Part shown: positions 1-64,000 of the stretch, piece after piece | Layout of the letters: each line of letters begins with the position of its first letter | Numbering within the stretch: the first letter of the stretch is position 1 | Assembly: GCF_020405225.1 (NCBI RefSeq) | Contig: NZ_CP084472.1 | Span: 868,001-932,000 of the forward strand | Length of the DNA stretch: 64,000 nucleotides | DNA from: Natrinema sp. DC36 | Lineage (GTDB): Archaea; Halobacteriota; Halobacteria; Halobacteriales; Natrialbaceae | Reading direction: 5' to 3' | Notes under the pieces: model-generated | Databases searched by the model: none | What the model saw: only the letters and a program-made list of their open reading frames with translations | What the model was told of the DNA's origin: nothing | Made by a program: the position numbers and the translations under genes

Positions 1-1
1 C

Positions 2-850
2 TACATTCGGGTCATGAACGCCAAACGCGCCTTCCTCGAGGTCGACGACTATCAGCGCGCGGTCTCGAATCTGGCCCAGACCACGCTGCGCGCCGTGATC
101 GGCGATATGGAACTCGACGACACGCTCAGCCGGCGCGAGATGATCAACGAGCGAATTCGGACCGAGCTCGACGAGCCCACCGACGAGTGGGGTATCCGAG
201 TGGAATCGGTCGAGGTCCGCGAAGTCACGCCCTCGGCCGGCGTCAAGGGCGCGATGGAGGAACAGACCTCCGCAGAGCGCCGTCGCCGCGCGATGATCCT
301 CGAGGCGCAGGGCGAACGCCGCAGCGCCGTCGAGAAAGCGGAGGGTGACAAACAGTCGAACATCATCCGCGCCCAGGGGGAGAAACAGAGCCAGATTCTC
401 GAGTCCCAGGGTGACGCGATCTCGACCGTGCTTCGTGCGCGCTCCGCGGAGTCGATGGGCGAGCGCGCCGTCATCGACAAGGGGATGGAGACGCTCGCCG
501 AGATCGGTCAGGGCGAGTCGACGACGTTCGTCATGCCCCAGGAACTCACCTCGCTGGTCGGCCGCTACGGTAAGCACCTCTCGGGCAGCGATGTCGAGGG
601 GAACGGGACCGACCTCGAGAGCCTCGATTTCGACGACGAGACCCGCGAACTGATCGGGCTGGACGACATCGCAGACATCATCGGCGAGATCGACCAGCAA
701 GCCGAGATGGATGTCGAAGCGATGGAAGAGCAGGCTCGAGCGATCAAGGAAGGGCAGGACGTGGGAATGGAGGCCGACGAACCGATCACGATGTCGGAAA
801 CCGAAGACGAAGCCGAACCGGAACCCGAACTGGGATCCGATTCGGAGTAG
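2..850 (+). CDS. SPFH/band-7 (stomatin-prohibitin) protein, 5'-truncated
   Basis: The reading frame is open from base 2, and the residues YIRV before the first Met (base 14) match the usual R-V-x-P/N strand of band-7 domains, so the gene starts left of the window. The visible 282 residues hold the second half of the SPFH domain (Arg-rich ERIRTELDEP, then W-G-I-x-V-E-x-V-E-V-R at about 60-75). A long Glu/Arg/Gln coiled coil with repeated A-E-G-D/Q-G-E-K/R units follows (about 90-150), and then a very acidic tail. Family members are membrane-anchored scaffold proteins that oligomerise and often partner with NfeD-type proteins; the N-terminal membrane anchor lies outside the window. Assignment to the family is firm; the client protein is unknown. 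Confidence 0.9.
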   Translation, partial: YIRVMNAKRAFLEVDDYQRAVSNLAQTTLRAVIGDMELDDTLSRREMINERIRTELDEPTDEWGIRVESVEVREVTPSAGVKGAMEEQTSAERRRRAMILEAQGERRSAVEKAEGDKQSNIIRAQGEKQSQILESQGDAISTVLRARSAESMGERAVIDKGMETLAEIGQGESTTFVMPQELTSLVGRYGKHLSGSDVEGNGTDLESLDFDDETRELIGLDDIADIIGEIDQQAEMDVEAMEEQARAIKEGQDVGMEADEPITMSETEDEAEPEPELGSDSE

Positions 851-1244
851 CGCTACCCGTACTGTTGATATGTTATAGACGAATTGGATGAAACAATGCA
901 TCCTGCTATAGTGCCAACAGGGAATCGCCACGCCCTCCCCAGCCGATTCGCTCACTAGCGTTCGCTCATCCCTCGCGCAGTTTCGGGCCGCGGCTCACTG
1001 TCGTTCGCCACGGCACAGCGCGCGCCACCGCACGCCGGTTGGTCTGTCCGGAGTAAAACGTTCCGACCCAGTATCGAGCCTGTTTCTCATGGCAAAACGC
1101 ATCTGAAGAAGAGTATTCCAACAGCGCCTCTCGTTTCGCTCGCTCGAGTCCACGGATCTCTCAGCTTGAGTGCTCATCCGCTCGTAATCACTCCGATGCC
1201 ACTTCACGGCGAGCACGATCCGAAAACGAGTGGAACGAGCGCGT
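851..1244. repeat. Intergenic region carrying dispersed repeat, copy A
   Basis: No credible gene lies here. Bases 901-970 and 1011-1058 match two blocks of a second region at 19437-19513 and 19671-19718. Shared words include aatcgccacgccctcccca, ccgattcgctc and cagcgcgcgccaccgcacgc. The order and orientation of the blocks are the same in both places; copy B has an extra segment of more than 100 bases between them. The minus strand gives a spurious ORF through this block (995-1471) that I do not accept as a gene. It probably belongs to a genome-wide family of intergenic repeats; I cannot tell whether it is mobile. Confidence 0.7.
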
Positions 1245-1613
1245 TCAGAACTGTTTCGTTCGGCCCGCAGCCGACCACGGATCCGTCGGTGCCTCGCGCG
1301 GGACGCGAACGGTGCGGTGTTGCTGCGCGCGAACCCGGCCGGCGAACGCCCAGCGCTTGTCGTCCCACGTTTCCTCGCCCTCAGCCGCTGCTGCGGCGGC
1401 CGCGAGCGCGTGATCGTGGAGATGCGCACCGATGGCGGCCGCGATGGCCGCGGCCTCGTCCTCCGCTGCATCGTCCGGCAGGTCGAGGGAGACGTCCGCG
1501 GGCAGCGCCGCCTCGAGCCCGGTCGAATCGTCGCTGTCGGCCGTCGCTCCGGTGTGCCCGTCGCCCTCGGCTCGTCCGCCGTCGTCGGCCGTCGTCTGGT
1601 GGCTGGAAGTCAT
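1245..1613 (-). CDS. pccX: Small acc-operon protein, PccX-like third subunit of propionyl-CoA carboxylase
   Basis: This 122-residue acidic protein starts 4 nt after the stop of the carboxyltransferase gene pccB, on the same strand. The N-terminus is low-complexity and acidic. The middle (about 40-75) is a run of Ala-rich helix, and the end has the segment [11 protein letters not shown] followed by R-V-P-R-x-A-P-x-D-P-W, the recognisable core of haloarchaeal 'acc operon proteins'. In Haloferax mediterranei a similarly placed small protein, PccX, is required for propionyl-CoA carboxylase activity. The call rests on position plus that C-terminal motif; the N-terminal 35 residues may be a disordered extension. 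The biotin-carboxylase/BCCP subunit is not in this window. Confidence 0.75.
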
Positions 1614-1617
1614 CTGA

Positions 1618-3168
1618 CTACAGCGGGATGTTGCCGTGTTTCTTGTCGGGGTTTTGCTCGCGTTTGGTCTCGAGCATCTCGAGGTCGTCGATCAGCCGCG
1701 GTCGGGTTTCCGTGGGGACGATAACGTCGTCGAGGAAGCCCTTGTCCGTCGCGGTGTAGGGGTTGGCGAACTCCTCGCGGTACTCGTCGATGAGTTCGTC
1801 GCGGAGTTCATCGGGGTTGTCGGATTCGGCGAGTTCCTCGCGATAGAGGATGTTGACCGCGCCCTGTGGACCCATGACCGCGATTTCGGCGGTCGGCCAG
1901 GCGTAGTTGACGTCCGCGCCGAGATTCTTCGAGGCCATGACGCAGTAGGCACCGCCGTACGCTTTCCGGGTGATGACGGTCAGCAGCGGGACGGTCGCTT
2001 CCGCGTACGCGTAGAGAAGCTTTGCACCGTGACGGATGATTCCGCGGTGTTCCTGATCGGTGCCGGGCATGTAGCCGGGGACGTCGACGAAGGTGACGAT
2101 CGGAATATTGAACGAGTCACAGAAGCGGACGAACCGCGAGCCCTTCATCGAGGCGTCGACGGTGAGCGTGCCGGCGTTGACGCGGGGTTGGTTGGCGACG
2201 AGACCGACCGAGCGGCCGTCCAATCGGCCGAAGCCGACGACGATGTTCTTCGCGAAGTTGTCCGCGACTTCGAAGAACGAGCCCTCGTCGACGACGCTGT
2301 CGATGACGTTGGTCATGTCGTAGGGCTTTTGCGGACTCGGCGGAACGATGTCTTTGAGCTGGTCGTCGCGGCGGTCCGGGTCGTCCCACGGCTCGACTCG
2401 AGGCGGATCCTCGACGTTGTTCTGCGGGAGATAGGAGAGGAGCCGCTTGATGTCGTCGAGCGCCTGCTCCTCGCTCTCGCAGGCGAACTGGGCGACGCCG
2501 GTCTTGTTGGAGTGGGTCATCGCACCGCCGAGTTCCTCGTGGGAGACCTCCTCACCGGTGACGGTCTTGGTTACCCCGGGGCCGGTGATGTACATGTGGC
2601 TGGTGTCTTTGACCATGAAGATGAAGTCGGTGATCGCCGGCGAGTAGACTGAGCCGCCGGCACACGGACCCATGATCCCCGACACCTGTGGGATGACGCC
2701 GCTGGCCTCCTGGTTCCGGCGGAAGATTTCGGTGTAGCCCGCGAGGCTCTTGACGCCCTCCTGAATGCGGGCCCCGGCGGAGTCGTTGAGTCCGATGACC
2801 GGTGCGCCAACCTCCATCGCCATGTCCATGACCTTGCAGACCTTCTCGGCGAAGACCTCGCCGAGGGAGCCGCCGAAGACGGTAAAGTCGTGGGCGAAGA
2901 CGAACGTCGTTCGTCCGTTGACCTCGCCGTAGCCCGTGACGACGCCGTCGCCGGGCACCTTCTTCTCTTCCATCCCGAACTGGCTCGTCTGGTGGGTCCG
3001 GAGCTGGTCGAACTCCGTGAAGGTGCCATCGTCGAGGAAGTAGTCGATCCGCTCGCGGGCGGTCATCTTCCCCTTGTCGTGTTGTTTTTCGATTCGGGCT
3101 TCGCCACCGCCTTTGCGGGCTTCCTCTCGCAGTTCCTCGAGTTCGTCGATGCGGTCTTCCATCGTCAT
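1618..3168 (-). CDS. pccB: Propionyl-CoA/acyl-CoA carboxylase carboxyltransferase (beta) subunit
   Basis: The product has 516 residues, a normal length for PccB/AccD5-type carboxyltransferases. It transfers CO2 from carboxybiotin to propionyl-CoA (or acetyl-CoA). Visible hallmarks are the N-terminal [17 protein letters not shown] segment, the glycine-rich acyl-CoA pockets ([32 protein letters not shown]) and the C-terminal [11 protein letters not shown] and [11 protein letters not shown] motifs. The frame is open a further 231 nt upstream, but the Met at 3168 begins the conserved N-terminus; ATG at 3162 is an alternative. It heads a two-gene operon with pccX. In this organism it would process the propionyl-CoA made by the methylaspartate cycle encoded at 48-54.6 kb. 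Confidence 0.93.
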
Positions 3169-3287
3169 GTCGGGAACACCCCTGCGCGATTCATACGCCG
3201 TTGTGCGAGGACCAACTGGAAAAGGATTCCGTAACACCATCACGATTAATAACTCTCCATCTGGCAAATGATAGAACGACCACGAAA

Positions 3288-3297
3288 AGTTATATAG
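3288..3297 (+). promoter_or_regulatory. TATA box for the NSS symporter gene
   Basis: An AT-rich motif (agttatatag) is centred about 27 nt before the ATG at 3320, the spacing expected for a leaderless haloarchaeal transcript. A second AT-rich run (tttttataaaa, 3304-3314) is too close to the ATG to be the TATA element for this start. Confidence 0.6.
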
Positions 3298-3319
3298 GGT
3301 TGTTTTTATAAAAGCGGGT

Positions 3320-4672
3320 ATGGCACAACGCGAATCATGGGCCACACGAACAGGGTTTATCCTTGCTGCGGTCGGGAGCGCAGTGGGATTAGGAAACATC
3401 TGGCGGTTCCCCTATCAGGTAGGTGAACAGGGCGGTGCAGCGTTCCTGGTTATATACCTCCTGTTAATCGTCGGGATCGGGTTCCCGGTCATTCTCGTCG
3501 AGTTCGTCGTGGGTCGAAATACGGAGCGAAACCCGGTAGGTGCATTGAAACGAATCGGGAGCGGTGCATGGACGAAAATCGGATGGGTCTTCGTTACGGC
3601 CGGATTCGTCATTCTGTCGTACTATAGCGTCGTCGCCGGGTGGACGCTTCGATACGTTCTCATCGGCTTGCAGGGCAACTACACAGCCGACGGTGCACCC
3701 GCACAGTTCGGCGAAGTGGCGAGCGGTCTCGATGCCGTCTTCTTGCACGCGCTGTTCATGGCCGCGGTCGTCGCGATCGTCGCTCTCGGTATCGAGCGCG
3801 GGATCGAACTCTCGGTCAAGGTGATGGTCCCGGCGATCATCATCATCTCGCTCGGCCTCGCCGCCTACGTGTTCACGCTCGAGGGCGCGGGCGACGCCTA
3901 CGCGTACTATCTCTCGCCGGAATTCGGTACGATCGCCAACAACTGGACGGAGATCCTCCCGGCGGCCGCTGCACAGGCGTTCTTTACGCTCTCGCTCGGG
4001 ATGGGCGTGATGATCACGTACGCGTCCTACCTCGGCGAGGACCGTAACCTCGCGTCGGACGCCGGGATCATCGCCGGACTCGACACGTTCATCGCGTTTA
4101 CCGCCGGTCTCATTGCCTTCCCCATCCTGTTCGCCGCGGGAATCGAACCTGGTGCCTCCGGCCCTGCATTGATCTTCGTGAGCCTCGCCGCGGCGTTCGC
4201 CGAACTGCCCCTCGGCGGCGTTCTCGGCGCGGTTTTCTTCGGAACCGTCGCCATCGCCGCACTCTCGAGCGCGATCAGCATCATGGAGGTCGTCGTCTCC
4301 TATCTGATCGACGAGCACGGCATCGGTCGCGTTCCAGCGACTGTCGCACTGGGCGTCGCGATGTTCGTCGTCGGGGTTCCCGCTGCGCTCGATCTCATTT
4401 TCATCGACCTCTACGACGGCTTCGCAAACAGCATTCTGCTCATGCTCGGCGGCCTCCTGCTGTCAGTCTTCGTCGGCTGGGTCGTTCCGGACCTCGCGCT
4501 CGAGGAGGTCAGCAAGGGTATCAAAGACGCCGGCTCGCTGGGATCGGCGTGGGTCTGGTTCGTTCGGGTGCCGGTCGTCCTCGCGCTGATCGTCCTGGTC
4601 GCGCTGAACGCATGGGACTACTACGGGTTCCTGACCGGCGGCTTCGCTGAGTGGCTGGGCGCGAACCTCTGA
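3320..4672 (+). CDS. Sodium-dependent transporter, NSS/SNF family (LeuT fold)
   Basis: This 450-residue polytopic membrane protein has about 11 hydrophobic segments. The N-terminus has the family signature W-A-T-R-x-G-F-I-L-A-A-V-G-S-A-V-G-L-G followed by NIWRFPYQVGEQGG, the unwound TM1 that binds Na+ and substrate in LeuT-type symporters. TM6 and TM8 regions (FFTLSLGMGVMITYASYL and AALSSAISIMEVVVSYL) match the sodium and substrate sites. It should import an amino acid or related amine with Na+; the substrate cannot be read from the sequence. It is divergent from pccB across a 151-nt promoter region. Confidence 0.93.
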   Translation: MAQRESWATRTGFILAAVGSAVGLGNIWRFPYQVGEQGGAAFLVIYLLLIVGIGFPVILVEFVVGRNTERNPVGALKRIGSGAWTKIGWVFVTAGFVILSYYSVVAGWTLRYVLIGLQGNYTADGAPAQFGEVASGLDAVFLHALFMAAVVAIVALGIERGIELSVKVMVPAIIIISLGLAAYVFTLEGAGDAYAYYLSPEFGTIANNWTEILPAAAAQAFFTLSLGMGVMITYASYLGEDRNLASDAGIIAGLDTFIAFTAGLIAFPILFAAGIEPGASGPALIFVSLAAAFAELPLGGVLGAVFFGTVAIAALSSAISIMEVVVSYLIDEHGIGRVPATVALGVAMFVVGVPAALDLIFIDLYDGFANSILLMLGGLLLSVFVGWVVPDLALEEVSKGIKDAGSLGSAWVWFVRVPVVLALIVLVALNAWDYYGFLTGGFAEWLGANL

Positions 4673-4707
4673 CCGGTCACCGAAATCCGCTTCGACCGAC
4701 CGCGATC

Positions 4708-4716
4708 GTATTTTTC
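4708..4716 (+). terminator. Possible T-tract terminator after the symporter gene
   Basis: A run of five T in gtatttttcg lies about 37 nt after the stop of the NSS gene and just before the 3' end of the convergent SDR gene. Archaeal termination is usually driven by T-rich tracts, so this is a plausible site. No hairpin is needed or seen. Confidence 0.3.
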
Positions 4717-4736
4717 GAGCGCGTTTCGAGGGAGCC

Positions 4737-5471
4737 TCAGGCTTCGCCATACACCGGTACGGCGGCTCCGCTCGTCACCGCAGCCCCGTCGCTACAGAGG
4801 AAAGCCATCACGTCCGCGATCTCGAGCGGATCAACCCACGAGTCGTGGTCAGCGTCGGGCATCATTTCACGGTTCATCGGCGTGTCGATCACGCTCGGCA
4901 TGACGCAGTTCGCCCGCACCGTCCCGCGGTTCTCCTCGGCGAGCGTCTCCGTCAGCAGTCGGATACCGGCCTTCGTGATTCGGTAGGGGCCGTCCCCCTC
5001 CCCGCCCTCGAGCGAGGACCGCGCGCTGATACTGACGATCGATCCCGTCGAGTCCTGGAGGTGGGGCAGGGCGTGTTTCGACGCGAGAAACGCCGTCTTC
5101 AGGTTGACGTCCAGCAGGAGGTCGAACTCCTCGAGGTCGGTGTCCTCGACGTGATCGCCGCCGCGCCACGTCCCGGCGATATTCAGCAGGTGATCGATCC
5201 GGCCGTGGTCGTCGGCGATCGATTCCATCAGGGACGCCACGTCGTCCTCGTCGGTTAGGTCGGCCTCGTAGAACTCGAGATCGGATTCACCGTCGGGGTC
5301 GCGCTCGAGCAGGCTGTCCTCGTCGTCCGGTGCGATCACGTCGACGGCACAGACCGTCGCGCCCGCCTCGAGAAAGCGATCGACGGCGGCGCTGCCGAGC
5401 GCGCCGCTGGCACCGGTGATCACCGCAACGGTTCCGTCGAAGTCGACGTCGAACTCGGTCTGCACGGACAT
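4737..5471 (-). CDS. SDR-family NAD(P)-dependent oxidoreductase
   Basis: The product is a 244-residue classical short-chain dehydrogenase. It has the cofactor-binding TGASGALG at residues 19-26, an N-I-A-G motif, the catalytic Ser in VSISARSS and the catalytic Y-R-I-T-K (YxxxK). The C-terminus carries the usual substrate loop after N-C-V-M-P-S-V-I-D-T-P-M. The frame is open to 5501, but the Met at 5471 gives a typical N-terminus (MSVQTEFDVDFDG). It would oxidise or reduce a small alcohol/ketone; the substrate is unknown. It is convergent with the NSS gene and 75 nt from the response regulator's 3' end on the same strand. Confidence 0.9.
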   Translation of the reverse strand: MSVQTEFDVDFDGTVAVITGASGALGSAAVDRFLEAGATVCAVDVIAPDDEDSLLERDPDGESDLEFYEADLTDEDDVASLMESIADDHGRIDHLLNIAGTWRGGDHVEDTDLEEFDLLLDVNLKTAFLASKHALPHLQDSTGSIVSISARSSLEGGEGDGPYRITKAGIRLLTETLAEENRGTVRANCVMPSVIDTPMNREMMPDADHDSWVDPLEIADVMAFLCSDGAAVTSGAAVPVYGEA

Positions 5472-5546
5472 ACCGAACAGTGTGCGGTCCGCTCGCATCA
5501 AAGGTGGGGCGTCGGCGATCGGCCGACGGCGGGTACCGGGCCGCTG

Positions 5547-5993
5547 TTATGAATGGCTCGTCGGCAGGGCCGCTCGGCGGAACCAGAATTCGGCGATCGC
5601 TTCGGCCATCTCGGCGTACTCCGTCGACTCCGTCGGCTTCGTGAGGTACGCGTTGGCCGCGAGGTCGTAGCTCGCGCGAACGTCCGACAGGTTCGTCGAT
5701 CGCGTCAACACGAGCACGGGGAGCCGTGCGAGCTCGGGCTCGGCCGTCACCGCCTCGAGGAACTCGAGACCGTCCATCTGCGGCAGGTCCAGATCCAATA
5801 GGATGAGGTCCGGAACGACCGGCGGCTCGCCGTCGCGGCCGGTGAGGAGCGAGAGCGCCTCCGCGCCGTCGCCGATGACGCGAATCGAGGACTCGATCGC
5901 CAACCCGGCGAACGCCTCGCGGGCGAGACGGACATCATCGTCGTCGTCCTCGACGAGGAGCACGTCGATCGGCTCGTCGCGTCGACCGCTCAT
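5547..5993 (-). CDS. Single-domain response regulator, Rcp1-like
   Basis: This 148-residue stand-alone receiver domain has the acidic pocket V-E-D-D-D-D-D at about 14-20, the phospho-accepting Asp67 in LLDLDLPQMDG, the conserved Thr97 (VLTRST) and Lys119 (YLTKP). The motif spacing is that of cyanobacterial Rcp1/phytochrome-partner regulators, which are abundant in haloarchaea and normally work with histidine kinases such as the one at 58.8 kb. There is no output domain, so it acts by protein-protein contact or as a phosphate sink. A pairing with a specific kinase cannot be inferred. Confidence 0.9.
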   Translation of the reverse strand: MSGRRDEPIDVLLVEDDDDDVRLAREAFAGLAIESSIRVIGDGAEALSLLTGRDGEPPVVPDLILLDLDLPQMDGLEFLEAVTAEPELARLPVLVLTRSTNLSDVRASYDLAANAYLTKPTESTEYAEMAEAIAEFWFRRAALPTSHS

Positions 5994-6177
5994 AGCGGTG
6001 GTTGAACTCCAAGATACGGGACTGGTTTATGCACTTTAGTAATCAATTTCCATTTGTAATGGCACTCGGTTAAGGCTGCTCGCTACATAATTTGGGACTC
6101 GTGCGGTACCGATCGGTCCGAGGCGACGATTGCGAACGAACGTCCGAATAAAGTTGCCGAGGCCCGATGAACACTGC

Positions 6178-6843
6178 ATGCGGCTCATCGCGCATCGAGG
6201 GTTCGCCGCGACAGCTCCCGAAAATACGATTAGTGCCGTTCGAGCCGCGGCCGACCGCGCCGACGCCGTCGAGTTCGACGTGCGACGCTGTGGCTCCGGC
6301 GAACTCGTCGTCGTCCACGACGAGACGATCGACCGCGTCACCGACGGCACCGGGACCGTCGCGGACGCCTCCCTCGCGGAACTCTCCGTTCACGCGGTGC
6401 GCGGATCCGGCGACGGAATCCCGACCCTCGCGGCTATGCTCGAGGCCCTGCCACCGACCGTCGAGGTCCACATCGAGCTCAAGGAGTCCGGCATCGCCGC
6501 GGATGTCCTCGTCGCTCTCGAGGACGCGGCCCTCGCCAATCGCGTCGTCCTTACCTCGTTTCTGGTTTCCGAACTGCGGACGGTTCGCGACCGCGATCCG
6601 AGTCAACCGATCGGGCTGCTCGTCAGTCGGCACCTCGAGACGCCGATCACGACGACGGTCGAACTCGACTGCGATGTCCTCGGGGCGAGCTACTGGCGCT
6701 GTCTGGCGACACGGGTCGTCCCGCGGGCGACGGCGGTGGGACTCGAGGTTCACGCGTGGACGATCGAACGACGAGCGGTGGCGAAACTACTCGCGCGCCG
6801 CGGCGTCGATTACGTTTCGGCGGATCGACCGATCGATGTGTAA
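6178..6843 (+). CDS. Glycerophosphodiester phosphodiesterase (GDPD)
   Basis: The 221-residue product has the GDPD signature I-A-H-R-G (His6, Arg7) followed by A-P-E-N-T (Glu15, Asn16), then E-F-D-V (Glu/Asp metal ligands), the second catalytic His in VVVHDETIDRVTDG and the strand HIELKESG. The C-terminal H-A-W-T-I and A-D-R-P motifs close the TIM barrel. It hydrolyses glycerophosphodiesters to glycerol phosphate and an alcohol. The ORF is open from 6130, but the ATG at 6178 directly precedes the conserved first strand (MRLIAHRGF). It is transcribed alone. Confidence 0.9.
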   Translation: MRLIAHRGFAATAPENTISAVRAAADRADAVEFDVRRCGSGELVVVHDETIDRVTDGTGTVADASLAELSVHAVRGSGDGIPTLAAMLEALPPTVEVHIELKESGIAADVLVALEDAALANRVVLTSFLVSELRTVRDRDPSQPIGLLVSRHLETPITTTVELDCDVLGASYWRCLATRVVPRATAVGLEVHAWTIERRAVAKLLARRGVDYVSADRPIDV

Positions 6844-6943
6844 TCGCTCGATGCGGGTGCCGGACGTACCGCTACGGTCAGGTCGCAAGAGATGCACTCG
6901 CGTACGCCCAGTAGCGCGGCGCGTTGCGCCGCGCGGCCAGCAA

Positions 6944-7333
6944 TTAGTCGCCGACGGTCGTCACGGACACCGTCCGCGTTCGCGGCCCGTCGCACTCTAC
7001 GAGCAACACTGACTGCCACGTCCCCAGCGCCAGCTCCCCGTCCTCGACCGGAATCGTCACGTCCGGACCGATCAGCGCGGCCCGCAGATGCGAGTCCGCA
7101 TTGCCGTCCAGTTCGTCGTGTGCGTGCCCCCCGTCCGGAACGAGATCCCGCAGGAACGACTCGAGGTCGCCGCGAAGCCGCGGTTCGTTTTCCTGGACGA
7201 CGAGGCCGGCCGTCGTGTGCTCGACGAAGGCCGTACAGGTCCCCGACTCGAGGCCGTCGGGAACGGCCGTTGCGATGCGATCGGTCACGTCGACGGTCGT
7301 CAGCCGCGACTCGGTCTCGACGGAAAACGCCAT
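6944..7333 (-). CDS. YjbQ/UPF0047 family protein (secondary thiamine-phosphate synthase-like)
   Basis: The 129-residue product has the full UPF0047 pattern: V-E-H-T-T-A-G-L-V-V-Q-E-N-E near residue 40, a D-G-N-A-D-S-H-L-R-A segment, IPVEDGELALGTWQSVLLVE, and the final C-D-G-P-R-T-R-T-V. Bacterial YjbQ has weak thiamine-phosphate-synthase activity and the family role is otherwise unsettled. The frame is open far upstream through the neighbouring gene, so the ATG at 7333 was chosen by the conserved N-terminus. It lies 62 nt downstream of the HEAT gene's stop on the same strand and may share its transcript. Confidence 0.85.
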   Translation of the reverse strand: MAFSVETESRLTTVDVTDRIATAVPDGLESGTCTAFVEHTTAGLVVQENEPRLRGDLESFLRDLVPDGGHAHDELDGNADSHLRAALIGPDVTIPVEDGELALGTWQSVLLVECDGPRTRTVSVTTVGD

Positions 7334-7395
7334 GCGCGAGTAGACGACCGCGAGGATAGATTGCGTTCCGGTCCGCACCGACGAACGACAGACCC

Positions 7396-8433
7396 CTACG
7401 AAAGCTGTCGGGTGGCCCACGCGGCGCGGTCGCGCACGTTCGGAGCCGGATCCTCGCTCACGAGGGTTTGCAGATGCGGGACGGCCGCGTCGACGCGACC
7501 GTGACCGAGCGCGACGCAGGCGTTCGCTCGCACGTGCGGGTGGTCGTCCGCGAGCAACTCGAGCAACTGGCCGCGAACCGGGTCGACGGCGGTTTCGACG
7601 CCGGCGGCGACGCGGCCGACCGCGACCGCCGCGATCGCGCGAGTATCGGGGTCGTCGCAGGACAGCGCCGCTCCGAGTTCGGCACACACCGGCTCGACCG
7701 CGGCGGGATCGCGGCGGGCCACGTCGCCGAGACAGCCGATCGCGTCGTATCGCAACGGCGCGTCGTCGTGATCCACGAGCGCGGCGGCCTGTGCGACGAA
7801 CTCGAGGGAGGGCAGCGCCGCGTCGGAGCGCGCCAGTCGACCGAGCGCTCGGAGCGCGGGCGGCCCGTTTTCGACCGGGTCCGCCGCCAGCGCATCGATG
7901 AGAACCGATGCGGCCGGTTCGATCGCGGCCGGGTCCTCTCGGGAGACGTGCGCGAGTACGCGGATCCCCCACCGATCGGAGCCGTTTCGCCGCTCGACTA
8001 CGTCGGAGATCACTGCCGCGTGCTCGACCAGCACGTCCGGCCGCTCGGCCGCGACGGCGGCGAGACACCGGAGTAGCTCCTCCGCCATCGGCTCGTCGGC
8101 GTTCTCGACGGCGACGGCGACGATCGATCCGGTCGACGGCGCGACGTCGGTCGGCGCTTCGGCCGCCAGATCGGCGAGACAGGCGGCGATCTCGCCGCGA
8201 AAGTCGATTTCCGTCCGCTCGAGCAGCGTCCGGAGTTTCGGAACCGTCGGGACGTACGCCGCCGCCTGGCTGCGCTCGTCGATCGCAGTGCGGATTCGGC
8301 GGACTGCGGCCCGTTGTTCGGCCGGTTCCTGCTCGTCGAGTCGTGCGAGTACCGACGGGAGGTCGACCCCGGCGGCCCCCCGGCCCCGGGGCTCGACGGC
8401 CTCGCCCCATTCCCCATCCATCGTCTCCTGCAT
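7396..8433 (-). CDS. HEAT-repeat protein
   Basis: The 345-residue acidic protein is built almost wholly of Ala/Leu/Asp-rich helical repeats of roughly 35-40 residues, each with the HEAT pattern (for example L-G-R-L-A-R-S-D-A-A-L-P and GCLGDVARRDPAAVEPV). The final repeats, HPHVRANACVALGHGRVDAA and P-A-P-N-V-R-D-R-A-A-W-A, resemble PBS-lyase type HEAT units. Such proteins are scaffolds; no partner is identified. The start at 8433 (MQETMDGEWG) was preferred over the longer frame to 8505; ATG at 8421 is an alternative. Confidence 0.8.
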   Translation of the reverse strand: MQETMDGEWGEAVEPRGRGAAGVDLPSVLARLDEQEPAEQRAAVRRIRTAIDERSQAAAYVPTVPKLRTLLERTEIDFRGEIAACLADLAAEAPTDVAPSTGSIVAVAVENADEPMAEELLRCLAAVAAERPDVLVEHAAVISDVVERRNGSDRWGIRVLAHVSREDPAAIEPAASVLIDALAADPVENGPPALRALGRLARSDAALPSLEFVAQAAALVDHDDAPLRYDAIGCLGDVARRDPAAVEPVCAELGAALSCDDPDTRAIAAVAVGRVAAGVETAVDPVRGQLLELLADDHPHVRANACVALGHGRVDAAVPHLQTLVSEDPAPNVRDRAAWATRQLS

Positions 8434-8615
8434 TGGAGATAGGCTATAAAAGCGTTCTGGCCGAATGGCGGCGAAATAGCCTTTGTTCGGGCGGAATAGC
8501 GTCAAATTACGTGTTTCTCGGACTCGAACTATCGGCGCTCGAGATCGAACCGAGGTTGATCGGGCTCGAAGTATCGATCGTTCGAGTCACGAAACGGACC
8601 GAGCGTCGAGCGTCC

Positions 8616-10634
8616 CTAGGCGAGCCACTCCTCGGGCTTGGTGTCGTAGTCGACGTCGTCGGCCGCGAGGTGTTCGACCTCGTCCCACGCCACGTCCTCG
8701 GTCGTCATCGTCTCGCCGTTGTACCGGATCAGCTTCCCCTGCTCTTCCGGTTCGGGCTCGCGGTTGCGGCGCTTGGCGACCTCGATGTCGTGCTCGTCGA
8801 CTTCCTTGACGATCGTCAGCAGGTTCACCGGCCGGCCCCATAGCTCGAAGATCCGCTTGAGGGTCTCCTTGGCCTGTCCGATGTCGAGCATGACGCCGTT
8901 GTACTGATGGCCGAGCAGGAGTTCGTTCGCGTTGTTGTAGTTGCCGTCGTAGACCGCGATCGTCGGTTTCCCGAAGTTGGTGAACTGCAGGAGGAGCTTC
9001 TTCTTGACGTCCTCTGCGGCGTCGCTGGCGACGTGGAACTGCCCGGTCGCCTGCGAGTGCTCGTAGGTGAAGTAGTTGTTCTCGGTGATGAACTCCCGGG
9101 TCAGGAACTCGTCGAGGAACGTCACGTCGTTGTGGCTCTCCCGCACGTCGAACAGCCGGTCCCAGCCGGCAGCAAAGTCGACGTCCTCGAGCGCCGCTGC
9201 GACCGACGAGTAGCGAGCGTCGTCGAACAGGTAGCGGCCGATCCGCTCGAGTTCGTTCTGATTGACCCGCGCGAGGAAGCCGCGGTTCTGGCGCTTGACC
9301 AGGGAGTAGTGCCGACGAGCGACTCCCTCGTAGGTCAGCACCTTCCAGGGGTATTTCGACACGTCGATCTCACCGTCTCGAGCCCGCTTTAGCGCCTCGC
9401 GGTCGACCCACTCGTCGGGCACTTCCTCGAGCGAATCGAGCGTCTCCGGAGTGATCGTCTCGATGGCCGCCGGCGGCTCGAGTTCGTCGAGCACCTCGTC
9501 GAAGTCGACGACCTCGGTGAGGTTCCGCCAGGAGACGCCCTCGACGCGCAGCAGGGCCTCGAGGACCTCTCGCCGGTTGGTCGTGTTCTCGACGTACTCC
9601 CAGAGCTCCATCCCGAGGCTGTAGGGGTTGAGACCGCCGGAGGCCAGCACCTTCGCCATGTGATCCGCGTAGTTGAGGAACTCGTCGTCGCCGGCGAAGG
9701 CCTCGTCGGTCATCATCGTCGACTCCCAGTAGGCGGCCCAGCCCTCGTTCATCACCTTCGTCATCTTCTGGGCGGCGAAGTAGTACGCCTCCGCGCGCAT
9801 CATGTCGAGGATGTCGCGTTGCCACTCCGCCATCTCGACGCCCCGGCCGGCTTCCTCGTCGTACTGCTTGCCGTGCTCGCGGACGAACGCCAGCACGTCC
9901 TTCTGTGGTTCCTCGGGGAAGTTCGCCGCGATGTCCTCGCCCTCGAGTTTCTCGACCCACGCCTCGTCGAACACCTCACCTTTGATCTCGTCGGAGAGCT
10001 CGAGTTCGTCGAGTTTCTCCGCGAGATCCTCGTCGATCTCCTCGTGAGCCGCCCCGTCGATGTCGAGCCGGCGGCTGAACACCTGGTGCTGGTCGATGTT
10101 GTCCTCGAGGCTCAGGCAGTGATCGATCCACTTCTCGACCTCGGCGCGGTCGATATCGGGATCGGACATGTACTCGTCGATGGCCCGCGCGTGGCGCTCG
10201 AGCATGGCGGCGGCGTTGACCTGGTCCTCGTCGGCGCGGCCGCGGGTGAACATGCCGAACCAATCGTTGTTCGCGAAGAAGTCCGAGTGGGCCTCGACGT
10301 GGGTGATGACCGCCTTCTGGTCGGCGATCGTGTTCGACTCCTGGAGGAACGCGTGGGCCGGATTGTCGTTGTTGACGATCTCGAAGGCCTTCCCGCCGCC
10401 GTACTGGCCCTGCTTTTGCTGTTTGTCGTACTGCATGCCCCACCGCCAGTGCGGGTAGCGGCTCTGAAACCCGCCGTACGCGATGAGCTCGTTCATCTCG
10501 TCGTAGTCGATGATCCAGTACTTCACCGGGTAGGGCTCCAGGCCGAGCTTTTCCGCGAGGTTCCGGGCTTCTTCGACCGGTTCCTCGAGATCGCTGGCGA
10601 TCGCCTGTTTGCGGAATCTGTCCGAATTACTCAT
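8616..10634 (-). CDS. SpoVR family protein
   Basis: The 672-residue product matches SpoVR/YcgB across its length. It has the N-terminal [20 protein letters not shown] region, R-Y-P-H-W-R-W-G-M, an [10 protein letters not shown] segment, the [14 protein letters not shown] block, and the C-terminal [19 protein letters not shown]. It is the last gene of the kinase operon. ATGs at 10634 and 10640 and a GTG at 10643 all overlap the end of the upstream gene (stop at 10627), so translation is coupled; 10634 (MSNSDRF) was chosen. Bacterial SpoVR affects spore cortex or stationary-phase physiology, but its biochemical role is unknown, and haloarchaea do not sporulate. Confidence 0.92.
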
Positions 10635-11952
10635 TGTCATCACTCTCCGTGGAGAGGATCTCGTAGATCGCGTCGGTCACGTCCGCCTCGTCGTTGACGT
10701 ACGCGACCGCGACGTCCTCGGCGTCGGTGCCGAAGTGCCGCTCAAGTTCCTCCGCGTGGGTGGCGTTGATCGCGTTCCCGCTGGGCTGGGTCTCCACGTA
10801 GGCGTGGAGGTTCGCCGGGATCTCCTCCATCAGGGGGATCACGCGCTCGCCGGTGTCGTTCGAGGAGTTCTCCGAGTCGCCCGCCGCGAAGACGTACCGG
10901 TTCCAGTCGCTCCAGGGGTACTCCTCGAGTAGCTGGGCGGCGAGTTCGTAGGCGCTCGAAATCTTCGTCCCGCCGCCGCTGCGGATGCCGAAGAACTCGT
11001 CGCGCTCGACCGCCCAGGCGTCCGCGTCGTGGGCGATGTAGACGAACTCGGCGTTGTCGTACTTCCCCTGCAGATACCAGTCCAGCGGCGTGAACGTTCG
11101 CTCGACGAGTTCGCGCTTCTTCTCGCGCATCGAGCCGGAGACGTCGCGGATGTTGACGACCACGACGTTCTTCTCCTTCTCTTCGATGATCTCGGGGTGG
11201 CGGTAGCGCTCGTCCTCGCGACGGAAGGGGACGTGTTTGATCCCCTCGCGGCGGATCTTCTGCTGGACGCTCTCCCGCTCGACCTCGCTCTCGACCTCCT
11301 CGATCGAGGCCCATTTGCCGCGTTCCTCGTCGGGGATGTTGCTGTAGGCCTCTTCGACCCACGCCATCGACACCGGGAGGCTCTCGCCGCGAGCCCACTC
11401 GAAGACCTCGCGGGGCTCGATCCCCTCGACCTTGCACAGTTCCTTCAGGAACTCCTCGTCGAAGTCCATCGCGAGCTTGCGCTTGAGCCCCTCCTTGAAC
11501 ATCCGCTCGAAGTCGAGCGTGCTGTTGGGGCCGCTTCGCGTGAGATCGGTGAACGGCCCCTCCTTTTCCTCGATTACCTTCTTCCCCTTCGGATCGAGGT
11601 CGAGGCCGAGCTCCTCGTCGAGCTCCTCGGCGAACTCCTCGGGGTCCATCTCGTAGTACTCGTGGTCGCCGCCCTCCTCGCCGGGGTCGCCGTCCTCGCC
11701 GTCGTCGCCCGGCTGTGGCTGGGGCTGTCCGACCGGCTGGCCGGCGTCGGGCGTGCCGTCCTCGCCCTGGCCAACCCCGCCCTTGTCGCGCTGGTCGTAC
11801 TCGAACTCCGGCAGCGAGACGATCTTCACCGGGATGTTGATCTCCCCCGGCCCGCTCCGGCCGAGGTCGCCGTACTGGATGAAGTCGGCGAGGTCCTCGC
11901 GGCGCTCCTCGCCGACTTCGCGGAATCGCTCGAGGTCGTCTCTCAGTCCCAT
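10627..11952 (-). CDS. UPF0229/YeaH family protein with vWA-like domain
   Basis: The 441-residue product has an N-terminal charged coil ([20 protein letters not shown]) and a Gly/Asp/Gln-rich linker at about 75-110. A vWA-like fold follows with the MIDAS motif D-V-S-G-S-M near residue 270, then [16 protein letters not shown] and a [10 protein letters not shown] motif. This matches bacterial YeaH, which is encoded next to the PrkA kinase YeaG. The start at 11952 overlaps the kinase stop by 10 nt, and its stop overlaps SpoVR, so the gene is translationally coupled at both ends. It is probably the adaptor or partner of the PrkA kinases (inference from context). Confidence 0.9.
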
Positions 11953-14231
11953 CTGTAGCTCACCTGTCCCATGACGTGTCTGCTGGTCAGTTCGGCCGAC
12001 GCCTCGGAGTACCCGAAGAGGTCGACCATCGTTGCGATCGTTCCCTCCTTGACCGCCGCCGTCTGGGTGCCGCTCGGGGGATCGCTCCACTGTCGCGGGT
12101 CGAAGTCCTCGAAGGTCCGTTCAACGTCGTCCCAGTCGTGGCTCTCGAGGACGGTCTTGATCACCGGGATCGCCGTGAGGTCGACGTCCTCGACGGAGAA
12201 GTCCTCGTCGCGGTGCTCCCAGGCGTGGCGGTTCAGAGAGGTGATGACCTTCTCGCGCCTGAAGTTCCGGACGCTCTCGCGGGGGAGGTTCCCCTCGTAT
12301 TCGGACTCGGAGAACCGACCGAGGTGCTCGATCTCGAAGAGCTTCATCGTCAGCGGATCGGGCTCGACGCGCTCGCCGCGGTCGTTGTACAGCGGCTCCT
12401 CGGTCTCCCAGGCGTAGACGTGTTCGACGTACTCGGCCACGGTCTCCTCGTCGACGCGTTTGTCGTGCATGATGGCCTCGATGACGTCCGACTCCTGCTG
12501 GTCGTAGACGTAGTTCTTCACGGGGACGACGCGGTTCTCGAACTCCGAGCGCTCGCCCGTCGAGAAGACCGGCGCGTCGGCCAGCCCCTCGACCATGGCG
12601 TTCAACACGTCGCGGGGCATGACGACGTCCTCGACCCGCAGGTCAGGGTGGTGGCGATCGAGATCCGCCTGAAGCAGTTCGGCGAGCGTGTCTCGCGTGT
12701 ACGTGACCGGAATCCCGTGGTCGCCGTCGTTGCCGTCGTCGTCGAAGTCGAACTCGTCTTTCTCCCGCCGGGTGTCCCCCTCCTGAAGGTAACCCTGATC
12801 GTAGATCCGGGCTTTGTCGACCAGATCGAGCCCGTTCGGAAGGTTCTCCTCGTCCAGTCGCGTGACGACGGCGTACAGCGCGGCCGCCTCGACTGCGTGC
12901 GGGGCGAACTCCTGCGTCCGCGTGCGGCCGTCCTGACCTTTGACCGTCACCGTCACCGGCGCGCGGATCCGATCCTCGAGTTCGTCGTAGCTCTCGGCCT
13001 CCCAGACCGAGGTCTCGTTGGTCAGCTCGCGGCGGATCAGCTCCGTCTCGAGGCTTAGATTCGTTAGATAGCCAAAGCGGTGTTTGTCCAGCCGGCGCTT
13101 CAGGGCCTTCAGCGGGTCCATCCCGTTTCGATCCGAGTGCTGGTTGAGCTGGGCCTCGAGGTCGGGGTTCGAGATGATCAGCAGCTGGGAGTCGACGTCC
13201 ATTCCGATTCCCTTGTCGAGCTTCACCGACTGCTCGTCGGGGACGTTCAGCAGCTTCTGGAGCAGGTCGGCGTGCTGGGCGGCGTCCTCGACGACAGTGA
13301 GGACGCCGTTGCCCTGCGAGAGCACCCCGTCGTAGCTAAAGGCCTGCGGGTTCTTCCGGCCCCGCGAGTCGAGTTCCTGGAGCATGCCGTGCATCCACGA
13401 GCCGACGAGGCGCTCCTTGGGCGGGCCGTCATCTTCCGAGTGGAGGACGCCGACGCCCTGGCCCACGTCGACGACGTAGTTCTTCACGCGGAGGTGATCC
13501 TCGTCCGTGATGGCCGAGAACAGTTCCTCCTCGCCTTCCCGGCGGTAGCGCTCCTCGAGGAAGTCGTAGGCCTCCCGGGAGAACGGGTCGAGTTGCGCGT
13601 CGACCTGCACGGGAACGTGATCGTCGAGTTCCGCGTTGAGTCGCTCGAGCAGGTCTTCGCGAACGTCCTCGGGGAACACCGACAGCGGGTGGGCCTGGAC
13701 GGGACTCTCGTACCAGTTTTGCTCGTCGGCGGCGCTCGCGTCGCCGCCGTAGCTCAGGCCGCGCTCGCCGGCGGCGGCGGTCGAAATGTTCCACTCGACC
13801 GTGTAGCGGCGACCGTCGGGCGTCTTCGAGTACTCGCGCAGCCCGTTGACCAGACACCGTTTGAGTTCGGACTTGCCGGTCGCCGTGGGCCCCTCGAACC
13901 AGATGATCTTCTCGTCTTTCGCCCGGCCGGCGGCGATCGATCGGAGGTCGTCGACGAACCCGTTGAGCACCTCGGTGTTGCCGAGGATCGCGTGCTCGCC
14001 GTCGTTGTGCGGGTCGTCGAAGAAGCGATAGCGCTCCTTTTCCTCGCCCTCCTCGACGACGGTTCGAGTACCGGCGGCCTCGATCGCCTCGAGCAGGTAC
14101 TTCGAGGCGTGAGAAGCGATCGAGGGGTTCTCGAAGATGCGATCGACGTACGCCGCGAGGTGCATCGGCTCCTCGTAGGTCTCCTCGAGGGCGCGGTCGG
14201 CGTCGCTGACGTAGTCGGTTCCTCGTGCCAT
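11943..14231 (-). CDS. PrkA-type serine protein kinase paralogue 2 (divergent, AAA+ core)
   Basis: The 762-residue protein has an AAA+ PrkA domain with Walker A G-P-T-A-T-G-K-S at residues 114-121, a [10 protein letters not shown] segment and the C-terminal kinase-like part ([24 protein letters not shown]-like helices). It shares architecture with the upstream kinase at 14233-16305 but is longer and its P-loop differs (GPTATGKS against GPVGSGKS). It starts 1 nt after that gene's stop. PrkA proteins are AAA+ ATPases with reported serine kinase activity. The pair probably works as a hetero-complex with UPF0229 and SpoVR; that is inferred from operon structure alone. Confidence 0.88.
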
Positions 14232-14232
14232 G

Positions 14233-16305
14233 TTAGTCTTCCATCTCTGCTTTGGCGACCTCCGCGCCGGCGAACTCGAGTACTTCCTTGGCTCCGCCTT
14301 CGGAGTAGCCCTGTTCCATCAGCGCGTCGATCCACGCGGAGCGCTCGTCGTCGTCGAACTCGTTGGCCGACACCAGCGCGGAGAAGTTGATGTTGTGCTT
14401 CTTGTCCTCCCAGAGTTTGCGCTCCAGGGCGCGGCGCAGGCGCTCGTTGTCCTGCGGATTGAACGCTTCACCTTCACGCGCACGGCGGGAAACCCAGTTC
14501 GAGACCTCCTGTCGGAAGTCCTCCTTCCGATCTTCGGGAATGTCGAGTTTCTCCTCGACGCTGCGCAGGAAGGTTTCGTCGGGCTCTTGCTCGCGGCCCG
14601 TGAGTTCGTCCTCGATGGTGTCGTCGTCGATGTAGGCCATCACGTGGTCCATGTACTTCTCGCCCTGGCGCTGGATCTCGTCGAGGTCGTAGGCCAGCGC
14701 GTGGCGGACGTCCTCGATGGCCCGCTCCTTGTACTCCTCGCGCACGGTCTCGAGGTAGCGGTAGTACTTCTCGAAGTTGTCCTCCGGAATCGAGCCGTGG
14801 TGCTCGAGGTTCTCCTCGAAGAAGTTGAACACCGTCAGCGGCGAGAGGAACCCGCGCTGGCGGTGTTTCGAGTCCATGATCGCCTCGGCGATCTCGTCGC
14901 CGATGAATCGGGGCGAGACGCCAACCATGCCCTCACCGATCTCGGCGGTCGCCTCGGCCTCTTCGCGGAGCTTCTTGATGTCGATGTCGTCGCCCTCGTC
15001 GATCTCGCCGTTGTAGGCCTTGGCCTTCGAGAGCAGTTCGACGGTTTCGGTGTCGGGCTCCTCGATGCGCGTGAGGACGCCGAAGAGCCCCGCCATCTCG
15101 AGGGTGTGTGGCTCGACGTTGATGTCGGGGACGTCGGCGTTGGTAAGCATCTTCTCGTAGATGCTGGCCTCGTCCTCGTAGGATAGGACGTACGGGAAGT
15201 CGATCCGCTTGGTCCGGTCGTTGAACGCCTCCATCTTCTCGTCGCCCTTCTTGTCCTTGTACTCGGGCATGTTGGTGCGACCCACGATTACCTGATCGAT
15301 GTCGATCCGCGGGTTGTTCTTGGGCTTGATCGTCTGCTCCTGGGTCGCGTGGAGGAAGTCGTAGAGGAACTCCCGCTGGAGTTTGAGCAACTCCTCGCCG
15401 GAGAAGATGCCGCGGTTGGCGTTACAGAAGGCACCCGAGTAGTCGAACGCGCGCGGATCGCTCTCGCCGTAGATGGCGATCTTCGAGTAGTTGACGTCTC
15501 CCGTCAGCTCCGTCTCGTCCTGGTTCTTCTTGTCCTTGGGCTCGAACGTCTCGAGGCCCTGGCGCTTGTTCTCGTCGGCGACGAAGCGGACGATCTCGAC
15601 GTGATTCTCGAGGACCTGCTGGAGGTCGTCGTCGTAGTACGCCAGCAGCCGGTCCATGTAGAACTCGCTTTCGGGATCCAGCGCCTGCTCGTTCTGAATC
15701 GTGTACGGCGCATCGAGGTTCTCGTTGAGGTCGTCGATGACCCGCTGGCGCTGCTCGACGGGGAGCAAGACGAGCGGGTCCTGGTTCATCGGTGACCGGA
15801 CGGTGTCGTCGGCCGGGTCCTGGTCCTGAATCACGTCACAGAGGTTCGTCCACTTGAAGGTGTACATCCGACCGTCGTCCCTGAGCGTGTAGTCCTCGAA
15901 GTATTTGCGGACCTGTTTGTCGAAGTGGGACTTCCCGGAGCCGACCGGACCGAGGAGGAGCTTGATTCGGCGCTCGGGGCCGAGGCGTCGCGCACCCGAT
16001 TTGACCTTGTTCACGAACTCGTGGATCGACTGGTGGATCACCTTTCCGTAGAAGGTGTTCTCGCCGTCGCCGAGCGGGTCCTCGCTCGCGAGCTGGTACT
16101 CGACCACCCCTTCGGTCTCGTCGTAGGTGGTGCCGTAGTAATCGAACATGTCCGCGACGCGCTGGTGGGCGTTGCGGGCGATCTTCGGGTCCTCGTACAC
16201 CGCCTCGAGGTACCAGTCGAAGGACTTTGTTTCCCGCAGGTCTGCGGGCATCGATTCCTGGTAATCCGTACTGAGCTGCTCGAGTGTCTCGATGTCGCCG
16301 GTCAT
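14233..16305 (-). CDS. prkA: PrkA-type serine protein kinase paralogue 1
   Basis: The 690-residue product is close to canonical PrkA length (about 640-690). It has the N-terminal S-F-D-W-Y-L-E-A-V-Y-E-D-P-K-I-A-R-N-A-H-Q-R region, the P-loop LLLGPVGSGKSHFDKQ (G119-S126), and a long insert with QDPADDTVRSPMNQDPLVL, G-R-T-N-M-P-E-Y and GMVGVSPRFIGDEIAEAIM. The C-terminal PrkA domain holds FNFFEENLEHHGSIPEDN. It is the first large gene of a four-gene operon. Its ATG overlaps the stop of a possible 75-residue ORF (16302-16529) by an ATGA junction. Bacterial homologues respond to nutrient stress. Confidence 0.93.
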   Translation of the reverse strand: MTGDIETLEQLSTDYQESMPADLRETKSFDWYLEAVYEDPKIARNAHQRVADMFDYYGTTYDETEGVVEYQLASEDPLGDGENTFYGKVIHQSIHEFVNKVKSGARRLGPERRIKLLLGPVGSGKSHFDKQVRKYFEDYTLRDDGRMYTFKWTNLCDVIQDQDPADDTVRSPMNQDPLVLLPVEQRQRVIDDLNENLDAPYTIQNEQALDPESEFYMDRLLAYYDDDLQQVLENHVEIVRFVADENKRQGLETFEPKDKKNQDETELTGDVNYSKIAIYGESDPRAFDYSGAFCNANRGIFSGEELLKLQREFLYDFLHATQEQTIKPKNNPRIDIDQVIVGRTNMPEYKDKKGDEKMEAFNDRTKRIDFPYVLSYEDEASIYEKMLTNADVPDINVEPHTLEMAGLFGVLTRIEEPDTETVELLSKAKAYNGEIDEGDDIDIKKLREEAEATAEIGEGMVGVSPRFIGDEIAEAIMDSKHRQRGFLSPLTVFNFFEENLEHHGSIPEDNFEKYYRYLETVREEYKERAIEDVRHALAYDLDEIQRQGEKYMDHVMAYIDDDTIEDELTGREQEPDETFLRSVEEKLDIPEDRKEDFRQEVSNWVSRRAREGEAFNPQDNERLRRALERKLWEDKKHNINFSALVSANEFDDDERSAWIDALMEQGYSEGGAKEVLEFAGAEVAKAEMED

Positions 16306-16529
16306 GGTATCATTGCCAGTTTCGGGGTTCCCCCGTCTGCAGTGCAGTCGTCCGTGCGTGTTCGGACGACGTGAGCGGACGTCGTTCGACCGATCGAGCC
16401 ATCTCGTGGCCGAACAGTCGGAATCCGTCGCGTCGCGTCACCAGACGTGAGCGCGTCGTACTCGTCGGGCTCCTCGAGGAGATTCTCGTGGAGCGCGACT
16501 CCGTCGCGGGCGGCTATATTGCGTGTCAT
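16302..16529 (-). CDS. Possible small ORF leading the PrkA operon
   Basis: This 75-codon ORF (MTRNIAARDGVALHENLLEE at the start) ends in an ATGA overlap with the prkA start, the classic translational-coupling layout. Its first 30 codons have the GC3 and acidic composition of real haloarchaeal genes; the second half is Arg/Thr-rich and less convincing. I recognise no family. It may be a leader peptide or just the 5' untranslated region of the operon. The frame is also open upstream to 16679, but that part looks non-coding. Confidence 0.4.
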   Translation of the reverse strand: MTRNIAARDGVALHENLLEEPDEYDALTSGDATRRIPTVRPRDGSIGRTTSAHVVRTRTDDCTADGGTPKLAMIP

Positions 16530-17005
16530 GTGTCGTCTCTTCCACTCGATGTCGTGCGGTGACCCCGCTGGCCGCGGACAACGATGCGCCGGGGACGGGC
16601 GCGGAGTGGATCGGTCCGCTGAACGGATACCGATAGTATTTAATGAGTGAGTAATCCAGGTACTTAGCCTTAGCCCCAAAAGATATTTGTCAGAAGTTTA
16701 TTGCAGGCAAATACTGCCAGAAGTCTATAGTGGTGGTCGGTATCACACCACATATTCAGCGATCTATCGGATAAATCACCGGCCTGCAACGTCCACGTCG
16801 GCTCGCGCGCGCTCTTCCACGTTCGGTTCGTCACGTCGATCTCGACGGGTTCGACGGACCGCTCTCGACTGGTTCGATCCGTCGCTCTCGACCGGCGAAC
16901 CGGTGCGGCCGGGCGGTCCATCGACCGACTGATTGCGGTGTCCACGGGGAGGGTTCCCCCACCGATTCGGTGGCTACTATAGGGCCGGCAGTCCTATCGA
17001 CCCCC
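16530..17005. other. Divergent promoter region between the PrkA operon and the DUF5820 gene
   Basis: The 476-nt region has no convincing gene. The left part has AT-rich stretches on a GC-rich background; on the minus strand a TATA-like attaaatac at about 16634-16642 could drive the PrkA operon with a leader of 80 nt or more. For the plus strand, ctactatagg at 16974-16983 lies about 28 nt before the ATG at 17006 and fits a leaderless promoter. Confidence 0.5.
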
Positions 17006-17437
17006 ATGCCGGATTCGGAGACGGACGGTGGAATCGACCGCTCGCGGCTCCCCGACGACTGGACCGTCTGGAGCCAGGGGGAAGACGGCCGGCTGGTCCT
17101 CGCGTACCGACCGGACGTCTTCAACGCCGCGGACTTCCCGGCACCCTGTCTGCCGACGCTGTATCTCACCCACGGCAAGCGGACCCGCCGCCCCGGTGTC
17201 AACCCCGCCGATACCGCCGACTCAGCGGACTGGTTCGTCACCCTCTACCTCGAGCCAGATGTCTCGCTGAACGAGACACTTCGGTTCCCGACCCGGGAGG
17301 AAGCCCTCGAACGGACCGTTGCACTCGCCCGCCAGTTCGATAACGGCGAGATCGACTACCGATCGCTCTATCAGGTTCCTCGCGAGGAGTACTTCGACCG
17401 CCTCGACGACCTCACCGACGGCGAGAGCGCGGAGTGA
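17006..17437 (+). CDS. DUF5820-type conserved haloarchaeal protein
   Basis: The 143-residue acidic protein has no membrane segment. It has a W-x-V-W-S-Q-G-E-D-G-R-L-V-L-A-Y-R strand near residue 20, a central G-K-R-T-R-R-P-G-V-N-P block, W-F-V-T-L-Y-L and a C-terminal helix R-E-E-Y-F-D-R-L-D-D. It resembles a widely conserved haloarchaeal domain of unknown function. The start at 17006 follows a TATA box at the leaderless distance; the longer frame from 16970 has poor composition. No function can be assigned. Confidence 0.75.
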   Translation: MPDSETDGGIDRSRLPDDWTVWSQGEDGRLVLAYRPDVFNAADFPAPCLPTLYLTHGKRTRRPGVNPADTADSADWFVTLYLEPDVSLNETLRFPTREEALERTVALARQFDNGEIDYRSLYQVPREEYFDRLDDLTDGESAE

Positions 17438-17576
17438 CCGCGCTCGAGTCCGGCCACCTCACCGTGAACCCCGTTCGACCCCTTCGTCGTAACACTCCGG
17501 TTGACCGCTGGGATGCGACACTCCGATCGACCGCCGGGACGTGACGCTTAACCGCCAGTGGAAACTACGCGTGGGT

Positions 17577-18023
17577 ATGTCGACCGTTACACTCGTCGGC
17601 TCCCGGCTGGCCGAGCCCGGAACCGAGTTCGTCTATCAGGGCGAGGCCGACGGCTGCGCCGGCTGTCCCTATCGCAGTCAGTGTCTCAATCTCCAGCCCG
17701 GAACGAAGTATCGCATCACCTCCATCCGCGAGAACGCCCAGACGCTCGAGTGCGCCATGCACGACGGCGGCGTTCGCGCCGTCGAGGTCGAACCCGCGCC
17801 AACGCGCGCGAACATCACGTCCAAGGGAGCGTTCGCCGGCAGCAAGACGAGCCTCCCCGGTCCCTGTCCCTACGTCGCCTGTCCGAGCCACGAGTACTGT
17901 GAGCCCGACGGCGTCGAATTCGACGAGGAGTATCGCATTCGAGAAATCATCGGCGAGCCGCCACACGATGTCTGTCATCTCGACCGGCCGCTCGAGTTAG
18001 TCGAACTCGAGACGGACGACTGA
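17577..18023 (+). CDS. UPF0179 family cysteine-rich protein
   Basis: The 148-residue product matches the archaeal UPF0179 family: V-T-L-V-G-S-R-L-A at the start, C-x2-C-x5-C (CAGCPYRSQC) at about 28-37, a single Cys in LECAMHDGGV, then C-P-Y-V-A-C-P-S-H-E-Y-C and a final D-V-C-H-L. The ordered Cys clusters suggest a metal or Fe-S site. The start at 17577 follows the upstream frame extension that lacks conservation. The family has no known function; its presence across Euryarchaeota points to a housekeeping role. Confidence 0.88.
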   Translation: MSTVTLVGSRLAEPGTEFVYQGEADGCAGCPYRSQCLNLQPGTKYRITSIRENAQTLECAMHDGGVRAVEVEPAPTRANITSKGAFAGSKTSLPGPCPYVACPSHEYCEPDGVEFDEEYRIREIIGEPPHDVCHLDRPLELVELETDD

Positions 18024-18101
18024 TCGACTCGCGTCCGGAGAACGTCTTTTCTGCGGATACTCGTCCGCTTCGGCTCTATTCTCGCCGGGAAACGGTCTCG
18101 A

Positions 18102-18455
18102 CTACTGCGCCTCGAGTTCGCCGTCCTCGAGCCACGAGCCGGCCCAGCACTCGATTTCGCCGAACACGGGCTCCAGGGACTCGCCCTTGTCGGTGAGGCT
18201 GTAGAAGGTCGCGACGGGGGCGTCCTCCTCGAGGCGTCGTTCGACGAAGCCCATCTCGCCGAGGTCGTCGAGCACGCGCGAGAGGGTCCGCGCGTTCGCG
18301 CCGGTCGAGCGCTTGAGTTCGTTGAAGCGCTGTTCGCCGTCTAGGAGTTCGTGGAGCACCGCCAGCCGCCACTGGGAGCCGATCTGCTCGAGGGAGGCGA
18401 TGACGGGACAGGCGTCGTCGTGTGTCTCGCGGGATTTCGTTTGCGGGGATGACAT
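18102..18455 (-). CDS. HxlR-family winged-helix transcriptional regulator
   Basis: The 117-residue protein has the HxlR pattern: D-A-C-P-V-I-A-S-L-E-Q-I-G-S-Q-W (sensing-type Cys16), L-L-D-G-E-Q-R-F-N-E-L-K-R, the recognition helix N-A-R-T-L-S-R-V-L-D-D-L and the wing VERRLEEDAPVATFYSLTDK. It is divergent from a flavin reductase-like gene with a palindrome at 18501-18513 in between, the usual layout for a local regulator and its target. Related bacterial regulators respond to aldehydes or quinones through the N-terminal Cys; that is an inference here. Confidence 0.9.
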   Translation of the reverse strand: MSSPQTKSRETHDDACPVIASLEQIGSQWRLAVLHELLDGEQRFNELKRSTGANARTLSRVLDDLGEMGFVERRLEEDAPVATFYSLTDKGESLEPVFGEIECWAGSWLEDGELEAQ

Positions 18456-18500
18456 CGGTGGGATCTGGTCACGGCTACGTCGCGAACCGTTTTAGTAGTT

Positions 18501-18513
18501 CGGTTCCGAACCG
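18501..18513. promoter_or_regulatory. Candidate operator palindrome
   Basis: cggttccgaaccg is a 6-bp inverted repeat around a central C, with a further gaaccg half-site at 18484-18489. It sits between the divergent HxlR regulator and flavin reductase genes, near the expected core promoters. The same palindrome core recurs at 55627-55641 and 58003-58017, so it may not be specific to this regulator. Confidence 0.45.
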
Positions 18514-18587
18514 GATAACATCGTGTTAGTAGATTGCGGGCGTTCAGCTCTGACGCCGACCGGAGATCGATCGCCGGAGGGACCGCG

Positions 18588-19217
18588 ATGACGGACGACG
18601 GGTCGAGCGCCGGTGATGAAACCGACGCCCTCGAGATCGACGTCGACGAAACCGACGGGTCCCTCTACCGAATCCTCTCGAGTGCGGTCGTCCCGCGCCC
18701 CATCGCGTGGGTCAGCACCCGGAGCGAGGACGGCGTCGACAATCTCGCGCCGTACAGCTTCTTCACCGTCGCGTCGGTCGAGCCGCCCGTCCTGCTATTC
18801 GCACCGGTCGACGGTGCCGAGGGACTCAAGGACACCCCGCGGAACGCCCGCGACACCGGCGAATTCGTGGTCAACCTCGTGACCGAGGACCTCGCCGCGG
18901 CAATGAACGAAACTAGCGCCACGCTGCCAGCCGGCGAGAGCGAGTTCGATCACGCCGCCCTCGAGCGGGCTGACTCGACCGCGGTCGACCCACCGCGAGT
19001 CGCCGATGCGAGGGTGGCCTTCGAGTGTACCCTCCACGACCTCGTCGACGTCGGCGGCTCGACGCTCGTCCTCGGCGAGGTTCGCCACGTTCACCTCGAG
19101 GAATCCGTGACCACCGACGGGAAGATCGACGTGGGGAAGATCGACGCCGTCGGCCGACTCGCAGGGAGTCACTACGCGCGGACGACCGATCGGTTCTCGC
19201 TCGAGCGGCCGCCGTAG
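18588..19217 (+). CDS. Flavin reductase-like domain protein
   Basis: The 209-residue product has the FMN-binding split-barrel hallmarks: L-S-S-A-V-V-P-R-P-I-A-W-V-S-T-R at about 30-45, N-L-A-P-Y-S-F-F, PPVLLFAP, K-D-T-P-R-N-A, G-E-F-V-V-N-L-V and the C-terminal VGRLAGSHYART. It would bind FMN and reduce flavin or a related substrate. The ATG at 18588 has a purine-rich ggaggg 10 nt upstream. It is divergent from the HxlR regulator, which probably controls it. The substrate is unknown. Confidence 0.87.
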   Translation: MTDDGSSAGDETDALEIDVDETDGSLYRILSSAVVPRPIAWVSTRSEDGVDNLAPYSFFTVASVEPPVLLFAPVDGAEGLKDTPRNARDTGEFVVNLVTEDLAAAMNETSATLPAGESEFDHAALERADSTAVDPPRVADARVAFECTLHDLVDVGGSTLVLGEVRHVHLEESVTTDGKIDVGKIDAVGRLAGSHYARTTDRFSLERPP

Positions 19218-19730
19218 CCCGCGGTCGGTGTCGTGAAACCGCCACTTTTCATACAGCACTAACTGTCGCTGCTGGCCGCAATCGCGTGTCCGTCGGGACG
19301 AACGATCGGTTCGATACACTCGGGCTCGAGGCCGAAACGGTCGGCGAGTAGCGTGTCGCAAACGGCGCATCCGGTTTGATCGGTGCGAGGTGTGGATGGA
19401 GCAGTTAGTTCTGATAGGAATGAATGGGAAGAAGTGTCCTGCTATCGTGGCACACGGAATCGCCACGCCCTCCCCAACCGATTCGCTCGCTCCTATCGTC
19501 GCTCGCTCATCCACTGGAAGACGCTCCGCGACTTCCAAGCCGTCACTCGCTCTGCTCGCGACGACCACGCGCAGCATCGTCGGCCGCCCTCACTGTGCTC
19601 ACGGTTCCCTGCGGTCACCGCTCGCTTTTCGAGGCGCTCACAATGTTCGCGCCTCGCGACGTTCGGTCGGCCGACAGCGCGCGCCACCGCACGCCGGGTG
19701 GCCGGTCTGGAGTGAGATGTGGTTTTCCTA
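19218..19730. repeat. Intergenic region carrying dispersed repeat, copy B
   Basis: No credible gene lies here. Blocks 19437-19513 and 19671-19718 match copy A at 901-970 and 1011-1058 in the same order, with a longer spacer. The spacer is rich in short words such as cgctcgct and gctcgctc. A fragment of the second block (cgcgcgccaccgcac) also occurs at about 56316-56330. Overlapping ORFs on both strands across this region reflect composition, not genes. Confidence 0.7.
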
Positions 19731-20153
19731 CTATCGAACGGTCGCCGCTTCGTCCTCGAGCAGCGTTTCGATATTTTCCAGCGCTCGCAGACTGACCGGT
19801 GCGGATCCGGCGTGGTGAATCGGGAGTTCGAACGCGATCCGACAGCGGTCGCGACCGAGGTCGTCGACGCGATGTCCGGCGGCCGGAATCCCCGTCACGC
19901 GCCAGGTCCACCGTCGTTCCGTGCACTCCGTGATACGGAAGGGGATCCAAGCGCCGGGTATTCTGACCCGCCCGGTCGTCCCGGATCGAACCCGACGATC
20001 GGTCGACTCGACGCCGCGGACGATCGGGGACCATTCCGGCCACTGTACCGTGTCGATGAGAATCTCCCAGGCGTCGGCTGCGGGGACGGCCATGACGTTC
20101 GAAACCTCGAGGCGACGGCCGTCGGGTGTTCTCGTGGTCCTGACTCGAGTCAT
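19731..20153 (-). CDS. SRPBCC-superfamily (START/polyketide-cyclase-like) protein
   Basis: The 140-residue product has the usual helix-grip pattern: V-S-N-V-M-A-V-P-A-A-D-A-W-E-I-L at about 15-30, W-P-E-W-S-P-I-V-R-G-V-E-S, the strand GTTGRVRIPGAWIPFRITEC, R-R-W-T-W-R-V and the long C-terminal helix. Members bind hydrophobic ligands or act as cyclases/ligand carriers. The start at 20153 (MTRVRTTRTPDG) is more plausible than the longer frame. It stands alone and no ligand can be inferred. Confidence 0.8.
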   Translation of the reverse strand: MTRVRTTRTPDGRRLEVSNVMAVPAADAWEILIDTVQWPEWSPIVRGVESTDRRVRSGTTGRVRIPGAWIPFRITECTERRWTWRVTGIPAAGHRVDDLGRDRCRIAFELPIHHAGSAPVSLRALENIETLLEDEAATVR

Positions 20154-20296
20154 GGTCGTTCCTACGCGCTCCCGACCTATGGGGATTACCACGAAATGAG
20201 GTCGGACGCGCTCACGACGGACAGATCAGTGCCTTCGGCCTGAAAGTCACTGGCCGCTAGATTTTACTGGGGTGGCTCCCTCAGTCGCGCTATCCA

Positions 20297-21214
20297 ATGG
20301 CCATACTCGAAGTGGACGACCTCCGGAAGGAGTACGGCGGCTTCGTCGCCGTGGAGGGCAGCTCCTTCGACATCGAGCGAGGCGAGGTCTTCGGCGTCGT
20401 CGGCCCCAACGGCGCGGGAAAGACGACGACGCTGAAGATGCTGGCCGGGCTGATCGAGCCCACCGCCGGCACCGCCGTCGTCGCCGGCCACACCCCCGGC
20501 GAGCCCGCGATGCAGCGCCGCCTCGGCTTCCTCCCCGAGGAGTCCCCGCTGTACGAGGAGATGACCGCGATCGACTACCTCGAGTTCTTCGCCGATCTCT
20601 ACGACGTGCCCCGCGACGCGGCCCGCGAGCGGATCCACGACTCGCTGGACCGCCTCGACCTCGAGCACCGCGACAGGAAGATCGGCAACATGTCGAAGGG
20701 GATGCAGCGGAAGGTCGCGATCGCGCGGGCCTTGGTGAACGACCCCGACGTGCTGATCTTCGACGAGCCGGCGTCGGGACTGGATCCGCTGACGACCAAC
20801 TACATCATCGAGTTCACCGAGGAACTGAGCGACGAAGGGAAGACGATCGTCTTCAGCGCACACAACCTCTTCCACGTCGAGAGCATCTGCGATCGGATCG
20901 TCATCATGAACGACGGCCGGATCGTCGCCCGCGGCACGCTCGAGGAGATTCGGGACGCCCACGGCGGCACCGAGTATCACGTCTACGCGACCGGAGACGG
21001 CAGCGACGGCCTCGCGGACGCCGGCTCGCCGATCGACGTGACTCACGAGAACGGGCAGGTCCGCCACGTCGTCGGCGATATGACCGCCGTCGACGCCGTC
21101 CGAGAGACCGTCGAGGCGGCGGGCGGCCGCGTCACCGATATCCAGACGAAGACCCCGAGCCTGGAGGATATCTTCCTCGAGGTGGCGAGCGAGCCGGTGG
21201 AGGCCGAGACGTGA
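20297..21214 (+). CDS. ABC transporter ATP-binding protein (ABC-2/NatA type)
   Basis: The 305-residue ATPase has Walker A G-P-N-G-A-G-K-T-T (about 36-44), a Q-loop region L-P-E-E-S-P-L-Y, signature N-M-S-K-G-M-Q-R-K, Walker B V-L-I-F-D-E-P-A-S-G-L-D-P and H-loop S-A-H-N-L. A C-terminal domain of about 85 residues follows, ending L-E-D-I-F-L-E-V-A as in drug/Na+ exporter ATPases. It is the first gene of a three-gene operon; its TGA overlaps the GTG start of the permease (GTGA at 21211-21214). The exporter's substrate is unknown. Confidence 0.95.
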   Translation: MAILEVDDLRKEYGGFVAVEGSSFDIERGEVFGVVGPNGAGKTTTLKMLAGLIEPTAGTAVVAGHTPGEPAMQRRLGFLPEESPLYEEMTAIDYLEFFADLYDVPRDAARERIHDSLDRLDLEHRDRKIGNMSKGMQRKVAIARALVNDPDVLIFDEPASGLDPLTTNYIIEFTEELSDEGKTIVFSAHNLFHVESICDRIVIMNDGRIVARGTLEEIRDAHGGTEYHVYATGDGSDGLADAGSPIDVTHENGQVRHVVGDMTAVDAVRETVEAAGGRVTDIQTKTPSLEDIFLEVASEPVEAET

Positions 21215-23088
21215 GCGACGGCCGTCTCCGCGGGATCGTCTCGCGCACGGCCCGGATCGCTCGCTGGGAGGTCGCCCGGAGCGCCGGCACCGTCGATCGA
21301 AAGACTGCGCTCGTCCTCGTCGTGATGGTGGCCGCGATCGGGACCGCGGGGTTCTCGGTCGCCGACGAGGGACTCGGCCTCGAGCGGGAGATCTACACCG
21401 TCGGCGTCGACGAGGACAGCCGGTACTACGACGTCGCCGTCGACAGCGAGCAGTTTCGGCCCGTCCCGCTCGAGGACGTCACGACCGACGGCGACGGAAA
21501 CGCCGGCACCATCGCCGTTCGCGACGAGGCGTCCGTCGACGTGGTCGTGACTCGAGACGGTCGGATCGGTCACCTCGGCGACAACGGCGCGGCCGCCTAC
21601 GACGCGTTTCGCGAGTCCGTCGAGGCGTACAACGGGAAACTGATGGACGAGGAAGCCGACCAGGCGGCCGCGTACCCGGTGCTCGTCTCGATCGAGTATC
21701 AGCAGCGCGATCTCGGCGGGGCGACCGATTCCGGAGCCGGTGACGGAGATGGAGCCGGCGACGGAACCGATAGCGGGGACGGGACGAACGGCGGAAGCGG
21801 GGACGGAACCGGCGGGAACACGGACGGGAGCACCGGAGACGAATCCGGGGCGAACGGAGACGGCGGAAGCGGGACCGACGACGGAGACGGCCGAACGCAG
21901 GTCCCGAACGTCGGCGACGGATCGACGTCGACGACGGCACCGGACCGCCCCGGCTCGATTTCGCCGCCGTTCCCGTTCGAATCGCTCGTGCTCGCGTTCC
22001 TCTTCGTCGTCCCGATGAACTTCGTCATTCAGGCCTACGGGAGCACGATCATGGACGAGCGGGTCAAACGCCGCGGCGAACTGCTGCTCGTCTCGCCGGC
22101 CTCGAGTCACGAGATCGTCGCGGGGAAGACCCTCCCGTACTTGCTCGGACTCGTCGGGGTCGTCGTCGCGATCGCGTGGGTGATCGAGGGCGGGCCGATA
22201 GCGATCGCGGCGGCGCTACCGATCGCCCTGCTCTTCCTCGGGGCCACGTTCGTCGGGGCGATGCTCGCCCGCTCGTTCAAGGAACTCACTTTCGTGACGG
22301 TCACGATCAGCGTCTTCCTGACGACGTACACGTTCATTCCGGCGGTCTTCGCCGACGTGAACGCCATCGCGTTGATTTCACCGCTGACGCTGGTCGTGAT
22401 GGATCTCCAGGGCGAGTCGGTCCGACTCGGGGAGTACCTGTTCTCGACCGGTCCCTTCTACCTCGGCGCGGCCGTCTGCTTCCTGCTCGGGATCGGCGTC
22501 TACCGCGAGGAGGACATGTTCGCCCAGAAGCCGATCCCGGCCAAAGTCGTTGACGCGATCGCGAACCGCATTCGCGGTCGCCGGAGCGTCTTCGTGCTGC
22601 CGATCCTGTTCATTCCGTTCGTGTTCGCGAGTCAGCTCCTCGCGGTCGCCCTGCTGTTCGTCGTCCCCCAGGCGATCGCCGTACCGCTGATCATCCTCAT
22701 CGCGGCGACGGTCGAGGAGATCGCGAAGAGCGTGCACGTCTACGCCGGCTTCGCCCGATCGCGATTCGAGCCGACACTGGGGACCGCCGCGGTGCTCGGC
22801 GCGCTCTCCGGAGCCGGCTTCTTCGTCGGCGAGAAGCTCACCCACGTCGTCCAGTTCGTGGGCCTCCCCGATCTCCCGGTCGGCACCGCCGCGTTCGGTC
22901 CGGCCGTCTCGGACGAGCCGCTCGTTCTCGCCGTCGTCTTTCTCGCGCCGCTGGCCCTGCACGTCGTGACGGCCGTCATCCCGGCGCTCGGGGCGAGTCG
23001 CAGCCGGCTCGGCTACGTCGGCGGCCTCCTCGCGGCGATCGTCGTTCACGCGGCCTACAATCTGGGGGTGATCACCCTTGTCGCGTGA
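21211..23088 (+). CDS. ABC-2 permease fused to a PrsW/CPBP-like membrane protease domain
   Basis: The 625-residue product starts at GTG 21211, overlapping the ATPase stop. It has TM1 (A-L-V-L-V-V-M-V-A-A-I-G-T-A), an extracytosolic domain, and a Gly/Asp/Ser/Thr-rich linker (about 169-247). An ABC-2 type TM bundle follows (LVLAFLFVVPMNFVIQAYG, then ERVKRRGELLLVSPASSHEI). After about residue 455 comes a second hydrophobic domain with V-E-E-I-A-K (E502-E503), Glu541 in F-V-G-E-K, His584 and H613-A-A-Y-N617. These match the paired-Glu, Glu and His motifs of PrsW/CPBP intramembrane proteases. Bacterial NatB-type permease/CPBP fusions are known; this looks like a haloarchaeal counterpart. Whether it is proteolytic is unproven. 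Confidence 0.85.
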   Translation: MSDGRLRGIVSRTARIARWEVARSAGTVDRKTALVLVVMVAAIGTAGFSVADEGLGLEREIYTVGVDEDSRYYDVAVDSEQFRPVPLEDVTTDGDGNAGTIAVRDEASVDVVVTRDGRIGHLGDNGAAAYDAFRESVEAYNGKLMDEEADQAAAYPVLVSIEYQQRDLGGATDSGAGDGDGAGDGTDSGDGTNGGSGDGTGGNTDGSTGDESGANGDGGSGTDDGDGRTQVPNVGDGSTSTTAPDRPGSISPPFPFESLVLAFLFVVPMNFVIQAYGSTIMDERVKRRGELLLVSPASSHEIVAGKTLPYLLGLVGVVVAIAWVIEGGPIAIAAALPIALLFLGATFVGAMLARSFKELTFVTVTISVFLTTYTFIPAVFADVNAIALISPLTLVVMDLQGESVRLGEYLFSTGPFYLGAAVCFLLGIGVYREEDMFAQKPIPAKVVDAIANRIRGRRSVFVLPILFIPFVFASQLLAVALLFVVPQAIAVPLIILIAATVEEIAKSVHVYAGFARSRFEPTLGTAAVLGALSGAGFFVGEKLTHVVQFVGLPDLPVGTAAFGPAVSDEPLVLAVVFLAPLALHVVTAVIPALGASRSRLGYVGGLLAAIVVHAAYNLGVITLVA

Positions 23089-24361
23089 GCGCGACCGCAC
23101 CGATGACGGTGAGATCGGCGACAGTGAGATTGGCAGCGGTGAGCGTGACGACGGCGAGATCGGCGACGGAGACGGCGAGAGCGCTCGAATTGCGCGGACC
23201 GAGTGGCGGTCCCGCTCGAGCGGAGCCGACGATCCCCGAGACTCGAGCCGACGGGGGCCGAATCCCCCGGTACGAGCGGACGGCGGGACCGACGCGGGCT
23301 CGAGTTGGGGTGCGCGCTGGGCTATCGCGCGCCGCGAACTGGCCTCGCTGCGCTCCGAGAAGACGATCCTGCTGGCGCTCGCGATTCAGCTGTTCATCGC
23401 GGCCTTCTCCTCGTTTCTGGTCGTCGGCCTCGTCTCGCTGTCAGATCCGGGGGCGGTCGACGGCTATCAGACCGAAATCGCCGTCACGGGCGACGATACC
23501 GATACGCTGCTCGCGGTCGCGAACGAACGTGACGGCGTCACCGCTCAACAGTACGACGATCGAGGGGCTGCCTACGACGCCTTCGAGCGCGGCAGCGTCT
23601 CCGCCGTCCTGGATGCGAACAGAAACGATGACGGGCAACTCGTCGTCAGAGCGACCGCGCCCGAGTCGGGGCTCCAGACGACCCTGCTCGTCGTCCAGCT
23701 TCGGGACACCCTGGAGCACGTCGAGCGCGTCGAGCGCCAGGGACACGTGGAGAGCGGTCGACTGGAGCAGTCACCGGTGCCGGTACCGGACGAGATCGAG
23801 GCGAGCCCGTACGTCGGCTTCACCTACACCATCCTGCTGCCGCTGCTGTGTTTCCTGCCGGTGTTCATCAGCGGCTCCATCGTCGTGGACTCGCTGATCG
23901 AGGAGCGCCAGCGGGGAACCCTCGAGTTGCTCCGCGTCGCGCCGCTTTCGCTCGCGGACGTGATCGACGCGAAACTGCTGGCGACGGCGGCACTGGCACC
24001 GCTACAGGCGATCGCGTGGCTCCTCTTGCTCTCGTTCAACGGGACCGCGATCGCGAGTCCCGTGGCGCTGGTCGTTCTGGTGGCCGCGCTATCGTTGCTG
24101 GTCGTCGCCGGCGGGGTCGCGATCGCGCTGTGGGCACCCGACAGGCGACAGGCCCAGTTGCTCTACTCGACGGCCACCGTCGGCGCGCTGGTCCTCGCGA
24201 CCGTCCTGCCCGAGCACCCCGCGAACACCGTCGCGAAGTTCGCGATCGGGAACCCGACGCCGACGACGTGGGTGCTGCTCGCCGCGTACGGTCTCCTCGC
24301 GATCGGCGCGTTCGTCGCCCTCGAGCGCGGTATCGATCGACTCGATCCCGACTCGCTGTAG
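23078..24361 (+). CDS. ABC-2 type transporter permease
   Basis: The 427-residue product appears to start at TTG 23078, overlapping the previous gene by 11 nt, with gggggtgat as a ribosome-binding site just upstream. After a hydrophilic Asp/Gly/Arg-rich N-terminus (about 75 residues) come W-A-I-A-R-R-E-L-A-S-L-R-S-E-K-T and TM1, then a soluble extracytosolic domain. Four or five TMs follow, including LLPLLCFLPVFISGSIVVDS, E-E-R-Q-R-G-T-L-E-L-L-R-V-A-P-L and A-P-D-R-R-Q-A-Q-L-L. It is homologous in layout to the preceding permease and probably forms a heterodimeric membrane part. The start codon is uncertain; the hydrophilic N-terminus may be shorter. Confidence 0.87.
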   Translation: MSRERDRTDDGEIGDSEIGSGERDDGEIGDGDGESARIARTEWRSRSSGADDPRDSSRRGPNPPVRADGGTDAGSSWGARWAIARRELASLRSEKTILLALAIQLFIAAFSSFLVVGLVSLSDPGAVDGYQTEIAVTGDDTDTLLAVANERDGVTAQQYDDRGAAYDAFERGSVSAVLDANRNDDGQLVVRATAPESGLQTTLLVVQLRDTLEHVERVERQGHVESGRLEQSPVPVPDEIEASPYVGFTYTILLPLLCFLPVFISGSIVVDSLIEERQRGTLELLRVAPLSLADVIDAKLLATAALAPLQAIAWLLLLSFNGTAIASPVALVVLVAALSLLVVAGGVAIALWAPDRRQAQLLYSTATVGALVLATVLPEHPANTVAKFAIGNPTPTTWVLLAAYGLLAIGAFVALERGIDRLDPDSL

Positions 24362-24455
24362 GGCTCGAGACGGTCCCCGCTCCACGAGACCCTTTTGACG
24401 GGACGGCGATGGCAGATCCTAAACGCTTAGTCCCTCTAGGGGTGCGTATCTGGTA

Positions 24456-26327
24456 ATGAGTAACCCCGACCCACCCGATCAGGAGCGGACGGGCCGAGAG
24501 CCGCCCGATCAGGAGCAGCGGGACAGCGATCGGCCCGAGCAAGAACAGGTCCGAGAGGCGGTCGAACGATCCAGAAGCGGCGCACCGGCGGTCGGCGCGG
24601 TCGTTCGGGATCGCTTCTCCGCCGACGAGGTCTTCCAGCGGATCGTCGCCGCGGCCGACGAGGAAGTCACCTCGGGGAGCCGCGAACTCTTCTTCAGCGG
24701 TATCGCCGCCGGCTTCGCGATCACGATCACTGTCCTGCTATACGCCTCGCTGTACGCCTCGACCGACGGCCATCCGATACTGAGCGCGCTGCTCTATCCG
24801 CTCGGCTTCATTTACATCATCATCGGCGGCTACCAGCTCTACACCGAGAACACGCTCCCGCCGGTCGCGCTCTCCCTCGAACGAATCGCGAGCATTCCCG
24901 CGCTCTTGCGCCACTGGACGATCGTGCTCGCCGGCAACTTCACCGGCAGTGCGATCGGTGCGGCGGCGCTCGCGTGGGGCGGCGTGTTCTCGCCCGAAGC
25001 GGCAGACGCGGCGATGTATCTCGGGACCCACGGCATGGAAACGGCGTGGCTCGATCTGTTCTTCAAGGCGACCTTTGCCGGCCTGATCGTCGCCGGCGTC
25101 GTCTGGGTGGAGTACTCCGCGCGCGAAACGATCGCCAGAATCGTCATCGTCTACATGGCGTTCCTCGCGATCCCGATCGGCAACCTGTTCCACGTCGTCA
25201 CATCGTTCACCGAGATGGCCTACGTCGTTTTCCTCGGTGAGTTCGGTCTCTTCGCCGGCCTGACCCAGTTCGTTCTCCCGGTCCTCCTCGGAAACACCAT
25301 CGGCGGCATCTTGCTGGTGACCGTCGTCAACTACTTCCAGACGAGCGAACGCCGCCTCGAGTCGGCCCGGTTCGATGGGAACGAACGCCAGCTTTCGATA
25401 CGGGAGTGGCTGTTCGGCGGCTACGCCGGTCGGTCGTACGTCCCCCTGATCGACACCGCCGGCGTGTCGGAGATCGAAGAGAGCGGGACGTACCGCGTGC
25501 TCGTCCCGATCTCGAATCCGCGCACCGAGTCGCGGATCGTCGATCTGGCCTGTACGCTGGCGAACGACCACGAGAACGCGGTCGTCCACGCCGTCCACAT
25601 CGTCCAGATACCCGATCGGCGGTCGATGCGCTACGGCTCCGGACGGAACGAGCGGATCGTCTCCGAATCCGAGCGGAAGATGGACGGGATCCGCGAGACG
25701 ATTTCGTCGTACGATATCGGCTGTGAGACCTCGACGGTCGTCTCCCACCGGTCGTTCGAGGACGTCTTCGACACGGCGGAGCGCGAGCGGGCGGACCTCG
25801 TCGTCCTCGGCTGGGGAGACAAGCAACCGTGGGGCGCGGGTCCCGCCGAGAGCCGGATCAGAAAGCTGACCAACAACCTCCCCTGCGATTTCCTCGTCCT
25901 CAAGGACCGAGACCTGGACACCTCGCGGATCCTCCTGCCCACTGCCGGCGGTCCGGACTCGGACCTCAGCGCCGAAGTCGCTCGAACGCTCGTGCAAGCG
26001 GATGGATCGGACGTCTCACTCCTGCACGTCGTCGACGACGCCGAGGAGCGCGCGGCCGGTCGGACGTTCCTCGCGAACTGGGCCTCCGAGCACGATCTCG
26101 AGGACGCCGACCTCACGATCGACGACTCGGGCGATATCGAGGGGGCGATCTGTCGCGAAGCCGCCGATCACTCGCTCGTGATCATCGGCGCGACGGAAGC
26201 GGGACTCCTCTCGCGGCTGGTGAGCGACTCCCTCCACATGGACGTCGTCAACGAGGTCGACAGTTCGGTCCTGCTCGCCGAGCGACCCAGCAAACGAAAC
26301 GCCATTCGCCGACTGTTGGGCCGGTAG
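24456..26327 (+). CDS. Formate/nitrite-type (FNT) channel fused to two UspA domains
   Basis: The 623-residue product has a charged Pro/Asp/Gln-rich N-terminus (1-50). Its FNT core of about six TMs (60-315) includes LFFSGIAAGFAITI, GGYQLYTENTLPP, L-A-G-N-F-T-G-S-A-I-G-A and I-G-N-L-F-H-V-V-T-S-F-T-E. Two universal-stress-protein domains follow (about 345-485 and 490-610), with Y-R-V-L-V-P-I-S-N-P and I-L-L-P-T-A-G-G-P-D-S-D. The second lacks a clear G-x2-G-x9-G-S ATP motif. FNT channels pass formate, nitrite, acetate or hydrosulfide; the USP tail suggests cytosolic gating or sensing. Confidence 0.9.
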   Translation: MSNPDPPDQERTGREPPDQEQRDSDRPEQEQVREAVERSRSGAPAVGAVVRDRFSADEVFQRIVAAADEEVTSGSRELFFSGIAAGFAITITVLLYASLYASTDGHPILSALLYPLGFIYIIIGGYQLYTENTLPPVALSLERIASIPALLRHWTIVLAGNFTGSAIGAAALAWGGVFSPEAADAAMYLGTHGMETAWLDLFFKATFAGLIVAGVVWVEYSARETIARIVIVYMAFLAIPIGNLFHVVTSFTEMAYVVFLGEFGLFAGLTQFVLPVLLGNTIGGILLVTVVNYFQTSERRLESARFDGNERQLSIREWLFGGYAGRSYVPLIDTAGVSEIEESGTYRVLVPISNPRTESRIVDLACTLANDHENAVVHAVHIVQIPDRRSMRYGSGRNERIVSESERKMDGIRETISSYDIGCETSTVVSHRSFEDVFDTAERERADLVVLGWGDKQPWGAGPAESRIRKLTNNLPCDFLVLKDRDLDTSRILLPTAGGPDSDLSAEVARTLVQADGSDVSLLHVVDDAEERAAGRTFLANWASEHDLEDADLTIDDSGDIEGAICREAADHSLVIIGATEAGLLSRLVSDSLHMDVVNEVDSSVLLAERPSKRNAIRRLLGR

Positions 26328-26414
26328 CCACTCGAGATTTCGCCCGGGAACTGGCCGTGTGCGATTGATTGCCGCACCACGTACTGTTTTCTCCCCGGTT
26401 TGCGTACGCCCGGT

Positions 26415-27389
26415 ATGGAGTACACGACGCTCGGTTCGACCGGGATGCAGGTTAGTCGGCTCTGTCTGGGCTGTATGAGCTTCGGCTCGAGCGACTGGCG
26501 TGAGTGGGTGCTCGACGACGAGGAGAGCAAAGCGATCATCGACCGCGCGATCGACCTCGGGATCAATTTCTTCGACACCGCGAACATGTACTCGAGAGGC
26601 GAGTCCGAGCGAATCCTGGGCGAGGCGCTCGAGGGCCACCGCGAGGAGTCGGTGGTCGCGACGAAGGGCTTCTTCCGGATGCGCGACGACGACCCGAACT
26701 CGGGCGGTCTCTCTCGAAAGGCGATCGAGCAGGAACTCGCAGCGAGCCGCGACCGACTGGGGATGGACACGGTCGACCTCTACCAGCCCCACCGCTGGGA
26801 TCACAACACGCCGGTCGAGACGACGCTCCGCGCGCTCGACGACGCCGTTCGGCGCGGGCACGTCCGCTATATCGGCGCCTCGTCGATGTGGGCCCACCAG
26901 TTCGCCGACTCGCTGCACACGAGCGAGTCGCTGGGACTCGAGTGCTTCGCCACGATGCAGAACCACTACAACCTCGTCTACCGTGAGGAGGAGCGCGAGA
27001 TGCTCCCGCTCTGCGAGAACGAGGGGGTCGGCGTCATGCCGTGGTCGCCGCTAGCTCGAGGGTACCTGACCCGACCGCACGAAGAGATCGATGCCACGAC
27101 CCGCGGCGAGACCGAGGAGTACCTGTACGAACACCCCTACCGGGAGGGCGGCGGCCAGGAGATTAACGAGCGGGTCGCGGACCTGGCGGACGACAAGGGC
27201 GCGACGATGGCCCAGATCGCCCTCTCGTGGTTACTCCACAAGGACTGGGTCGACGCCCCGATCGTCGGCACGACCAGCGTCGAGCATCTGGAGCAGGCCG
27301 TCGAAGCGCTCGAGATATCGCTGTCCGAGTCGGACATGGAGTACCTCGAGGAGCCCTACGAGCCGGTTCCGGTGTCCGGTCACCGGTGA
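26415..27389 (+). CDS. Aldo/keto reductase
   Basis: The 324-residue TIM-barrel oxidoreductase has the catalytic tetrad visible: D and Y in F-F-D-T-A-N-M-Y-S, K in V-V-A-T-K-G-F and H in L-Y-Q-P-H-R-W-D. The N-terminus L-G-S-T-G-M-Q-V-S-R-L-C-L-G-C-M-S-F-G and the C-terminal P-I-V-G-T-T-S-V-E-H-L-E-Q-A NADPH-binding segment are typical of the AKR12/YdhF-like group. The start at 26415 follows the family N-terminus; a TTG at 26400 is in frame. It is a single gene with unknown carbonyl substrate. Confidence 0.92.
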   Translation: MEYTTLGSTGMQVSRLCLGCMSFGSSDWREWVLDDEESKAIIDRAIDLGINFFDTANMYSRGESERILGEALEGHREESVVATKGFFRMRDDDPNSGGLSRKAIEQELAASRDRLGMDTVDLYQPHRWDHNTPVETTLRALDDAVRRGHVRYIGASSMWAHQFADSLHTSESLGLECFATMQNHYNLVYREEEREMLPLCENEGVGVMPWSPLARGYLTRPHEEIDATTRGETEEYLYEHPYREGGGQEINERVADLADDKGATMAQIALSWLLHKDWVDAPIVGTTSVEHLEQAVEALEISLSESDMEYLEEPYEPVPVSGHR

Positions 27390-27463
27390 GTCGGTTCGAC
27401 GGCTGGTTCCGAACAACGGCTAATTCGAAACAAAATTCGCAGAACACTCCGCTTTTGTCGGCG

Positions 27464-27688
27464 TCACTCCAGCGAACATGACACAGTCTCGGTCGTGTCG
27501 ATCCCCAACAGGTAGTTCCCGCCGCAAAAGCGGGTCGTCGCGTTGAGCAGCAAACCGGCTGCGGCGATCGCTGTCGTGACGGCGATAGCGCGCCGATCAG
27601 TCAGTACCGCTGCACCGGCGACCGCGAGCAGCCAGATTCCCAGGACAGCCCTGACGATTCGATCGAGTCCGCCGACGTTTCGCTGCAT
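27464..27688 (-). CDS. DUF2892 (YgaP-like) membrane protein
   Basis: The 74-residue protein has two hydrophobic helices (A-V-L-G-I-W-L-L-A-V-A-G-A-A-V and T-T-A-I-A-A-A-G-L-L). It has the characteristic start M-Q-R-N-V-G-G-L-D-R-I-V-R and the motif T-R-F-C-G-G-N-Y-L-L-G-I-D-T. The Cys-Gly pair after the second helix is the conserved DUF2892 position found in the membrane part of bacterial YgaP, usually fused or linked to rhodanese domains. No rhodanese gene is adjacent. Confidence 0.85.
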   Translation of the reverse strand: MQRNVGGLDRIVRAVLGIWLLAVAGAAVLTDRRAIAVTTAIAAAGLLLNATTRFCGGNYLLGIDTTETVSCSLE

Positions 27689-27833
27689 ACTCGCTCAAAC
27701 GGATTACGGGAAGAAATCGGTACGGCCGAACTTTTCGGGCACGTTTATAAGCTACCGCCACTCGCATTCGCGATCGACGACGACCCGCATTGCGGAGTAA
27801 CAGTTTTTGAGTCACTCTTCGAACGATTGACGT

Positions 27834-28490
27834 ATGAAACGCGTCCGTATCACGCTCCGTCCACGGGGTGCCTACGCGCCGCCGATCTACAAACGACTGG
27901 CAGGCGGGGCCGACTACCTCGAGCGAGCGCGAATCGTCAACTGGAACGTCTCGAATCCGCCGACGGGATTTCTGTTCCGGCTCGAGGGCGACTACCGGCG
28001 CTTCGAACGCGAACTCGCGGACAGTCTGATGGTCGCCGATTACGCGGTGCTTCCGATCACGGATCGAGCGTGTTACTGTTTTCTCGAGGGAGCGGTGTCG
28101 TCGGCCGCCCGCTCGTTGTTCGAGAACTTCACCCGTGGGAGCCTGATGACCGTGCCGCCGATCGAGTGCAACGACGACGGGACCAACACGTTCACCATCG
28201 TCGGAACGGAGCACGATATCCAGGCCGCGGTCGACGGCGTTCCCGACGGCGTCGGCGTCACTGTCGAACAGGTCGGCGGGAAGCGGGTCGCCGCCGACAG
28301 CGCCGTCGGCCGGCTGTCCGACCGGCAGCGGGATGCGGCCGAGGCCGCCCTCGAACTGGGCTATTACGACGTGCCGCGGACTGGGACGACTGCGGATGTC
28401 GCCGCCGAACTGGGATGTGCGACGGCGACCGCGGCGGAGCACCTCCAGAAAGCCGAGTCGACGGTGTTCGCGTCCCTGTTCGATGGATGA
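27834..28490 (+). CDS. Bacterio-opsin activator (Bat)-type HTH regulator
   Basis: The 218-residue product has the haloarchaeal HTH-10 layout. An N-terminal sensor-like domain has M-K-R-V-R-I-T-L and the R-A-R-I-V-N-W-N-V strand. A C-terminal HTH begins at L-S-D-R-Q-R-D-A-A-E-A-A-L-E-L-G-Y-Y-D-V-P-R and continues through T-T-A-D-V-A-A-E-L-G. The ATG at 27834 is preceded by a T-rich tract (agtttttgag). Targets cannot be read from position; neighbours are unrelated. Confidence 0.85.
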   Translation: MKRVRITLRPRGAYAPPIYKRLAGGADYLERARIVNWNVSNPPTGFLFRLEGDYRRFERELADSLMVADYAVLPITDRACYCFLEGAVSSAARSLFENFTRGSLMTVPPIECNDDGTNTFTIVGTEHDIQAAVDGVPDGVGVTVEQVGGKRVAADSAVGRLSDRQRDAAEAALELGYYDVPRTGTTADVAAELGCATATAAEHLQKAESTVFASLFDG

Positions 28491-28729
28491 GTGGTGTTCT
28501 CACTAACGGAGCCGCTGGCTCTCTCACGGATCACCGACTCGTTCGATGGCCCGCCATCAGATCGGTGGCTCGAGCCACTCGAGCACTGACGAATCTGCGT
28601 GATGCCGACTGTACGCGACTCGATGCACGAGTCGCTATCGCAACCGGCGTTCAAAACCGGAGCTATCCGGTCTTCTCGGTCCCGCCCGGACGACACCGCT
28701 CTCCCTCCATTCGACCGTCCGTCCGACGG

Positions 28730-29305
28730 CTAGTTACCGGCCGTCGTATTGTTGCTACCGCCGCTGTTCCCCATCGGGTGCCACCAGTCGTCGTTTTCGA
28801 GAATGGACTCCGCGACCTCATCATCCGCCGGATTGACGTTGATCGTGATGAGTTGCTGGTTGTCGCTGAACGGCGTCCACTCTTGGTTCACCTCGAACAC
28901 CTGCGGTCTGTTCTGCCCTTCCTCCGGTTCCGGGATGTAGCCGAAGTTTTCGTTGTACTGGCCGATCTCGGCGTCCTCGGAGACGAACAGAGAAACGACC
29001 TCACCGGTGTTGAGCCACCGGATCTGGTACGTGTTATAGTCCGAGAACCAACTGTCCTGAACGTCTCCATAGTTCGGGGTCCACTCGACGACGCCAGAGA
29101 CGAACGTGAACCGCGCGTCGGGATGGAAGTTATTGGCGAAGATGAGCGCTTCCCACCCATCGTCAAGGATTCCGTCCTGCGCCGTCGCCGTACCCGCCCC
29201 TGCGCCGACGAGTGCCAGACCGGCCGTCGCTGTAGCGCCTTGTTTCATGAACGTCCGACGTGTCGATTCCTCGCTGTCCGTGGTCGGGAGTGTCTCGTGA
29301 TCCAT
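28730..29305 (-). CDS. Secreted protein with Tat signal, unknown function
   Basis: The 191-residue product starts with a twin-arginine signal (S-T-R-R-T-F-M-K at about 15-22) followed by a hydrophobic Ala/Gly core and an A-T-A-Q cleavage region near residue 43. The mature part is acidic, rich in Trp/Asn/Tyr, with G-V-V-E-W-T-P-N-Y, Y-Q-I-R-W-L-N-T-G-E-V-V and a Gly/Asn/Ser end. Such proteins are exported folded by haloarchaea. No catalytic motif is recognised. It is 268 nt from the next gene and alone on its strand. Confidence 0.75.
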   Translation of the reverse strand: MDHETLPTTDSEESTRRTFMKQGATATAGLALVGAGAGTATAQDGILDDGWEALIFANNFHPDARFTFVSGVVEWTPNYGDVQDSWFSDYNTYQIRWLNTGEVVSLFVSEDAEIGQYNENFGYIPEPEEGQNRPQVFEVNQEWTPFSDNQQLITINVNPADDEVAESILENDDWWHPMGNSGGSNNTTAGN

Positions 29306-29573
29306 AGTAGTGACCTCTACAATTGACGACTAGCGCATCGGTCGCCCAATAAGGACAAAGACCGTTTCACCGATCACGCAATCATAATCCGTCTTCGCCT
29401 CGAACAGACTCGGATTGTGGAATGGAAGCGTACTACTTGGTGCGGTAACGAACTCTTGAGTCCGTAACATATATCCGGTCGGGTGTGCGACGTCGTCCGT
29501 TTCGTCGTAGATCGAAGAGACGTCGTTGTGGTCGTTAGATATCGGGCTCAGCCGGCGGCCACCGAACCGTAGA

Positions 29574-30122
29574 TCACGGCAGCGTGTCGGCGGCCTCGAC
29601 GAGATCCGCCTCGGTTTCCCACCGATATAGCCGCCCCTCGTCCTCGAGCAGGTCGAAAACGCTGTCCTGCATCCAGTCGAACGCCCGGTCGTCGCCCGGG
29701 TACTCCCGCTTGAGGACGTGGCTCTTCTCGAAGTAGTCGGACGTACCCGCGAGCAAGCCCTGTTCAACGAGGAAGCCACTCGGCTCCGCCTCGGCGACGC
29801 CGACGATGTGAGTGACCAGATCCGCGACGAGGCAGAACTTCTGGATGCCGTTGTCCCAGTCGCCGCGAACGTCGACCATGCGAAACGCGTAGGCGTCCGA
29901 GCGGCGATTCAGCCGATCGACGACCAGATTCAGGCGTCGGATCGGCTCGCGGTCGTAGTTACCGAGCACGAAGTACGAGCGCTCGCTCTCGTAGACCGGC
30001 TGGAGTTCGCTCAGCGCGTGGAGGAGTTCCTCGTTGTCCGCGAGCGAGAGCTCCGCGGCCTCGAGTCGCTCCGTCGCGCTCGTGAGTACCTCGTCGGGAA
30101 CCGGCGGATCGTCATCTGTCAT
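29574..30122 (-). CDS. Conserved haloarchaeal protein of unknown function
   Basis: The 182-residue acidic soluble protein has an N-terminal helical part (S-A-T-E-R-L-E-A-A-E-L-S-L-A) and the motifs Y-F-V-L-G-N-Y-D-R-E-P-I-R-R-L and G-D-W-D-N-G-I-Q-K-F-C-L-V. A C-terminal half with Y-F-E-K-S-H-V-L-K-R-E-Y-P-G-D-D follows. I do not recognise a family with a known activity. It is divergent from a winged-helix regulator 141 nt away, which may control it. The ATG at 30122 was preferred to the longer open frame. Confidence 0.7.
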   Translation of the reverse strand: MTDDDPPVPDEVLTSATERLEAAELSLADNEELLHALSELQPVYESERSYFVLGNYDREPIRRLNLVVDRLNRRSDAYAFRMVDVRGDWDNGIQKFCLVADLVTHIVGVAEAEPSGFLVEQGLLAGTSDYFEKSHVLKREYPGDDRAFDWMQDSVFDLLEDEGRLYRWETEADLVEAADTLP

Positions 30123-30263
30123 ACGCGGTGATTTGCTCGAATTAGGGATAGTAGTTACCGTGTCGTTTCCGTTTCCGATTCTCGATACCGTCGCCGGGTG
30201 AGTTACGCCACAGTGATTCACTCCAGGGTAAACTACTTGGTGACGCGCTCCGTAGATGGCCGC

Positions 30264-30677
30264 ATGAGTACCGACGTGGGGGCTCCCGAGGGGGCGAACG
30301 CGCGCGAACTCGTCCACTTCGTGACCCAGGAGACGCGGTTCGCGTTGCTGGCGAACATTCTCCAACACCCCGAGGGACTGCCGTCGATGTACGAACTCGA
30401 GCGGCTAAACCCGAGCGTAAGCGAGGCGACCGTCTACAAGCACGTCCAGAAGCTGATCGACGCCGGCGTGGTCGAAGCGGTCGCGCTCCCGGATGACGAG
30501 CGCCAGCAGGGCTATCCCTGGAAGTTCTATCGGCTGACAGACGAGGGGCGTGCGTTCCTCGCGGAGCACAATCTGCTGGCGGCCGAGGAGACCCTCAAAC
30601 GCATCTACGAGACGATTTCCGATAAACCCGAGAAGATGGTGAAATACGAGAACGCGCCCCGGCCCGACATCGAGTAG
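30264..30677 (+). CDS. Winged-helix transcriptional regulator
   Basis: The 137-residue protein has a wHTH: R-F-A-L-L-A-N-I-L-Q-H-P-E-G-L-P-S, Y-E-L-E-R-L-N, recognition helix S-E-A-T-V-Y-K-H-V-Q-K-L and a wing ending W-K-F-Y-R-L-T-D-E-G-R. A C-terminal helix (A-A-E-E-T-L-K-R-I-Y-E-T) probably dimerises. The ATG at 30264 begins the conserved part; the frame is open 66 nt upstream. It is divergent from the unknown gene at 29574. Confidence 0.83.
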   Translation: MSTDVGAPEGANARELVHFVTQETRFALLANILQHPEGLPSMYELERLNPSVSEATVYKHVQKLIDAGVVEAVALPDDERQQGYPWKFYRLTDEGRAFLAEHNLLAAEETLKRIYETISDKPEKMVKYENAPRPDIE

Positions 30678-30742
30678 GTCGCTCGAGGCGGCGAAACGAG
30701 TCACTCGGGTCGACGGTCCGATTCGGACGCGCCGGCCGCCGC

Positions 30743-31282
30743 TCAGGAGAGGCGCGCGGCGATGTCGGCCTCAGTGATGATACCGACAGTTTCGCCGGCC
30801 TGCGTAATCATCACGGCTTTGTAGTGCTCGAGCAGGTTGCTGATCTCGTCGAGGGTGGCGTCCTTCGAGACGGTCGGGAAGCTCTCGCTCATGTGTTCCT
30901 CGACGGGTTCGTCGCGGTCCTCCGAATCGAGGTGGACGAGGTCGGTCTGGCTGATCGAGCCGACCGGAATCCCGTCCTGAATGACCGCCAGTTGGGAGTA
31001 CGCTTCCTCCTCCATCTTCCGAGCGGCCTCGCTGACGGAATCGCCGGGAGCGACGTTCACGACCGCCTCGTTCATCAGATCGTCGGCGCGAATGACGTCG
31101 CTCTCGGCCTTCTCGAGGGCGTTGACGATCCGGCGGAGCGTCGACAGACGCGGGTCGACGTCGCCGCCTTCGATCCGGGCGATCAGCGGCTGGGAGACGT
31201 CGGCCGTCTCCGCGAGTTCGCTCTGCGTGAGCCCGAGTTCGGTACGGCGCTGTCGGAGGTCCGCGGGCGTCGGGAGTTCCAT
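30743..31282 (-). CDS. XRE-type HTH regulator with tandem CBS domains
   Basis: The 179-residue product has a Cro/C1 HTH (L-R-Q-R-R-T-E-L-G-L-T-Q-S-E-L-A and S-Q-P-L-I-A-R-I-E-G-G) at 8-55, then two CBS domains (about 65-120 and 125-178; Q-L-A-V-I-Q-D-G-I-P-V-G-S and V-G-I-I-T-E-A-D-I-A). CBS pairs bind adenine nucleotides, so this is a nucleotide-sensing DNA-binding protein conserved in Archaea. A TATA-like tttctataac (minus strand, 31301-31310) lies about 24 nt upstream of the ATG, fixing a leaderless start. Confidence 0.92.
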   Translation of the reverse strand: MELPTPADLRQRRTELGLTQSELAETADVSQPLIARIEGGDVDPRLSTLRRIVNALEKAESDVIRADDLMNEAVVNVAPGDSVSEAARKMEEEAYSQLAVIQDGIPVGSISQTDLVHLDSEDRDEPVEEHMSESFPTVSKDATLDEISNLLEHYKAVMITQAGETVGIITEADIAARLS

Positions 31283-31352
31283 ACGAAACCATAACCACGG
31301 GTTATAGAAAGAGCTTTGGGTGAGTCTCCGTTCCCGCCGCTGCGCTCGTCGG

Positions 31353-31709
31353 CTACTCGTCGTCCGCTTCGGTCTCGACGATTTCGACCACCGAGAGTGG
31401 GACGTCCCGTAGCGCGCCGCCGACCTCGCTCTTCGCGATGCGAGAGGCGTGTTCCTCGCCGTCGGCGTTGAAGACCTCCATCTCGAGCCCGAGGCCGACG
31501 AGCGCGGTGTCGGCCGCGATAAAGGCGGAGTCGAACGGTTCCCCGCAGGCCGGACAGCCCGTCGCGCCGACCTCGACCTCGACGTAGTCCATGTCTTCGC
31601 TGTTGAGTCGTTTCCCGGCTTCGCTGACGGCCACGCCGATCGCGTCGTCGATCGCGTCGACGTCACGAACGAGCCATGCCGCTTCCATCGCGACGAGATA
31701 GTTTCCCAT
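31353..31709 (-). CDS. UPF0212 (DUF555) family protein
   Basis: The 118-residue protein matches the archaeal UPF0212 family: M-G-N-Y-L-V-A-M-E-A-A-W-L-V-R-D-V at the start, then I-G-V-A-V-S-E-A-G-K-R-L, a C-P-A-C-G motif near residue 53 and G-L-G-L-E-M-E-V-F-N-A-D. A single CxxC pair suggests metal binding in a dimer. The function is unknown. It lies 70 nt upstream of the HTH-CBS gene on the same strand, and the two may be co-transcribed. Confidence 0.88.
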   Translation of the reverse strand: MGNYLVAMEAAWLVRDVDAIDDAIGVAVSEAGKRLNSEDMDYVEVEVGATGCPACGEPFDSAFIAADTALVGLGLEMEVFNADGEEHASRIAKSEVGGALRDVPLSVVEIVETEADDE

Positions 31710-32039
31710 ACGTCGTGGTCGGTCTGGGGGGTTTCCTGTCTTGCGGTTCGTCGGCGGCCGTCTCCGAGCGGGTTAATTTGACTCGGGTCCACTCGCTTCC
31801 GTCGTCGCTGGGCGGCGCGCACGCGAACAGAATCGTTCCCATAAGTTACGAGAAAACACGGTGTGAACTCCCACCTGCATAGCCGTACATCGCCTCGAGT
31901 ACGCCTGTAGTTGTATGCGATGAAACTAGAATTGAATCGCAAGCAGGCGGCGACCCAATTTGCGAGAACACGACCGTGCCAGCGAATGGGTCTCACAAAG
32001 ACTTATATATTCCCTCCGTCTGAGCACGGCTGAACGCCG
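31710..32039. other. Intergenic region upstream of the small membrane-protein gene
   Basis: No gene is accepted here. An ORF on the minus strand at 31926-32162 overlaps the small membrane-protein gene and has poor composition. The only clear signal is acttatatat at 32001-32010, a TATA box 30-38 nt before the ATG at 32040. Confidence 0.6.
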
Positions 32040-32210
32040 ATGATATCCCGAGCGTACCACGCGACGCTGTTCGTCCTGTATCAGCTGTGCATTGTGATCG
32101 GTATCGCTGCCATGCCACTCGCGATCGCCGCCCGTCAGGCCGGATTCAGCCTGCCGATCCACCGCATCCTCGCCACCGTCGAAGCGGCCTACGAAAACGC
32201 ACGGCGCTAA
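32040..32210 (+). CDS. 56-residue single-span membrane protein
   Basis: A short ORF (MISRAYHATLFVLYQLCIVI at the start) encodes one hydrophobic helix of about 22 residues followed by an amphipathic tail ending Y-E-N-A-R-R and TAA at 32208. Support comes from a strong TATA box at 32001-32010, a protein-like composition (L-P-I-H-R-I-L-A-T-V-E-A-A-Y) and an uninterrupted frame with GC-biased third positions. It resembles small single-span proteins seen widely in haloarchaea. No function is known. Confidence 0.78.
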   Translation: MISRAYHATLFVLYQLCIVIGIAAMPLAIAARQAGFSLPIHRILATVEAAYENARR

Positions 32211-32415
32211 TCAACTGAACCGAGACCGATTCTCCTGCTCGTCGACCGCCGAACCGCCGGCTCTCTCAGCATCGATCACTCGCTTGTCCCGTTCAGCCGC
32301 CCTCTAGACGGCCCTTCGGCCCCCTCGAGGCCACTGATTTGCTCGGTCGGTGGAAGCGGAAACGACAGTGGTGACCGCCGGTGTTTTATACCGTCCCGGC
32401 CGTATCGTTCCAGCA

Positions 32416-33147
32416 ATGCATACGCCTACAGACGACTCCGACTTCTCCCGGACGGTCGACCAGTTGGCCGACGATCCGAACCCCTACGAGCCGGAGATCG
32501 GTTCGATGCCCCAGAACGATCTCACGCGAGCGGACCTGGACAACGTCAACAAGACCGGCACGACGACGATCGGCATCTCCACCGCCGACGGCGTCGTGAT
32601 CGCGACGGACATGCGCGCCAGTCTCGGCGGGCGCTTCGTCTCGAACAAGAACGTCCAGAAGGTCAAACAGATCCACCCGACCGGCGCGCTCACGCTCGTC
32701 GGCTCGGTCGGCGGCGCACAGTCGTTCATCTCGAGCCTCCGCGCCGAGGTCAACCTCTACGAGGCCCGTCGCGGCGAGAACATGAGCATCGACGCCCTCG
32801 CGACGCTCGCGGGGAATTTCGCTCGCGGCGGCCCGTTCTTCGCCATCCACCCGATTCTGGGCGGCGTCGACGAGGAGGGCAGCCACGTCTACAGCATCGA
32901 CCCCGCCGGCGGGGTCATGGAGGACGACTATACCGTCACCGGCAGCGGGATGCAACTCGCATACGGTCACCTCGAGCAGGCCTACGAACCGGACATGTCC
33001 ACCGAGGAAGCGAAGACGGTCGCCGCACGGAGCATCAAGTCCGCCGTCGAGCGCGACACCGGCTCCGGTAACGGCGTCTTCCTCTGTGAGATCACCGACG
33101 AGGGCGTCGACATCCACGGCCATCACGACTTCGACGAAGTCCTCTAA
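32416..33147 (+). CDS. psmB: Archaeal proteasome beta subunit
   Basis: The 243-residue precursor has a 48-residue propeptide and the autocleavage site K-T-G|T-T-T-I-G-I. The nucleophile is Thr49, with Asp65 in I-A-T-D-M-R and Lys in N-V-Q-K-V as partners. The remainder has the family pattern G-G-R-F-V-S-N-K, A-L-T-L-V-G-S-V-G-G-A-Q-S and the C-terminal G-S-G-N-G-V-F-L-C-E-I. It forms the proteolytic rings of the 20S proteasome with PsmA, not in this window. TATA-like gttttatac near 32381-32389 lies about 30 nt upstream of the ATG. The longer frame from 32350 is not needed. Confidence 0.96.
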   Translation: MHTPTDDSDFSRTVDQLADDPNPYEPEIGSMPQNDLTRADLDNVNKTGTTTIGISTADGVVIATDMRASLGGRFVSNKNVQKVKQIHPTGALTLVGSVGGAQSFISSLRAEVNLYEARRGENMSIDALATLAGNFARGGPFFAIHPILGGVDEEGSHVYSIDPAGGVMEDDYTVTGSGMQLAYGHLEQAYEPDMSTEEAKTVAARSIKSAVERDTGSGNGVFLCEITDEGVDIHGHHDFDEVL

Positions 33148-33294
33148 CACGGCCGACACGGTTGATTCTCCGATTTTCTCTCGTGGGAGTAGTGATGGCT
33201 CCGGTCATCGCAAAGAGCACCCTTTCCGTCGTGCGTCGCTTCCGCTTGCTGCAAGTGAAAACGCGCCGAAACGGCGTCGAAAAGTGACGATCGA

Positions 33295-34419
33295 CTAGTC
33301 GAGTCGCGTCGCCTGCTCGAGCTGGTGTTCGGACACGCGGGAGTCGGCGAGTTCGGTCGCCCGTCCCGACTCGCTCGAGCGGTAGATCGCGTCGATGGTT
33401 CGCTGGACGGTCAGCGCTTCCTCGACTGTGTTGGTCTCCGGCGCTGTGCCCGCGGCGATAGTCGCGAGGAACTGCTCGTCCTGTTCGCTGTAGCCCGTCA
33501 CGGCGGCGTCACCGGTCATATCGATATCGGCGTAGTGATCGCCGCCGGCCGTCCCGGCCTCGAGAATGTGGAGATCGGTGTCGCCGATATCGAACTGCGC
33601 GCCCGCCTGCGTGCCGCGGACTCTGAAGTCCATGCTCTGTTCGCGGTTGGTCGCCCACGCGGCCTCGAGCGAAATCGTCTCGCCGTTCGCACAGCGAATG
33701 AAGGCGCTGACGGAATCGTCGACCTCGTAGGTCTCGGCTTCGGCGTCCCAGTTGTCGCCGAAGCCGTCCGGGTCGGCGTACTCCTCACTGGTTCCGAACG
33801 TCGTCCGCGTGACACCGCTGACTTCGACGATTTCGGGGAAGTCGAGCGCGTAGAGTGCGAGGTCGAGGGCGTGGACGCCGATATCGAGCAAGGCACCGCC
33901 GCCGGCGAGTTCGGGATCGGTGAACCACGACCCGGGGCCGGGGACGCCGCGCCGTCGGACGTAGTCGGCCTCGACGTGGGTCAGATCGCCGAAGCGGCCG
34001 CGGGCGTGTTGTTCGTCGAACATGGACATCGACGCCGCGTGGCGGTTATGGAATCCGACCATACAAATCCCCGGCGAGCGTGCCGCCGTCTCCGCGATCC
34101 GTTCGGCGCTCTCGAGGGTGTGGGCGAGCGGTTTCTCGACGAGGACGTCCAGCCCCGCCTCGAGGGCCGCGACGGCGATCGGCTCGTGAAACCGGTTGGG
34201 CGTCGTTACGATGACGGCGTCGACCGCGTCGTCGACGACGAGTTCGTCGTGCGTCTCGTAGGTCCGCGAACCGAATTCCCGGGCGAACTGGTCTCGTTGC
34301 TCCGGGACGAGGTCCGCGCCAGCAACGACGTCAGCGCCGAGTTCTCGAATGCTCCGCGCGTGGAGATTTCCCATGCCACCGAGGCCGACGATGCCGACCC
34401 CGATTCCGTCGCCAATCAT
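33295..34419 (-). CDS. Gfo/Idh/MocA family NAD(P)-dependent oxidoreductase
   Basis: The 374-residue product has an N-terminal Rossmann domain with V-G-I-V-G-L-G-G-M-G-N-L-H-A-R near residue 10, V-I-V-T-T-P-N-R-F-H, and the family V-E-K-P-L-A-H motif with catalytic Lys. A C-terminal alpha/beta domain has G-G-G-A-L-L-D-I-G-V-H-A-L-D. It oxidises or reduces a sugar or polyol derivative. A ThuA-type gene is divergent 372 nt away; ThuA and Gfo/Idh proteins commonly occur together in sugar utilisation loci. The substrate is unknown. Confidence 0.92.
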   Translation of the reverse strand: MIGDGIGVGIVGLGGMGNLHARSIRELGADVVAGADLVPEQRDQFAREFGSRTYETHDELVVDDAVDAVIVTTPNRFHEPIAVAALEAGLDVLVEKPLAHTLESAERIAETAARSPGICMVGFHNRHAASMSMFDEQHARGRFGDLTHVEADYVRRRGVPGPGSWFTDPELAGGGALLDIGVHALDLALYALDFPEIVEVSGVTRTTFGTSEEYADPDGFGDNWDAEAETYEVDDSVSAFIRCANGETISLEAAWATNREQSMDFRVRGTQAGAQFDIGDTDLHILEAGTAGGDHYADIDMTGDAAVTGYSEQDEQFLATIAAGTAPETNTVEEALTVQRTIDAIYRSSESGRATELADSRVSEHQLEQATRLD

Positions 34420-34791
34420 ATCCAGACCTCCGATTTCGTCTCAGCAGCAATGGAAGGGCAGTGAGAAACCAACCATTTCGAGATCATTTGCGTTCGATCC
34501 TGGTCCATAGAGTGTGGCAGTCGGCTATCGAAATAAGGGTTGTGACCGATTAATACGTACAGGCCTTTCGTATTTCACGTATTATTATACTATTACGGCA
34601 GTATAGGTAACATATAGTGACTGTTTCTAGTATTCCAGGATGCTGTTTCACTCGTCGGTCTCCCGGCCGATACCGTCCGCCGGGAGCCACTATGATGGCA
34701 GTCGCTCGATCCGTTTCGTCGAGATCGGCCGCGACGATGGCTCGTCAGTACGACCGACAGTATAAGGCTCCGGACAGCAGACCGATCGGTC
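34420..34791. other. AT-rich divergent promoter region
   Basis: This 372-nt region separates the Gfo/Idh and ThuA genes. Bases 34540-34625 are strikingly AT-rich for this genome (cgtattattatactattacg is typical) and could hold TATA elements for the minus-strand gene. For ThuA, cagtataagg at 34758-34767 lies 25-34 nt before its ATG and fits a leaderless promoter. No gene is seen. Confidence 0.55.
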
Positions 34792-35487
34792 ATGGTCGTA
34801 GTCACGATCTGGAACGAATTTCGCCACGAACGCGAGGACGACGCAGTCGCGGCCGTCTACCCCGACGGCATTCACGAGACCATCGCAGACGCGCTCGCCG
34901 ACGACCACGAGGTTCGGACCGCGACGCTCGACGAGCCCGACCACGGTCTCACCGACGACGTCCTCGAGTCGACGGACGTCCTGCTCTGGTGGGGCCACGA
35001 GGCGCACGACGAGGTCGCGGACGAAATCGTCGATCGCGTCCACGAGCGCGTCCTCGAGGGGATGGGATTCATCCCGCTGCACTCGAGCCACTACGCGAAG
35101 CCTTTCAAGCGCCTTATGGGAACCTCCTGTAGCCTGCAGTACCGCGAGGACGGCGGCACCGAGCGGCTCTGGGTCGTCGATCCCGGCCATCCGATCGCGG
35201 ACGGCCTGGACGAAGCGATCGAACTCCCCGAAACGGAGATGTACGGCGAGCCGTTCGACGTCCCCGAACCCGACCGGCAGGTGTTCGTCAGCTGGTTCGA
35301 GGGGGGCGAGGTGTTCCGCAGCGGCTGCTGTTACCGTCGCGGAAACGGGCGAATATTCTACTTCCGGCCCGGCCACGAGACGTATCCGATCTACGAGAAC
35401 GAGGCGATTCGGCGGGTACTCCGGAACGCGGTCGTCTGGGCCAGCCCGACCGAGGGGTCGCCGCGGTCGTTCGGAAAGCGGGAGTAG
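34792..35487 (+). CDS. ThuA-like (trehalose utilisation-type) domain protein
   Basis: The 231-residue class-I glutamine amidotransferase-like fold starts V-V-V-T-I-W-N-E-F-R-H-E and has V-L-L-W-W-G-H-E-A-H-D-E-V, the G-M-G-F-I-P-L-H-S-S-H-Y segment, P-G-H-P-I-A-D-G and W-F-E-G-G-E-V-F-R-S-G-C-C. No catalytic Cys triad is expected in ThuA. Rhizobial ThuA acts in trehalose/disaccharide catabolism with ThuB, a Gfo/Idh-type enzyme, which fits the divergent neighbour. The TATA box at 34758-34767 fixes the start. Confidence 0.9.
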   Translation: MVVVTIWNEFRHEREDDAVAAVYPDGIHETIADALADDHEVRTATLDEPDHGLTDDVLESTDVLLWWGHEAHDEVADEIVDRVHERVLEGMGFIPLHSSHYAKPFKRLMGTSCSLQYREDGGTERLWVVDPGHPIADGLDEAIELPETEMYGEPFDVPEPDRQVFVSWFEGGEVFRSGCCYRRGNGRIFYFRPGHETYPIYENEAIRRVLRNAVVWASPTEGSPRSFGKRE

Positions 35488-35500
35488 CATCTCACCCGGC

Positions 35501-36793
35501 TCAACCGCTGCGGAGAGTCGTCGCCAGTTCGACGATCACCTCGAGATCGACGCCGGCCGCCGATTCGAGGCGGTCGCGCACGCCGTCGGCGAAGTCGTTC
35601 GGGAGCCCCTCGCCGGGCGGTCGGTCGACGTGAACGGTGATCGTCGGCCGTTCGCCGGTGTAGACGTCAATGAGTTCGTAGTCGATCGCGGTCTCCCGGA
35701 ACTGCAGTTCGGAGCCGGCCGCGAGTTCCGCCTCGCTCATCGTCTCGAGTTCCGTTTTGACGTCGTGTTCGACCGCGGCGGTGCGGTACGTGCCGTAGGT
35801 GATGCCGCCGAGAACGACCGAGAGGACGACGATGGCGACGAGGAGCACCGCGACGCGCGAGCGGAGCCGCCCGTACACGCGTTCGACGGACTCCGTTCGT
35901 TCCGGCCGATAGCCGGACAGCCATAACAGGAGCAACGCGGTGAGATTGATCGAGAGCATATTGACGAGGACGAGCGTGCCCGCGGTGAGGACGACCGTCG
36001 GATCTCTCCAGGCGATCCCGAGGCCGGCGGTGGCCGCGGGCGGAACGAGCGCGACGGCGATCGCGACGCCGACGAGCACCGATCCGACGTTTCGCGTGAG
36101 ACTGATGACCGCAGCGACGCCGGAACCCAGCGCGAGAAACAGGGCGAGAAAGTCAGGCGTGATCCGCTCGCGGATCTGCGGGACCGTCGTGATCTCGAAC
36201 CCCGGCGGAAGCAACACGGTCCCTCTGAGCGCCCAGCCCATCACCGCTGCCGTGAGGACGGCGGCCGCGAGGCCGATCACCTGTAACGCGATACCGCGCG
36301 ACGCGAGCGCCTCGTCGTCGACGATTACCCCTACGCTGGCCGCCAGCGCCGGTCCCATCAGCGGCGCGACGACCATCGCACCGATGATCGTCGCTGCCGA
36401 GTCGAGCAACAATCCGGCCGTCGCGATCGCCGTACTCACGATTAGCAGGCCAAAATAGGTCGACGCTGCCGGTGCGAGATCGGCCGCTCGAGCCCGGAGT
36501 TCCTCGCGAGAGATTCTGGTTCCCGAAAACCGGCCGGTCAACTCGTCGGTTCGCTTCGAGACGATCGTTTCCGCGGCCGTGACGACCGTGTACGATCGCT
36601 CGTCGAGACCCGCGGCTCGAAGGGCCTCTAACAGCGGCTCGACGGCCGGCGGCGGGACAGGGATCGAAACGAGCGCCTCGAATTCGCCGCGATCCGTGTC
36701 TCGAGAGACGGTGTAGTCGACGCCGGCTTCCTCCGCCGTCTCGACGACGAGATCCAGTTCGTCTCGGGGAACGAACACCTGTACGAGACGCAT
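35501..36793 (-). CDS. TIGR00341/DUF389 family membrane protein
   Basis: The 430-residue protein has an N-terminal soluble domain (M-R-L-V-Q-V-F-V-P, S-Y-T-V-V-T-A-A-E-T) followed by about six TM helices. The family region shows Y-F-G-L-L-I-V-S-T-A-I-A-T-A-G-L-L-L-D-S, G-A-M-V-V-A-P-L-M-G-P, and A-L-V-P-P-A-A-T-A-G-L-G. A soluble C-terminal tail of about 80 residues closes it. DUF389 proteins are common in haloarchaea and cyanobacteria; transport is suspected but unproven. The start at 36793 (MRLVQ) fits the family better than the 36832 ATG. Confidence 0.9.
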   Translation of the reverse strand: MRLVQVFVPRDELDLVVETAEEAGVDYTVSRDTDRGEFEALVSIPVPPPAVEPLLEALRAAGLDERSYTVVTAAETIVSKRTDELTGRFSGTRISREELRARAADLAPAASTYFGLLIVSTAIATAGLLLDSAATIIGAMVVAPLMGPALAASVGVIVDDEALASRGIALQVIGLAAAVLTAAVMGWALRGTVLLPPGFEITTVPQIRERITPDFLALFLALGSGVAAVISLTRNVGSVLVGVAIAVALVPPAATAGLGIAWRDPTVVLTAGTLVLVNMLSINLTALLLLWLSGYRPERTESVERVYGRLRSRVAVLLVAIVVLSVVLGGITYGTYRTAAVEHDVKTELETMSEAELAAGSELQFRETAIDYELIDVYTGERPTITVHVDRPPGEGLPNDFADGVRDRLESAAGVDLEVIVELATTLRSG

Positions 36794-36936
36794 ACGACCG
36801 ATACGGGAGCGACGTGGATAGATCGTTGCCACCCGTGACGGACTGTCTCGAAGTCGCGACCGTTCGGACGGTCCCGGTCACCGCCTCGAGCCGTATCGAC
36901 GGAGCGGTACCGAAGGGGGCGAGGCCGGTCGATCGC

Positions 36937-37788
36937 TCAGAACTGTTCCCGTCCCTCGTCCGTAATGACGCTCTCGAGCAACTCGACCGGCGTCGCGTCG
37001 TAGGCGGGGTTCTCCACGTCGAAGCCGTCGGCGGGTTCGGCCATGACCTCGCTGCCCGGCCGAAACTCGTTTTCGAAGACGAACCCTTCGCTGACGATCT
37101 TCGAGGCCGAGCCGAGGACGGTCACCGGCACGTCCAGTCGGGCTGCCGTCGACGCGATCGGGAAGGTGCCGACGCGATTGTAGAGCGTCTCGTCGACGAT
37201 GCAGTCCATGCCGACGATGACCCGGTCGCACTCCTCGAGGTAGATCCCGTGGGCGCTGTCGGTGAGAAGCGTCGTTTCAACGCGGTCCATCTCGGCGAGC
37301 GTCCGTGCGGTCTTGCGTCCGAGATAGCGCGGTCGGGCCTCGGTGACGTAGACCTCGAACGTCTTACCGGCCGCGGTCGCCTGCTCGAGGGCCTGGATCA
37401 CCGTCGAAGAGTAGTCGTGTGTCAGCAGCGTCGCGCCGTCCGGGAGGTGATCGACGGCGTTTTCGGCGGCCAGCCGCTTGCCGGACTCGATCCGCGAGAC
37501 GACCTCGTCGATCTTCTCGCTCGTGAGTCGGTGAGCGTCCTCGACGCTGTCGGGCTCGGCGTCGGCCACGTCGTCGACGACCTCCCGGACGGCGTTTTGT
37601 AACGAGGCGTGCGAAGGGTTCGCCCGTCGCAACACGGAGCCGTTTCGCTCGAGCGCGCGGACGTACTCCTCGACGGTCGCGAACTCGCGCTCGACAAGCT
37701 CCTCGAGGGCCTTGGCCGCGCGGACAGCGACCACCGAGGAGCTGTGCGTCTGCATCTCCCGAATTTCCTCGGCCGTCTCGTCGATCAT
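36937..37788 (-). CDS. eIF2B-alpha/ribose-1,5-bisphosphate isomerase-like protein
   Basis: The 283-residue product has the eIF2B alpha/beta/delta fold: an N-terminal helical domain, T-L-L-T-H-D-Y-S-S-T-V, F-E-V-Y-V-T-E-A-R-P-R-Y-L-G-R, V-I-V-G-M-D-C-I-V-D-E-T-L-Y-N-R-V-G-T and S-E-G-F-V-F-E-N. In Thermococcus ribose-1,5-bisphosphate isomerase a Cys lies in the T-H-C motif; here that position is Asp (T-H-D-Y-S), as in eIF2B-type proteins (T-H-x-Y-S). The acidic Asp of the second motif is kept. This argues for a regulatory or altered-substrate protein rather than a standard isomerase. Start at 37788. Confidence 0.82.
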   Translation of the reverse strand: MIDETAEEIREMQTHSSSVVAVRAAKALEELVEREFATVEEYVRALERNGSVLRRANPSHASLQNAVREVVDDVADAEPDSVEDAHRLTSEKIDEVVSRIESGKRLAAENAVDHLPDGATLLTHDYSSTVIQALEQATAAGKTFEVYVTEARPRYLGRKTARTLAEMDRVETTLLTDSAHGIYLEECDRVIVGMDCIVDETLYNRVGTFPIASTAARLDVPVTVLGSASKIVSEGFVFENEFRPGSEVMAEPADGFDVENPAYDATPVELLESVITDEGREQF

Positions 37789-37869
37789 ACCTACACGGTT
37801 TCCCGTCAGCGCAAAAGGTGTTCCGGGTGCCCGCAACCGTCCCGTCGCCGGTCGTTCGAAGGTGCGCCG

Positions 37870-38193
37870 TCACGCGGTCTCGTCGAACTCGAAAATCCGC
37901 TGAAGTTCGTCCTCGATTCGGTCGACGAACGCCTCGAGGACGGGCTCGAACTGTTCGTGGTCGGCCACCGCGCCGACACGAGCCGCCGGCTCGGCCGGGA
38001 GTTCGACGCGGAACTCGCCATTACCTTCGTAGAAGGGTTCGCTCTCGCTCAGCACCTGCCGGTCGATGGCACGAAGTACCGCCGAGTCATACTGGCCGTG
38101 TAACTGCTGGTAGGCCGCGGAGTACGCCTCCTCGAGTTCCTCGAAGTAGTGAACGTACTTCTCCTCGAACTTTTCGGGGTCGAACTCGGTCAT
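37870..38193 (-). CDS. DUF5783-type conserved haloarchaeal protein
   Basis: The 107-residue acidic helical protein begins M-T-E-F-D-P-E-K-F-E-E-K-Y-V-H-Y-F-E-E-L-E-E-A-Y and has Q-V-L-S-E-S-E-P-F-Y-E-G and an F-V-D-R-I-E-D-E-L-Q-R helix near the end. It matches a small haloarchaeal family without a known role. It is 81 nt upstream of the eIF2B-like gene on the same strand and could share its transcript. The ATG at 38193 begins the conserved part. Confidence 0.75.
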   Translation of the reverse strand: MTEFDPEKFEEKYVHYFEELEEAYSAAYQQLHGQYDSAVLRAIDRQVLSESEPFYEGNGEFRVELPAEPAARVGAVADHEQFEPVLEAFVDRIEDELQRIFEFDETA

Positions 38194-38321
38194 AGCCGTC
38201 CGTGCGGACGCTATCGGGTAAACGGTTCGGGACTCCATACCGGGATCGGCCCTCCGGCCAAGCACCCGAACGTCCCACCGATGCCCGCAGGCTTACGTCC
38301 TCGAGGCCCCTAGAGCCGCCG

Positions 38322-38645
38322 ATGACCGTCACCGTCCGGTACACCTGTCCCCACTGCAACGCCGTGGTCAGCCTCGAGCGGCCGCCGGATCTGGCGGACC
38401 GATCGGTCACGACGGTCCGCCAGCCGGGCTGGGAGTACGCGAGCCCGGACGATCCCGACCGGGAGTCGGCCGATGGGATCGAAATGCTCTGTGGCGAGGA
38501 CGGTCCCGTTACCGACCCCGAGGGAGAGCCCGTCGAGGGCTGTGGTCGTCCGTTCTACCTCAACTTCGTGCGCTACGAGCAGGGCGTGGAACTCGAGCCC
38601 GATCCGCCGACCTACGGCGGGCCGCGGTTCGACTTCAACGCGTAG
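38322..38645 (+). CDS. Small zinc-finger-like protein (CPxC)
   Basis: The 107-residue acidic protein has C-P-H-C near residue 9-12 after M-T-V-T-V-R-Y-T, a lone Cys in M-L-C-G-E-D, another in E-G-C-G-R-P-F-Y and the motif Y-L-N-F-V-R-Y-E-Q-G. The four Cys (CxxC plus two distant) suggest a zinc-binding site. I do not recognise a named family. The Met at 38322 gives a sensible N-terminus; the frame to 38202 upstream is not conserved in character. Confidence 0.72.
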   Translation: MTVTVRYTCPHCNAVVSLERPPDLADRSVTTVRQPGWEYASPDDPDRESADGIEMLCGEDGPVTDPEGEPVEGCGRPFYLNFVRYEQGVELEPDPPTYGGPRFDFNA

Positions 38646-38987
38646 TAACGGTGATATCTGCGGCGGTTCGAGTGTAAGCGATGCACCCGCGAGCGACCAG
38701 CGGGAGCGAGCGGCCGCTTCGGCCTCTTTGCGAACGAACTGAGCAAAGGTCAGCGAGAGCTTCGCTCTCGCCAGACAGATTTTTGCAAGCGGTTCGAGCG
38801 AACGAAGTCGTTCGAAAGGCGCAAAGCACCTTTCGTGATGACGAGAGAGCTCCGCTCTCTCGAACCATGAGCGAGGTCGTTCGAAACCGACGGTTTCGCT
38901 TGATGCGAGAAATCTCCGATTTCTCAGCAACCCGCAGCAAAAAGGTGGGAACACAACCCTTTTCGACGCCGGGAAGTACCTAGTGGC
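38646..38987. repeat. Array of six short hairpins with tiny loops
   Basis: Between two plus-strand genes lie successive perfect or near-perfect inverted repeats: 38753-38771 (8-bp arms, loop ttc), 38799-38814 (7-bp arms, loop ag), 38813-38835 (about 7-bp arms plus inner gc/gc, loop aaa), 38842-38862 (9-bp arms, loop tcc), 38882-38898 (8-bp arms, one-base loop), 38907-38925 (8-bp arms, loop tcc). Each would form a compact hairpin in RNA or cruciform DNA. The region reads open on both strands because it is symmetric, but I accept no gene. TATA-like signals are not clear. Confidence 0.8.
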
Positions 38988-40064
38988 ATGGACGAAGCCG
39001 CCGTTCGCGACCGCCTCCGGACGGTCGAAGATCCGGAACTCGGCGACGATATCGTGTCGCTCGGGCTGGTCAACGACATCACCGTCGACGGCGATCAGGT
39101 CGCCATCGATCTCGCACTGGGCGCCCCCTACTCACCGAGCGAGAGCGACATCGCTGCCGATGTCCGCGAGGTGCTCACCGCCGAGGGCCTCGAGGCGGAC
39201 CTCACCGCGAGCGTGCCCGATCGCGACGACCTCACCAGCGAGGAACAGGTACTGCCGAACGTCAAAAACGTCATCGCCGTCGCCTCCGGGAAAGGTGGCG
39301 TCGGCAAGTCGACCGTCGCGGTCAACCTCGCCGCCGGCCTCTCACAGCTCGGTGCCCGGGTCGGCCTCTTCGACGCCGACGTCTACGGGCCAAATGTGCC
39401 GCGGATGGTCGACGCAGACGAGCCGCCGATGGCCACCGAGGACGAGACCCTCGTTCCGCCCGAGAAGTACGGCGTGAAGCTGATGAGCATGGCCTTCCTC
39501 ACCGGCGAGGACGACCCCGTTATCTGGCGCGGTCCGATGGTCCACAAGGTCATCACCCAGTTGACGGAGGACGTGGAGTGGGGTCACCTCGACTACCTCG
39601 TCGTCGACCTCCCGCCGGGCACCGGCGACACCCAGCTGACGATGCTCCAGACCATGCCCGTCACCGGCGCGGTCATCGTCACGACCCCGCAGGACGTGGC
39701 GCTGGACGACGCCCGGAAGGGCCTCGAGATGTTCGCCAAACACGACACCGTCGTGCTCGGCATCGCCGAGAACATGTCGACGTTCGCCTGCCCCGACTGC
39801 GGCGGCGAACACGATATCTTCGGCTCCGGCGGCGGCGAGGCGTTCGCCGAGGAACACGAGCTCCCCTTCCTGGGTTCGATCCCGCTCGATCCGGCCGTCC
39901 GCGAAGGCGGTGACGGCGGGAAGCCGACGGTCCTGAAAGACGGCGACGAGACCAGCGACGCCCTGCGGACGATTACCGAGAACGTCGCCAACAACACTGG
40001 GATCGTTCACCGGCAGGCCATCTCCCAGAGCCGACGCAACGAGGCAGCCTCTCCGGATCGATGA
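38988..40064 (+). CDS. mrp: Mrp/ApbC (NBP35-type) Fe-S cluster carrier ATPase
   Basis: The 358-residue product has a DUF59/MIP18 N-terminal domain (1-80; V-E-D-P-E-L-G-D-D-I-V-S-L-G-L-V) and a deviant Walker A G-K-G-G-V-G-K-S (101-108). Conserved G-L-F-D-A-D-V-Y-G-P-N-V-P, L-V-V-D-L-P-P-G-T-G-D and C-P-D-C-G-G-E-H-D-I-F-G follow; the CxxC holds a bridging 4Fe-4S cluster in homologues. It delivers Fe-S clusters to apoproteins. Its TGA overlaps the start of the next small gene (ATGA at 40061). Confidence 0.95.
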   Translation: MDEAAVRDRLRTVEDPELGDDIVSLGLVNDITVDGDQVAIDLALGAPYSPSESDIAADVREVLTAEGLEADLTASVPDRDDLTSEEQVLPNVKNVIAVASGKGGVGKSTVAVNLAAGLSQLGARVGLFDADVYGPNVPRMVDADEPPMATEDETLVPPEKYGVKLMSMAFLTGEDDPVIWRGPMVHKVITQLTEDVEWGHLDYLVVDLPPGTGDTQLTMLQTMPVTGAVIVTTPQDVALDDARKGLEMFAKHDTVVLGIAENMSTFACPDCGGEHDIFGSGGGEAFAEEHELPFLGSIPLDPAVREGGDGGKPTVLKDGDETSDALRTITENVANNTGIVHRQAISQSRRNEAASPDR

Positions 40065-40351
40065 CAGCCGGCGGTGACGACGGGAGTAGGGAGAAGACTG
40101 CCGCTGGCGACGAGAGTGAGGTGGACACTGCCGCTGCCAACGAGTTCGATCCCGATCCCGAGCGCGTCGAGTTCCTCCGCGAAGTCGCCGACGACGTTCG
40201 CGGCGACACGAGCGAGCGCAAACAGCTCGCTAACATCCTCTATCGAACCAGCGATCTCTACGACGAGGGCGAGGAAACATCTCCCGAGGAGATCGTCCGC
40301 AACGTGAAGTTCATCCTTGAGGTCACCGAGCGAGGCGGTCTCGAGCGCTGA
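40061..40351 (+). CDS. Small acidic protein downstream of mrp
   Basis: The 96-residue acidic protein has a variable N-terminal third (D-D-G-S-R-E-K-T-A-A-G) and a conserved-looking end: D-P-D-P-E-R-V-E-F-L-R-E-V-A-D-D-V, S-E-R-K-Q-L-A-N-I-L-Y-R and P-E-E-I-V-R-N-V-K-F-I-L-E. It starts by ATGA overlap with mrp and is surely co-translated. It may be an accessory of the Mrp carrier, which I infer only from coupling. No family is recognised. Confidence 0.75.
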   Translation: MTAGGDDGSREKTAAGDESEVDTAAANEFDPDPERVEFLREVADDVRGDTSERKQLANILYRTSDLYDEGEETSPEEIVRNVKFILEVTERGGLER

Positions 40352-40662
40352 TCTCGTCTCGAGTGCTGTGAGTGAACCGACGTCTTCTCGGAGTGTCGAG
40401 CGCGCCCCGAGTCGATCGTCGGAGTGACTCGCTCGAGACCCCTCTTCGGCCAGTACCGACCAGCGAGGGTTGTCCCTGTTCCCGTGATGAGATGTGGACG
40501 TAAAACCACGAGACATCGCCGCGCCGATACCCCACGCCCCTCTGTGGCATCAAATGTCTTCTAAAACCATTTAGGGGTGTTGCTTATTCGTCTGGCTGCT
40601 GTCCGTCCGACTAGGAAACAGTGGCGGGGCATCGGTTCGCCTCGGTACTGGTACCATACTCT
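40352..40662. other. Intergenic region before the coiled-coil gene
   Basis: The 311-nt spacer holds no gene. Near 40559-40578 a T/A-rich patch (ctaaaaccatttaggggtg) might include a promoter, but it is about 90 nt before the ATG at 40663, so a leader would be present. Confidence 0.45.
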
Positions 40663-41667
40663 ATGACAGACACGACATCACCCATCGAAAGCACGTTCGA
40701 GATGCAGCGCCAGTCGATCAAACGGAGTCAGCAGCTGTTCCAGCAGGGACTCGAGTTCCAGGAGAACGCCGCGGAAGCGTTCCTGCAGAACAGCATGGCG
40801 ATGCAACGAAGCGTCCAGCGTCAGGGAACCGAACTCGCTCGGCAGCTCTTCGACGCGCAACTCGAGGCGATGGAGTCGGCCCTCGACGAGAACGGGTACG
40901 ACATCCGATCGACTATCGACGAGGAATTCGAAGAGGGAACGGAACAGACCCAACAGCTGCTCAACGAGGGATTCGAGCAGGGGACGAAAATGTTCCAGCA
41001 ACTGCTGCACGCACAGTTCGACGCGCTGGAATCAGCGCTGGAGGCAAACGGGGGAGATATCCGATCGACCGTCGATCGGCAGTTCGACGAGTTTGAGCAG
41101 AGTCAGGACGACATCTGGGACGAGTTCGAGACGAAGTTCCTCCACACGGTCGAAGATCTCACCGACCAGCAACGGCGGGTGCTCGCGGGGTCGATCGACT
41201 CGGTCATCGACGCCCAAGAGGAGACGGAACAGCAGACGATCGAGGTCGTCGGCCGGGCCGAGGAAACCGTCGGAACCGTCCAGCGCCAGACCGAAGAGGT
41301 TGCCGAAACCATCCAGCAGGAGACCGAAGCCACCATGCGGACGGCTCAGGAAGAGGCCGAATCGGTCGCCGAGACGACCCGAAAGAGCGCCGAAGCCACT
41401 ATCGATGAAGCCGCAACGACCGAAGATCTAGCAGTCGATACCACCGACGCGATCGAAACCGCGTCCGAGCAGGGAGAAGGCGCTGCGGAGCAGAACCTGC
41501 AAGCCATCGACGGCGTCGGCCAGACCTACGCCGATCGGCTCGCCGAAGCGGGCATCGAAACCCTCGCGGACCTCGCCAGAACGGAAGCGAACACCGTCGC
41601 GGAGGCCGCAGAGATCTCGCAGGCCCGTGCAGCTGAGTGGATTCAAGCCGCCCAGTCTCACGCATAA
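40663..41667 (+). CDS. Duplicated coiled-coil protein with C-terminal HhH domain (phasin-like)
   Basis: The 334-residue Gln/Glu-rich protein is almost wholly helical. Two similar units of roughly 75 residues occur in residues about 60-185: L-F-D-A-Q-L-E-A-M-E-S-A-L-D-E-N-G and Q-F-D-A-L-E-S-A-L-E-A-N-G-G, each followed by D-I-R-S-T. A long Glu/Thr-rich coil (about 190-285) leads to a helix-hairpin-helix domain near 290-330 (L-Q-A-I-D-G-V-G-Q-T-Y-A-D-R-L-A). The amphipathic coil resembles granule-associated phasins, while HhH domains usually bind DNA. Function is uncertain. The Met at 40663 follows a possible longer frame from 40621. Confidence 0.75.
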   Translation: MTDTTSPIESTFEMQRQSIKRSQQLFQQGLEFQENAAEAFLQNSMAMQRSVQRQGTELARQLFDAQLEAMESALDENGYDIRSTIDEEFEEGTEQTQQLLNEGFEQGTKMFQQLLHAQFDALESALEANGGDIRSTVDRQFDEFEQSQDDIWDEFETKFLHTVEDLTDQQRRVLAGSIDSVIDAQEETEQQTIEVVGRAEETVGTVQRQTEEVAETIQQETEATMRTAQEEAESVAETTRKSAEATIDEAATTEDLAVDTTDAIETASEQGEGAAEQNLQAIDGVGQTYADRLAEAGIETLADLARTEANTVAEAAEISQARAAEWIQAAQSHA

Positions 41668-41816
41668 TCGACCGTCGAATCGCACCGGATAGCGGGAATC
41701 CGCAACCGACAGTTCGGTTACTGCGGTCCGTTTTGCCGGCGCGGAGCCGTCCCCGGCGGAGACGAGTATCGCCCGTCGATTTCGTCCCCGCGTGACGCCC
41801 CCAAGCTAGACGCGTC

Positions 41817-41826
41817 GCTTTTAGTT
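41817..41826 (+). promoter_or_regulatory. TATA-like box for the UDG gene
   Basis: gcttttagtt is centred about 25 nt before the GTG at 41847, which is the leaderless spacing and favours that GTG over the ATG at 41886. Confidence 0.45.
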
Positions 41827-41846
41827 GTCGCTTCCGAAACGGGAGT

Positions 41847-42488
41847 GTGGACGCGAATCAACGGTCTCGAGCGAACCCGTACGGCATGGACGAGGAGTGT
41901 CGGAACTGTCCGGCGCTCTGTGAGACGCGCACGCAGATCGTCCACGGCTACGGCGACGTCGGCGCTGACTTCCTCTTCGTTGGGGAGCGACCGACAGCGT
42001 ACGCGGACGAAGTGGGCGTTCCGTTCGCCGGCGAGGGCGGCAGCAACGGTGACGGCGGGCTGCGACGGATGCTCGAGCGCCTCGGACTATGTGCCATCGA
42101 CTCGCCCGCAGACGAACCCGGACTCGAGAACGTCTATCTGACGAACCTGACTCGCTGTCGCGACCCCGATCGTCGGCCGACCGACGAGGAAATCGGCAAC
42201 TGTGAGCCCTATCTCAACGCGGAAATTCGGATGATCAACCCGGAAATACTCATCCCCGTCGGCGAGCGCGCGCTGGCGGAACTCGGGGTGGAGTACACGA
42301 CGACCCCGGCCGACGAACTCGCCCTCCCCGACGATCACGCGACGCGGATTCGCGGTCGCGGCTTCGAACTCGTCCCGATGATCGAGCCCCAGGAGCAGAC
42401 CGACGAGCAGACGCAGGCGTGGCTCGAGGCCTTCGCGTCGCTGATGGCCTCGGACTATCGGCAGACGAAAGGGCGGCAGGGACGCTAG
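41847..42488 (+). CDS. Uracil-DNA glycosylase family protein (family 4-like)
   Basis: The 213-residue product (GTG start) has C-R-N-C and a later Cys (A-L-C-E-T-R) near the N-terminus, V-G-E-R-P-T-A-Y with the G-V-P-F-A-G-E-G loop, V-Y-L-T-N-L-T-R-C-R-D-P and C-E-P-Y-L. The Cys set matches the 4Fe-4S ligands of family 4/5 UDGs. The family's G-E-x-P-G active-site loop is modified (GERPTAYADE), so activity on uracil is likely but not certain. It acts in base-excision repair. Confidence 0.85.
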   Translation: MDANQRSRANPYGMDEECRNCPALCETRTQIVHGYGDVGADFLFVGERPTAYADEVGVPFAGEGGSNGDGGLRRMLERLGLCAIDSPADEPGLENVYLTNLTRCRDPDRRPTDEEIGNCEPYLNAEIRMINPEILIPVGERALAELGVEYTTTPADELALPDDHATRIRGRGFELVPMIEPQEQTDEQTQAWLEAFASLMASDYRQTKGRQGR

Positions 42489-42505
42489 GCGGGGAGAACG
42501 GGAGC

Positions 42506-42543
42506 GATACGGCAGGGTCAGAACGATACGGCGGGGCCAGAAC
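42506..42543. repeat. Two-copy 19-bp tandem repeat
   Basis: The units 42506-42524 and 42525-42543 share 17 of 19 bases (gatacggc-ggg-cagaac). It lies in the spacer after the UDG gene. It may be a chance slippage product. Confidence 0.6.
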
Positions 42544-42624
42544 GAGACGAGAGACGAGAGAAACGGCCCGGCGGGGGCGGCAGAAACGAGCCGAGAGCGA
42601 TGCTATCTGGGTTGACGGCGTTCG

Positions 42625-42843
42625 CTACCAGTACGGATTTTCGCGCCAGCGTCTCGAGCCGACGCCCAGGGCGATCAGTGTCCCCACGGCGATGACGCCG
42701 ACAACGAGCGCACCCATTGTCGGCACGAAGTACTGGCCGGTCGTGTCGGTCAGATAGCCGTTTCCGAACCCGACGATGCCGAGGACTGCCAGCGCCGCGA
42801 TTACGAGCGTCCCGAACAGTCCGGCGATCGATCGTTCGTCCAT
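42625..42843 (-). CDS. Small two-helix membrane protein
   Basis: The 72-residue protein has two hydrophobic helices (A-G-L-F-G-T-L-V-I-A-A-L-A-V-L and P-T-M-G-A-L-V-V-G-V-I-A-V-G) with a short loop N-G-Y-L-T-D-T-T-G-Q-Y-F and a basic C-terminus R-R-W-R-E-N-P-Y-W. The start at 42843 follows the hydrophilic M-D-E-R-S-I. It resembles small membrane proteins common in haloarchaea. Function unknown. Confidence 0.7.
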   Translation of the reverse strand: MDERSIAGLFGTLVIAALAVLGIVGFGNGYLTDTTGQYFVPTMGALVVGVIAVGTLIALGVGSRRWRENPYW

Positions 42844-42953
42844 ACCGGCTCGAAAACGCTCCGACACTATAATTCGTCTCCATTGCGGAGCCGACTCCGG
42901 ACGCGATCGACGGAAGCGCCGCGTTCAAGGACCGCGCGCTCGGAGTCCGACAC

Positions 42954-43694
42954 ATGATAGTCGTCGTCCCGGTCGATCCGCCGCGGGAGGGACTCGTCCT
43001 CTCGTCGCTCGTCGAGGAGTCGCCGCTCTCCGACGCCGAGGCAGTCTCGCTCTACGAGGCCGCCGTTGCCGACGTCTGCTGGAGCGTCACCTCGAGCGGC
43101 GGCGACCTCCTGGTCAACTACCGCGACGAAGCGACTCTGCCCGAGGCACACGCCGACGGTGACCCCGAAGCGGAGGTCCGAGCGCTCGCTCTCGATGCGC
43201 TCGGGGAGGACGCGGCGGTCCGGTTCGAACGACAGGTCGGCTCGAGCCGCTCGGCCCGGATCGGCAACACCGTCACGCACCTCCTCGAGCGCGAAGGGGT
43301 CCAGAGCGCGGGGGTGCTCGAGCCGACGGTGCCGCTGGTGGCCCGAACGGAGATCGACGGGGCGGCGATGTCCTTGCGCCGTCACGAGGTCGTGCTCGGG
43401 CCGTCCGATGAGGGCAGCACGTACTTCGCGGGCTTTTCGGAGCCGATCGACTTCGCCGACGCGTACGCGACGCCCGAACTGTCGACGCTGGCCCGACGCG
43501 CGGCCGACGGCGGGCTTAGCGTCGGTTTCGCCCCGATGCTTCCCACCGTCGCGACGGCTGCTGGGTTTCGGGCGACCGTTGCGGGGCTCGAGGCTCGGCG
43601 GGCCGCCGAGCGGCCGGGTGCAGAGGCGACGGCGACGCTCGTGGACGAACTCGGAATTCGAGTCGGGGAGGACGGCGGGCTCGAGCGCGAATAG
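42954..43694 (+). CDS. DUF2064-like (GT-A fold) conserved haloarchaeal protein
   Basis: The 246-residue product begins M-I-V-V-V-P-V-D-P-P-R-E-G-L-V and has S-L-Y-E-A-A-V-A-D-V, then H-E-V-V-L-G-P-S-D-E-G-S-T-Y-F-A-G-F. The last stretch corresponds in position to the G-P-x-x-D-G-G-Y motif of DUF2064/CofC-type nucleotidyltransferase-fold proteins. Catalytic residues are degenerate, so activity is doubtful. It lies 41 nt upstream of a tRNA-Ser gene on the same strand. Confidence 0.65.
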   Translation: MIVVVPVDPPREGLVLSSLVEESPLSDAEAVSLYEAAVADVCWSVTSSGGDLLVNYRDEATLPEAHADGDPEAEVRALALDALGEDAAVRFERQVGSSRSARIGNTVTHLLEREGVQSAGVLEPTVPLVARTEIDGAAMSLRRHEVVLGPSDEGSTYFAGFSEPIDFADAYATPELSTLARRAADGGLSVGFAPMLPTVATAAGFRATVAGLEARRAAERPGAEATATLVDELGIRVGEDGGLERE

Positions 43695-43735
43695 ACCGAC
43701 AACCCTTTTGGAACGTGCGGTAAAACGGAGAGCGA

Positions 43736-43819
43736 GGTGGGGTGGCAGAGCGGCCTAACGCGCCTGCCTTGAGAGCAGGTGGCCTCCAAGCCTCATGGGT
43801 TCAAATCCCATCCCCACCG
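43736..43819 (+). tRNA. trnS(UGA): tRNA-Ser (UGA anticodon)
   Basis: The acceptor stem ggtgggg pairs with ccccacc at 43812-43818, with discriminator G at 43819. The anticodon stem cctgc/gcagg frames loop cttgaga, giving anticodon TGA (Ser, codon UCA). A long variable arm (ggcctccaagcctc) is as expected for tRNA-Ser, and the T stem is atggg/cccat around ttcaaat. The CCA end is not encoded. The length is 84 nt. Confidence 0.95.
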
Positions 43820-43933
43820 TTTTCCGTGAGAGAATACGACGAACGTAGTGAGGAGTCTCTAGAGCGGAAAACGAAACGGTGGGATTTGAATCAGGGAGTG
43901 GAACGACCGTGGTTCAAATCCCATCCCCACCGT
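43798..43933. repeat. Duplicated tRNA-Ser 3' end (att-like scar)
   Basis: The last part of the tRNA plus one base (43798-43820, 23 bp) recurs exactly at 43911-43933. Between them at 43876-43891 lies an inverted partial copy (acggtgggatttgaat). Direct duplication of a tRNA 3' end is the standard footprint of tRNA-targeting site-specific integration. The copies are only 113 bp apart, so this is probably a scar or a partial excision product. Confidence 0.7.
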
Positions 43934-43975
43934 ACTCTATTGTTCTCGTCCCGAGTCTCGAATACCAGAGTCGAC

Positions 43976-44105
43976 TCAGTTGAGGATGAGCGGTCCCATC
44001 GGAGAGTCTGTTTGGCGAGGGTCGTGAGCCGCAGGATGCGCGAAGTAAACCGGAGAATCGGTCGGTTTGAGGTGGCGAACGCAGCACTGGCGACCCAGGG
44101 ATAAT
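43976..44105 (-). pseudogene. Inverted, frameshifted fragment of the membrane-protein gene
   Basis: Read on the minus strand, 44105-43976 translates to W-V-A-S-A-A-F-A then R-I-L-R-L-T-T-L-A-K-Q-T-L. This parallels the C-terminus of the protein at 44408-45403 (W-V-V-S-A-A-F-A, Y-I-L-R-L-A-T-L-A-K-Q-T-L). The last segment needs a one-base shift to align S-M-G-P-L with its counterpart. The match ends at the stop region (tga). It is therefore a decayed, inverted copy of about 130 bp of that gene's 3' end. Confidence 0.72.
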
Positions 44106-44217
44106 CTCGATCATGATTGCGATAGACGACGCACGAGCACACTGCTCGGTTCTCAATCATTACACGACGGGAAACACCTGTCAGCAGAGTCATCACCGTG
44201 AGAGCCGAAAACAACTC

Positions 44218-44415
44218 ATGGGTACCGAAACGCACCAGCAATGGGAATACAAGACACTCGAGCCGCCAAAGGGATTGACCAAGCGAGAGACGGTCGATCC
44301 AACTGACGAACTCAACCGCCTCGGTGCAGAGGGCTGGGAACTCGCAGAGACGATCAGCTACGACCGTGGCGGCACGAAACTACTGCTGTTCAAACGCCCA
44401 GTCTCTCATGAGTGA
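44218..44415 (+). CDS. DUF4177-like small protein
   Basis: The 65-residue protein starts M-G-T-E-T-H-Q-Q-W-E-Y-K-T-L-E, continues L-N-R-L-G-A-E-G-W-E-L-A-E-T and ends G-G-T-K-L-L-L-F-K-R-P, the DUF4177 pattern (W-E-Y-K ... L-G-x-x-G-W-E-L). The stop overlaps the following membrane-protein gene by 8 nt, so they are coupled. The frame is open to 44113 but the ATG at 44218 fits the family. The role is unknown. Confidence 0.82.
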   Translation: MGTETHQQWEYKTLEPPKGLTKRETVDPTDELNRLGAEGWELAETISYDRGGTKLLLFKRPVSHE

Positions 44416-45403
44416 GCTCTCGACGGACGACACGCTACGTGAGCGGACGGACGTCAACAAGTACTGGTTCTGGTTGCTAATCGGAGCCAACCGGTGGGTC
44501 GTCGCCGGTGGGCTCGCTTTACTGATCTTCCTCGTGTTCATGACCTGGGGCGTGATGAAGCCGGTGTCGTTGCACTCGACCATGCAGTCGAGCGACATGG
44601 TCGAGACGGTATTCGCCGGTCTCGTCGGCGCGATCATCACGGGAACGACGCTCGTCGTCTCGATCAATCAGCTCGTCCTCTCCCAGGAGATCGGTTCGCT
44701 CGGGAGCCAGCGTAGTCGGATGGACACGACGGTGGATTTCCGCCAGAACACCGACACCCTCCTCGGGATGACGACGCCCGCCGACCCAGCGGCCTACCTC
44801 CATGCGCTTATCGAAACGAGCGAACAGCGAGCGAGGACACTGCGAGACACACTCTCCGAGACTGAAAACCAGGAGGTCTACAAGAAGGTGGACGAGTACG
44901 TCGACGACCTGTTGGAGAACGCCGACCACGCACGCAACCACCTCGAAGACGCGGATTTCGGCACCTTCGGCGTCGTCTCGCCCGCGCTCGATTACAACTA
45001 CGATCGGAAGATACACAACGTTCGCCGGCTCGGGATGGAGTACGAAGACTCCCTCACCGACGAGGAACGAAGCGCGTTCAGAGATTTGCTCGAGGCGCTC
45101 ACGATGTACGGGGTGGTCCGCGAATACATCAAGGATCTCTACATCCAGTGGGCGCTGGTGAAACTCTCACGAGCCATCCTGTACGCCGCAGTGATTGCAC
45201 TCACCGTCTCTGGGGGGATGGTCGTCTTCGTCGACCTGACAACGTTCTCCGGCACGTTCCTCGGCATCGAGAGCGTTCTCTGGGTTGTTAGCGCCGCGTT
45301 TGCCATCTCAGTGCTGCCATTTCTCCTGTTCACATCCTACATCCTGCGGCTCGCGACGCTCGCCAAACAGACTCTCTCAATGGGACCGCTCATGCTTAGC
45401 TAA
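44408..45403 (+). CDS. Four-span membrane protein of unknown function
   Basis: The 331-residue protein has TM1-TM2 near the N-terminus (W-V-V-A-G-G-L-A-L-L-I-F-L-V-F and V-F-A-G-L-V-G-A-I-I-T-G-T). A soluble helical section of about 150 residues follows (S-E-Q-R-A-R-T-L-R-D-T-L, Y-V-D-D-L-L-E-N-A-D-H), then TM3-TM4 (I-L-Y-A-A-V-I-A-L-T-V and W-V-V-S-A-A-F-A-I-S-V). It is translationally coupled to the DUF4177-like gene. A decayed inverted copy of its 3' end lies at 43976-44105. I recognise no family. Composition is less GC-rich than neighbouring genes. Confidence 0.75.
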   Translation: MSELSTDDTLRERTDVNKYWFWLLIGANRWVVAGGLALLIFLVFMTWGVMKPVSLHSTMQSSDMVETVFAGLVGAIITGTTLVVSINQLVLSQEIGSLGSQRSRMDTTVDFRQNTDTLLGMTTPADPAAYLHALIETSEQRARTLRDTLSETENQEVYKKVDEYVDDLLENADHARNHLEDADFGTFGVVSPALDYNYDRKIHNVRRLGMEYEDSLTDEERSAFRDLLEALTMYGVVREYIKDLYIQWALVKLSRAILYAAVIALTVSGGMVVFVDLTTFSGTFLGIESVLWVVSAAFAISVLPFLLFTSYILRLATLAKQTLSMGPLMLS

Positions 45404-45799
45404 CCGACTACCAGATTCGAACGCGTACTACGCAGGTCGCCTACGTAGTCCGCGAAGGGGCTCGGAGTTCGAACGCACGAAGCACGCTCCGAATATCCAG
45501 TTATCTAACAGTGAGTTCAGTTGGATGGGGTTGGAAAAAGGGATTTGGTGAATCGTCATACGGCGTGGGGTTGTGAGATCTTGGAGGGACGATGATTGAG
45601 CTAATCGCTCTCTTCTCATGGAGTCTTTCAAGGTCGTGGTTAGAACCGTCCCCAAGTAGCGCTTCAAGAACCTATCTCTAACCCATAGAAGTCGACGCAG
45701 TCTAGTGATTCACCAGAGCCTCGAATACATTTCCCGATAACGCTAGCTGCCTGTTGGGCGGCTGTCCGGAGAAATATCGTCTGAGGGGTGGGATGCCGT
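45404..45799. other. Intergenic region with hairpins after the cassette
   Basis: Just after the membrane-protein gene, 45427-45449 can fold as actacg-c-agg around tcg and cct-a-cgtagt, and 45462-45490 holds a looser cggag...ctccg hairpin. These resemble the tiny-loop hairpins at 38.7 kb. The remainder to 45799 is lower in GC and has a minus-strand ORF (45428-45667) with no recognisable content, which I do not accept. Confidence 0.5.
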
Positions 45800-46081
45800 T
45801 CAGGGAGACGTCAGGTCACAATTCCAGCCGGGATCGTGACCGGTGCGGTCGATGAGGTCGGCACGACACGCTGGGCAGTAATCGGGGGTGACGGATTCGC
45901 TTCGAGGGACGTACACCGCGCTGCCGCATTTTATGCACGCATCCGCAACGATAGTCGCACAGTCCGCGCAGACATTGAAGTCGTCAACTGTGAGGTCGCG
46001 CAGGGGTTCGAGTTGTTTATCCAAGAGGTACTCGTCGATGACCGCCTGACAGCTGTGGCACGGTTTCATAGCGATACACAT
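45800..46081 (-). CDS. Small multi-CxxC zinc-ribbon protein
   Basis: The 93-residue protein has four CxxC pairs: C-H-S-C, C-A-D-C, C-I-K-C and C-P-A-C, giving two probable zinc ribbons. Between them is a helical linker (Y-L-L-D-K-Q-L-E-P-L). TATA-like agatatttat on the minus strand (46101-46110) is about 24 nt upstream of the ATG at 46081, favouring that start; ATG at 46069 (MKPCHSC) is an alternative. It may bind nucleic acid or a protein partner. Confidence 0.78.
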   Translation of the reverse strand: MCIAMKPCHSCQAVIDEYLLDKQLEPLRDLTVDDFNVCADCATIVADACIKCGSAVYVPRSESVTPDYCPACRADLIDRTGHDPGWNCDLTSP

Positions 46082-46255
46082 CGGTCCATGTTACCATACC
46101 ATAAATATCTGTCTCCGTGAGCGACGGACGGACGCACTGTAGTCTAGGTAAACGTATTGGGGTCAGGGTGAATACCGTCTCTTTCGAACTGTTGCCGGCC
46201 CCTGGCCGGCGCGTTCCAGCTCTCCGATGACGAAATTCCAGAATCCGCTCCGGAG

Positions 46256-47668
46256 TTATGCGAACGGGAAGATCGTCGAGAGTAGTAAGCTCGTGAGTAG
46301 CCCGGAGACGGAGATAATCGTCGTCAGGACGGTCCACGTCTGGAGCGTCTCGCCCAGCGTGAGCCCGCCGATTTCCTTCACCAGCCAGAAGCCGGAGTCG
46401 TTGTACCACGAGAAGATGTTGGCGCCCGCACCGATCGCCATCACGAGGTAGGCGGTGTGGACCTCGAGCTGGCCGGTAAGGGGTGCCATGATCCCGGCGG
46501 CCGTCAGCATCGCGGCCGTCGCCGAGCCCTGTGCGATACGAACGATCGCGGCGATGAGCCAGGCGGTGACCAGCAGGCCGATACCGATGTCCTGGAGGCC
46601 GCCTGCGAGATAGCTCCCGATCCCCGAGGCCGCGAGGAGGGCCCCGAACGCGCCGCCGGCGGCGGTGATGGCCGCAATGTTCCCGCCGCTTTTCAGCGCT
46701 TCCGTGAGTTCGTCGGCCCACTCGTCACGGGAGAGGTCGTTGTGTCGCATGAAGGAGTACGCCGCGGCGAGGGCGGCGACCGTGAGCGCGACGTTCTTGT
46801 TCCCGAGGAAGGCGGCGACCGGTCGAATGGTTTCGAGCGACGGCACGACGTCTCCGAACCCGTCGACGACGGTCAGTGACGCGATGAGGACGACCGCCAG
46901 GATGATCGGTGCCGAGGCCTCGAGCATGCCCGGCAGGGCGCTGGTCGGCTTCTCGGCGACGTCCTCTAGCTCCTCGGTCGTCGTCGACATCGTGTCGCGA
47001 AGCGGGATGTCGAGCCTGGCGTTGATCCACCGGCCGTAGACGAGCCCGGCGAGGATCGCCGCCGGGATCGCGGTCGCGATTCCGATGGCGATCGTTGCTC
47101 CCAGATCCGTCCCCAACTCCGCTGCGACGGCCAGCGGTCCCGGCGTCGGAGGGACGAAGACGTGCGTCGTCGCCGCACCGGCTCCCACGACGACGATGAA
47201 CAATGTATAATCCCGACCCACGCGGGCGCGCATCGAGCGTGCGAGGGGCGCCATGAGGTAGAAGACGCTGTCGAAGAAGACGGGCACGGCCAGGAAGGAA
47301 CTGCTCCCGAGCAGGGAGATGTCCGAGTTGGACTCGCCGAGGATGTTCTGAAAGCCCCGGATGATCCGCTGGGCCGCCCCGCTCTCGAGCATCGATTTGC
47401 CGATGACTGCTGCCATCAGGATCGGGATCCCGATTCCAGCCATGTTCTCTCCGAACGCGGTCGCAACTCGAGAGCCGGCATCGGCCGCGCTGAAGTCGGC
47501 GACGAAGACCGTGTTGACGACGCCGACGGTGAACGCCGCGATAATCAATCCGATGAACGCCGGGAGGTCGAGCCACACCAGCAACGCGACGACTGCGACG
47601 AGACCGACGATGAACGTGATCAACGGGCTATGCGCGAACTCGACCGCCTGTAGCGGCACGTACGCCAT
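46256..47668 (-). CDS. GntP-family gluconate/organic-acid permease
   Basis: The 470-residue protein has about 12 TM helices. Family segments include G-E-N-M-A-G-I-G-I-P-I-L-M-A-A-V-I-G, P-V-F-F-D-S-V-F-Y-L-M-A-P-L, H-V-F-V-P-P-T-P-G-P-L-A-V-A and Q-G-S-A-T-A-A-M-L-T-A-A. The P-P-T-P-G-P motif is the GntP substrate-region signature. It imports a sugar acid or hydroxy acid. It is downstream of mcl on the same strand but separated by 266 nt, so it may have its own promoter. Confidence 0.92.
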   Translation of the reverse strand: MAYVPLQAVEFAHSPLITFIVGLVAVVALLVWLDLPAFIGLIIAAFTVGVVNTVFVADFSAADAGSRVATAFGENMAGIGIPILMAAVIGKSMLESGAAQRIIRGFQNILGESNSDISLLGSSSFLAVPVFFDSVFYLMAPLARSMRARVGRDYTLFIVVVGAGAATTHVFVPPTPGPLAVAAELGTDLGATIAIGIATAIPAAILAGLVYGRWINARLDIPLRDTMSTTTEELEDVAEKPTSALPGMLEASAPIILAVVLIASLTVVDGFGDVVPSLETIRPVAAFLGNKNVALTVAALAAAYSFMRHNDLSRDEWADELTEALKSGGNIAAITAAGGAFGALLAASGIGSYLAGGLQDIGIGLLVTAWLIAAIVRIAQGSATAAMLTAAGIMAPLTGQLEVHTAYLVMAIGAGANIFSWYNDSGFWLVKEIGGLTLGETLQTWTVLTTIISVSGLLTSLLLSTIFPFA

Positions 47669-47759
47669 AGGTGTGGCTCGTATGGAATATATTGCCGTTG
47701 TTAGTACTTACGAAGATAGTAAATAATTATCAGCAGATTGCCACCCAATAACTGAATAC

Positions 47760-47850
47760 CGTGCGTGGCGTTCGATGCGTCGGTGAGACGGTCTACCGGC
47801 GCATCCAGCGCTCGCTGGAAGCGCTCTCTGAGCCTCGTCTCTCGCCTGCG
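47760..47850. other. Hairpins between mcl and gntP
   Basis: ccagcg-ct-cgctgg (47805-47818) is a perfect 6-bp-arm hairpin, preceded by ggt-agac/gtct-acc arms near 47782-47797. They sit 117 nt after the mcl stop on the minus strand and may mark the end or processing of the methylaspartate operon transcript. Confidence 0.4.
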
Positions 47851-47934
47851 GGGCAGCGGAAAACGGCAGCCGACGATTCTCCGAAGGAAAAATCGAACTC
47901 AGTCAGTTACCCGGTTCAGGCGCTCACGCGCCCC

Positions 47935-48978
47935 TCAGCGATACGACAGTTCGAGTTCGCGCGCTCGATCGAGTAGCTCCGCGTCGTAGTAGTCCTCGGT
48001 CTGTGCGGGTCGAATGCCGTCGATCGCACGGACCTGCTGGACCGTGTTGCGGAAGTTCTTGAAGGTGGCCTCGTCGACCATCTGGCCGTCGATGGTGACC
48101 GCGCCGGTGCCCTCGCGCTTGGCCTCGTTGAAGCGCTCGATCTTGTGGACGTCGCGCTCGAGTTCCTCGGGCGTGGGCATGTGGACGGTGTTGGCCTGAA
48201 TCGTCTGCTTGGGGTACAGCGACCAGGAGCCGTCGAGACCGAGCTGGGCCTCGTGTTCGACCTGATCCGCGTAGGCGTCCGCGTTGTAGTAGGTTAAGCC
48301 AGCACGCTCCTTGAACAGGTCGTCGAAGGGGCCGCCGATCGAGAGCAGGCCCGCGGCGCTGGACTCGTTCGAGAGGGCTTCGAGCAGGCCGTCCCAGCGG
48401 GGCATGCCGTCGCCGAGGTCGCGACCGCCGAGTTCGGCGGCGTAGTCGACGGGCCCGAAGACGAGCGCGGTGAGCCGGGAGTCCTCGCCGAACTTGGAAA
48501 TTTCGCGCAGATCGGAGCGCGCGCGGCCGGTCTCGATGATGATCGAGAGGCCGATCGAGCCGTCGTCGTAGCCGTGTTCGGCCTCGGCTTCGGCGACGAC
48601 CTCGGCGGCGCGCTTGACGTCCTCGAGGCGGCCGACCTTGGGGACGACGACGCCGTCGATCTCGTCGCCGATTTCGCCGACGAGGCGATCGATCTGGTTG
48701 CGCCCCTTGTCACAGTACTCCTCGTCCTCGTAGCTCCACTCGACGCGGGGCCAGATCTCGCCGGGGAAGTCGTACTGGGGAACCTTCTCGATGGTGTTCT
48801 CGAGGCCCTCGGCTTTCATGTCCGGTGCCGTCCCGTCTTCCATGTCGGGGACGAGCCAGTCGGGGGCCTGGAACCCCTCCGCCTCGAGGGCGGAGACGAG
48901 GTACTTCGCCGAGTCGTCTTTCGGAACGGCGGCCGGTGCGGTCTGGAACGTACGGCAGAGTCGGATGTCGTCAGTCAT
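47935..48978 (-). CDS. mcl: L-malyl-CoA/beta-methylmalyl-CoA lyase
   Basis: The 347-residue HpcH/CitE-fold enzyme has W-L-V-P-D-M-E-D-G-T-A-P-D-M, G-V-V-V-P-K-V-G-R-L-E-D-V, I-I-E-T-G-R-A-R and F-G-P-V-D-Y-A-A-E-L. It cleaves beta-methylmalyl-CoA to glyoxylate and propionyl-CoA and can also act on malyl-CoA. It is the last gene of the mamA-mamB-mal-mch-mcl run, 54 nt after mch. Its placement identifies it as the cycle lyase rather than a citrate-lyase beta subunit. Confidence 0.92.
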   Translation of the reverse strand: MTDDIRLCRTFQTAPAAVPKDDSAKYLVSALEAEGFQAPDWLVPDMEDGTAPDMKAEGLENTIEKVPQYDFPGEIWPRVEWSYEDEEYCDKGRNQIDRLVGEIGDEIDGVVVPKVGRLEDVKRAAEVVAEAEAEHGYDDGSIGLSIIIETGRARSDLREISKFGEDSRLTALVFGPVDYAAELGGRDLGDGMPRWDGLLEALSNESSAAGLLSIGGPFDDLFKERAGLTYYNADAYADQVEHEAQLGLDGSWSLYPKQTIQANTVHMPTPEELERDVHKIERFNEAKREGTGAVTIDGQMVDEATFKNFRNTVQQVRAIDGIRPAQTEDYYDAELLDRARELELSYR

Positions 48979-49032
48979 GTGTATCTGTCTGAATTCGCGG
49001 TTGTCTGCGGGCGTTTATGATGGTCGTTCGTG

Positions 49033-50100
49033 TTAGTTAGAACGCTTTCGAATCTCCGCGGTTCGGGTCCCGGAGTAGACGGGTTCGTCGTCCTGGTTGA
49101 ACGCAATGTGCTCGAAGGTGACGGTGCCCGCCTCGTCGCTCGAGGCGTCCGCCTCGGCCTCGAGAACACGCGTGAAGGCGTAGACGGTGTCGCCGACGGC
49201 GACGAACGTGTGGAACGATTCGTCGTCGAAGCCGACCTCGCGCCACGTTTCTTCGTCCGAGCGGGCGTGGCCCAGCGCGGTCGATCGAGTCACGTCGCCG
49301 TAGGTGACGATACTGCCCGACGGCGAGTCGCTCATCACGTCGACGTTGTGGTGCTGTTTAGCCGTGTTGAGCGTCGAAAGCGGTAGCGAGGCGACGGTCA
49401 CGTCGTCCTGCGTCCGGCCGCGCTCGTGGCGATAAGCGACGGCGGCGTTCTCGCCGTCGGCTTCCTCGAGGGCGTCGACGAAGTCCTCGAAGTAGCCGCC
49501 CTCGGGCGCGATGAACTCCTCGGGGAGTTCGGGGCCGTCGTCGGCGTCGTCCTCGGCGGTTGCGGCACCGCTTCCGTCCGTCGCGAGGGGTTCCCGGCGC
49601 GGGATCATGTTCGTCCGCTCGTAGGAACAGAGCACGTCGCCGGTTTCGGCGTCTTTCCCGCGGGTGCGCCAGGAGACGATGCCGTACTCGGGTCGGGAAC
49701 TCGAGGTCGCGCGGTTGACGACCTCGCTCTCAACGTGGAGTTCGGTGCCCGTGTAGACCGGGGCAGTGGGGAACCGGACGTCGGTACGTCCGAGGAAGTA
49801 GCCGCCCTTCTCGCTGAGATCTTCGACGGTGATGCCGAGGGTGGCTGCGGTGAGATAGTCCGGGTGAACCGGCGGTTCGTCGAAGCCGCGTTCCGCGGCG
49901 GCGTCGCGCCGCCAGTAGGCGGGGTCGTGGTTCAGGGTCTGGCTCATCCAGGACTCGTTGCCGAACTGGGTGAGCGTGAGGCCGGGGTCGTGTTCGATGA
50001 CGTCCCCCTCCTCGAAGTCCTCGAAGCAGTTACCCTTCTCCTTGGTCTCGACATCCTCGAGTACCTGTGCGAACGTGTCCGGATCGGTCCAATCAGTCAT
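49033..50100 (-). CDS. mch: Mesaconyl-CoA hydratase (beta-methylmalyl-CoA dehydratase)
   Basis: The 355-residue MaoC-like double-hot-dog protein has G-N-C-F-E-D-F-E-E-G-D-V-I-E-H at the start, then N-H-D-P-A-Y-W-R-R, F-L-G-R-T-D-V-R-F-P-T-A-P-V-Y and H-N-V-D-V-M-S-D-S-P-S-G-S-I. It hydrates mesaconyl-C1-CoA to beta-methylmalyl-CoA. The start overlaps the mal stop by 8 nt. An acidic linker lies near residue 165-185. Confidence 0.92.
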   Translation of the reverse strand: MTDWTDPDTFAQVLEDVETKEKGNCFEDFEEGDVIEHDPGLTLTQFGNESWMSQTLNHDPAYWRRDAAAERGFDEPPVHPDYLTAATLGITVEDLSEKGGYFLGRTDVRFPTAPVYTGTELHVESEVVNRATSSSRPEYGIVSWRTRGKDAETGDVLCSYERTNMIPRREPLATDGSGAATAEDDADDGPELPEEFIAPEGGYFEDFVDALEEADGENAAVAYRHERGRTQDDVTVASLPLSTLNTAKQHHNVDVMSDSPSGSIVTYGDVTRSTALGHARSDEETWREVGFDDESFHTFVAVGDTVYAFTRVLEAEADASSDEAGTVTFEHIAFNQDDEPVYSGTRTAEIRKRSN

Positions 50101-51376
50101 CTGCAGTCACCTCGTCCGTCTCCGCGTCAGTTGGTAACTGTTCTCGTTTGCGTCGAGCGACCGTCCGTCGCATCTCGTTTTCGACGATCATATAGCCCTC
50201 GTCGAAGCCCATGCCGGGCTTCGCGAGCACCTGCGCGGCGTTCGTCGCGAGCGCGACGTGAGCGCAGGCGCGTGCGGAGGTCTCCGTCTCGTTACAGGTG
50301 CCTCCGAGGTAGGCGCGGGTATCTGTCCCATCGCAGTAGCGGACCGCCTGTCCGCTGCGGTGGATCCCGCCCAGGTCGGGCGTTTTGACCTGCACGAGGT
50401 CTGCCGCGCCCGCGTCGACGAACGCCTGCACGTCCTCGAAGGTGTTACACCACTCGTCGGCCACGATGTCGACGCCGACGTTGGCAGCGTCGAGCCCCTC
50501 GCGGAGTTCGACCATCGCGTCGATCTGGTCGGCCCGGTCGCCGACGTCCATCGGCCCCTCGATCTGAATCGGGTAGGGGGCCGCGGCTTCCTCGAGCGCG
50601 GCGAAGTAGTCGACCACTTCGTCGCGATCGTAGGGTGCGCCGAAGATCTCGCCGATCATGCCGTAGACGTCGATGTGGAAGCGGGGCTCGTACCCCTCGG
50701 GGCCCAGTTCCTGAGAGCGCTCGACGAGCCATTCGACGTACTCGAGGAGGACCTCGCCGTTCTCGCCGATCTTCTCGACGCTGTTGATCAGCGCGTGGGG
50801 CAGGACCGGGACGCCCTTGACGAACATCTTCTCCGTGTTGTTGTAGCGGTCGTCGCCGGACTGGCCGAAGACCGGCACCGGCTCCGTCGCGGGCTCGGTA
50901 CCCAGCGCGTCTGCCATGACGTCCGTCTGCGTCGTCTTCTCGGCTTCAGCAGCCGCGGCGAGAAGCGCCTGCGAGACGCCGTAGCGGATCGCCGTGTGGA
51001 GTCGGTCGCCATCCACCTGCAACTCCTCGAGCAGCTCCGCGTTGTCGAGGAACTCGGTCGCATCTCGGCCCTCGAGTTCGTCGGCGACGGGGCCCTCGAT
51101 GACGGGGGCGTACTCCTCGGCTTTGAACAGCGGGTCGCGCCCGCCGGCACCGGAGTACTGGACCGCGGCGCAGTCGCCTCGGACCACGGTGCCGTCGGCG
51201 AGTTCGATGTCGACGATGATCGTTTCGCCGGCCTGGCGAATCTCGTCGAAGCCGTCGGTGACCGGCTCGCCCTCGTAGGTGAAGCCGTCGTGTTCCGCTC
51301 CTTGCTTGATCGCGCGCTGGTCGTCGAAGAAGAACCCGGAGTAGCCGGGCGTTGCGTATATTCCTGTAATGTTCAT
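50093..51376 (-). CDS. mal: Methylaspartate ammonia-lyase
   Basis: The 427-residue enolase-superfamily enzyme begins M-N-I-T-G-I-Y-A-T-P-G-Y-S-G-F-F-F-D-D-Q-R-A-I, has F-H-I-D-V-Y-G-M-I-G-E and Q-I-E-G-P-M-D-V-G-D-R metal-ligand strands, V-A-D-E-W-C-N-T and Q-V-K-T-P-D-L-G-G-I-H (catalytic Lys). It removes ammonia from threo-3-methylaspartate to give mesaconate. Its ATG overlaps the mamB stop by 4 nt (ATGA). Confidence 0.95.
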   Translation of the reverse strand: MNITGIYATPGYSGFFFDDQRAIKQGAEHDGFTYEGEPVTDGFDEIRQAGETIIVDIELADGTVVRGDCAAVQYSGAGGRDPLFKAEEYAPVIEGPVADELEGRDATEFLDNAELLEELQVDGDRLHTAIRYGVSQALLAAAAEAEKTTQTDVMADALGTEPATEPVPVFGQSGDDRYNNTEKMFVKGVPVLPHALINSVEKIGENGEVLLEYVEWLVERSQELGPEGYEPRFHIDVYGMIGEIFGAPYDRDEVVDYFAALEEAAAPYPIQIEGPMDVGDRADQIDAMVELREGLDAANVGVDIVADEWCNTFEDVQAFVDAGAADLVQVKTPDLGGIHRSGQAVRYCDGTDTRAYLGGTCNETETSARACAHVALATNAAQVLAKPGMGFDEGYMIVENEMRRTVARRKREQLPTDAETDEVTADD

Positions 51377-52812
51377 GGTGATGCGTCACCCTGCGGTCGG
51401 CCGATGAGCTTGCCATCGCTGATCGCGTCGACGTCGTCCGCGACCATCCGGAACGACTGCTCGCGCCCTTCGGTGTCCGCGCGCTGGGACAGTCGGGCGC
51501 GGTGAATCTCCTTGATGTCCTCGTCCATCTCGAGGTCGGCCCACTCGAAGATGCGGACGCGACCGTCGTCGTCTCGCGCGGGCAGGACGGCACCTGCCGC
51601 GCTGTCGCTGGGTGCGAAGGGGACGTCGAGCGCACCGGAGTCGAAGGCCTTGAGCGTTCCCTGGACGACGTCGCCGTCGCCGTGCTCGAAGATGGTGTCC
51701 ATCAGACAGCGGGTTTCGCGCTCGATGAGGTCCTGTTCCTCTTCGATGCCGTCGATGTCGATCTGCTGTTCGATCGCCATGTCGATGACCTGGCGCGTCG
51801 TGCGCAGGCCGGCCGAGTTGGCCTCCATGGTCGGCACCCCCTGGAACTCCTGGGGCGACTTGGTGATGACCTTGTCCGGCTGGGCGATGGCGGCGGTCAT
51901 GCCGCCGAAGCTGATGACGCCGTTCGCGCGGGCCTCGTCCGGCGGGAAGCCGCCCATCCACTCGTGGAAGACGGTGGTCACGACGACCTCGTCGGGCAGA
52001 TACTCGTTGCCCAGCTTCTTGAGCGCGTGCAGGGCGGCAACGTCCTGGACGATGTTGCCGACCTGACCGTAGCCGAGCGTGATCGAGCGCACGCCCTGGG
52101 TCGCCGCTAACTTCCCCTCGACGAGCATGATCGCGATCGCGATCGAGGGCGGGACGAGGGTACCGGTGAGCGGCCCGAACGGCTCGCGGTTGATCCGCAC
52201 GCCGCGTTCGGTGTAGGCTCCCGCCAGCCGGTCGACGAACTGCCACTTCTCGATGGTCTCCTCGAGGCCGTGGCGTTTCGTGTACGGAATGTTGTAGGAG
52301 ATCGGGCCCCCCTCGAAGCTCTGGAAACCGCCGGCAAAGGTGATCGCCGCGAGCAGCCGGGCGTCCGGGGTGCCGTGGCGCACCTCGATCGGCGCGTCGA
52401 CCGCGTCGATCAGTTCGCGACAGCCGTCGACTCCGTGATTGACGGCCGGGAAGCCGTTCAGGGTGTCGTCGCCCGTCTCGAGGGCCTTGTCGAGGCCCTG
52501 CTGGGCCTTCTCGTATTCGTTGTCACGCGTGTACGAGTCGATCGTGGTCGGGAGGAGATCCGCCTGGCCCTCCTCGAGGAGGTATCGCAGGAGTTCGATC
52601 TGGTCGTCGAGCCGGGGCACCCCGGCTCGCGGCTGGAGAAGGGGTTTGTCGGCTGACTCGAGGACGTCGGCGAATCGCTTGTGGTCGGGCAGCGACTCGT
52701 GGTACGCGATTGCGTCCTCGAAGTCGACGTCTTCGCCCGTGTGCCAGCCGGATCGGATCTCTTCGTCGATACGCCGTAGCTCGTCGGATGGAATGCGTTC
52801 GTCTCGTATCAT
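51373..52812 (-). CDS. mamB: Glutamate mutase epsilon subunit
   Basis: The 479-residue TIM-barrel subunit has R-A-G-V-P-R-L-D-D-Q-I-E-L-L, F-P-A-V-N-H-G-V-D, V-R-H-G-T-P-D-A-R-L-L and E-P-F-G-P-L-T-G-T-L-V-P-P. It binds glutamate and, with MamA, carries adenosylcobalamin for the carbon-skeleton rearrangement to 3-methylaspartate. It starts 8 nt after the mamA stop and is coupled to mal at its own stop. Confidence 0.95.
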   Translation of the reverse strand: MIRDERIPSDELRRIDEEIRSGWHTGEDVDFEDAIAYHESLPDHKRFADVLESADKPLLQPRAGVPRLDDQIELLRYLLEEGQADLLPTTIDSYTRDNEYEKAQQGLDKALETGDDTLNGFPAVNHGVDGCRELIDAVDAPIEVRHGTPDARLLAAITFAGGFQSFEGGPISYNIPYTKRHGLEETIEKWQFVDRLAGAYTERGVRINREPFGPLTGTLVPPSIAIAIMLVEGKLAATQGVRSITLGYGQVGNIVQDVAALHALKKLGNEYLPDEVVVTTVFHEWMGGFPPDEARANGVISFGGMTAAIAQPDKVITKSPQEFQGVPTMEANSAGLRTTRQVIDMAIEQQIDIDGIEEEQDLIERETRCLMDTIFEHGDGDVVQGTLKAFDSGALDVPFAPSDSAAGAVLPARDDDGRVRIFEWADLEMDEDIKEIHRARLSQRADTEGREQSFRMVADDVDAISDGKLIGRPQGDASP

Positions 52813-52820
52813 CTAGACAT

Positions 52821-53261
52821 CTACGAACTGATAGTCGCCCGTTCCGACTCCGTCGGTTTGATCTGGAGATCTTCGCGGAGCGCGGCGATCGCGTCTTCGG
52901 GATCGGTTTCGGAATCGAAGACGCGGTCGAATCCGAGCTCCCGGAACGTTTTCCGGGTCTGTTCGAACTCGTCCTGTCCGACGGCGAGGTTGCCGCCGAT
53001 GTAGCTGACCGCGTCGACGTCCGCGTCCTCGAGGACGCTGTGGAATCCCTGGCAGTCCTGCTCGGCGTGGCCGTAGAGCGAGGAGACCAGTACGGCCTCC
53101 GCGTCGTGCGCTACTGCGGCCTCGGCAAAGTCCTCCTGAGAGGTCTGGACGCCGAGGTTCACGACATCGAAGCCGGCTGCACTGAAGGCTTGCTCTAAGA
53201 TTGTGATGCCAACGACGTGGGCATCGGAGCCGATCACGCCGAGGACGACCGTTTGGGACAT
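52821..53261 (-). CDS. mamA: Glutamate mutase sigma (cobalamin-binding) subunit
   Basis: The 146-residue product has the B12-binding G-S-D-A-H-V-V-G signature (D-x-H-x-x-G) near residue 10, V-L-V-S-S-L-Y-G-H-A-E-Q-D and Y-I-G-G-N-L-A-V-G. Adenosylcobalamin binds base-off through that His. The ATG at 53261 (MSQTVVLGVIG) lies about 30 nt after a TATA-like ggtttatagg on the minus strand, whereas the ATG at 53276 is too close to it. Confidence 0.94.
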   Translation of the reverse strand: MSQTVVLGVIGSDAHVVGITILEQAFSAAGFDVVNLGVQTSQEDFAEAAVAHDAEAVLVSSLYGHAEQDCQGFHSVLEDADVDAVSYIGGNLAVGQDEFEQTRKTFRELGFDRVFDSETDPEDAIAALREDLQIKPTESERATISS

Positions 53262-53286
53262 CGTACTCGAAACCATGATGGACCGG

Positions 53287-53296
53287 CCTATAAACC
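53287..53296 (-). promoter_or_regulatory. TATA box for the methylaspartate operon
   Basis: Minus-strand ggtttatagg lies 26-35 nt upstream of the mamA ATG at 53261, giving a near-leaderless start for the five-gene operon. A perfect palindrome tccttaagga (53319-53328) sits further upstream between mamA and mct and is a candidate regulator site. Confidence 0.55.
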
Positions 53297-53438
53297 TAAT
53301 GATCTTCCATGATAATATTCCTTAAGGATCCTAACAGCGTCTCTATGGCTGGTATTCACATGGCAGGTGGTACCGGGAAACAACTACATGATCGATGGTA
53401 AGGGTTTTGGTACTGGTTTGGAAAGGAGGCGTACAGAC

Positions 53439-54614
53439 ATGGGAGCACTCTCGAACCTTCGCGTCGTGGATCTGACCCAGGTGCTCGCCGGGCCGTACTG
53501 TACGATGTTGCTCGCGGACCTGGGCGCGGACGTCGTCAAGATCGAACGACCCGGCGGCGACATGATCCGCTCGAACCCGCCGTTCGTCGACGATCCCGAA
53601 GAAGAAGCCTACGGGGGCTACTTCCAGAGCGTCAACCGCGGCAAGAAGAGCATCGAACTGAACCTCGGCGACGACGAGGACCGCGCGGACTTCCTCTCGC
53701 TCGTCGAGGAGGCCGACGTCGTCGTCGAGAACTACCGCTCGGGGACGATGGAGAAGTACGATCTGGGCTACGAGACGCTCAAAGAGCACAACCCCGATCT
53801 CATCTACTCCTCGATCCGCGGCTTCGGCGACCCGCGGACCGGCGAGACGGAGCGGCAGGGCCAGCCCTCCTTCGACCTCATCGCGCAGGCGCTGGGCGGC
53901 GTCATGGAGACCACCGGCCAACCCGACGGCCCGCCGACGAAGACCGGGCCCGGCGTCGGCGACCTCTTTACGGCGACGCTGAACTGCATCGGCATTCTGG
54001 CGGCGGTCAACCACCGCGAGCAGACCGGCGAGGGTCAGTACGTCGACACCGCCATGTACGACTCGATGCTCAGCTTCACCGAGCGCGCCGTCTACCAGCA
54101 GTCGTACACGGGCGAGGCCCCCACCCGTCGGGGCAACTCCCACCCCACGCTCTTTCCCTACAACGCATTCGAGACCGACGACGGCTACGCCGTCATCGCC
54201 GCGTTCAACAACAACCACTGGGCGGAACTCTGCGACGTGATGGACCGCGAGGACCTCGCCGAGGCGTACCCGACGACGCCGGAGCGACTCGAGAACCGCG
54301 ACGCGCTCCGCGCCGAACTCGCCGAGTGGGCCGCCGATCTGACCAACGACGAACTCGTCGGCAAGCTCGAGGGTCGCGTCCCCGCCGCCCCGGTGCAGAC
54401 GACCGAGGAGATCTTCGACGATCCGCACGTTTACGCGCGGGATATGCTCGTGCCGGTCGAACAGCCCGGCGCCGACAGGGACGTCGAGATCGCGGGCAAC
54501 CCAATCAAGATGAGCGAGACGAATCCCGAGCCCCGCGGTCGCGCGCCGCTGCTCGACGAGCACCGCGAGGAACTGCTGGGCGAGGACGCCGACGCCGAGA
54601 CGGCCGACGACTGA
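53439..54614 (+). CDS. mct: Succinyl-CoA:mesaconate CoA-transferase
   Basis: The 391-residue class III (CaiB/BaiF) CoA-transferase begins L-R-V-V-D-L-T-Q-V-L-A-G-P-Y-C-T and has V-K-I-E-R-P-G-G-D, R-G-K-K-S-I-E-L-N and the catalytic Asp in Y-V-D-T-A-M-Y-D-S-M-L. It activates mesaconate with CoA from succinyl-CoA. The ATG at 53439 has a strong ggaaaggagg ribosome-binding site about 10 nt upstream. It is divergent from mamA and completes the cluster. Confidence 0.93.
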   Translation: MGALSNLRVVDLTQVLAGPYCTMLLADLGADVVKIERPGGDMIRSNPPFVDDPEEEAYGGYFQSVNRGKKSIELNLGDDEDRADFLSLVEEADVVVENYRSGTMEKYDLGYETLKEHNPDLIYSSIRGFGDPRTGETERQGQPSFDLIAQALGGVMETTGQPDGPPTKTGPGVGDLFTATLNCIGILAAVNHREQTGEGQYVDTAMYDSMLSFTERAVYQQSYTGEAPTRRGNSHPTLFPYNAFETDDGYAVIAAFNNNHWAELCDVMDREDLAEAYPTTPERLENRDALRAELAEWAADLTNDELVGKLEGRVPAAPVQTTEEIFDDPHVYARDMLVPVEQPGADRDVEIAGNPIKMSETNPEPRGRAPLLDEHREELLGEDADAETADD

Positions 54615-54778
54615 GGACGAACCTTCTCCGGTTCCGTTTGCGACGGTACGGTCTGCCTTTCTGGTGTCTCGTTTGCATCCGGCGCACCGACTCGTACCGA
54701 CACCCGTCGCTCGGCGACTCGAGTTGAATTAACCACTAATGTTCGCCGTCGTCCGTGGCGTGGTGTCCGGGACCGGCG

Positions 54779-55333
54779 TTATCCGAGGAGGTACCGAATC
54801 CGCGGATACCGCTCGACGAGGGGCTGTCCGTCGATCTCGTACGATTCGATGTACCGATCGAGTCCGAATATTCGGCCGGCGCCGAAGGCGGCAACGGAGA
54901 GGAACACGAGCATGTACGCGAAGTCGCCGTTGATGTATCCGTGGGTGACGTCCCAGTTCCCGAGATAGAACAGCAACATCATGAACGCGCCGAAGAACGC
55001 CGCGAGTCGAGTCATCGTACCGAGGAGCACCCCGAGTCCGATGAGGACCTCGCCCCACGGCACGGCGATGTTAACGAAGTCGACGAACCAGGGTATGTTC
55101 CCCATCGAAACGAAGAGGTCCGCGACGGGACTGCCGTTCGCCGCCGGTGCGTTCTGTAGATAGCCGCTCGCGGAGAACTCGCCCGAGAGGACCTTGTCGG
55201 CGCCGCTCTGGAAAAACGCGAGTCCAATCATCAGCCGGAGTGCAAGAATGAACCACACGCTCAGCGTGTGGAGTTTCCCTTCCGCCGTGAGCCCGCCGAC
55301 CGTACTTCGAAGTTCTATTTCTCGAGTTGACAT
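54779..55333 (-). CDS. DoxX-family membrane protein
   Basis: The 184-residue protein has four hydrophobic helices after a soluble N-terminus (L-H-T-L-S-V-W-F-I-L-A-L-R-L-M-I-G). The family pattern includes G-L-A-F-F-Q-S-G-A-D-K-V-L-S-G, I-A-V-P-W-G-E-V-L-I-G-L-G-V-L-L-G and G-Y-I-N-G-D-F-A-Y-M-L. DoxX relatives are linked to quinone or thiol redox chemistry; the specific role is unknown. It stands alone. Confidence 0.88.
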   Translation of the reverse strand: MSTREIELRSTVGGLTAEGKLHTLSVWFILALRLMIGLAFFQSGADKVLSGEFSASGYLQNAPAANGSPVADLFVSMGNIPWFVDFVNIAVPWGEVLIGLGVLLGTMTRLAAFFGAFMMLLFYLGNWDVTHGYINGDFAYMLVFLSVAAFGAGRIFGLDRYIESYEIDGQPLVERYPRIRYLLG

Positions 55334-55734
55334 CAGGTTTATATCACAGGAATGGTTGTTAAACCTCCCTCCCGTTACAGATTCTGAGTCGTGAGCCGTC
55401 GTCGTGCAGCGGTCACGACTTCACCGTCCCGAACGATGCGGTGGCGCTCGAGCGTCAGCTACCGGAATCCAGTCGGGGACCGACTCCGTCATCGTGGGGC
55501 GGCGACTCGAGTGGCCCCCGCTACCAGCAGTTTCTTACTGTGACGATTCGAGGTGGCAGGTATCATGGGGTTGCCGGACAATTCGTAAAAGCATTTGGCT
55601 CGCAAAGATTGGATACACTCGAGTCCCCGGTTCCGAACCGGCCGCCCGACGAGTGATGTCGGCAGGTGGTGTGTGGTGGTTCGATCGGACCCGCCGACCG
55701 GCCGGCTGATCGTCGGGGCTCGAGTCCCCCCGAC
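55334..55734. other. Intergenic region leading into duplicated module copy 1
   Basis: No gene is seen. The first 280 nt have no match elsewhere in the window. From about 55618 the sequence is part of the duplicated module, including a 15-bp palindrome (ccggttccgaaccgg, 55627-55641). Confidence 0.55.
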
Positions 55735-55905
55735 CTACTCCTCGCGAAGGCTCGGAAAGAGGTCCGGCGGGACCGAACAGCCGCAGGGAGCGACGGAGCC
55801 GGTGTAGGGCCCGGTGGCGGTCGAGAACAACACGGGGTCGCCACAGCGCGGACAGTCGGGGAACGGCGACTCGTCGTCGTCGCTCGCGTCCGAAGGGCTA
55901 TCCAT
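55735..55905 (-). CDS. CPxCG-type zinc-finger micro-protein, copy 1
   Basis: A 56-residue ORF gives an acidic N-terminus (D-A-S-D-D-D-E-S), C-P-R-C-G near residue 18-22, then F-S-T-A-T-G-P-Y-T and P-C-G-C-S-V-P-P-D-L-F. The same pattern is encoded at 58109-58306. The two C-x2-C / C-x-C pairs resemble haloarchaeal CPxCG zinc-finger micro-proteins, some of which affect biofilm or swarming in Haloferax. The stop is at 55735. The homology of the two copies is the main support. Confidence 0.8.
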   Translation of the reverse strand: MDSPSDASDDDESPFPDCPRCGDPVLFSTATGPYTGSVAPCGCSVPPDLFPSLREE

Positions 55906-55969
55906 CGCGACCGCGCCTCGGTCGGTGCGGCGAGGACGCTACTCGTGTCGGGCGATTCGACGGTCGTGC

Positions 55970-55986
55970 GGGACGTTTATATCCCG
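55970..55986. promoter_or_regulatory. TATA box inside an inverted repeat, copy 1
   Basis: cggga-cgtttata-tcccg places a TATA box within 5-bp inverted arms. It is 25 nt upstream of the ATG at 56004 on the plus strand, and it also reads gatataaac on the minus strand toward the zinc-finger gene. The same arrangement is at 58374-58390. Confidence 0.55.
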
Positions 55987-56003
55987 GTAGAATGAACGCA
56001 ATC

Positions 56004-56107
56004 ATGGCAACCGAAGCGTTCCGCTTTGGAAGCCACGTCTCGGGTGGTTCCAGCACCCGGGGCATTTCGATGCAGCCCCTCGCTCGTGCGTTTAGAGACT
56101 GGCTTCC
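56004..56107 (+). ncRNA. Candidate structured RNA (or leaderless micro-ORF), copy 1
   Basis: A long-range stem (56028-56035 with 56100-56107, extended by gtctc/gagac) encloses two hairpins: gggtg...caccc (56042-56058) and gcat-ttcg-atgc (56062-56073, with flanking ggg/ccc). A third hairpin precedes it (56011-56028). In copy 2 the stems persist while loops and some arms differ. The same start also begins a micro-ORF of 59 codons (M-A-T-E-A-F-R-F-G-S-H-V-S-G), so coding is an alternative. Confidence 0.4.
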
Positions 56108-56185
56108 GTTTGGATTGTTGACCTATTGTGACTTATATCTATTGTTACTGCGGAGAAAGAGAGTCCGCCTCGAGCCACCCTGAAC

Positions 56186-56461
56186 CCCGAACCACCGACG
56201 CTCGAGTCCGCTCGAGAGCGCGACGGTGGTATCGTACGAGGCATCGATCGGTCCTCGCTCGCTTTGCGATGCACTCACTTCGTCCGCCCATCGCATCGCT
56301 CGGACGTGATCTCCAACGCGCGCCACCGCACGGTACCAGTATGAGCCGACGGTTCGATAAGTGCGTGTGCACACGTGCTGCGGATTTTGTGTAGAGTAGT
56401 GGATTCGATCCTCAGTGAGCGAAATAGCGCGTTCGTGCGCTCTTCTTCGGCGTGTGTCGGA
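56186..56461. other. Spacer with fragment of dispersed repeat
   Basis: No gene. Bases 56316-56330 (cgcgcgccaccgcac) match the second block of the repeats at 1 kb and 19.7 kb, suggesting a truncated third copy. Confidence 0.45.
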
Positions 56462-56854
56462 CTACTTGGACTCCGGTATCTGAACTTTGAGACTGCCAGT
56501 GCTGCTTACCGCGACTTCGCAGTCGTGAAACTCGAACACGACGCGAAAATCATCTCCAGTAGTCTCTGATGGCGTGGTAACTGAATCAAGTGCATCCGGA
56601 TCAACTGTCGAATATAGCGGTTCCATATTGAGTGGATCCATATTAGAGACGGCCGCAACTGCATTTACAACGGCGATACTCGGGGACGCGTCATTGAAGC
56701 GATAAATCGCTCGATAAACCCCTTCATCGGCGTCGTATTCAACCGACTCGAGCTCACAGTAGTCTTCTTCGACGTCGAAAGTTCCTGATTGTTCTAGCAG
56801 TGATACCTCGAGAGCTTTTCGGCTATCCGGAGATTGGGAGTCAGTGTCAGTCAT
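56462..56854 (-). CDS. HalOD1 output-domain protein
   Basis: The 130-residue protein matches the haloarchaeal HalOD1 domain: S-I-A-V-V-N-A-V-A-A-V-S, N-M-E-P-L-Y-S-T-V-D-P-D-A-L-D-S-V and V-V-F-E-F-H-D-C-E-V-A-V. HalOD1 is a small output domain often linked to sensor genes. The ATG at 56854 follows an in-frame GTG at 56857. Composition is less GC-rich than flanking genes. It lies downstream of the Bat-HTH gene on the same strand. Confidence 0.85.
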   Translation of the reverse strand: MTDTDSQSPDSRKALEVSLLEQSGTFDVEEDYCELESVEYDADEGVYRAIYRFNDASPSIAVVNAVAAVSNMDPLNMEPLYSTVDPDALDSVTTPSETTGDDFRVVFEFHDCEVAVSSTGSLKVQIPESK

Positions 56855-56929
56855 CACTTCATCTTTAATCGCTTAACCGAGGTGACTCTGGCCGTTTCCT
56901 GCACAATGGAGTATTTAAGCGTCGTTCGT

Positions 56930-57574
56930 TTACGGACGGAATTCGGTCAGCGTTTGTTCTATGAGACGGCGGTTGCCACGTCGCAATCGAGCACCGAGTG
57001 CCTGCTGTGAAATTTCAAGGTCATCGGCGATCTCCTTCAATGTCGTACCCCGCGGCGAATCGAAGTACCCACGTTCATACGCCAGAATAAGCGCATCACG
57101 TTGTGAGTCCGTGAGGTTCTGCTTCACATCGAGCGGGCGGAGTGCGTGGAGTTCTGTCAAACTGACTGGGATACCGTGGTCGTGGCAGTATTCGCGGAAC
57201 TCCGCAATCGCCTTTCGACTTTCACCGCGAAGCTCAAACGTCCATTGCTTCTCAGTCCCGATAGCCGATAACAGAACCACTTCTGGAGTGATTAGCGCGT
57301 CGAGTACGCCATCATACTCTGGAACCCATGCACATCGCATAAGAGTCTCGCCATCAGTGCTATCGACGACACGAATATCTCGTACGCCGGGATGATCCGA
57401 GAACTGCTTTACGATCGTATCACTTTCCGTCCCTCGCACCCAAAAATATGGGACGACGCCGTTTGTATCCGGGATAACCCGTTCAAGTTGAACGGTTACA
57501 TCTGGTAATGTCGCAAACACGGTTCCCAGGGGAAACTCATCGGCTGCCAACGTGAATTCAGCTACGGTCGCCAT
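56930..57574 (-). CDS. Bat-type HTH transcriptional regulator
   Basis: The 214-residue protein begins M-A-T-V-A-E-F-T-L-A-A-D-E-F-P-L-G-T-V-F, the typical Bat N-terminus, has L-D-A-L-I-T-P-E-V-V-L and Q-W-T-F-E-L-R-G-E-S. An HTH-10 domain follows (L-T-D-S-Q-R-D-A-L-I-L-A-Y-E-R-G-Y-F-D-S, T-L-K-E-I-A-D-D-L-E-I-S). It is 76 nt upstream of the HalOD1 gene and both lie between the two module copies, making it a candidate regulator of them (inference). Confidence 0.9.
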   Translation of the reverse strand: MATVAEFTLAADEFPLGTVFATLPDVTVQLERVIPDTNGVVPYFWVRGTESDTIVKQFSDHPGVRDIRVVDSTDGETLMRCAWVPEYDGVLDALITPEVVLLSAIGTEKQWTFELRGESRKAIAEFREYCHDHGIPVSLTELHALRPLDVKQNLTDSQRDALILAYERGYFDSPRGTTLKEIADDLEISQQALGARLRRGNRRLIEQTLTEFRP

Positions 57575-58108
57575 TTATACGTTCTCTCCAACGTCCACAC
57601 GACCGGGCATCTCCAGCACTGTATGACGGCGTTCAGAGGTATATTACTCCATGTGTCCATGAGATATTCATCTCAACAGGCGGCTGGGTAGACTACGGAA
57701 ATGAGATTTATTCAATTTCTCCCCGATGCAATTAGGATGTGATAATATGAGTGACTGACTCTCATCGAGTAGCCGGATCGTGCATCTGCCCGTAGAATAC
57801 GCACGCAGTTACATAACAAGCTATAGATATAAATGCGCCTGATTGCATCCCAGCGGTCGTGGTAACAACTTCACCTGTACTTACCGCCGGTTTCACAGCG
57901 CATTCTCGATGAGGGAACCGCGCTACGATCTACGACGAACGAGCCTGAACTGCGAACCAGGATTCCGATAGGCCGCGTCTATCGGTACCCGGACTCGAGG
58001 CCCCGGTTCCGAACCGGCCGGCCAGCGAGCGATGTCGACGGGTGGTGTGCGGTGATTTCGATCGGACCCGCCGACCGACCTGTCGATCGTCGAGGCTCGA
58101 GTCCCGAG
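57575..58108. other. Intergenic region before module copy 2
   Basis: The 534-nt region has no accepted gene. Its first 350 nt are AT-richer than the genome background. From about 57992 it joins the duplicated module, including palindrome ccggttccgaaccgg at 58003-58017. Confidence 0.55.
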
Positions 58109-58306
58109 CTACTCGTCGCGCTGGACGAGGTTCGGCGGCACCGAACAGCCACAGGGACTGGCCGACGCCGTCAGCGGGCCGGTGACGGTGACGAAACCGA
58201 CCGGGGTACCGCAGCGCGGGCAATCGGGGCGCGACGATAGGTTGCCGTCGCTCTCCTCGAGACGCGGCGATGAGCCACCATCGCTCTCCCCGGTGTTACG
58301 ACTCAT
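58109..58306 (-). CDS. CPxCG-type zinc-finger micro-protein, copy 2
   Basis: The 65-residue protein has a variable Ser/Glu-rich N-terminus, then P-D-C-P-R-C-G-T-P-V-G-F and the C-terminal S-P-C-G-C-S-V-P-P-N-L. It is a clear paralogue of the 55735-55905 product: the Cys pairs, T-G-P and C-S-V-P-P are shared. One C-x2-C plus one C-x-C would bind a single zinc ion. Its role is unknown. Confidence 0.82.
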   Translation of the reverse strand: MSRNTGESDGGSSPRLEESDGNLSSRPDCPRCGTPVGFVTVTGPLTASASPCGCSVPPNLVQRDE

Positions 58307-58373
58307 CGCGACCCCCCATCGATCGTCCGTGCAGAATCGACAGTACTTGAGTCGGGTGGTTCTGTTGTCGTGC

Positions 58374-58390
58374 GGGATGTTTATATCCCG
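58374..58390. promoter_or_regulatory. TATA box inside an inverted repeat, copy 2
   Basis: cggga-tgtttata-tcccg has the same layout as copy 1. The ATG at 58408 is 25 nt downstream on the plus strand. Confidence 0.55.
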
Positions 58391-58407
58391 GTAGAATCAA
58401 CGTAATC

Positions 58408-58504
58408 ATGGCTTTCGAAGCCTTCCGGCTTGGAAGCCACGTCTCGGGTGCTTGCTTCACCCGGGGCATTTCGATGCAGCCCCTGTTCTCTATGAGTGGC
58501 TTCC
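58408..58504 (+). ncRNA. Candidate structured RNA (or leaderless micro-ORF), copy 2
   Basis: The outer stem is 58432-58440 with 58496-58504 (9 bp). Inside are cgggtg...cacccg (58445-58463) with a different 7-nt loop from copy 1, and the same ttcg-capped hairpin. The preceding hairpin (gaagcc/ggctt) is shifted by one register relative to copy 1 yet still pairs. The micro-ORF here is only 36 codons (M-A-F-E-A-F-R-L-G-S-H-V-S-G) and differs in its end from copy 1, which weakens the coding view. Confidence 0.4.
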
Positions 58505-58815
58505 GTTTGGATTGTTGACCTGTCGTGACTTATATCTACTGTTACTCGATCGGAATAGATCTCGGCCTCGAGTGCGAACCTGTCCTCGAAGCCCAGCACC
58601 GCTGACGAGCGGCATCGAACGGCCGGACGAATTGCGACGACCGCTCGCGGGCGGGGTGGCCCGAACCGCTCGACCGTCGCCGACAACTTTAGCCGACGAT
58701 ACCGACCGCTGGATCGTCTCAGCCGGCGGCTGCGCCCGCACTCGAGGGGGAGCGCGACAGCCGCAATCGGACCGGGCCCAAATGTATATCCCTCTCGTGA
58801 CCCGAGTAGTGGGGT

Positions 58816-61032
58816 ATGTGCACTCGAGACGAGTCCCCCCACGGGAGCGTCTCGATGGGGTCGATCTGCGTCCTGTACGTGGACAACGGGCAGACGGATG
58901 CAGCGATGACCGCGTTCCACGAGCGGGCGGACATCGCCATCGAAACGCTCACTGTGACCACCGCGAGCGAGGCCCTCGACCGCCTGGCTGAGACGGCGAT
59001 CGACTGCGTCGTCTCGGAGTACGACCTGCCCGATATGGACGGCCTCGCGTTACTGGATGCCGTTCGGGCGCGGGACGAGGAGCTGCCGTTTATTCTGTTT
59101 ACGGGGGTGGGCTCGGAGGCGATCGCCAGCGAGGCGATTTCGGCCGGGGTCACGGACTACGTCCGGAAAGACGACTCGGCGGACGGCCGCGCTGCCATCG
59201 CCGAGCGGGTTATGAACGCCGTCGAGACGACGCGAAGCCGCCCGCAACAACAACAACGCCAGCTCCGCGCCATCGAAACCGCACGGGAAGGTATTAGCCT
59301 GCTCGACGCCGACGGCCGATTCGTCTACGTCAATCGGGCGTACGCTGATCTCTACGGCTACGAGCCCGCCGACCTGATCGGCGAGCACTGGGACCGATTG
59401 TATCCGGACGACGAGACCGAGCACGTCCGCGACGTGATCATCCCGACGGTGAATGCCGAGGGCGACTGGTGCGGCGAGACGACGGGCCTCCGGGCGGACG
59501 GCAGCACCTTCGTCGAAGCCCACTCGCTGTCGACGACCGGCGACGGCGATCTGATCTGTACGGTCCAGGACGTAACGGACAAAAAGGAACGCGAGCGCGA
59601 TCTCGAGCGCTACGAGACGATTATCGGCGCTCTCGGCGATCCCGTCTACACGGTCGATTCCGCGGGCCGGTACGCGTTCGTCAACGACGCCTACGCCGAA
59701 ATGACCGGCTACGAGAAGGACGAAATCGTCGGCCAACACGTCTCGTTCCTGCTCGATGAGCCGTCCGTCGAACGCGGCACCGACTGCGTCCGATCGCTGC
59801 TCTCCGATGAGACGGCTGAACGCAAGCGCACCTACGAGATCACCGTCGAAACGAGCGACGGCGAACCGATCCGATGCGAGGATCACCTCTCTCTACTGCC
59901 CCTCGAGGACGGCCGGTACCGCGGCGTCGCCGGCGTTGTTCGTGATATCACCGAGCGCACGGCCCGCGAACGGGAACTCGAGCGCGACGAGACGATCCTC
60001 GAGACGATCCCCGACGAGGTGTACGCGCTCGACGACGAGGGGTACGTCACAAAGGTCGTCCCGCCGATCAACGCCGAGGTGACGACGACGGGGTACCGGC
60101 CCGAGGAACTGGTCGGCGAACACGTCTCGATCATCATGGGCGACGAGGATATCGCCACCGCCGAGGCGGAGATTCGTGCACTGATACAGTCGGACGGCCG
60201 CGAACACGCTTCGTTCGAAATGGAGACGATCACGGCGGACGGCGAACGCGTGCCCAACGAAAACCATATCGCACTTCTCCCACGGAACGAGGACGGCCGC
60301 ATCCAGGGAACCGTCGGCGTCTTGCGCGATATAACCGAGCGCAAAGCGCGCGAGCGCGAACTGAAAGCGCAGAACGAACGACTCGATCGCTTCGCCGGCA
60401 TCGTCTCCCACGATCTCCGGAACCCACTGAACATCGCGCAGGGGCGACTCGAGATGGCCCGCGAGACCTGTGACTGCGCCGTCGATGACCTCGAGGCCGT
60501 CGCGTGGGCGCACGACCGGATGTCGGTCCTGATCGAGAACATCTTGACGGTCGCACGGGAACGCGATCCGTCGCTGGACGTCGAATCGGTCGACCTCGCG
60601 GCGCTCGCCGAGGACTGCTGGAACCACGTCGAGACGGCCAACGCCGCGTTACGAATCGAGACGGACGCCGTCGTTCGCGCCGACCGGGCTCGACTCGCAC
60701 AACTCCTGGAGAATCTGATCCGCAATGCGGTCGAACACGGCGGCCAGCGCGTCACGATCACCGTCGACGACCTCGGAGAAGCGGCTGGCAGCGGCTTCTC
60801 CATCGTGGACGACGGCCTCGGTATCCCGGCGGACGAACGCGACCGTGTCTTCGAGAGCGGCTACTCGAGCGCCGAGGGTGGGACCGGCTTCGGACTCTCG
60901 ATCGTCGACCGGATCGCCGAGGCCCACGGCTGGACCGTGACCGTCACGGACGGGGACGACGGCGGGACGCGGTTCGAACTGACCGGCGTCGAGCGGGCGG
61001 ATCGGCGACGAGCCGACGGCGACGGAGAGTAA
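58816..61032 (+). CDS. Hybrid sensor histidine kinase (REC-like, three PAS, HisKA, HATPase)
   Basis: The 738-residue soluble protein has an N-terminal receiver-like domain (about 14-125), three PAS domains (about 150-515) and a HisKA domain with His532 in I-V-S-H-D-L-R-N-P-L. The HATPase has N-L-I-R-N-A-V-E-H-G-G and T-G-F-G-L-S-I-V. In the receiver the phosphorylatable Asp position is Glu68 (V-V-S-E-Y-D-L-P), so this domain may be locked or only structural. A TATA-like atgtatatcc near 58782-58791 lies about 29 nt before the ATG at 58816. The signal sensed is unknown. Confidence 0.92.
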   Translation: MCTRDESPHGSVSMGSICVLYVDNGQTDAAMTAFHERADIAIETLTVTTASEALDRLAETAIDCVVSEYDLPDMDGLALLDAVRARDEELPFILFTGVGSEAIASEAISAGVTDYVRKDDSADGRAAIAERVMNAVETTRSRPQQQQRQLRAIETAREGISLLDADGRFVYVNRAYADLYGYEPADLIGEHWDRLYPDDETEHVRDVIIPTVNAEGDWCGETTGLRADGSTFVEAHSLSTTGDGDLICTVQDVTDKKERERDLERYETIIGALGDPVYTVDSAGRYAFVNDAYAEMTGYEKDEIVGQHVSFLLDEPSVERGTDCVRSLLSDETAERKRTYEITVETSDGEPIRCEDHLSLLPLEDGRYRGVAGVVRDITERTARERELERDETILETIPDEVYALDDEGYVTKVVPPINAEVTTTGYRPEELVGEHVSIIMGDEDIATAEAEIRALIQSDGREHASFEMETITADGERVPNENHIALLPRNEDGRIQGTVGVLRDITERKARERELKAQNERLDRFAGIVSHDLRNPLNIAQGRLEMARETCDCAVDDLEAVAWAHDRMSVLIENILTVARERDPSLDVESVDLAALAEDCWNHVETANAALRIETDAVVRADRARLAQLLENLIRNAVEHGGQRVTITVDDLGEAAGSGFSIVDDGLGIPADERDRVFESGYSSAEGGTGFGLSIVDRIAEAHGWTVTVTDGDDGGTRFELTGVERADRRRADGDGE

Positions 61033-61064
61033 TCCTTTTGCGGGTCCCCTGCACACGGTCGGGT

Positions 61065-61391
61065 ATGAGCAGCAACTGGCCGGTCGATCCCGACGGCGAG
61101 GAGGGCAGCGAGGGGATGCGCAAGTTCGACATGCGGATCATCGCGGACAAGGTCGACGAGGAGGAGGACTTCCCGATGGACCGCGACGAGTTCGTCGCTG
61201 AGTACGGAGAGTATCCGATCCGGATCAACTACGAGACCGTCGTTCCGATGAGCGAAATCTTCGAGTACGTCGAACCCGCGGAGTTCGAGACGATGGTCGA
61301 TATGCACAAGGCTATCGGCGCGGCGATGCGCGCCGGTGGCTTCTGGAAGTACCACCCGCAGGGCAAAAACCCCGAGAAGAAGCCCGCCTGA
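61065..61391 (+). CDS. DUF5785-type haloarchaeal protein
   Basis: The 108-residue protein starts M-S-S-N-W-P-V-D-P-D-G-E-E-G-S-E-G-M-R-K-F-D, followed by I-I-A-D-K-V-D-E-E-E-D-F-P-M and G-G-F-W-K-Y-H-P-Q-G-K-N-P. It matches a small conserved haloarchaeal family of unknown function. It lies 32 nt after the kinase gene on the same strand. Confidence 0.8.
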   Translation: MSSNWPVDPDGEEGSEGMRKFDMRIIADKVDEEEDFPMDRDEFVAEYGEYPIRINYETVVPMSEIFEYVEPAEFETMVDMHKAIGAAMRAGGFWKYHPQGKNPEKKPA

Positions 61392-61467
61392 GGCACGGTT
61401 TCCGAGTCGCGTCACGAATCTGGATTACGTATCACTTATACGACGGCGTTCGAAAGAATCGGCCACA

Positions 61468-62238
61468 GTGACTAACACGCAGGTGACGCTCGTTCAGATC
61501 GACAACTACGGGCCGTGGACCGTGACGCCGGAGCCCCGACGGGAGGCGGATCTCCAGACGATGCAGTCCCGACTGTTCGCAGATATCTCCCAGTTCGTCG
61601 GCAACCGCGGCGGCTACACCTTCTTCACTCGCTTCGACAACATGATCGCCGTCACGAACGGCTGTTCGCTCGAGGATCACGCCCTCCTGCAGGAATCGGT
61701 CGGTAACCGATACCCCGTGAGCCTCAGCCTCGGCGTCGCGACCGGGACGAGCCCCGTGCAGGCCCTTTCGGACGCGACCGAACGCCTGCAGGACGCCGGT
61801 AGCGCACAGGACAAGAATCGCCGCGAGTGTCTCGAGGGCCGCGTGATCGAGGACGGCTACCGGACCGACGGGGACGTCCAGATCGCACACTTCGACGTGA
61901 TCAACGCGACCGGCAACTACACCGACGAACTCAACGCCTTCGACACGTTCATCGAGATCGAACAGGGCTACGCGGAACTCATGCGGCACATGCGCTACGC
62001 CCACGACAGCCTCTCCTTTTTCGTCGGCGGCGACAACGTCATCGTCGTCTGTCCCGACCTCGAGCGGGCCGACTACGAGGAGGCGGCCGCTCACGTCGCC
62101 GAGGCCGTCGACGTCGAGATGCAGGTCGGCGTCGGTCGCGGGAAGAGCGCCCACGAGGCGGGTTACGACGCGAAACACGCGCTCGAGACCTGCCGGGCCG
62201 ACGGAACCAGAGTCGAACTCGAGTGGGAGACGGCCTGA
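61468..62238 (+). CDS. GTP cyclohydrolase III
   Basis: The 256-residue product starts at GTG 61468 (V-T-N-T-Q-V-T-L-V-Q-I-D-N-Y-G-P-W). It has G-G-Y-T-F-F-T-R-F-D-N-M and F-F-V-G-G-D-N-V-I-V-V-C, the GGDEF-like metal/GTP sites of archaeal GTP cyclohydrolase III. It converts GTP to a formylaminopyrimidine, the first step of archaeal riboflavin/F420 biosynthesis. The longer frame from 61336 overlaps the previous gene and is unlikely. Confidence 0.92.
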   Translation: MTNTQVTLVQIDNYGPWTVTPEPRREADLQTMQSRLFADISQFVGNRGGYTFFTRFDNMIAVTNGCSLEDHALLQESVGNRYPVSLSLGVATGTSPVQALSDATERLQDAGSAQDKNRRECLEGRVIEDGYRTDGDVQIAHFDVINATGNYTDELNAFDTFIEIEQGYAELMRHMRYAHDSLSFFVGGDNVIVVCPDLERADYEEAAAHVAEAVDVEMQVGVGRGKSAHEAGYDAKHALETCRADGTRVELEWETA

Positions 62239-62322
62239 ATCCCGGAAGTAGAGAGCTTCACCGCCGGTTTGCTTAAGTGTGGCGGGGGTAGCTTTTAGCC
62301 CGTCTGTGTCATCCATTCGCAT

Positions 62323-62931
62323 ATGGAATCGGAACTGTCAGTTAGAGAAGTCCTGACGACCGACTACGTCGGAGTCAGCGAGTCAGACACCGTTCTCGAC
62401 GTCGTCCCCCTCATGCGAGACGAACGGACGAGCTGTGCGCTGGTCGTTCGCGGTTCGGAGCCGGTCGGTATCGTCACCGAGTGGGACGTGCTCGGCCTCG
62501 TCGCCGACGAGCGCGATCCCGCAACAACGACCGTCGACGAGGCGATGACGACCCCGGTCATCACGGTCGGCCCCGACCGGTCGCTCACCGACGTCGCCAC
62601 GACGATGGCTCGCCAGAACATTCGCAACGTCATCGTCGAAAACGACGACGGGATCGTCGGCCTGGTCACCCAGCGCGACGTCATCGCCGCCGCGAGTTCG
62701 TTCCAGGCGACGATGACCCCCACCCGCTCGAGCGAGCCGTCGATCGATCGGGGTCGCGAACTCGCGGATCCCGTAGCCGCCCGCGCGAGCGCGGCGGGCG
62801 ACACCAGAGTGCTCCCCAACGGCGGCGACGAGTACACCACCCAGGGTATTTGCGAGGCCTGCGGCTCGCTCGCGGACGCGCTGTGGGACGCCAACGGCCA
62901 ACTCGTCTGTGCGGACTGCCGGTCGGTGTGA
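62323..62931 (+). CDS. Tandem CBS protein with C-terminal zinc ribbon
   Basis: The 202-residue product has two CBS domains (about 8-60 and 70-125; V-G-I-V-T-E-W-D-V-L-G and V-G-L-V-T-Q-R-D-V-I), a linker and a terminal zinc ribbon C-E-A-C-G ... C-A-D-C. CBS pairs bind adenine nucleotides. Such CBS-zinc proteins are common in archaea and may regulate a partner. No DNA-binding domain is seen. Confidence 0.88.
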   Translation: MESELSVREVLTTDYVGVSESDTVLDVVPLMRDERTSCALVVRGSEPVGIVTEWDVLGLVADERDPATTTVDEAMTTPVITVGPDRSLTDVATTMARQNIRNVIVENDDGIVGLVTQRDVIAAASSFQATMTPTRSSEPSIDRGRELADPVAARASAAGDTRVLPNGGDEYTTQGICEACGSLADALWDANGQLVCADCRSV

Positions 62932-63032
62932 CCGGGAACCGGACGGACGGCGGCGTGATCCGTGTCACCGGTCGCCGAGCCCTATCTCTCCGATAGAAAG
63001 ACCTTTCGGGGGCCGCGGTGCACGGATCGATA

Positions 63033-64000
63033 ATGATCGCGACCCTCGACGACCTGGACGTCGAAGGGACTACCGTCGGTGTTCGCGTCGACGTCAATAG
63101 TCCGATCGGCGATGATGGCACGCTCGCAGACGACGCCCGACTGCGCGCTCACGTCGATACCCTCTCGGAACTCTTAGAGCGCGACGGGCGGGTCGCCGTC
63201 CTCGCCCATCAGGGTCGGCCCGGCAGCGACGATTTCGTCTCCCTCGAATCTCACGCCGACCGCCTCTCGGAACTGCTCGGCCACCCCGTCGACTACGTTG
63301 ACGCGACCTTCACCGACGCCGCCCGCGAGGCCGTCAGGGACCTCTCGAACGGCGACTGCCTCGTCCTCGAGAACACCCGCTTTTACAGCGAGGAGTACAT
63401 GGAGTTCGAGCCCGAACGGGCCGCCCGAACGCACCTCGTCGAAGGGCTCGAATCGGTGCTGGACGCCTACGTCAACGACGCCTTCGCCGCGGCCCACCGC
63501 TCACAGCCCTCGCTGGTCGGCCTGCCGACTATCCTGCCGAGCTACGCCGGCCGCGTCATGGAGTCCGAACTCGACGTGCTGGGCTCCATCGAGGAGACGC
63601 CCGAACCCCGCGTCTACGTCCTCGGCGGCGCGAAGGTGCCCGACTCGATCGACGTCGCCTGGTCCGTCCTCGAGAAGGGGCTGGCCGATCACGTCCTCAC
63701 CGCGGGCGTCGTCGGCAACGTCTTTCTCATCGCGGACGGCGTCGATCTCGGCGACGCCAGTTCCGACTTCATCTACGATCAGGGCTACTGGGACGAGATC
63801 GACCGTGCCGCCGATCTGCTCGACGCGTACGGCGACCGGATCGCACTGCCCCGTGACGTCGCCGTCGCCCGGAACGACGAGCGCCACGAACTCGGCGTCA
63901 ACGCTCTCCCGCCCGGGGACGGCGAGTCCGCAATGGATATCGGCGAGTCGACGCTGGACTACTACCGGCGGATCCTCGCCGACGCGGAAACGGTGATCCT
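63033..64000 (+). CDS. pgk: Phosphoglycerate kinase, 3'-truncated by the window
   Basis: The frame runs from ATG 63033 to the window end without a stop, giving 322 residues. It has V-R-V-D-V-N-S-P-I-G, L-A-H-Q-G-R-P-G-S-D, V-L-E-N-T-R-F-Y-S-E-E, F-A-A-A-H-R-S-Q-P-S-L-V and L-G-G-A-K-V-P-D-S. It converts 1,3-bisphosphoglycerate and ADP to 3-phosphoglycerate and ATP. The missing part is the C-terminal nucleotide-binding end. Confidence 0.95.
   Translation, partial: MIATLDDLDVEGTTVGVRVDVNSPIGDDGTLADDARLRAHVDTLSELLERDGRVAVLAHQGRPGSDDFVSLESHADRLSELLGHPVDYVDATFTDAAREAVRDLSNGDCLVLENTRFYSEEYMEFEPERAARTHLVEGLESVLDAYVNDAFAAAHRSQPSLVGLPTILPSYAGRVMESELDVLGSIEETPEPRVYVLGGAKVPDSIDVAWSVLEKGLADHVLTAGVVGNVFLIADGVDLGDASSDFIYDQGYWDEIDRAADLLDAYGDRIALPRDVAVARNDERHELGVNALPPGDGESAMDIGESTLDYYRRILADAETVI

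Follow-up and report, generated by a model that had tools for sequence, protein, structure and literature searches.

Two repeated blocks in the genome of Natrinema sp. DC36 are copies of a widespread, apparently undescribed module of haloarchaea that probably acts as a genetic switch

In CopA/CopT-tap-repA of IncFII plasmids and in RNAI/RNAII, sense and antisense hairpins overlap fully, and the loops that set specificity make the first contact; in CopA/CopT-tap-repA, a leader peptide is additionally coupled to the regulated gene. In the type I locus hok/mok/sok of plasmid R1, whose paralogs occur on plasmids and on the chromosome, the antisense RNA is directed against the start region of mok, a small ORF that precedes the effector gene hok (PMC8309996). 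For the Ibs/Sib systems of E. coli, two recognition domains, TRD1 and TRD2, have been described in SibC (PMC8309996). A haloarchaeal case is T-ant of halovirus PhiH, a counter-transcript to T1 that affects mRNA ribosome-binding sites (PMC4284463, PMC6210493). Haloarchaea also encode small CPxCG zinc-finger proteins, defined by a CPxCG-like motif and a second Cys/His pair with 2-3 residues between, 7-40 away, in fewer than 100 aa; the regulator Brz is one of these proteins (PMC2253796), and an antisense RNA to brz has been reported (PMC6523106).

The two copies and their reading frames

The window, which is the whole stretch of DNA analyzed here, comprises 64,000 nt of the forward strand of Natrinema sp. 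DC36 (GCF_020405225.1, contig NZ_CP084472.1, positions 868,001-932,000). Comparison of the sequence within the window revealed two repeats of ~530 nt each, with an identity of 82-92% that is far above chance. As a preliminary description of this DNA had stated, the two copies lie between 55618 and 58550 and have an identical order of elements: a palindrome, a CPxCG ORF on the minus strand, a TATA element, and a structured block, whose folding z-scores are -2.5 and -3.2 in the two window copies. The palindrome, CCGGTTCCGAACCGG, occupies positions 55627-55641 and 58003-58017 (0.01 chance matches expected with at most 1 mismatch allowed), and the TATA-type elements are CGGGACGTTTATATCCCG at 55969-55986 and CGGGATGTTTATATCCCG at 58373-58390. 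Between the copies, on the minus strand, are located the HTH_10/BAT gene (56930-57574) and the HalOD1 gene (56462-56857), both of which indeed have a lower G+C content than their surroundings (about 50-53% versus 60-66%).

Two parts of the preliminary description do not hold for the module in general. Flanking of two regulators had been presented as a feature of the module, but compared neighborhoods gave no recurrence of the Bat and HalOD1 genes around other copies. The palindrome had also been counted as a module part; because, outside the window copies, CCGGTTCCGAACCGG is carried by only two other fetched loci (L037 and L187), we do not regard it as part of the general module.

Each copy has two minus-strand reading frames:

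55735-55905, minus strand: copy 1 ORF2, a CPxCG zinc-finger microprotein of 56 aa with the pattern C-x2-C-x18-C-x-C (from reading frame and Cys pattern)
58109-58306, minus strand: copy 2 ORF2, a CPxCG zinc-finger microprotein of 65 aa (from reading frame and Cys pattern)
55898-56005, minus strand: copy 1 ORF1, 35 aa, MIAFILPGYKRPARPSNRPTRVASSPHRPRRGRDG, with an 8-nt overlap between its stop and the ORF2 start (from overlap survey)
58296-58409, minus strand: copy 2 ORF1, 37 aa, MITLILPGYKHPARQQNHPTQVLSILHGRSMGGRDES, with an 11-nt overlap with the ORF2 start (from overlap survey)

The ORF2 proteins of the two copies are 61% identical to each other, and neither Pfam nor NCBIfam has a family that matches the zinc-finger ORF2 above cutoff. 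The CPxCG motif, the distance to the second pair and the length fit the published definition (PMC2253796); the second pair, C-x-C, falls one residue short of it. Between the leader and this main ORF, ORF1 is placed as expected for translational coupling: its stop and the zinc-finger start overlap by 4, 8 or 11 nt in 64 of the 67 scored copies, which suggests that the two frames are coupled.

Predicted leader RNA, opposing promoters and P3 loop

The structured block is better read on the minus strand, where it would form a leader of ~100 nt at the 5' end of the zinc-finger mRNA; ORF1 opens at the AUG that terminates this leader. In distant families, unrelated ORFs begin at the same leader AUG. 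The preliminary proposal of a small regulatory module is thereby retained, but not its view of the block as a separate, divergent, TATA-led element, since the block runs into ORF1. The predicted leader elements are as follows:

56006-56107, minus strand: copy 1 structured 5' leader, with a predicted mRNA start at 56107 (from covariation, G.U bias and promoter spacing)
58410-58504, minus strand: copy 2 structured 5' leader, with a predicted mRNA start at 58504 (from covariation, G.U bias and promoter spacing)
56101-56107, minus strand: copy 1 helix P2, 5' strand, GGAAGCC on the mRNA (from covariation)
56028-56034, minus strand: copy 1 helix P2, 3' strand, GGCUUCC on the mRNA, which can alternatively pair with the start-codon region, comprising the AUG and the bases just before it (from covariation)
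56059-56079, minus strand: copy 1 hairpin P4 (from covariation)

Covariation supports helices P2, P3 and P4 as well as the alternative helix that buries the AUG, as judged against shuffles that take no account of relatedness. In P2 and the alternative helix, which is shortened in copy 1, G.U is preferred over A.C on the mRNA (minus) strand. At the gathering threshold, Rfam release 15 has no match for the window region or for ten distant and own loci. Our literature search likewise yielded no counterpart, in agreement with the preliminary description, and in particular no description of this layout of leader, ORF1 and antisense RNA for Brz or the Haloferax proteins (PMC11241148).

Predicted promoters face the leader from both sides:

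56132-56144, minus strand: copy 1 predicted mRNA promoter, TATA at 56132-56137 and BRE-like element at 56139-56144 (from spacing and distant-family scores)
58529-58541, minus strand: copy 2 predicted mRNA promoter, TATA at 58529-58534 and BRE-like element at 58536-58541 (from spacing and distant-family scores)
55969-55981, plus strand: copy 1 predicted antisense promoter CGGGACGTTTATA within ORF1, with a predicted start near 56006 (from motif score and fixed offset)
58373-58385, plus strand: copy 2 predicted antisense promoter CGGGATGTTTATA within ORF1, with a predicted start near 58410 (from motif score and fixed offset)

The mRNA promoter is located beyond the far end of the block, at an exact spacing of 24 nt in 72/77 copies. 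In the family of the window genome, the motif has low scores on both strands. It is strong at the same place in distant families, and 19 of 23 distant loci have the motif start at a distance of 37-38 nt from the base that opens the first stem. A motif scan detected no promoter motif adjoining the zinc-finger start. The plus-strand promoter inside ORF1 has a median score of 10.6-10.7 (>99th percentile of background), and its offset is identical in all 61 of 61 further loci and likewise in most distant loci. The TATA box within cggga/tcccg arms, previously taken as the lead of the block itself, falls within codons of ORF1 (LPGYKRPA) and is best read as this antisense promoter. Motif and fixed position are the features by which we recognize a promoter overlapping the leader, and the antisense RNA predicted from it would cover exactly the leader.

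One loop of the leader stands out among the copies:

56047-56053, unstranded: copy 1 P3 loop, GTTCCAG on the plus strand (from loop divergence among copies)
58451-58457, unstranded: copy 2 P3 loop, CTTGCTT on the plus strand (from loop divergence among copies)

Among ten paralogs that are otherwise near-identical, the P3 loop has 0.605 differences per site, which is nearly saturated, versus 0.143 at fourfold sites. The excess divergence was seen again in three genomes of another family. We suggest that the P3 loop is probably the specificity element of the sense and antisense RNAs and serves as the private address of each copy; diversification of the loop fits a predicted sense-antisense binding whose specificity is set by loops. 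Sequences complementary to the P3 loop show no excess in the rest of its module. P3 loops from one genome also differed no more from each other than from those of other genomes, in a weak test that counted two genomes twice.

Distribution and genomic context

The association of block and zinc-finger gene that the preliminary description proposed to look for elsewhere was recovered: the window genome has seven module copies, 7/7 with a zinc-finger gene, and a Cys-pattern search placed such a gene beside the leader in 73 of 83 fetched copies. In the window's family, the genome survey detected the leader in 78/125 genomes, and a single genome can have at least 28 copies. In distant haloarchaea, the leader and both promoters are retained with other genes downstream, and the products encoded behind the leader include zinc-ribbon, PadR and HalOD1-like sequences. 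A comparison for conserved neighbor genes showed varying genomic contexts, with chromosomal copies being partly syntenic. The leader was absent from phage records, and viral contigs had no match to two exact core patterns, which is a narrow test.

Proposed control and its relation to known systems

The sequence itself establishes the module and its co-occurrence with the zinc-finger gene, the overlapping frames, the covarying alternative helices, the loop divergence and the fixed promoter positions; transcription from both promoters, repression, the role of the zinc-finger protein and, from P3-loop variability, a kissing contact are our inferences. Each copy would give rise to an mRNA from the minus strand, controlled by a predicted antisense RNA. 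This mRNA would start with the first P2 base and carry the leader followed by ORF1 of about 35 aa. With P2 formed, the AUG would be free; in the alternative helix, the AUG region would be paired with the 3' strand of P2. The overlap between the ORF1 stop and the start of the zinc-finger frame should make synthesis of the zinc finger dependent on ORF1 translation. From the opposite-strand promoter within ORF1, an antisense RNA would extend from the start-codon edge across the whole leader, and the two RNAs would fold as mirror-image hairpins. Since their first contact is likely loop to loop via the hypervariable P3 loop, each antisense RNA would repress mainly its own copy. We consider such a control, in which the antisense RNA of each copy acts on its coupled leader ORF much as in CopA/CopT-tap-repA or hok/mok/sok, to be the best explanation and a reasonably probable one. 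Points that speak against it are the low mRNA promoter scores in the window's family, the tilt of P1 substitutions toward G.U on the antisense strand, the P3 loops being no more divergent inside genomes in the weak test above, and the shortened AUG-burying helix of copy 1. More tentatively, and with considerable doubt, the copies could be members of a large family of effector modules in archaea that are type I-like and controlled by antisense RNA. In this family, one exchangeable leader would precede zinc ribbons, HalOD1-like proteins, PadR and others, diversifying selection on the kissing loop would keep the modules apart, and genomes would have tens of copies.

A riboswitch-like or protein-sensing leader, in which a small molecule or the zinc-finger protein itself frees or buries the AUG and the antisense promoter is secondary, appears unlikely. 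It would account for the conserved three-way junction followed by the AUG-burying helix, for the similar energies of the two states, and for the variety of genes that follow this one leader. The helices of the core are conserved, but the hypervariable P3 loop sits within that core and differs between near-identical copies, unlike a ligand pocket, and the antisense promoter holds its place also in loci with a different coding sequence.

We likewise regard as rather improbable a special case of the favored antisense control, namely a type I-like toxin-antitoxin module with a harmful ORF2 product and the antisense RNA as antitoxin. The hok/mok/sok-like layout with a coupled ORF1, the many paralogs on plasmids and chromosomes alike, and loops that differ from paralog to paralog, much as the recognition domains of Sib/Ibs do, are consistent with it. 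Against it, some chromosomal copies retain their neighbors between species, and the ORF2 products resemble DNA-/RNA-binding or regulatory domains; given these zinc-ribbon, PadR and HalOD1-like sequences, the effectors would not be of the classical membrane toxin type.

A structured plus-strand noncoding RNA that is led by a TATA box of its own and diverges from a zinc-finger gene with separate transcription would match the strong plus-strand promoter and the substitutions in P1, which tilt toward G.U on the antisense (plus) strand. We abandoned it as the main product, and hold it very improbable, because of the ORF1 frame and its overlap with the zinc finger, the minus-strand G.U bias in P2 and the alternative helix, and the promoter facing the block from its far end; the other ORFs at the same AUG and the lack of a promoter near the zinc-finger start also speak against it. 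That the copies are mobile DNA or recent duplications devoid of regulatory function is scarcely credible given the wide distribution, the compensatory changes and the conserved frames and promoter positions, even though one Natrinema strain has recent copies on its megaplasmids.

Under the favored antisense control, the module resembles Ibs/Sib in having paralog families whose antisense RNAs would use recognition domains, and differs in its effector; to our knowledge, Ibs/Sib has neither a coupled ORF1 nor an AUG-burying switch. PhiH T-ant belongs to a single viral locus, which is not known to have the leader structure and loop family seen here. Brz and other CPxCG proteins are similarly small, with a CPxCG-like pattern and a second Cys pattern, which is CxC here. 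With hok/mok/sok, the module shares the small ORF upstream of the effector, an antisense RNA (here predicted) at its start region, and plasmid and chromosomal paralogs; however, hok encodes a membrane toxin rather than a zinc finger or other protein, the host here is an archaeon, and the antisense promoter inside ORF1 and the hypervariable hairpin loop are features of the present module. We found no sequence relation between the two. As in CopA/CopT-tap-repA and RNAI/RNAII, overlapping hairpins, loop-loop contact and a coupled leader ORF are predicted, but here with no replication gene, with many dispersed copies per genome and with archaeal promoters.

If correct, this reading would bring to light a large RNA family that Rfam release 15 lacks, would suggest how one class of haloarchaeal zinc-finger microproteins is controlled, and would provide numerous naturally occurring pairs of similar RNAs whose specificity may be readable from one loop. 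Haloarchaea would then have a multi-copy system of leader and antisense RNA whose logic is that of plasmid copy control and type I toxin-antitoxin loci in bacteria, with no detected sequence relation to either.

Repeated block and coding layout

Two blocks with 82-92% identity between copies lie on either side of two regulator genes, and both contain a structured stretch and a minus-strand CPxCG zinc-finger ORF (56 and 65 aa, mutual identity of 61%):

55617-56149, repeat block copy 1, ~530 nt
56462-57574, HalOD1 and HTH_10/BAT genes, low G+C
57993-58546, repeat block copy 2, ~530 nt

The two regulators of lower G+C that the preliminary description placed between the copies were confirmed as genes (HTH_10/BAT and HalOD1). 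It had also asked whether block and zinc-finger gene co-occur, and they do: the structured stretch is found in seven copies in the window genome (5.1 Mb, 7 contigs; seven again with a second model), and a zinc finger adjoins the same seven (7/7). Another near-match to the CCGGTTCCGAACCGG palindrome, with one mismatch, is located at 18500-18514, with no module nearby.

On the minus strand, an AUG stands at the end of the structured block. From it runs ORF1, usually 28 to 50 aa long (pattern M[IF]..ILP[GR][YH]K[RH][PL]AR...). In 64 of the 67 scorable copies, its stop and the start of the zinc-finger ORF overlap by 4 (n = 45), 8 (n = 14), or 11 nt (n = 5). A Cys-pattern search detected the zinc-finger ORF beside the RNA in 73 of 83 fetched copies. 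Where Natrialbaceae copies lack the CPxCG-PCGC protein, ORF2 often appears, in our own sequence reading, to be another zinc ribbon or HalOD1-like; ATGA overlaps are again frequent, and a small number of these copies have no coupled ORF. Distant haloarchaeal families have different ORFs starting at the equivalent AUG, including a PadR regulator and, by the same kind of reading, putative other zinc fingers and a SWIM-like protein. Given the AUG at the block end, the ORF1/ORF2 overlap, and the other ORFs at the equivalent AUG, the module's layout is, to judge from sequence, that of an mRNA with a structured leader. HalOD1-like ORFs (our reading) stand as ORF2 behind this leader in Halostagnicola; their likeness to the HalOD1 gene between the window copies is possibly a coincidence.

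Distribution of the leader

A covariance model built from the seven window-genome copies matched 78 of 125 genomes and 24 of 29 genera of the window organism's family, with up to at least 28 copies per genome. Class-wide, the leader was found in 102 of 391 genomes at E ≤ 0.001, many of the non-family matches being single and weak, and the second model, on the mRNA strand, found it in 94 of 391 at E ≤ 1e−4. Carriers include Natrinema, Natrialba, Halopiger, Halostagnicola, Halovivax, Natronorubrum, and Natrarchaeobius, and copies are plasmid-borne in Halomontanus, Natribaculum, and others. Phage records yielded no leader, nor did viral contigs when searched with two exact core patterns; a single core-pattern match in an actinobacterium, Micromonospora sp. 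MH99 (L210), is most likely due to chance.

Genome G084 carries a tandem of four copies in 4.3 kb (L078:2980-7258), at least two of them without the zinc-finger ORF. Several plasmid copies (L062, L063, L065, L068, L071, L021) belong to a larger repeated unit with a common small upstream ORF (MNDLSDPRPPLPEW..., ~87 aa), and some additionally have a SWIM-like gene. Several copies in genome G376 (L104, L117, L121, L125, L128) lie ~1 kb or less from contig ends (e.g., C56:216, C25:191, C2:4), as expected if copies sit in repeats that break assemblies.

Alternative folds and a hypervariable loop

The fold was evaluated in 63 leaders aligned without structure, with shuffles as control. Ignoring kinship, 89.7% of cells are paired across helices P2, P3, and P4, versus 84.7% in shuffles, and both sides have changed in 16 pairs, versus 7.4 (0 of 500 shuffles as high). 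An alternative helix, in which the 3′ strand of P2 pairs with the AUG region, is 91.3% paired versus 84.7% and scores 0.174 versus 0.051 (0 of 500 shuffles as high), kinship again being ignored. All three strands changed together in some copies (L042, L043, L045, L098, L100), and the mean energies of the two states are close (−43.7 and −44.0 kcal/mol). On the mRNA strand, G.U exceeds A.C in P2 (52:12), the alternative helix (51:8), and P4 (21:13), whereas P1 leans the opposite way.

Two megaplasmids of a single Natrinema strain carry ten paralogs that are ~90% identical. Their zinc fingers are nearly identical, yet the P3 loop differs by 0.605 per site versus 0.143 at fourfold sites. P1 differs by 0.377 per site, and the 42 nt from the palindrome to the RNA start by 0.000. 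In a second family (three genomes), the loop differs by 0.60-0.72 versus 0.04-0.08 in the adjoining P3/P4 strand. Across the 83 fetched copies, 64 different loop variants exist. With this divergence, the P3 loop looks like a specificity element under diversification. The loop is necessarily complementary to the antisense RNA predicted from the same copy; a search of the rest of the module found no excess of complements to it. On the plus strand, the first and last loop bases are T and G in 27 copies and C and A in 25, about twice the base-frequency expectation (14.7 and 12.6), like a wobble closing pair.

Predicted convergent promoters and comparison with known systems

A promoter motif built on 893 upstream regions from carrier genomes (BRE CGAAA at −37, TTTAT at −29) scores 10.6-10.7 on the plus strand at the TATA palindrome within ORF1; this exceeds the 99th percentile of background and is by far the highest score in the module. 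In all 61 further named loci, the motif begins 35 nt ahead of the A in the AUG complement; in distant loci with unrelated coding sequence, it lies mostly at or near this offset, with varying scores. On the minus strand, a conserved CTTATA-CTACTG scores weakly in the window organism's family; in 72 of 77 copies, its distance to the stem is exactly 24 nt despite a variable spacer. Distant families have CGAAAGTTTATAA or CAGTACCTTTATATG at the equivalent place, and in 19 of 23 distant loci the motif start and the first stem base are 37-38 nt apart. The promoter-motif scan of the module revealed none adjoining the zinc-finger start. We therefore predict two convergent promoters, positioned so that the putative antisense RNA would cover the leader exactly.

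While the module, its frames, the alternative helices, the loop divergence, and the fixed promoter positions can be read directly from the DNA, we infer its sense and antisense transcripts. The antisense RNA would make a kissing contact with the leader and may repress translation. We found no description of this leader RNA family in the open-access literature. In anatomy, the module corresponds to bacterial systems such as CopA/CopT-tap-repA, where the main gene is preceded by a small ORF whose translation is blocked by an antisense RNA. The same arrangement is found in hok/mok/sok (PMC8309996). Within the archaea, halovirus PhiH offers the closest precedent: its antisense RNA exposes the T1 transcript to cleavage by RNases, which removes ribosome-binding sites (PMC4284463, PMC6210493).

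Follow-up and report, generated by a model that had tools for sequence, protein, structure and literature searches.

An apparently new, riboswitch-like mRNA leader of haloarchaea that precedes small zinc-ribbon operons and RAMP operons

The stretch of Natrinema sp. DC36 DNA that we analysed (64,000 nucleotides, hereafter the window) holds two copies of a short block that, in our judgement, is likely to be a cis-acting 5′ mRNA leader on the minus strand, working as a translational switch for a zinc-ribbon operon. Comparison of sequences establishes the family to which the block belongs, its strand, its leader position, the frames that follow it, its pairing potential and its association with RAMP genes. 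One strand of the leader, b, has two potential partners, the 5′ strand a′, with which it forms helix P1, and strand a, which bears the start codon; as the a′:b and b:a pairings would exclude each other, we infer that the leader acts as a translational switch. Rfam 15, at the gathering cut-off, recognizes no family in the window except a tRNA, and a scan of the block itself returned nothing below E 2.8, the best chance match reaching 11.4 bits against a cut-off of 100. A search of the open-access literature found no description of the leader either. Lacking a family in Rfam 15 and a description found in that literature, the leader is apparently new and, by analogy, riboswitch-like in its working.

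The two window copies (Table 1) are enclosed in a longer duplication (about 55708-56150 with 58085-58546; 71% identity, E 7e-67), and the duplicated block that the initial annotation had picked out is real. Covariance model R1 finds seven leader copies in the genome at E ≤ 2e-12 plus a marginal one at E 0.09; blastn likewise finds seven, with matches in 27 of 61 relatives and in 26 of the 29 genomes of the same genus. The stems drawn earlier are also there: the outer stem of copy 1 (GGAAGCC/GGCTTCC followed by GTCTC/GAGAC), the 9-bp outer stem of copy 2 (GGAAGCCAC/GTGGCTTCC), a first hairpin that is present in both copies with changed sequence, and a GGGTG/CACCC stem that is kept in both with a different loop. 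What stands of the structured RNA proposed at that time is that its stems survive sequence change; what has to be revised is its nature, the RNA being that of the minus strand and the 5′ leader of a zinc-ribbon operon rather than free-standing. Folding is better than that of dinucleotide shuffles on both strands (minus-strand z −2.9 for copy 1 and −3.9 for copy 2; plus-strand z −3.8 and −2.9), so that folding alone has no power to tell the strand of the block; over 166 copies, choosing the strand by folding energy favours neither (89 vs 74, P 0.46). Several features of the neighbourhood may be recorded here. The stretch between the copies (56171-57989) is of lower GC (52.8% over 56001-58000) and carries a minus-strand HalOD1 gene and a BAT/HTH_10 regulator, and a PAS/response-regulator histidine kinase (58816-61032, plus strand) adjoins copy 2 in the opposite direction. 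In another genome (G021) the two units of the window are matched by a single one, which abuts the histidine-kinase gene directly, so that the inter-copy stretch and one copy have been either gained or lost. A second dispersed repeat of ~40-90 nt, in both orientations, lies near two unit copies of the window genome (L003, 1040-1125; L004, 877-963 and 1828-1792). Further away in the window, a methylaspartate mutase E chain gene (PF06368) has beside it a small ORF that we take to be the S subunit (51373-52812 and 52821-53276).

The strand is indicated by start codons, reading frames and promoter together. In distant copies the start codon lies exactly at the conserved CATGG, which reads CCATG on the minus strand, and an ATG stands at the leader end in 166/166 aligned copies, partly by construction because CATGG belongs to model R1. 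Of the 136 main-set copies, 133 have no stop within 30 codons of the ORF1 frame; in the five other frames the corresponding numbers are 23, 12, 35, 66 and 85. In the main-set logo (136 copies), T-33, A-32, T-29, A-28, T-27 and A-26 reach 1.3-1.8 bits, which marks a strongly conserved TATA-like element on the minus strand, 24-29 nt upstream of the leader. The usual archaeal spacing from TATA to start is about 25 nt, and with this distance transcription would begin at the first nucleotides of P1, the probable 5′ end of the leader mRNA. The non-Watson-Crick cells of P1 on the minus strand are mostly U-G and G-U wobbles. An earlier wobble count over all helices, on forward, R1-fitted alignments, gave 119 for forward vs 82 for reverse, with P1 alone favouring reverse; because this count is mixed, the strand call relies on the start-codon, frame and promoter evidence, by which the block RNA is read on the minus strand.

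A free-standing RNA made on the plus strand from a TTTATA element, as the initial annotation had it, would fold equally well, and TTTATA does lie ~29 nt before a plus-strand ATG in most Natrinema copies, that ATG standing shortly downstream of it as described. However, the element coincides with the loop of hairpin PX, within the first ORF1 codons of the minus strand, and is missing in many copies or no longer TATA-like, as with CCTTTTTGTC in G087; start codon, coupled frames, promoter and P1 wobbles, on the other hand, all fit the minus strand. We dropped the plus-strand RNA once the distant families put their start codons on the minus strand, and consider it very improbable. The competing view of a leaderless plus-strand micro-ORF (M-A-T/F-E-A-F-R...) can point to a frame of at least 28 codons from the plus-strand ATG in 110 of 136 copies. 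That frame is not conserved: the distance from ATG to first stem, taken modulo 3, falls into classes of 65, 45 and 26 among the 136 copies, and P3 loops of 6 or 7 nt shift the frame as well. The divergence of plus-strand frames that had been noticed in the window is therefore general, and the micro-ORF retains next to no probability.

Table 1. Features of the two leader units, in window positions
Feature	Position	Strand	Remarks
TATA-like element TATAAG, copy 1	56132..56137	-	24-29 nt upstream of leader; logo of 136 copies
Structured mRNA leader, copy 1 (P1, P2, P4, P3, P0, then AUG), ~108 nt	56001..56108	-	R1 101.5 bits, E 4.1e-20
P1 5′ strand a′, GGAAGCCA	56100..56107	-	mRNA probably starts here, judged by TATA spacing
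P2, copy 1	56099-56095 with 56041-56037	-	
Strand b, UGGCUUCC	56028..56035	-	pairs with a′ (P1) or with AUG strand a; permutation tests, variants
Strand a, GGUUGCCAUG	56003..56012	-	holds ORF1 start codon (56005-56003)
P3 hairpin GGGUG-CUGGAAC-CACCC	56042..56058	-	hypervariable loop
P4 hairpin GGGGC...GCCCC	56059..56079	-	conserved GAAAU before 3′ strand
P0 hairpin, between b and a	56014..56026	-	sequence variable, pairing retained in many copies
PX hairpin CGGGATATAAACGTCCCG, inside ORF1	55969..55986	-	loop holds the plus-strand TATA of the initial annotation
ORF1, copy 1, 35 codons, MIAFILPGYKRPARPSNRPTR...	55898..56005	-	
ORF2, copy 1, zinc-ribbon MDSPSD...CPRCG...PCGC	55735..55905	-	start overlaps ORF1 stop by 8 nt
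TATA-like element, copy 2	58529..58534	-	
Structured mRNA leader, copy 2	58405..58505	-	AUG 58409-58407; R1 96.6 bits, E 5.9e-19
PX hairpin, copy 2	58373..58390	-	
ORF1, copy 2, 37 codons, MITLILPGYKHPARQQNHPTQ...	58296..58409	-	
ORF2, copy 2, zinc-ribbon MSRNTG...CPRCG...PCGC	58109..58306	-	start overlaps ORF1 stop by 11 nt

In the proposed fold, P1 and P2 close a junction that bears P4 and P3. Support comes from a MAFFT alignment (A4) that comprises 38 of the 41 main-set representatives together with L110, L001 and L002; the remaining distant representatives are excluded, and L093 and L095 (long inserts) and the second hit of L165 were dropped. In this alignment 87.1% of the cells of P1, P2, P3, P4 and PX pair. 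Covariation among homologues, which the initial annotation had put forward as a check on a structured RNA, is found, with a score of 0.089 compared with 0.062 ± 0.005 for shuffled alignments (0/500 reach it), pointing to a conserved core with compensatory changes; when partners are slid by up to three columns, pairing is at most 53.4% and covariation is lower. At two loci of G087 (L095 and L097, 1501-1666 in each) P4 contains a similar, hairpin-rich insert of ~60 nt. Since the main set was pre-screened for GGGTG...CACCC, the invariance of the P3 stem within it is by construction. The 30 distant copies, fetched by R1 without such a screen, include eight in which the P3 stem is fully compensated (GGCGUG/CACGCC, GACGUG/CACGUC, CAGGUG/CACCUG). 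P0 is variable in sequence, and in 76 of 166 copies its segment surpasses 95% of its own shuffles in folding. The PX hairpin score is reached by 76% of the 136 main-set copies vs 6% of shuffles, and one of its pairs alternates between G-C and A-T; we do not regard PX as belonging to every leader, the HRAMP leaders described below standing at 18% vs 9% shuffled.

The loop of P3 is 6 nt long in 75 and 7 nt long in 86 of 161 copies, and comprises 104 different sequences; 96 of the 161 have UNR at loop positions 2-4, a U-turn pattern for which shuffled loops give an expectation of 21.8. With the U-turn (YUNR) loops of antisense RNAs, P3 shares a hypervariable loop of 6-7 nt, a conserved stem and the U-turn-like pattern. 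Unlike them, it has no complementary partner in the locus (156 matches vs 152-186 permuted, in ten of 20 permutations, with no position prominent) or between G087 paralogues, where kissing of P3 loops is predicted for 2 of 378 pairs only.

The case for a switch lies in the double complementarity of strand b. Over 146 distinct triples of a′, b and a, with relatedness ignored, the b:a duplex energy is −9.08 vs −8.09 ± 0.07 permuted and the a′:b duplex energy −14.63 vs −12.87 ± 0.13, neither value being reached in 2000 permutations (0/2000). A further 56 distinct leaders, relatedness again ignored, give −9.44 vs −7.74 ± 0.24 for b:a and −15.38 vs −10.98 ± 0.36 for a′:b (0/5000 each). The three strands a′, b and a change together between families; examples, written as b/a, are GGUCUUCC/GAAGACCAUG, GGGUUCC/GAACCCAUG, GGUUUCC/CAACCAUG and UGCUUCC/AAGCAUG. 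The support for b:a derives from these variant families and from the distant ones; within A4 there is almost no covariation of b:a (44/500 shuffles reach the score), and its outer four pairs are formed in 21 to 30 of the 41 sequences. In copies with GGUUGCCAUG, the helix that would hide the AUG is short, with 4+2 bp separated by a U-U mismatch.

By predicted energy, the two states lie close enough together for both to be allowed. For window copy 1 the model gives −48.6 with the AUG region free and −42.9 with the 5′ strand free; the corresponding values are −41.2 and −37.9 for window copy 2 and −43.2 and −44.7 for L031. For L011 they are −43.5 and −40.2, and the unconstrained best fold, at −44.4, hides the AUG. 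These values bear on a static reading, in which the fold does not switch but shields the 5′ end, or keeps translation from the coupled starts at a steady low rate. Leader position, promoter and coupled ORFs are equally solid under it, and the P1 state of window copy 1 is predicted to be much the better one (−48.6 vs −42.9). It leaves unexplained, however, why the AUG strand stays complementary when b changes, and we regard a static element as unlikely.

ORF1, the short frame that the AUG of the leader opens in Natrialbaceae and that begins with MIAYILPGYKRPAR... in many copies, has a pN/pS of about 1 to 1.1, that is, no selection at the protein level; a conserved ORF1 peptide is rejected on this ground, and such conservation as ORF1 has is partly due to hairpin PX. 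For the zinc-ribbon ORF2, on the other hand, pN/pS is 0.61 over 123 pairs, and among the ORF2 orthologues of L001, L008 and L009 silent changes outnumber replacing ones despite three times fewer silent sites. We therefore read ORF1, from the sequences, as the path of ribosomes to ORF2 and not as a product. Among main-set copies, 105 have an ORF2 with CxxC behind an ORF1 that lacks it; 62 of these have the first start of ORF2 at −4 (ATGA) and 21 have it at −8, the others lying from −20 to +6. A CxxC protein, as ORF1 or as coupled ORF2, follows 138 of 166 copies; there is none in the other 28, so that zinc is not a universal theme of the leader. The ORF2 families vary by inspection, comprising CPxCG...PCGC ribbons, ECYRCDR...CCEHC proteins and a ribbon behind a HalOD1-like stretch, and the zinc proteins tested all fall short of the curated cut-offs of Pfam and NCBIfam. 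ORF2 thus resembles the small CPxCG zinc-finger proteins of haloarchaea (PMC2253796, PMC6562870) in being a small CPxCG zinc-ribbon; it differs in that the opening of their abstracts mentions no shared structured leader, and in that the ORF2 proteins tested match no curated family. Two other sets of leaders deserve mention. In family f17 (L121-L139) the leader lies, in several copies per genome, upstream of SWIM-like zinc-finger proteins (MSTKxPSELEADETAQ...CTCPHH...CKH) whose SWIM match is at E 0.08 only. In G071 (L140-L148) most of the fetched leaders open a longer ORF1 (MIAYPLPRHKRLARHSVRSTRIAARPRCVFG...) that has no CxxC partner; these may be a different target class or decayed copies.

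The family is large, and in our searches it is haloarchaeal. Model R1 matches 82 of 125 Natrialbaceae genomes and 24 of 29 genera, and in a single genome (G087) it finds 32 leaders at E<1e-6 and one more at 0.004. An order-wide search with R2, a second covariance model that includes distant members and does not count b:a among its pairs, gives matches at E ≤ 1e-4 in 157 of 392 genomes and 60 of 95 genera; the family- and order-wide scans scored a limited number of candidates per genome (31 and 10, respectively), so that their copy numbers are lower bounds. An exact pattern occurs in 113 stretches of one collection of 84,980 prokaryote species, and all 80 of the matches listed bear haloarchaeal names. 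A phage or virus origin was rejected, as the leader has no blastn match in phages and its exact pattern is absent from viral contigs. So many copies per genome, and local gain or loss such as the one unit of G021 against two in the window, might suggest a dispersed mobile or REP-like DNA element. What is conserved, however, is RNA pairing, promoter and coupled ORFs, nearly every copy examined leads into a gene, and most distant copies of the window genome share no sequence outside the unit; such an element is thus extremely unlikely.

In families beyond the Natrialbaceae, the leader is often found upstream of a zinc-finger ORF1 that is followed by a RAMP protein. When genomes were searched with the RAMP protein only, 89 of 382 matched, and 29 of the best 30 RAMP loci carry the leader (E ≤ 6e-4 in 118 kb), in the orientation of the genes and several hundred bases upstream of the RAMP gene; L269 is the one locus among these 30 without it. 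A second class of RAMP proteins (54-59% identical to the query) has the leader in 5 of 20 loci (E<1e-3, within 3 kb upstream). Three loci (L274, L276 and L277) have RAMP genes with one in-frame stop, and the leader is still present. The operons encode Csm3/Cas7-like, Cmr3/Cas5-like and RNase H-like proteins, on profile matches that are weak but concordant (PF03787 E 0.002, Csm3 5e-4, Cmr3 2e-4); comparison of the RAMP protein with solved structures gave no convincing match. Named plasmids carry the leader as well (Haloarcula halobia, E 3.9e-10; Halolamina sp. CBA1230, E 7.9e-10), with an HNH endonuclease gene downstream in both. By gene content, these operons fit HRAMP, an array-less CRISPR-derived system of haloarchaea, as its descriptions in PMC8730458 and PMC12669027 present it, the array-less character being given in PMC12669027. 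The leader is common to operons with the same components in other families (Csm3/Cas7-like RAMP, Cmr3/Cas5-like, RNase H-like, HNH), and it departs from the published picture in that neither a leader nor any RNA component figures in the HRAMP passages of these two papers.

The leader might also, or mainly, be an RNA partner of HRAMP, processed from the mRNA and scaffold- or guide-like, with the P3 loop as its variable reading part and the Natrialbaceae copies as related RNAs with zinc-ribbon partners. We consider this quite improbable; if true, it would supply the RNA that those passages of PMC8730458 and PMC12669027 leave unnamed. The window genome (G000) has no RAMP match at E ≤ 1e-10, and the window copies are not HRAMP components; G087, with its 32 leaders, has no RAMP match either. 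As both genomes have leaders without RAMP, the leader is not a part of HRAMP only, and RAMP is not its general ligand. The same result narrows a further reading, in which the leader serves as an operator whose junction is bound by a protein, either a common RNA-binding one or the zinc protein itself; this amounts to our preferred explanation with a protein as the ligand. It would resemble the control of translation by ribosomal proteins on their own mRNAs. P2, P3 and P4 are common to all copies while the downstream proteins differ, and the U-turn-like hairpin of P3 (96/161 against 21.8 expected) would suit a protein. On the other hand, RAMP is ruled out as the common factor by G000 and G087, and the occurrence of one RNA with several unrelated protein families makes it unlikely that each product regulates its own mRNA. 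We hold an operator of this kind to be possible, with the balance of probability against it.

For the translational switch, which we prefer, the mechanism would be as follows, with transcription, switching, coupling, any ligand and any role in defence all being inferred. Transcription from the minus-strand TATA-like element would yield an RNA that starts at P1. In the ON state, P1 would be formed and hold b, leaving the AUG free; in the OFF state, b would be paired to a and the AUG hidden. The junction, with its conserved GAAAU, and P3 would form the sensor, and the small molecule, ion or protein that it detects would be shared by all copies; the genes downstream point to no particular ligand. 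Ribosomes translating ORF1 would be brought to the zinc-ribbon start that overlaps it and would open this start by coupling. In this manner a single signal would govern numerous operons of small zinc proteins and also, in other haloarchaea, those of HRAMP defence. Position in the 5′ region of an mRNA, as expected of a riboswitch, is indicated by the promoter logo, the AUG and the coupled ORFs. With translational riboswitches, the leader shares its 5′ location, a conserved multi-helix core and, as proposed, a strand that could enter either the helix closing the core or a putative helix covering the start. It differs in hiding, as proposed, the AUG itself and not a Shine-Dalgarno sequence, in feeding a non-conserved ORF1 that is coupled to the target, in being confined to haloarchaea in our searches, in its dozens of copies per genome and in having no Rfam match.

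If the proposed mechanism is right, haloarchaea would possess their own class of leader RNAs, which controls translation through concealment of the start codon and in some genomes does so at more than 30 loci. It would be a natural archaeal switch to set beside the synthetic ones applied in PMC8241225. Furthermore, HRAMP would be connected with a regulon of small zinc proteins that are so far unexplained, and there would be a handle on when HRAMP is switched on.
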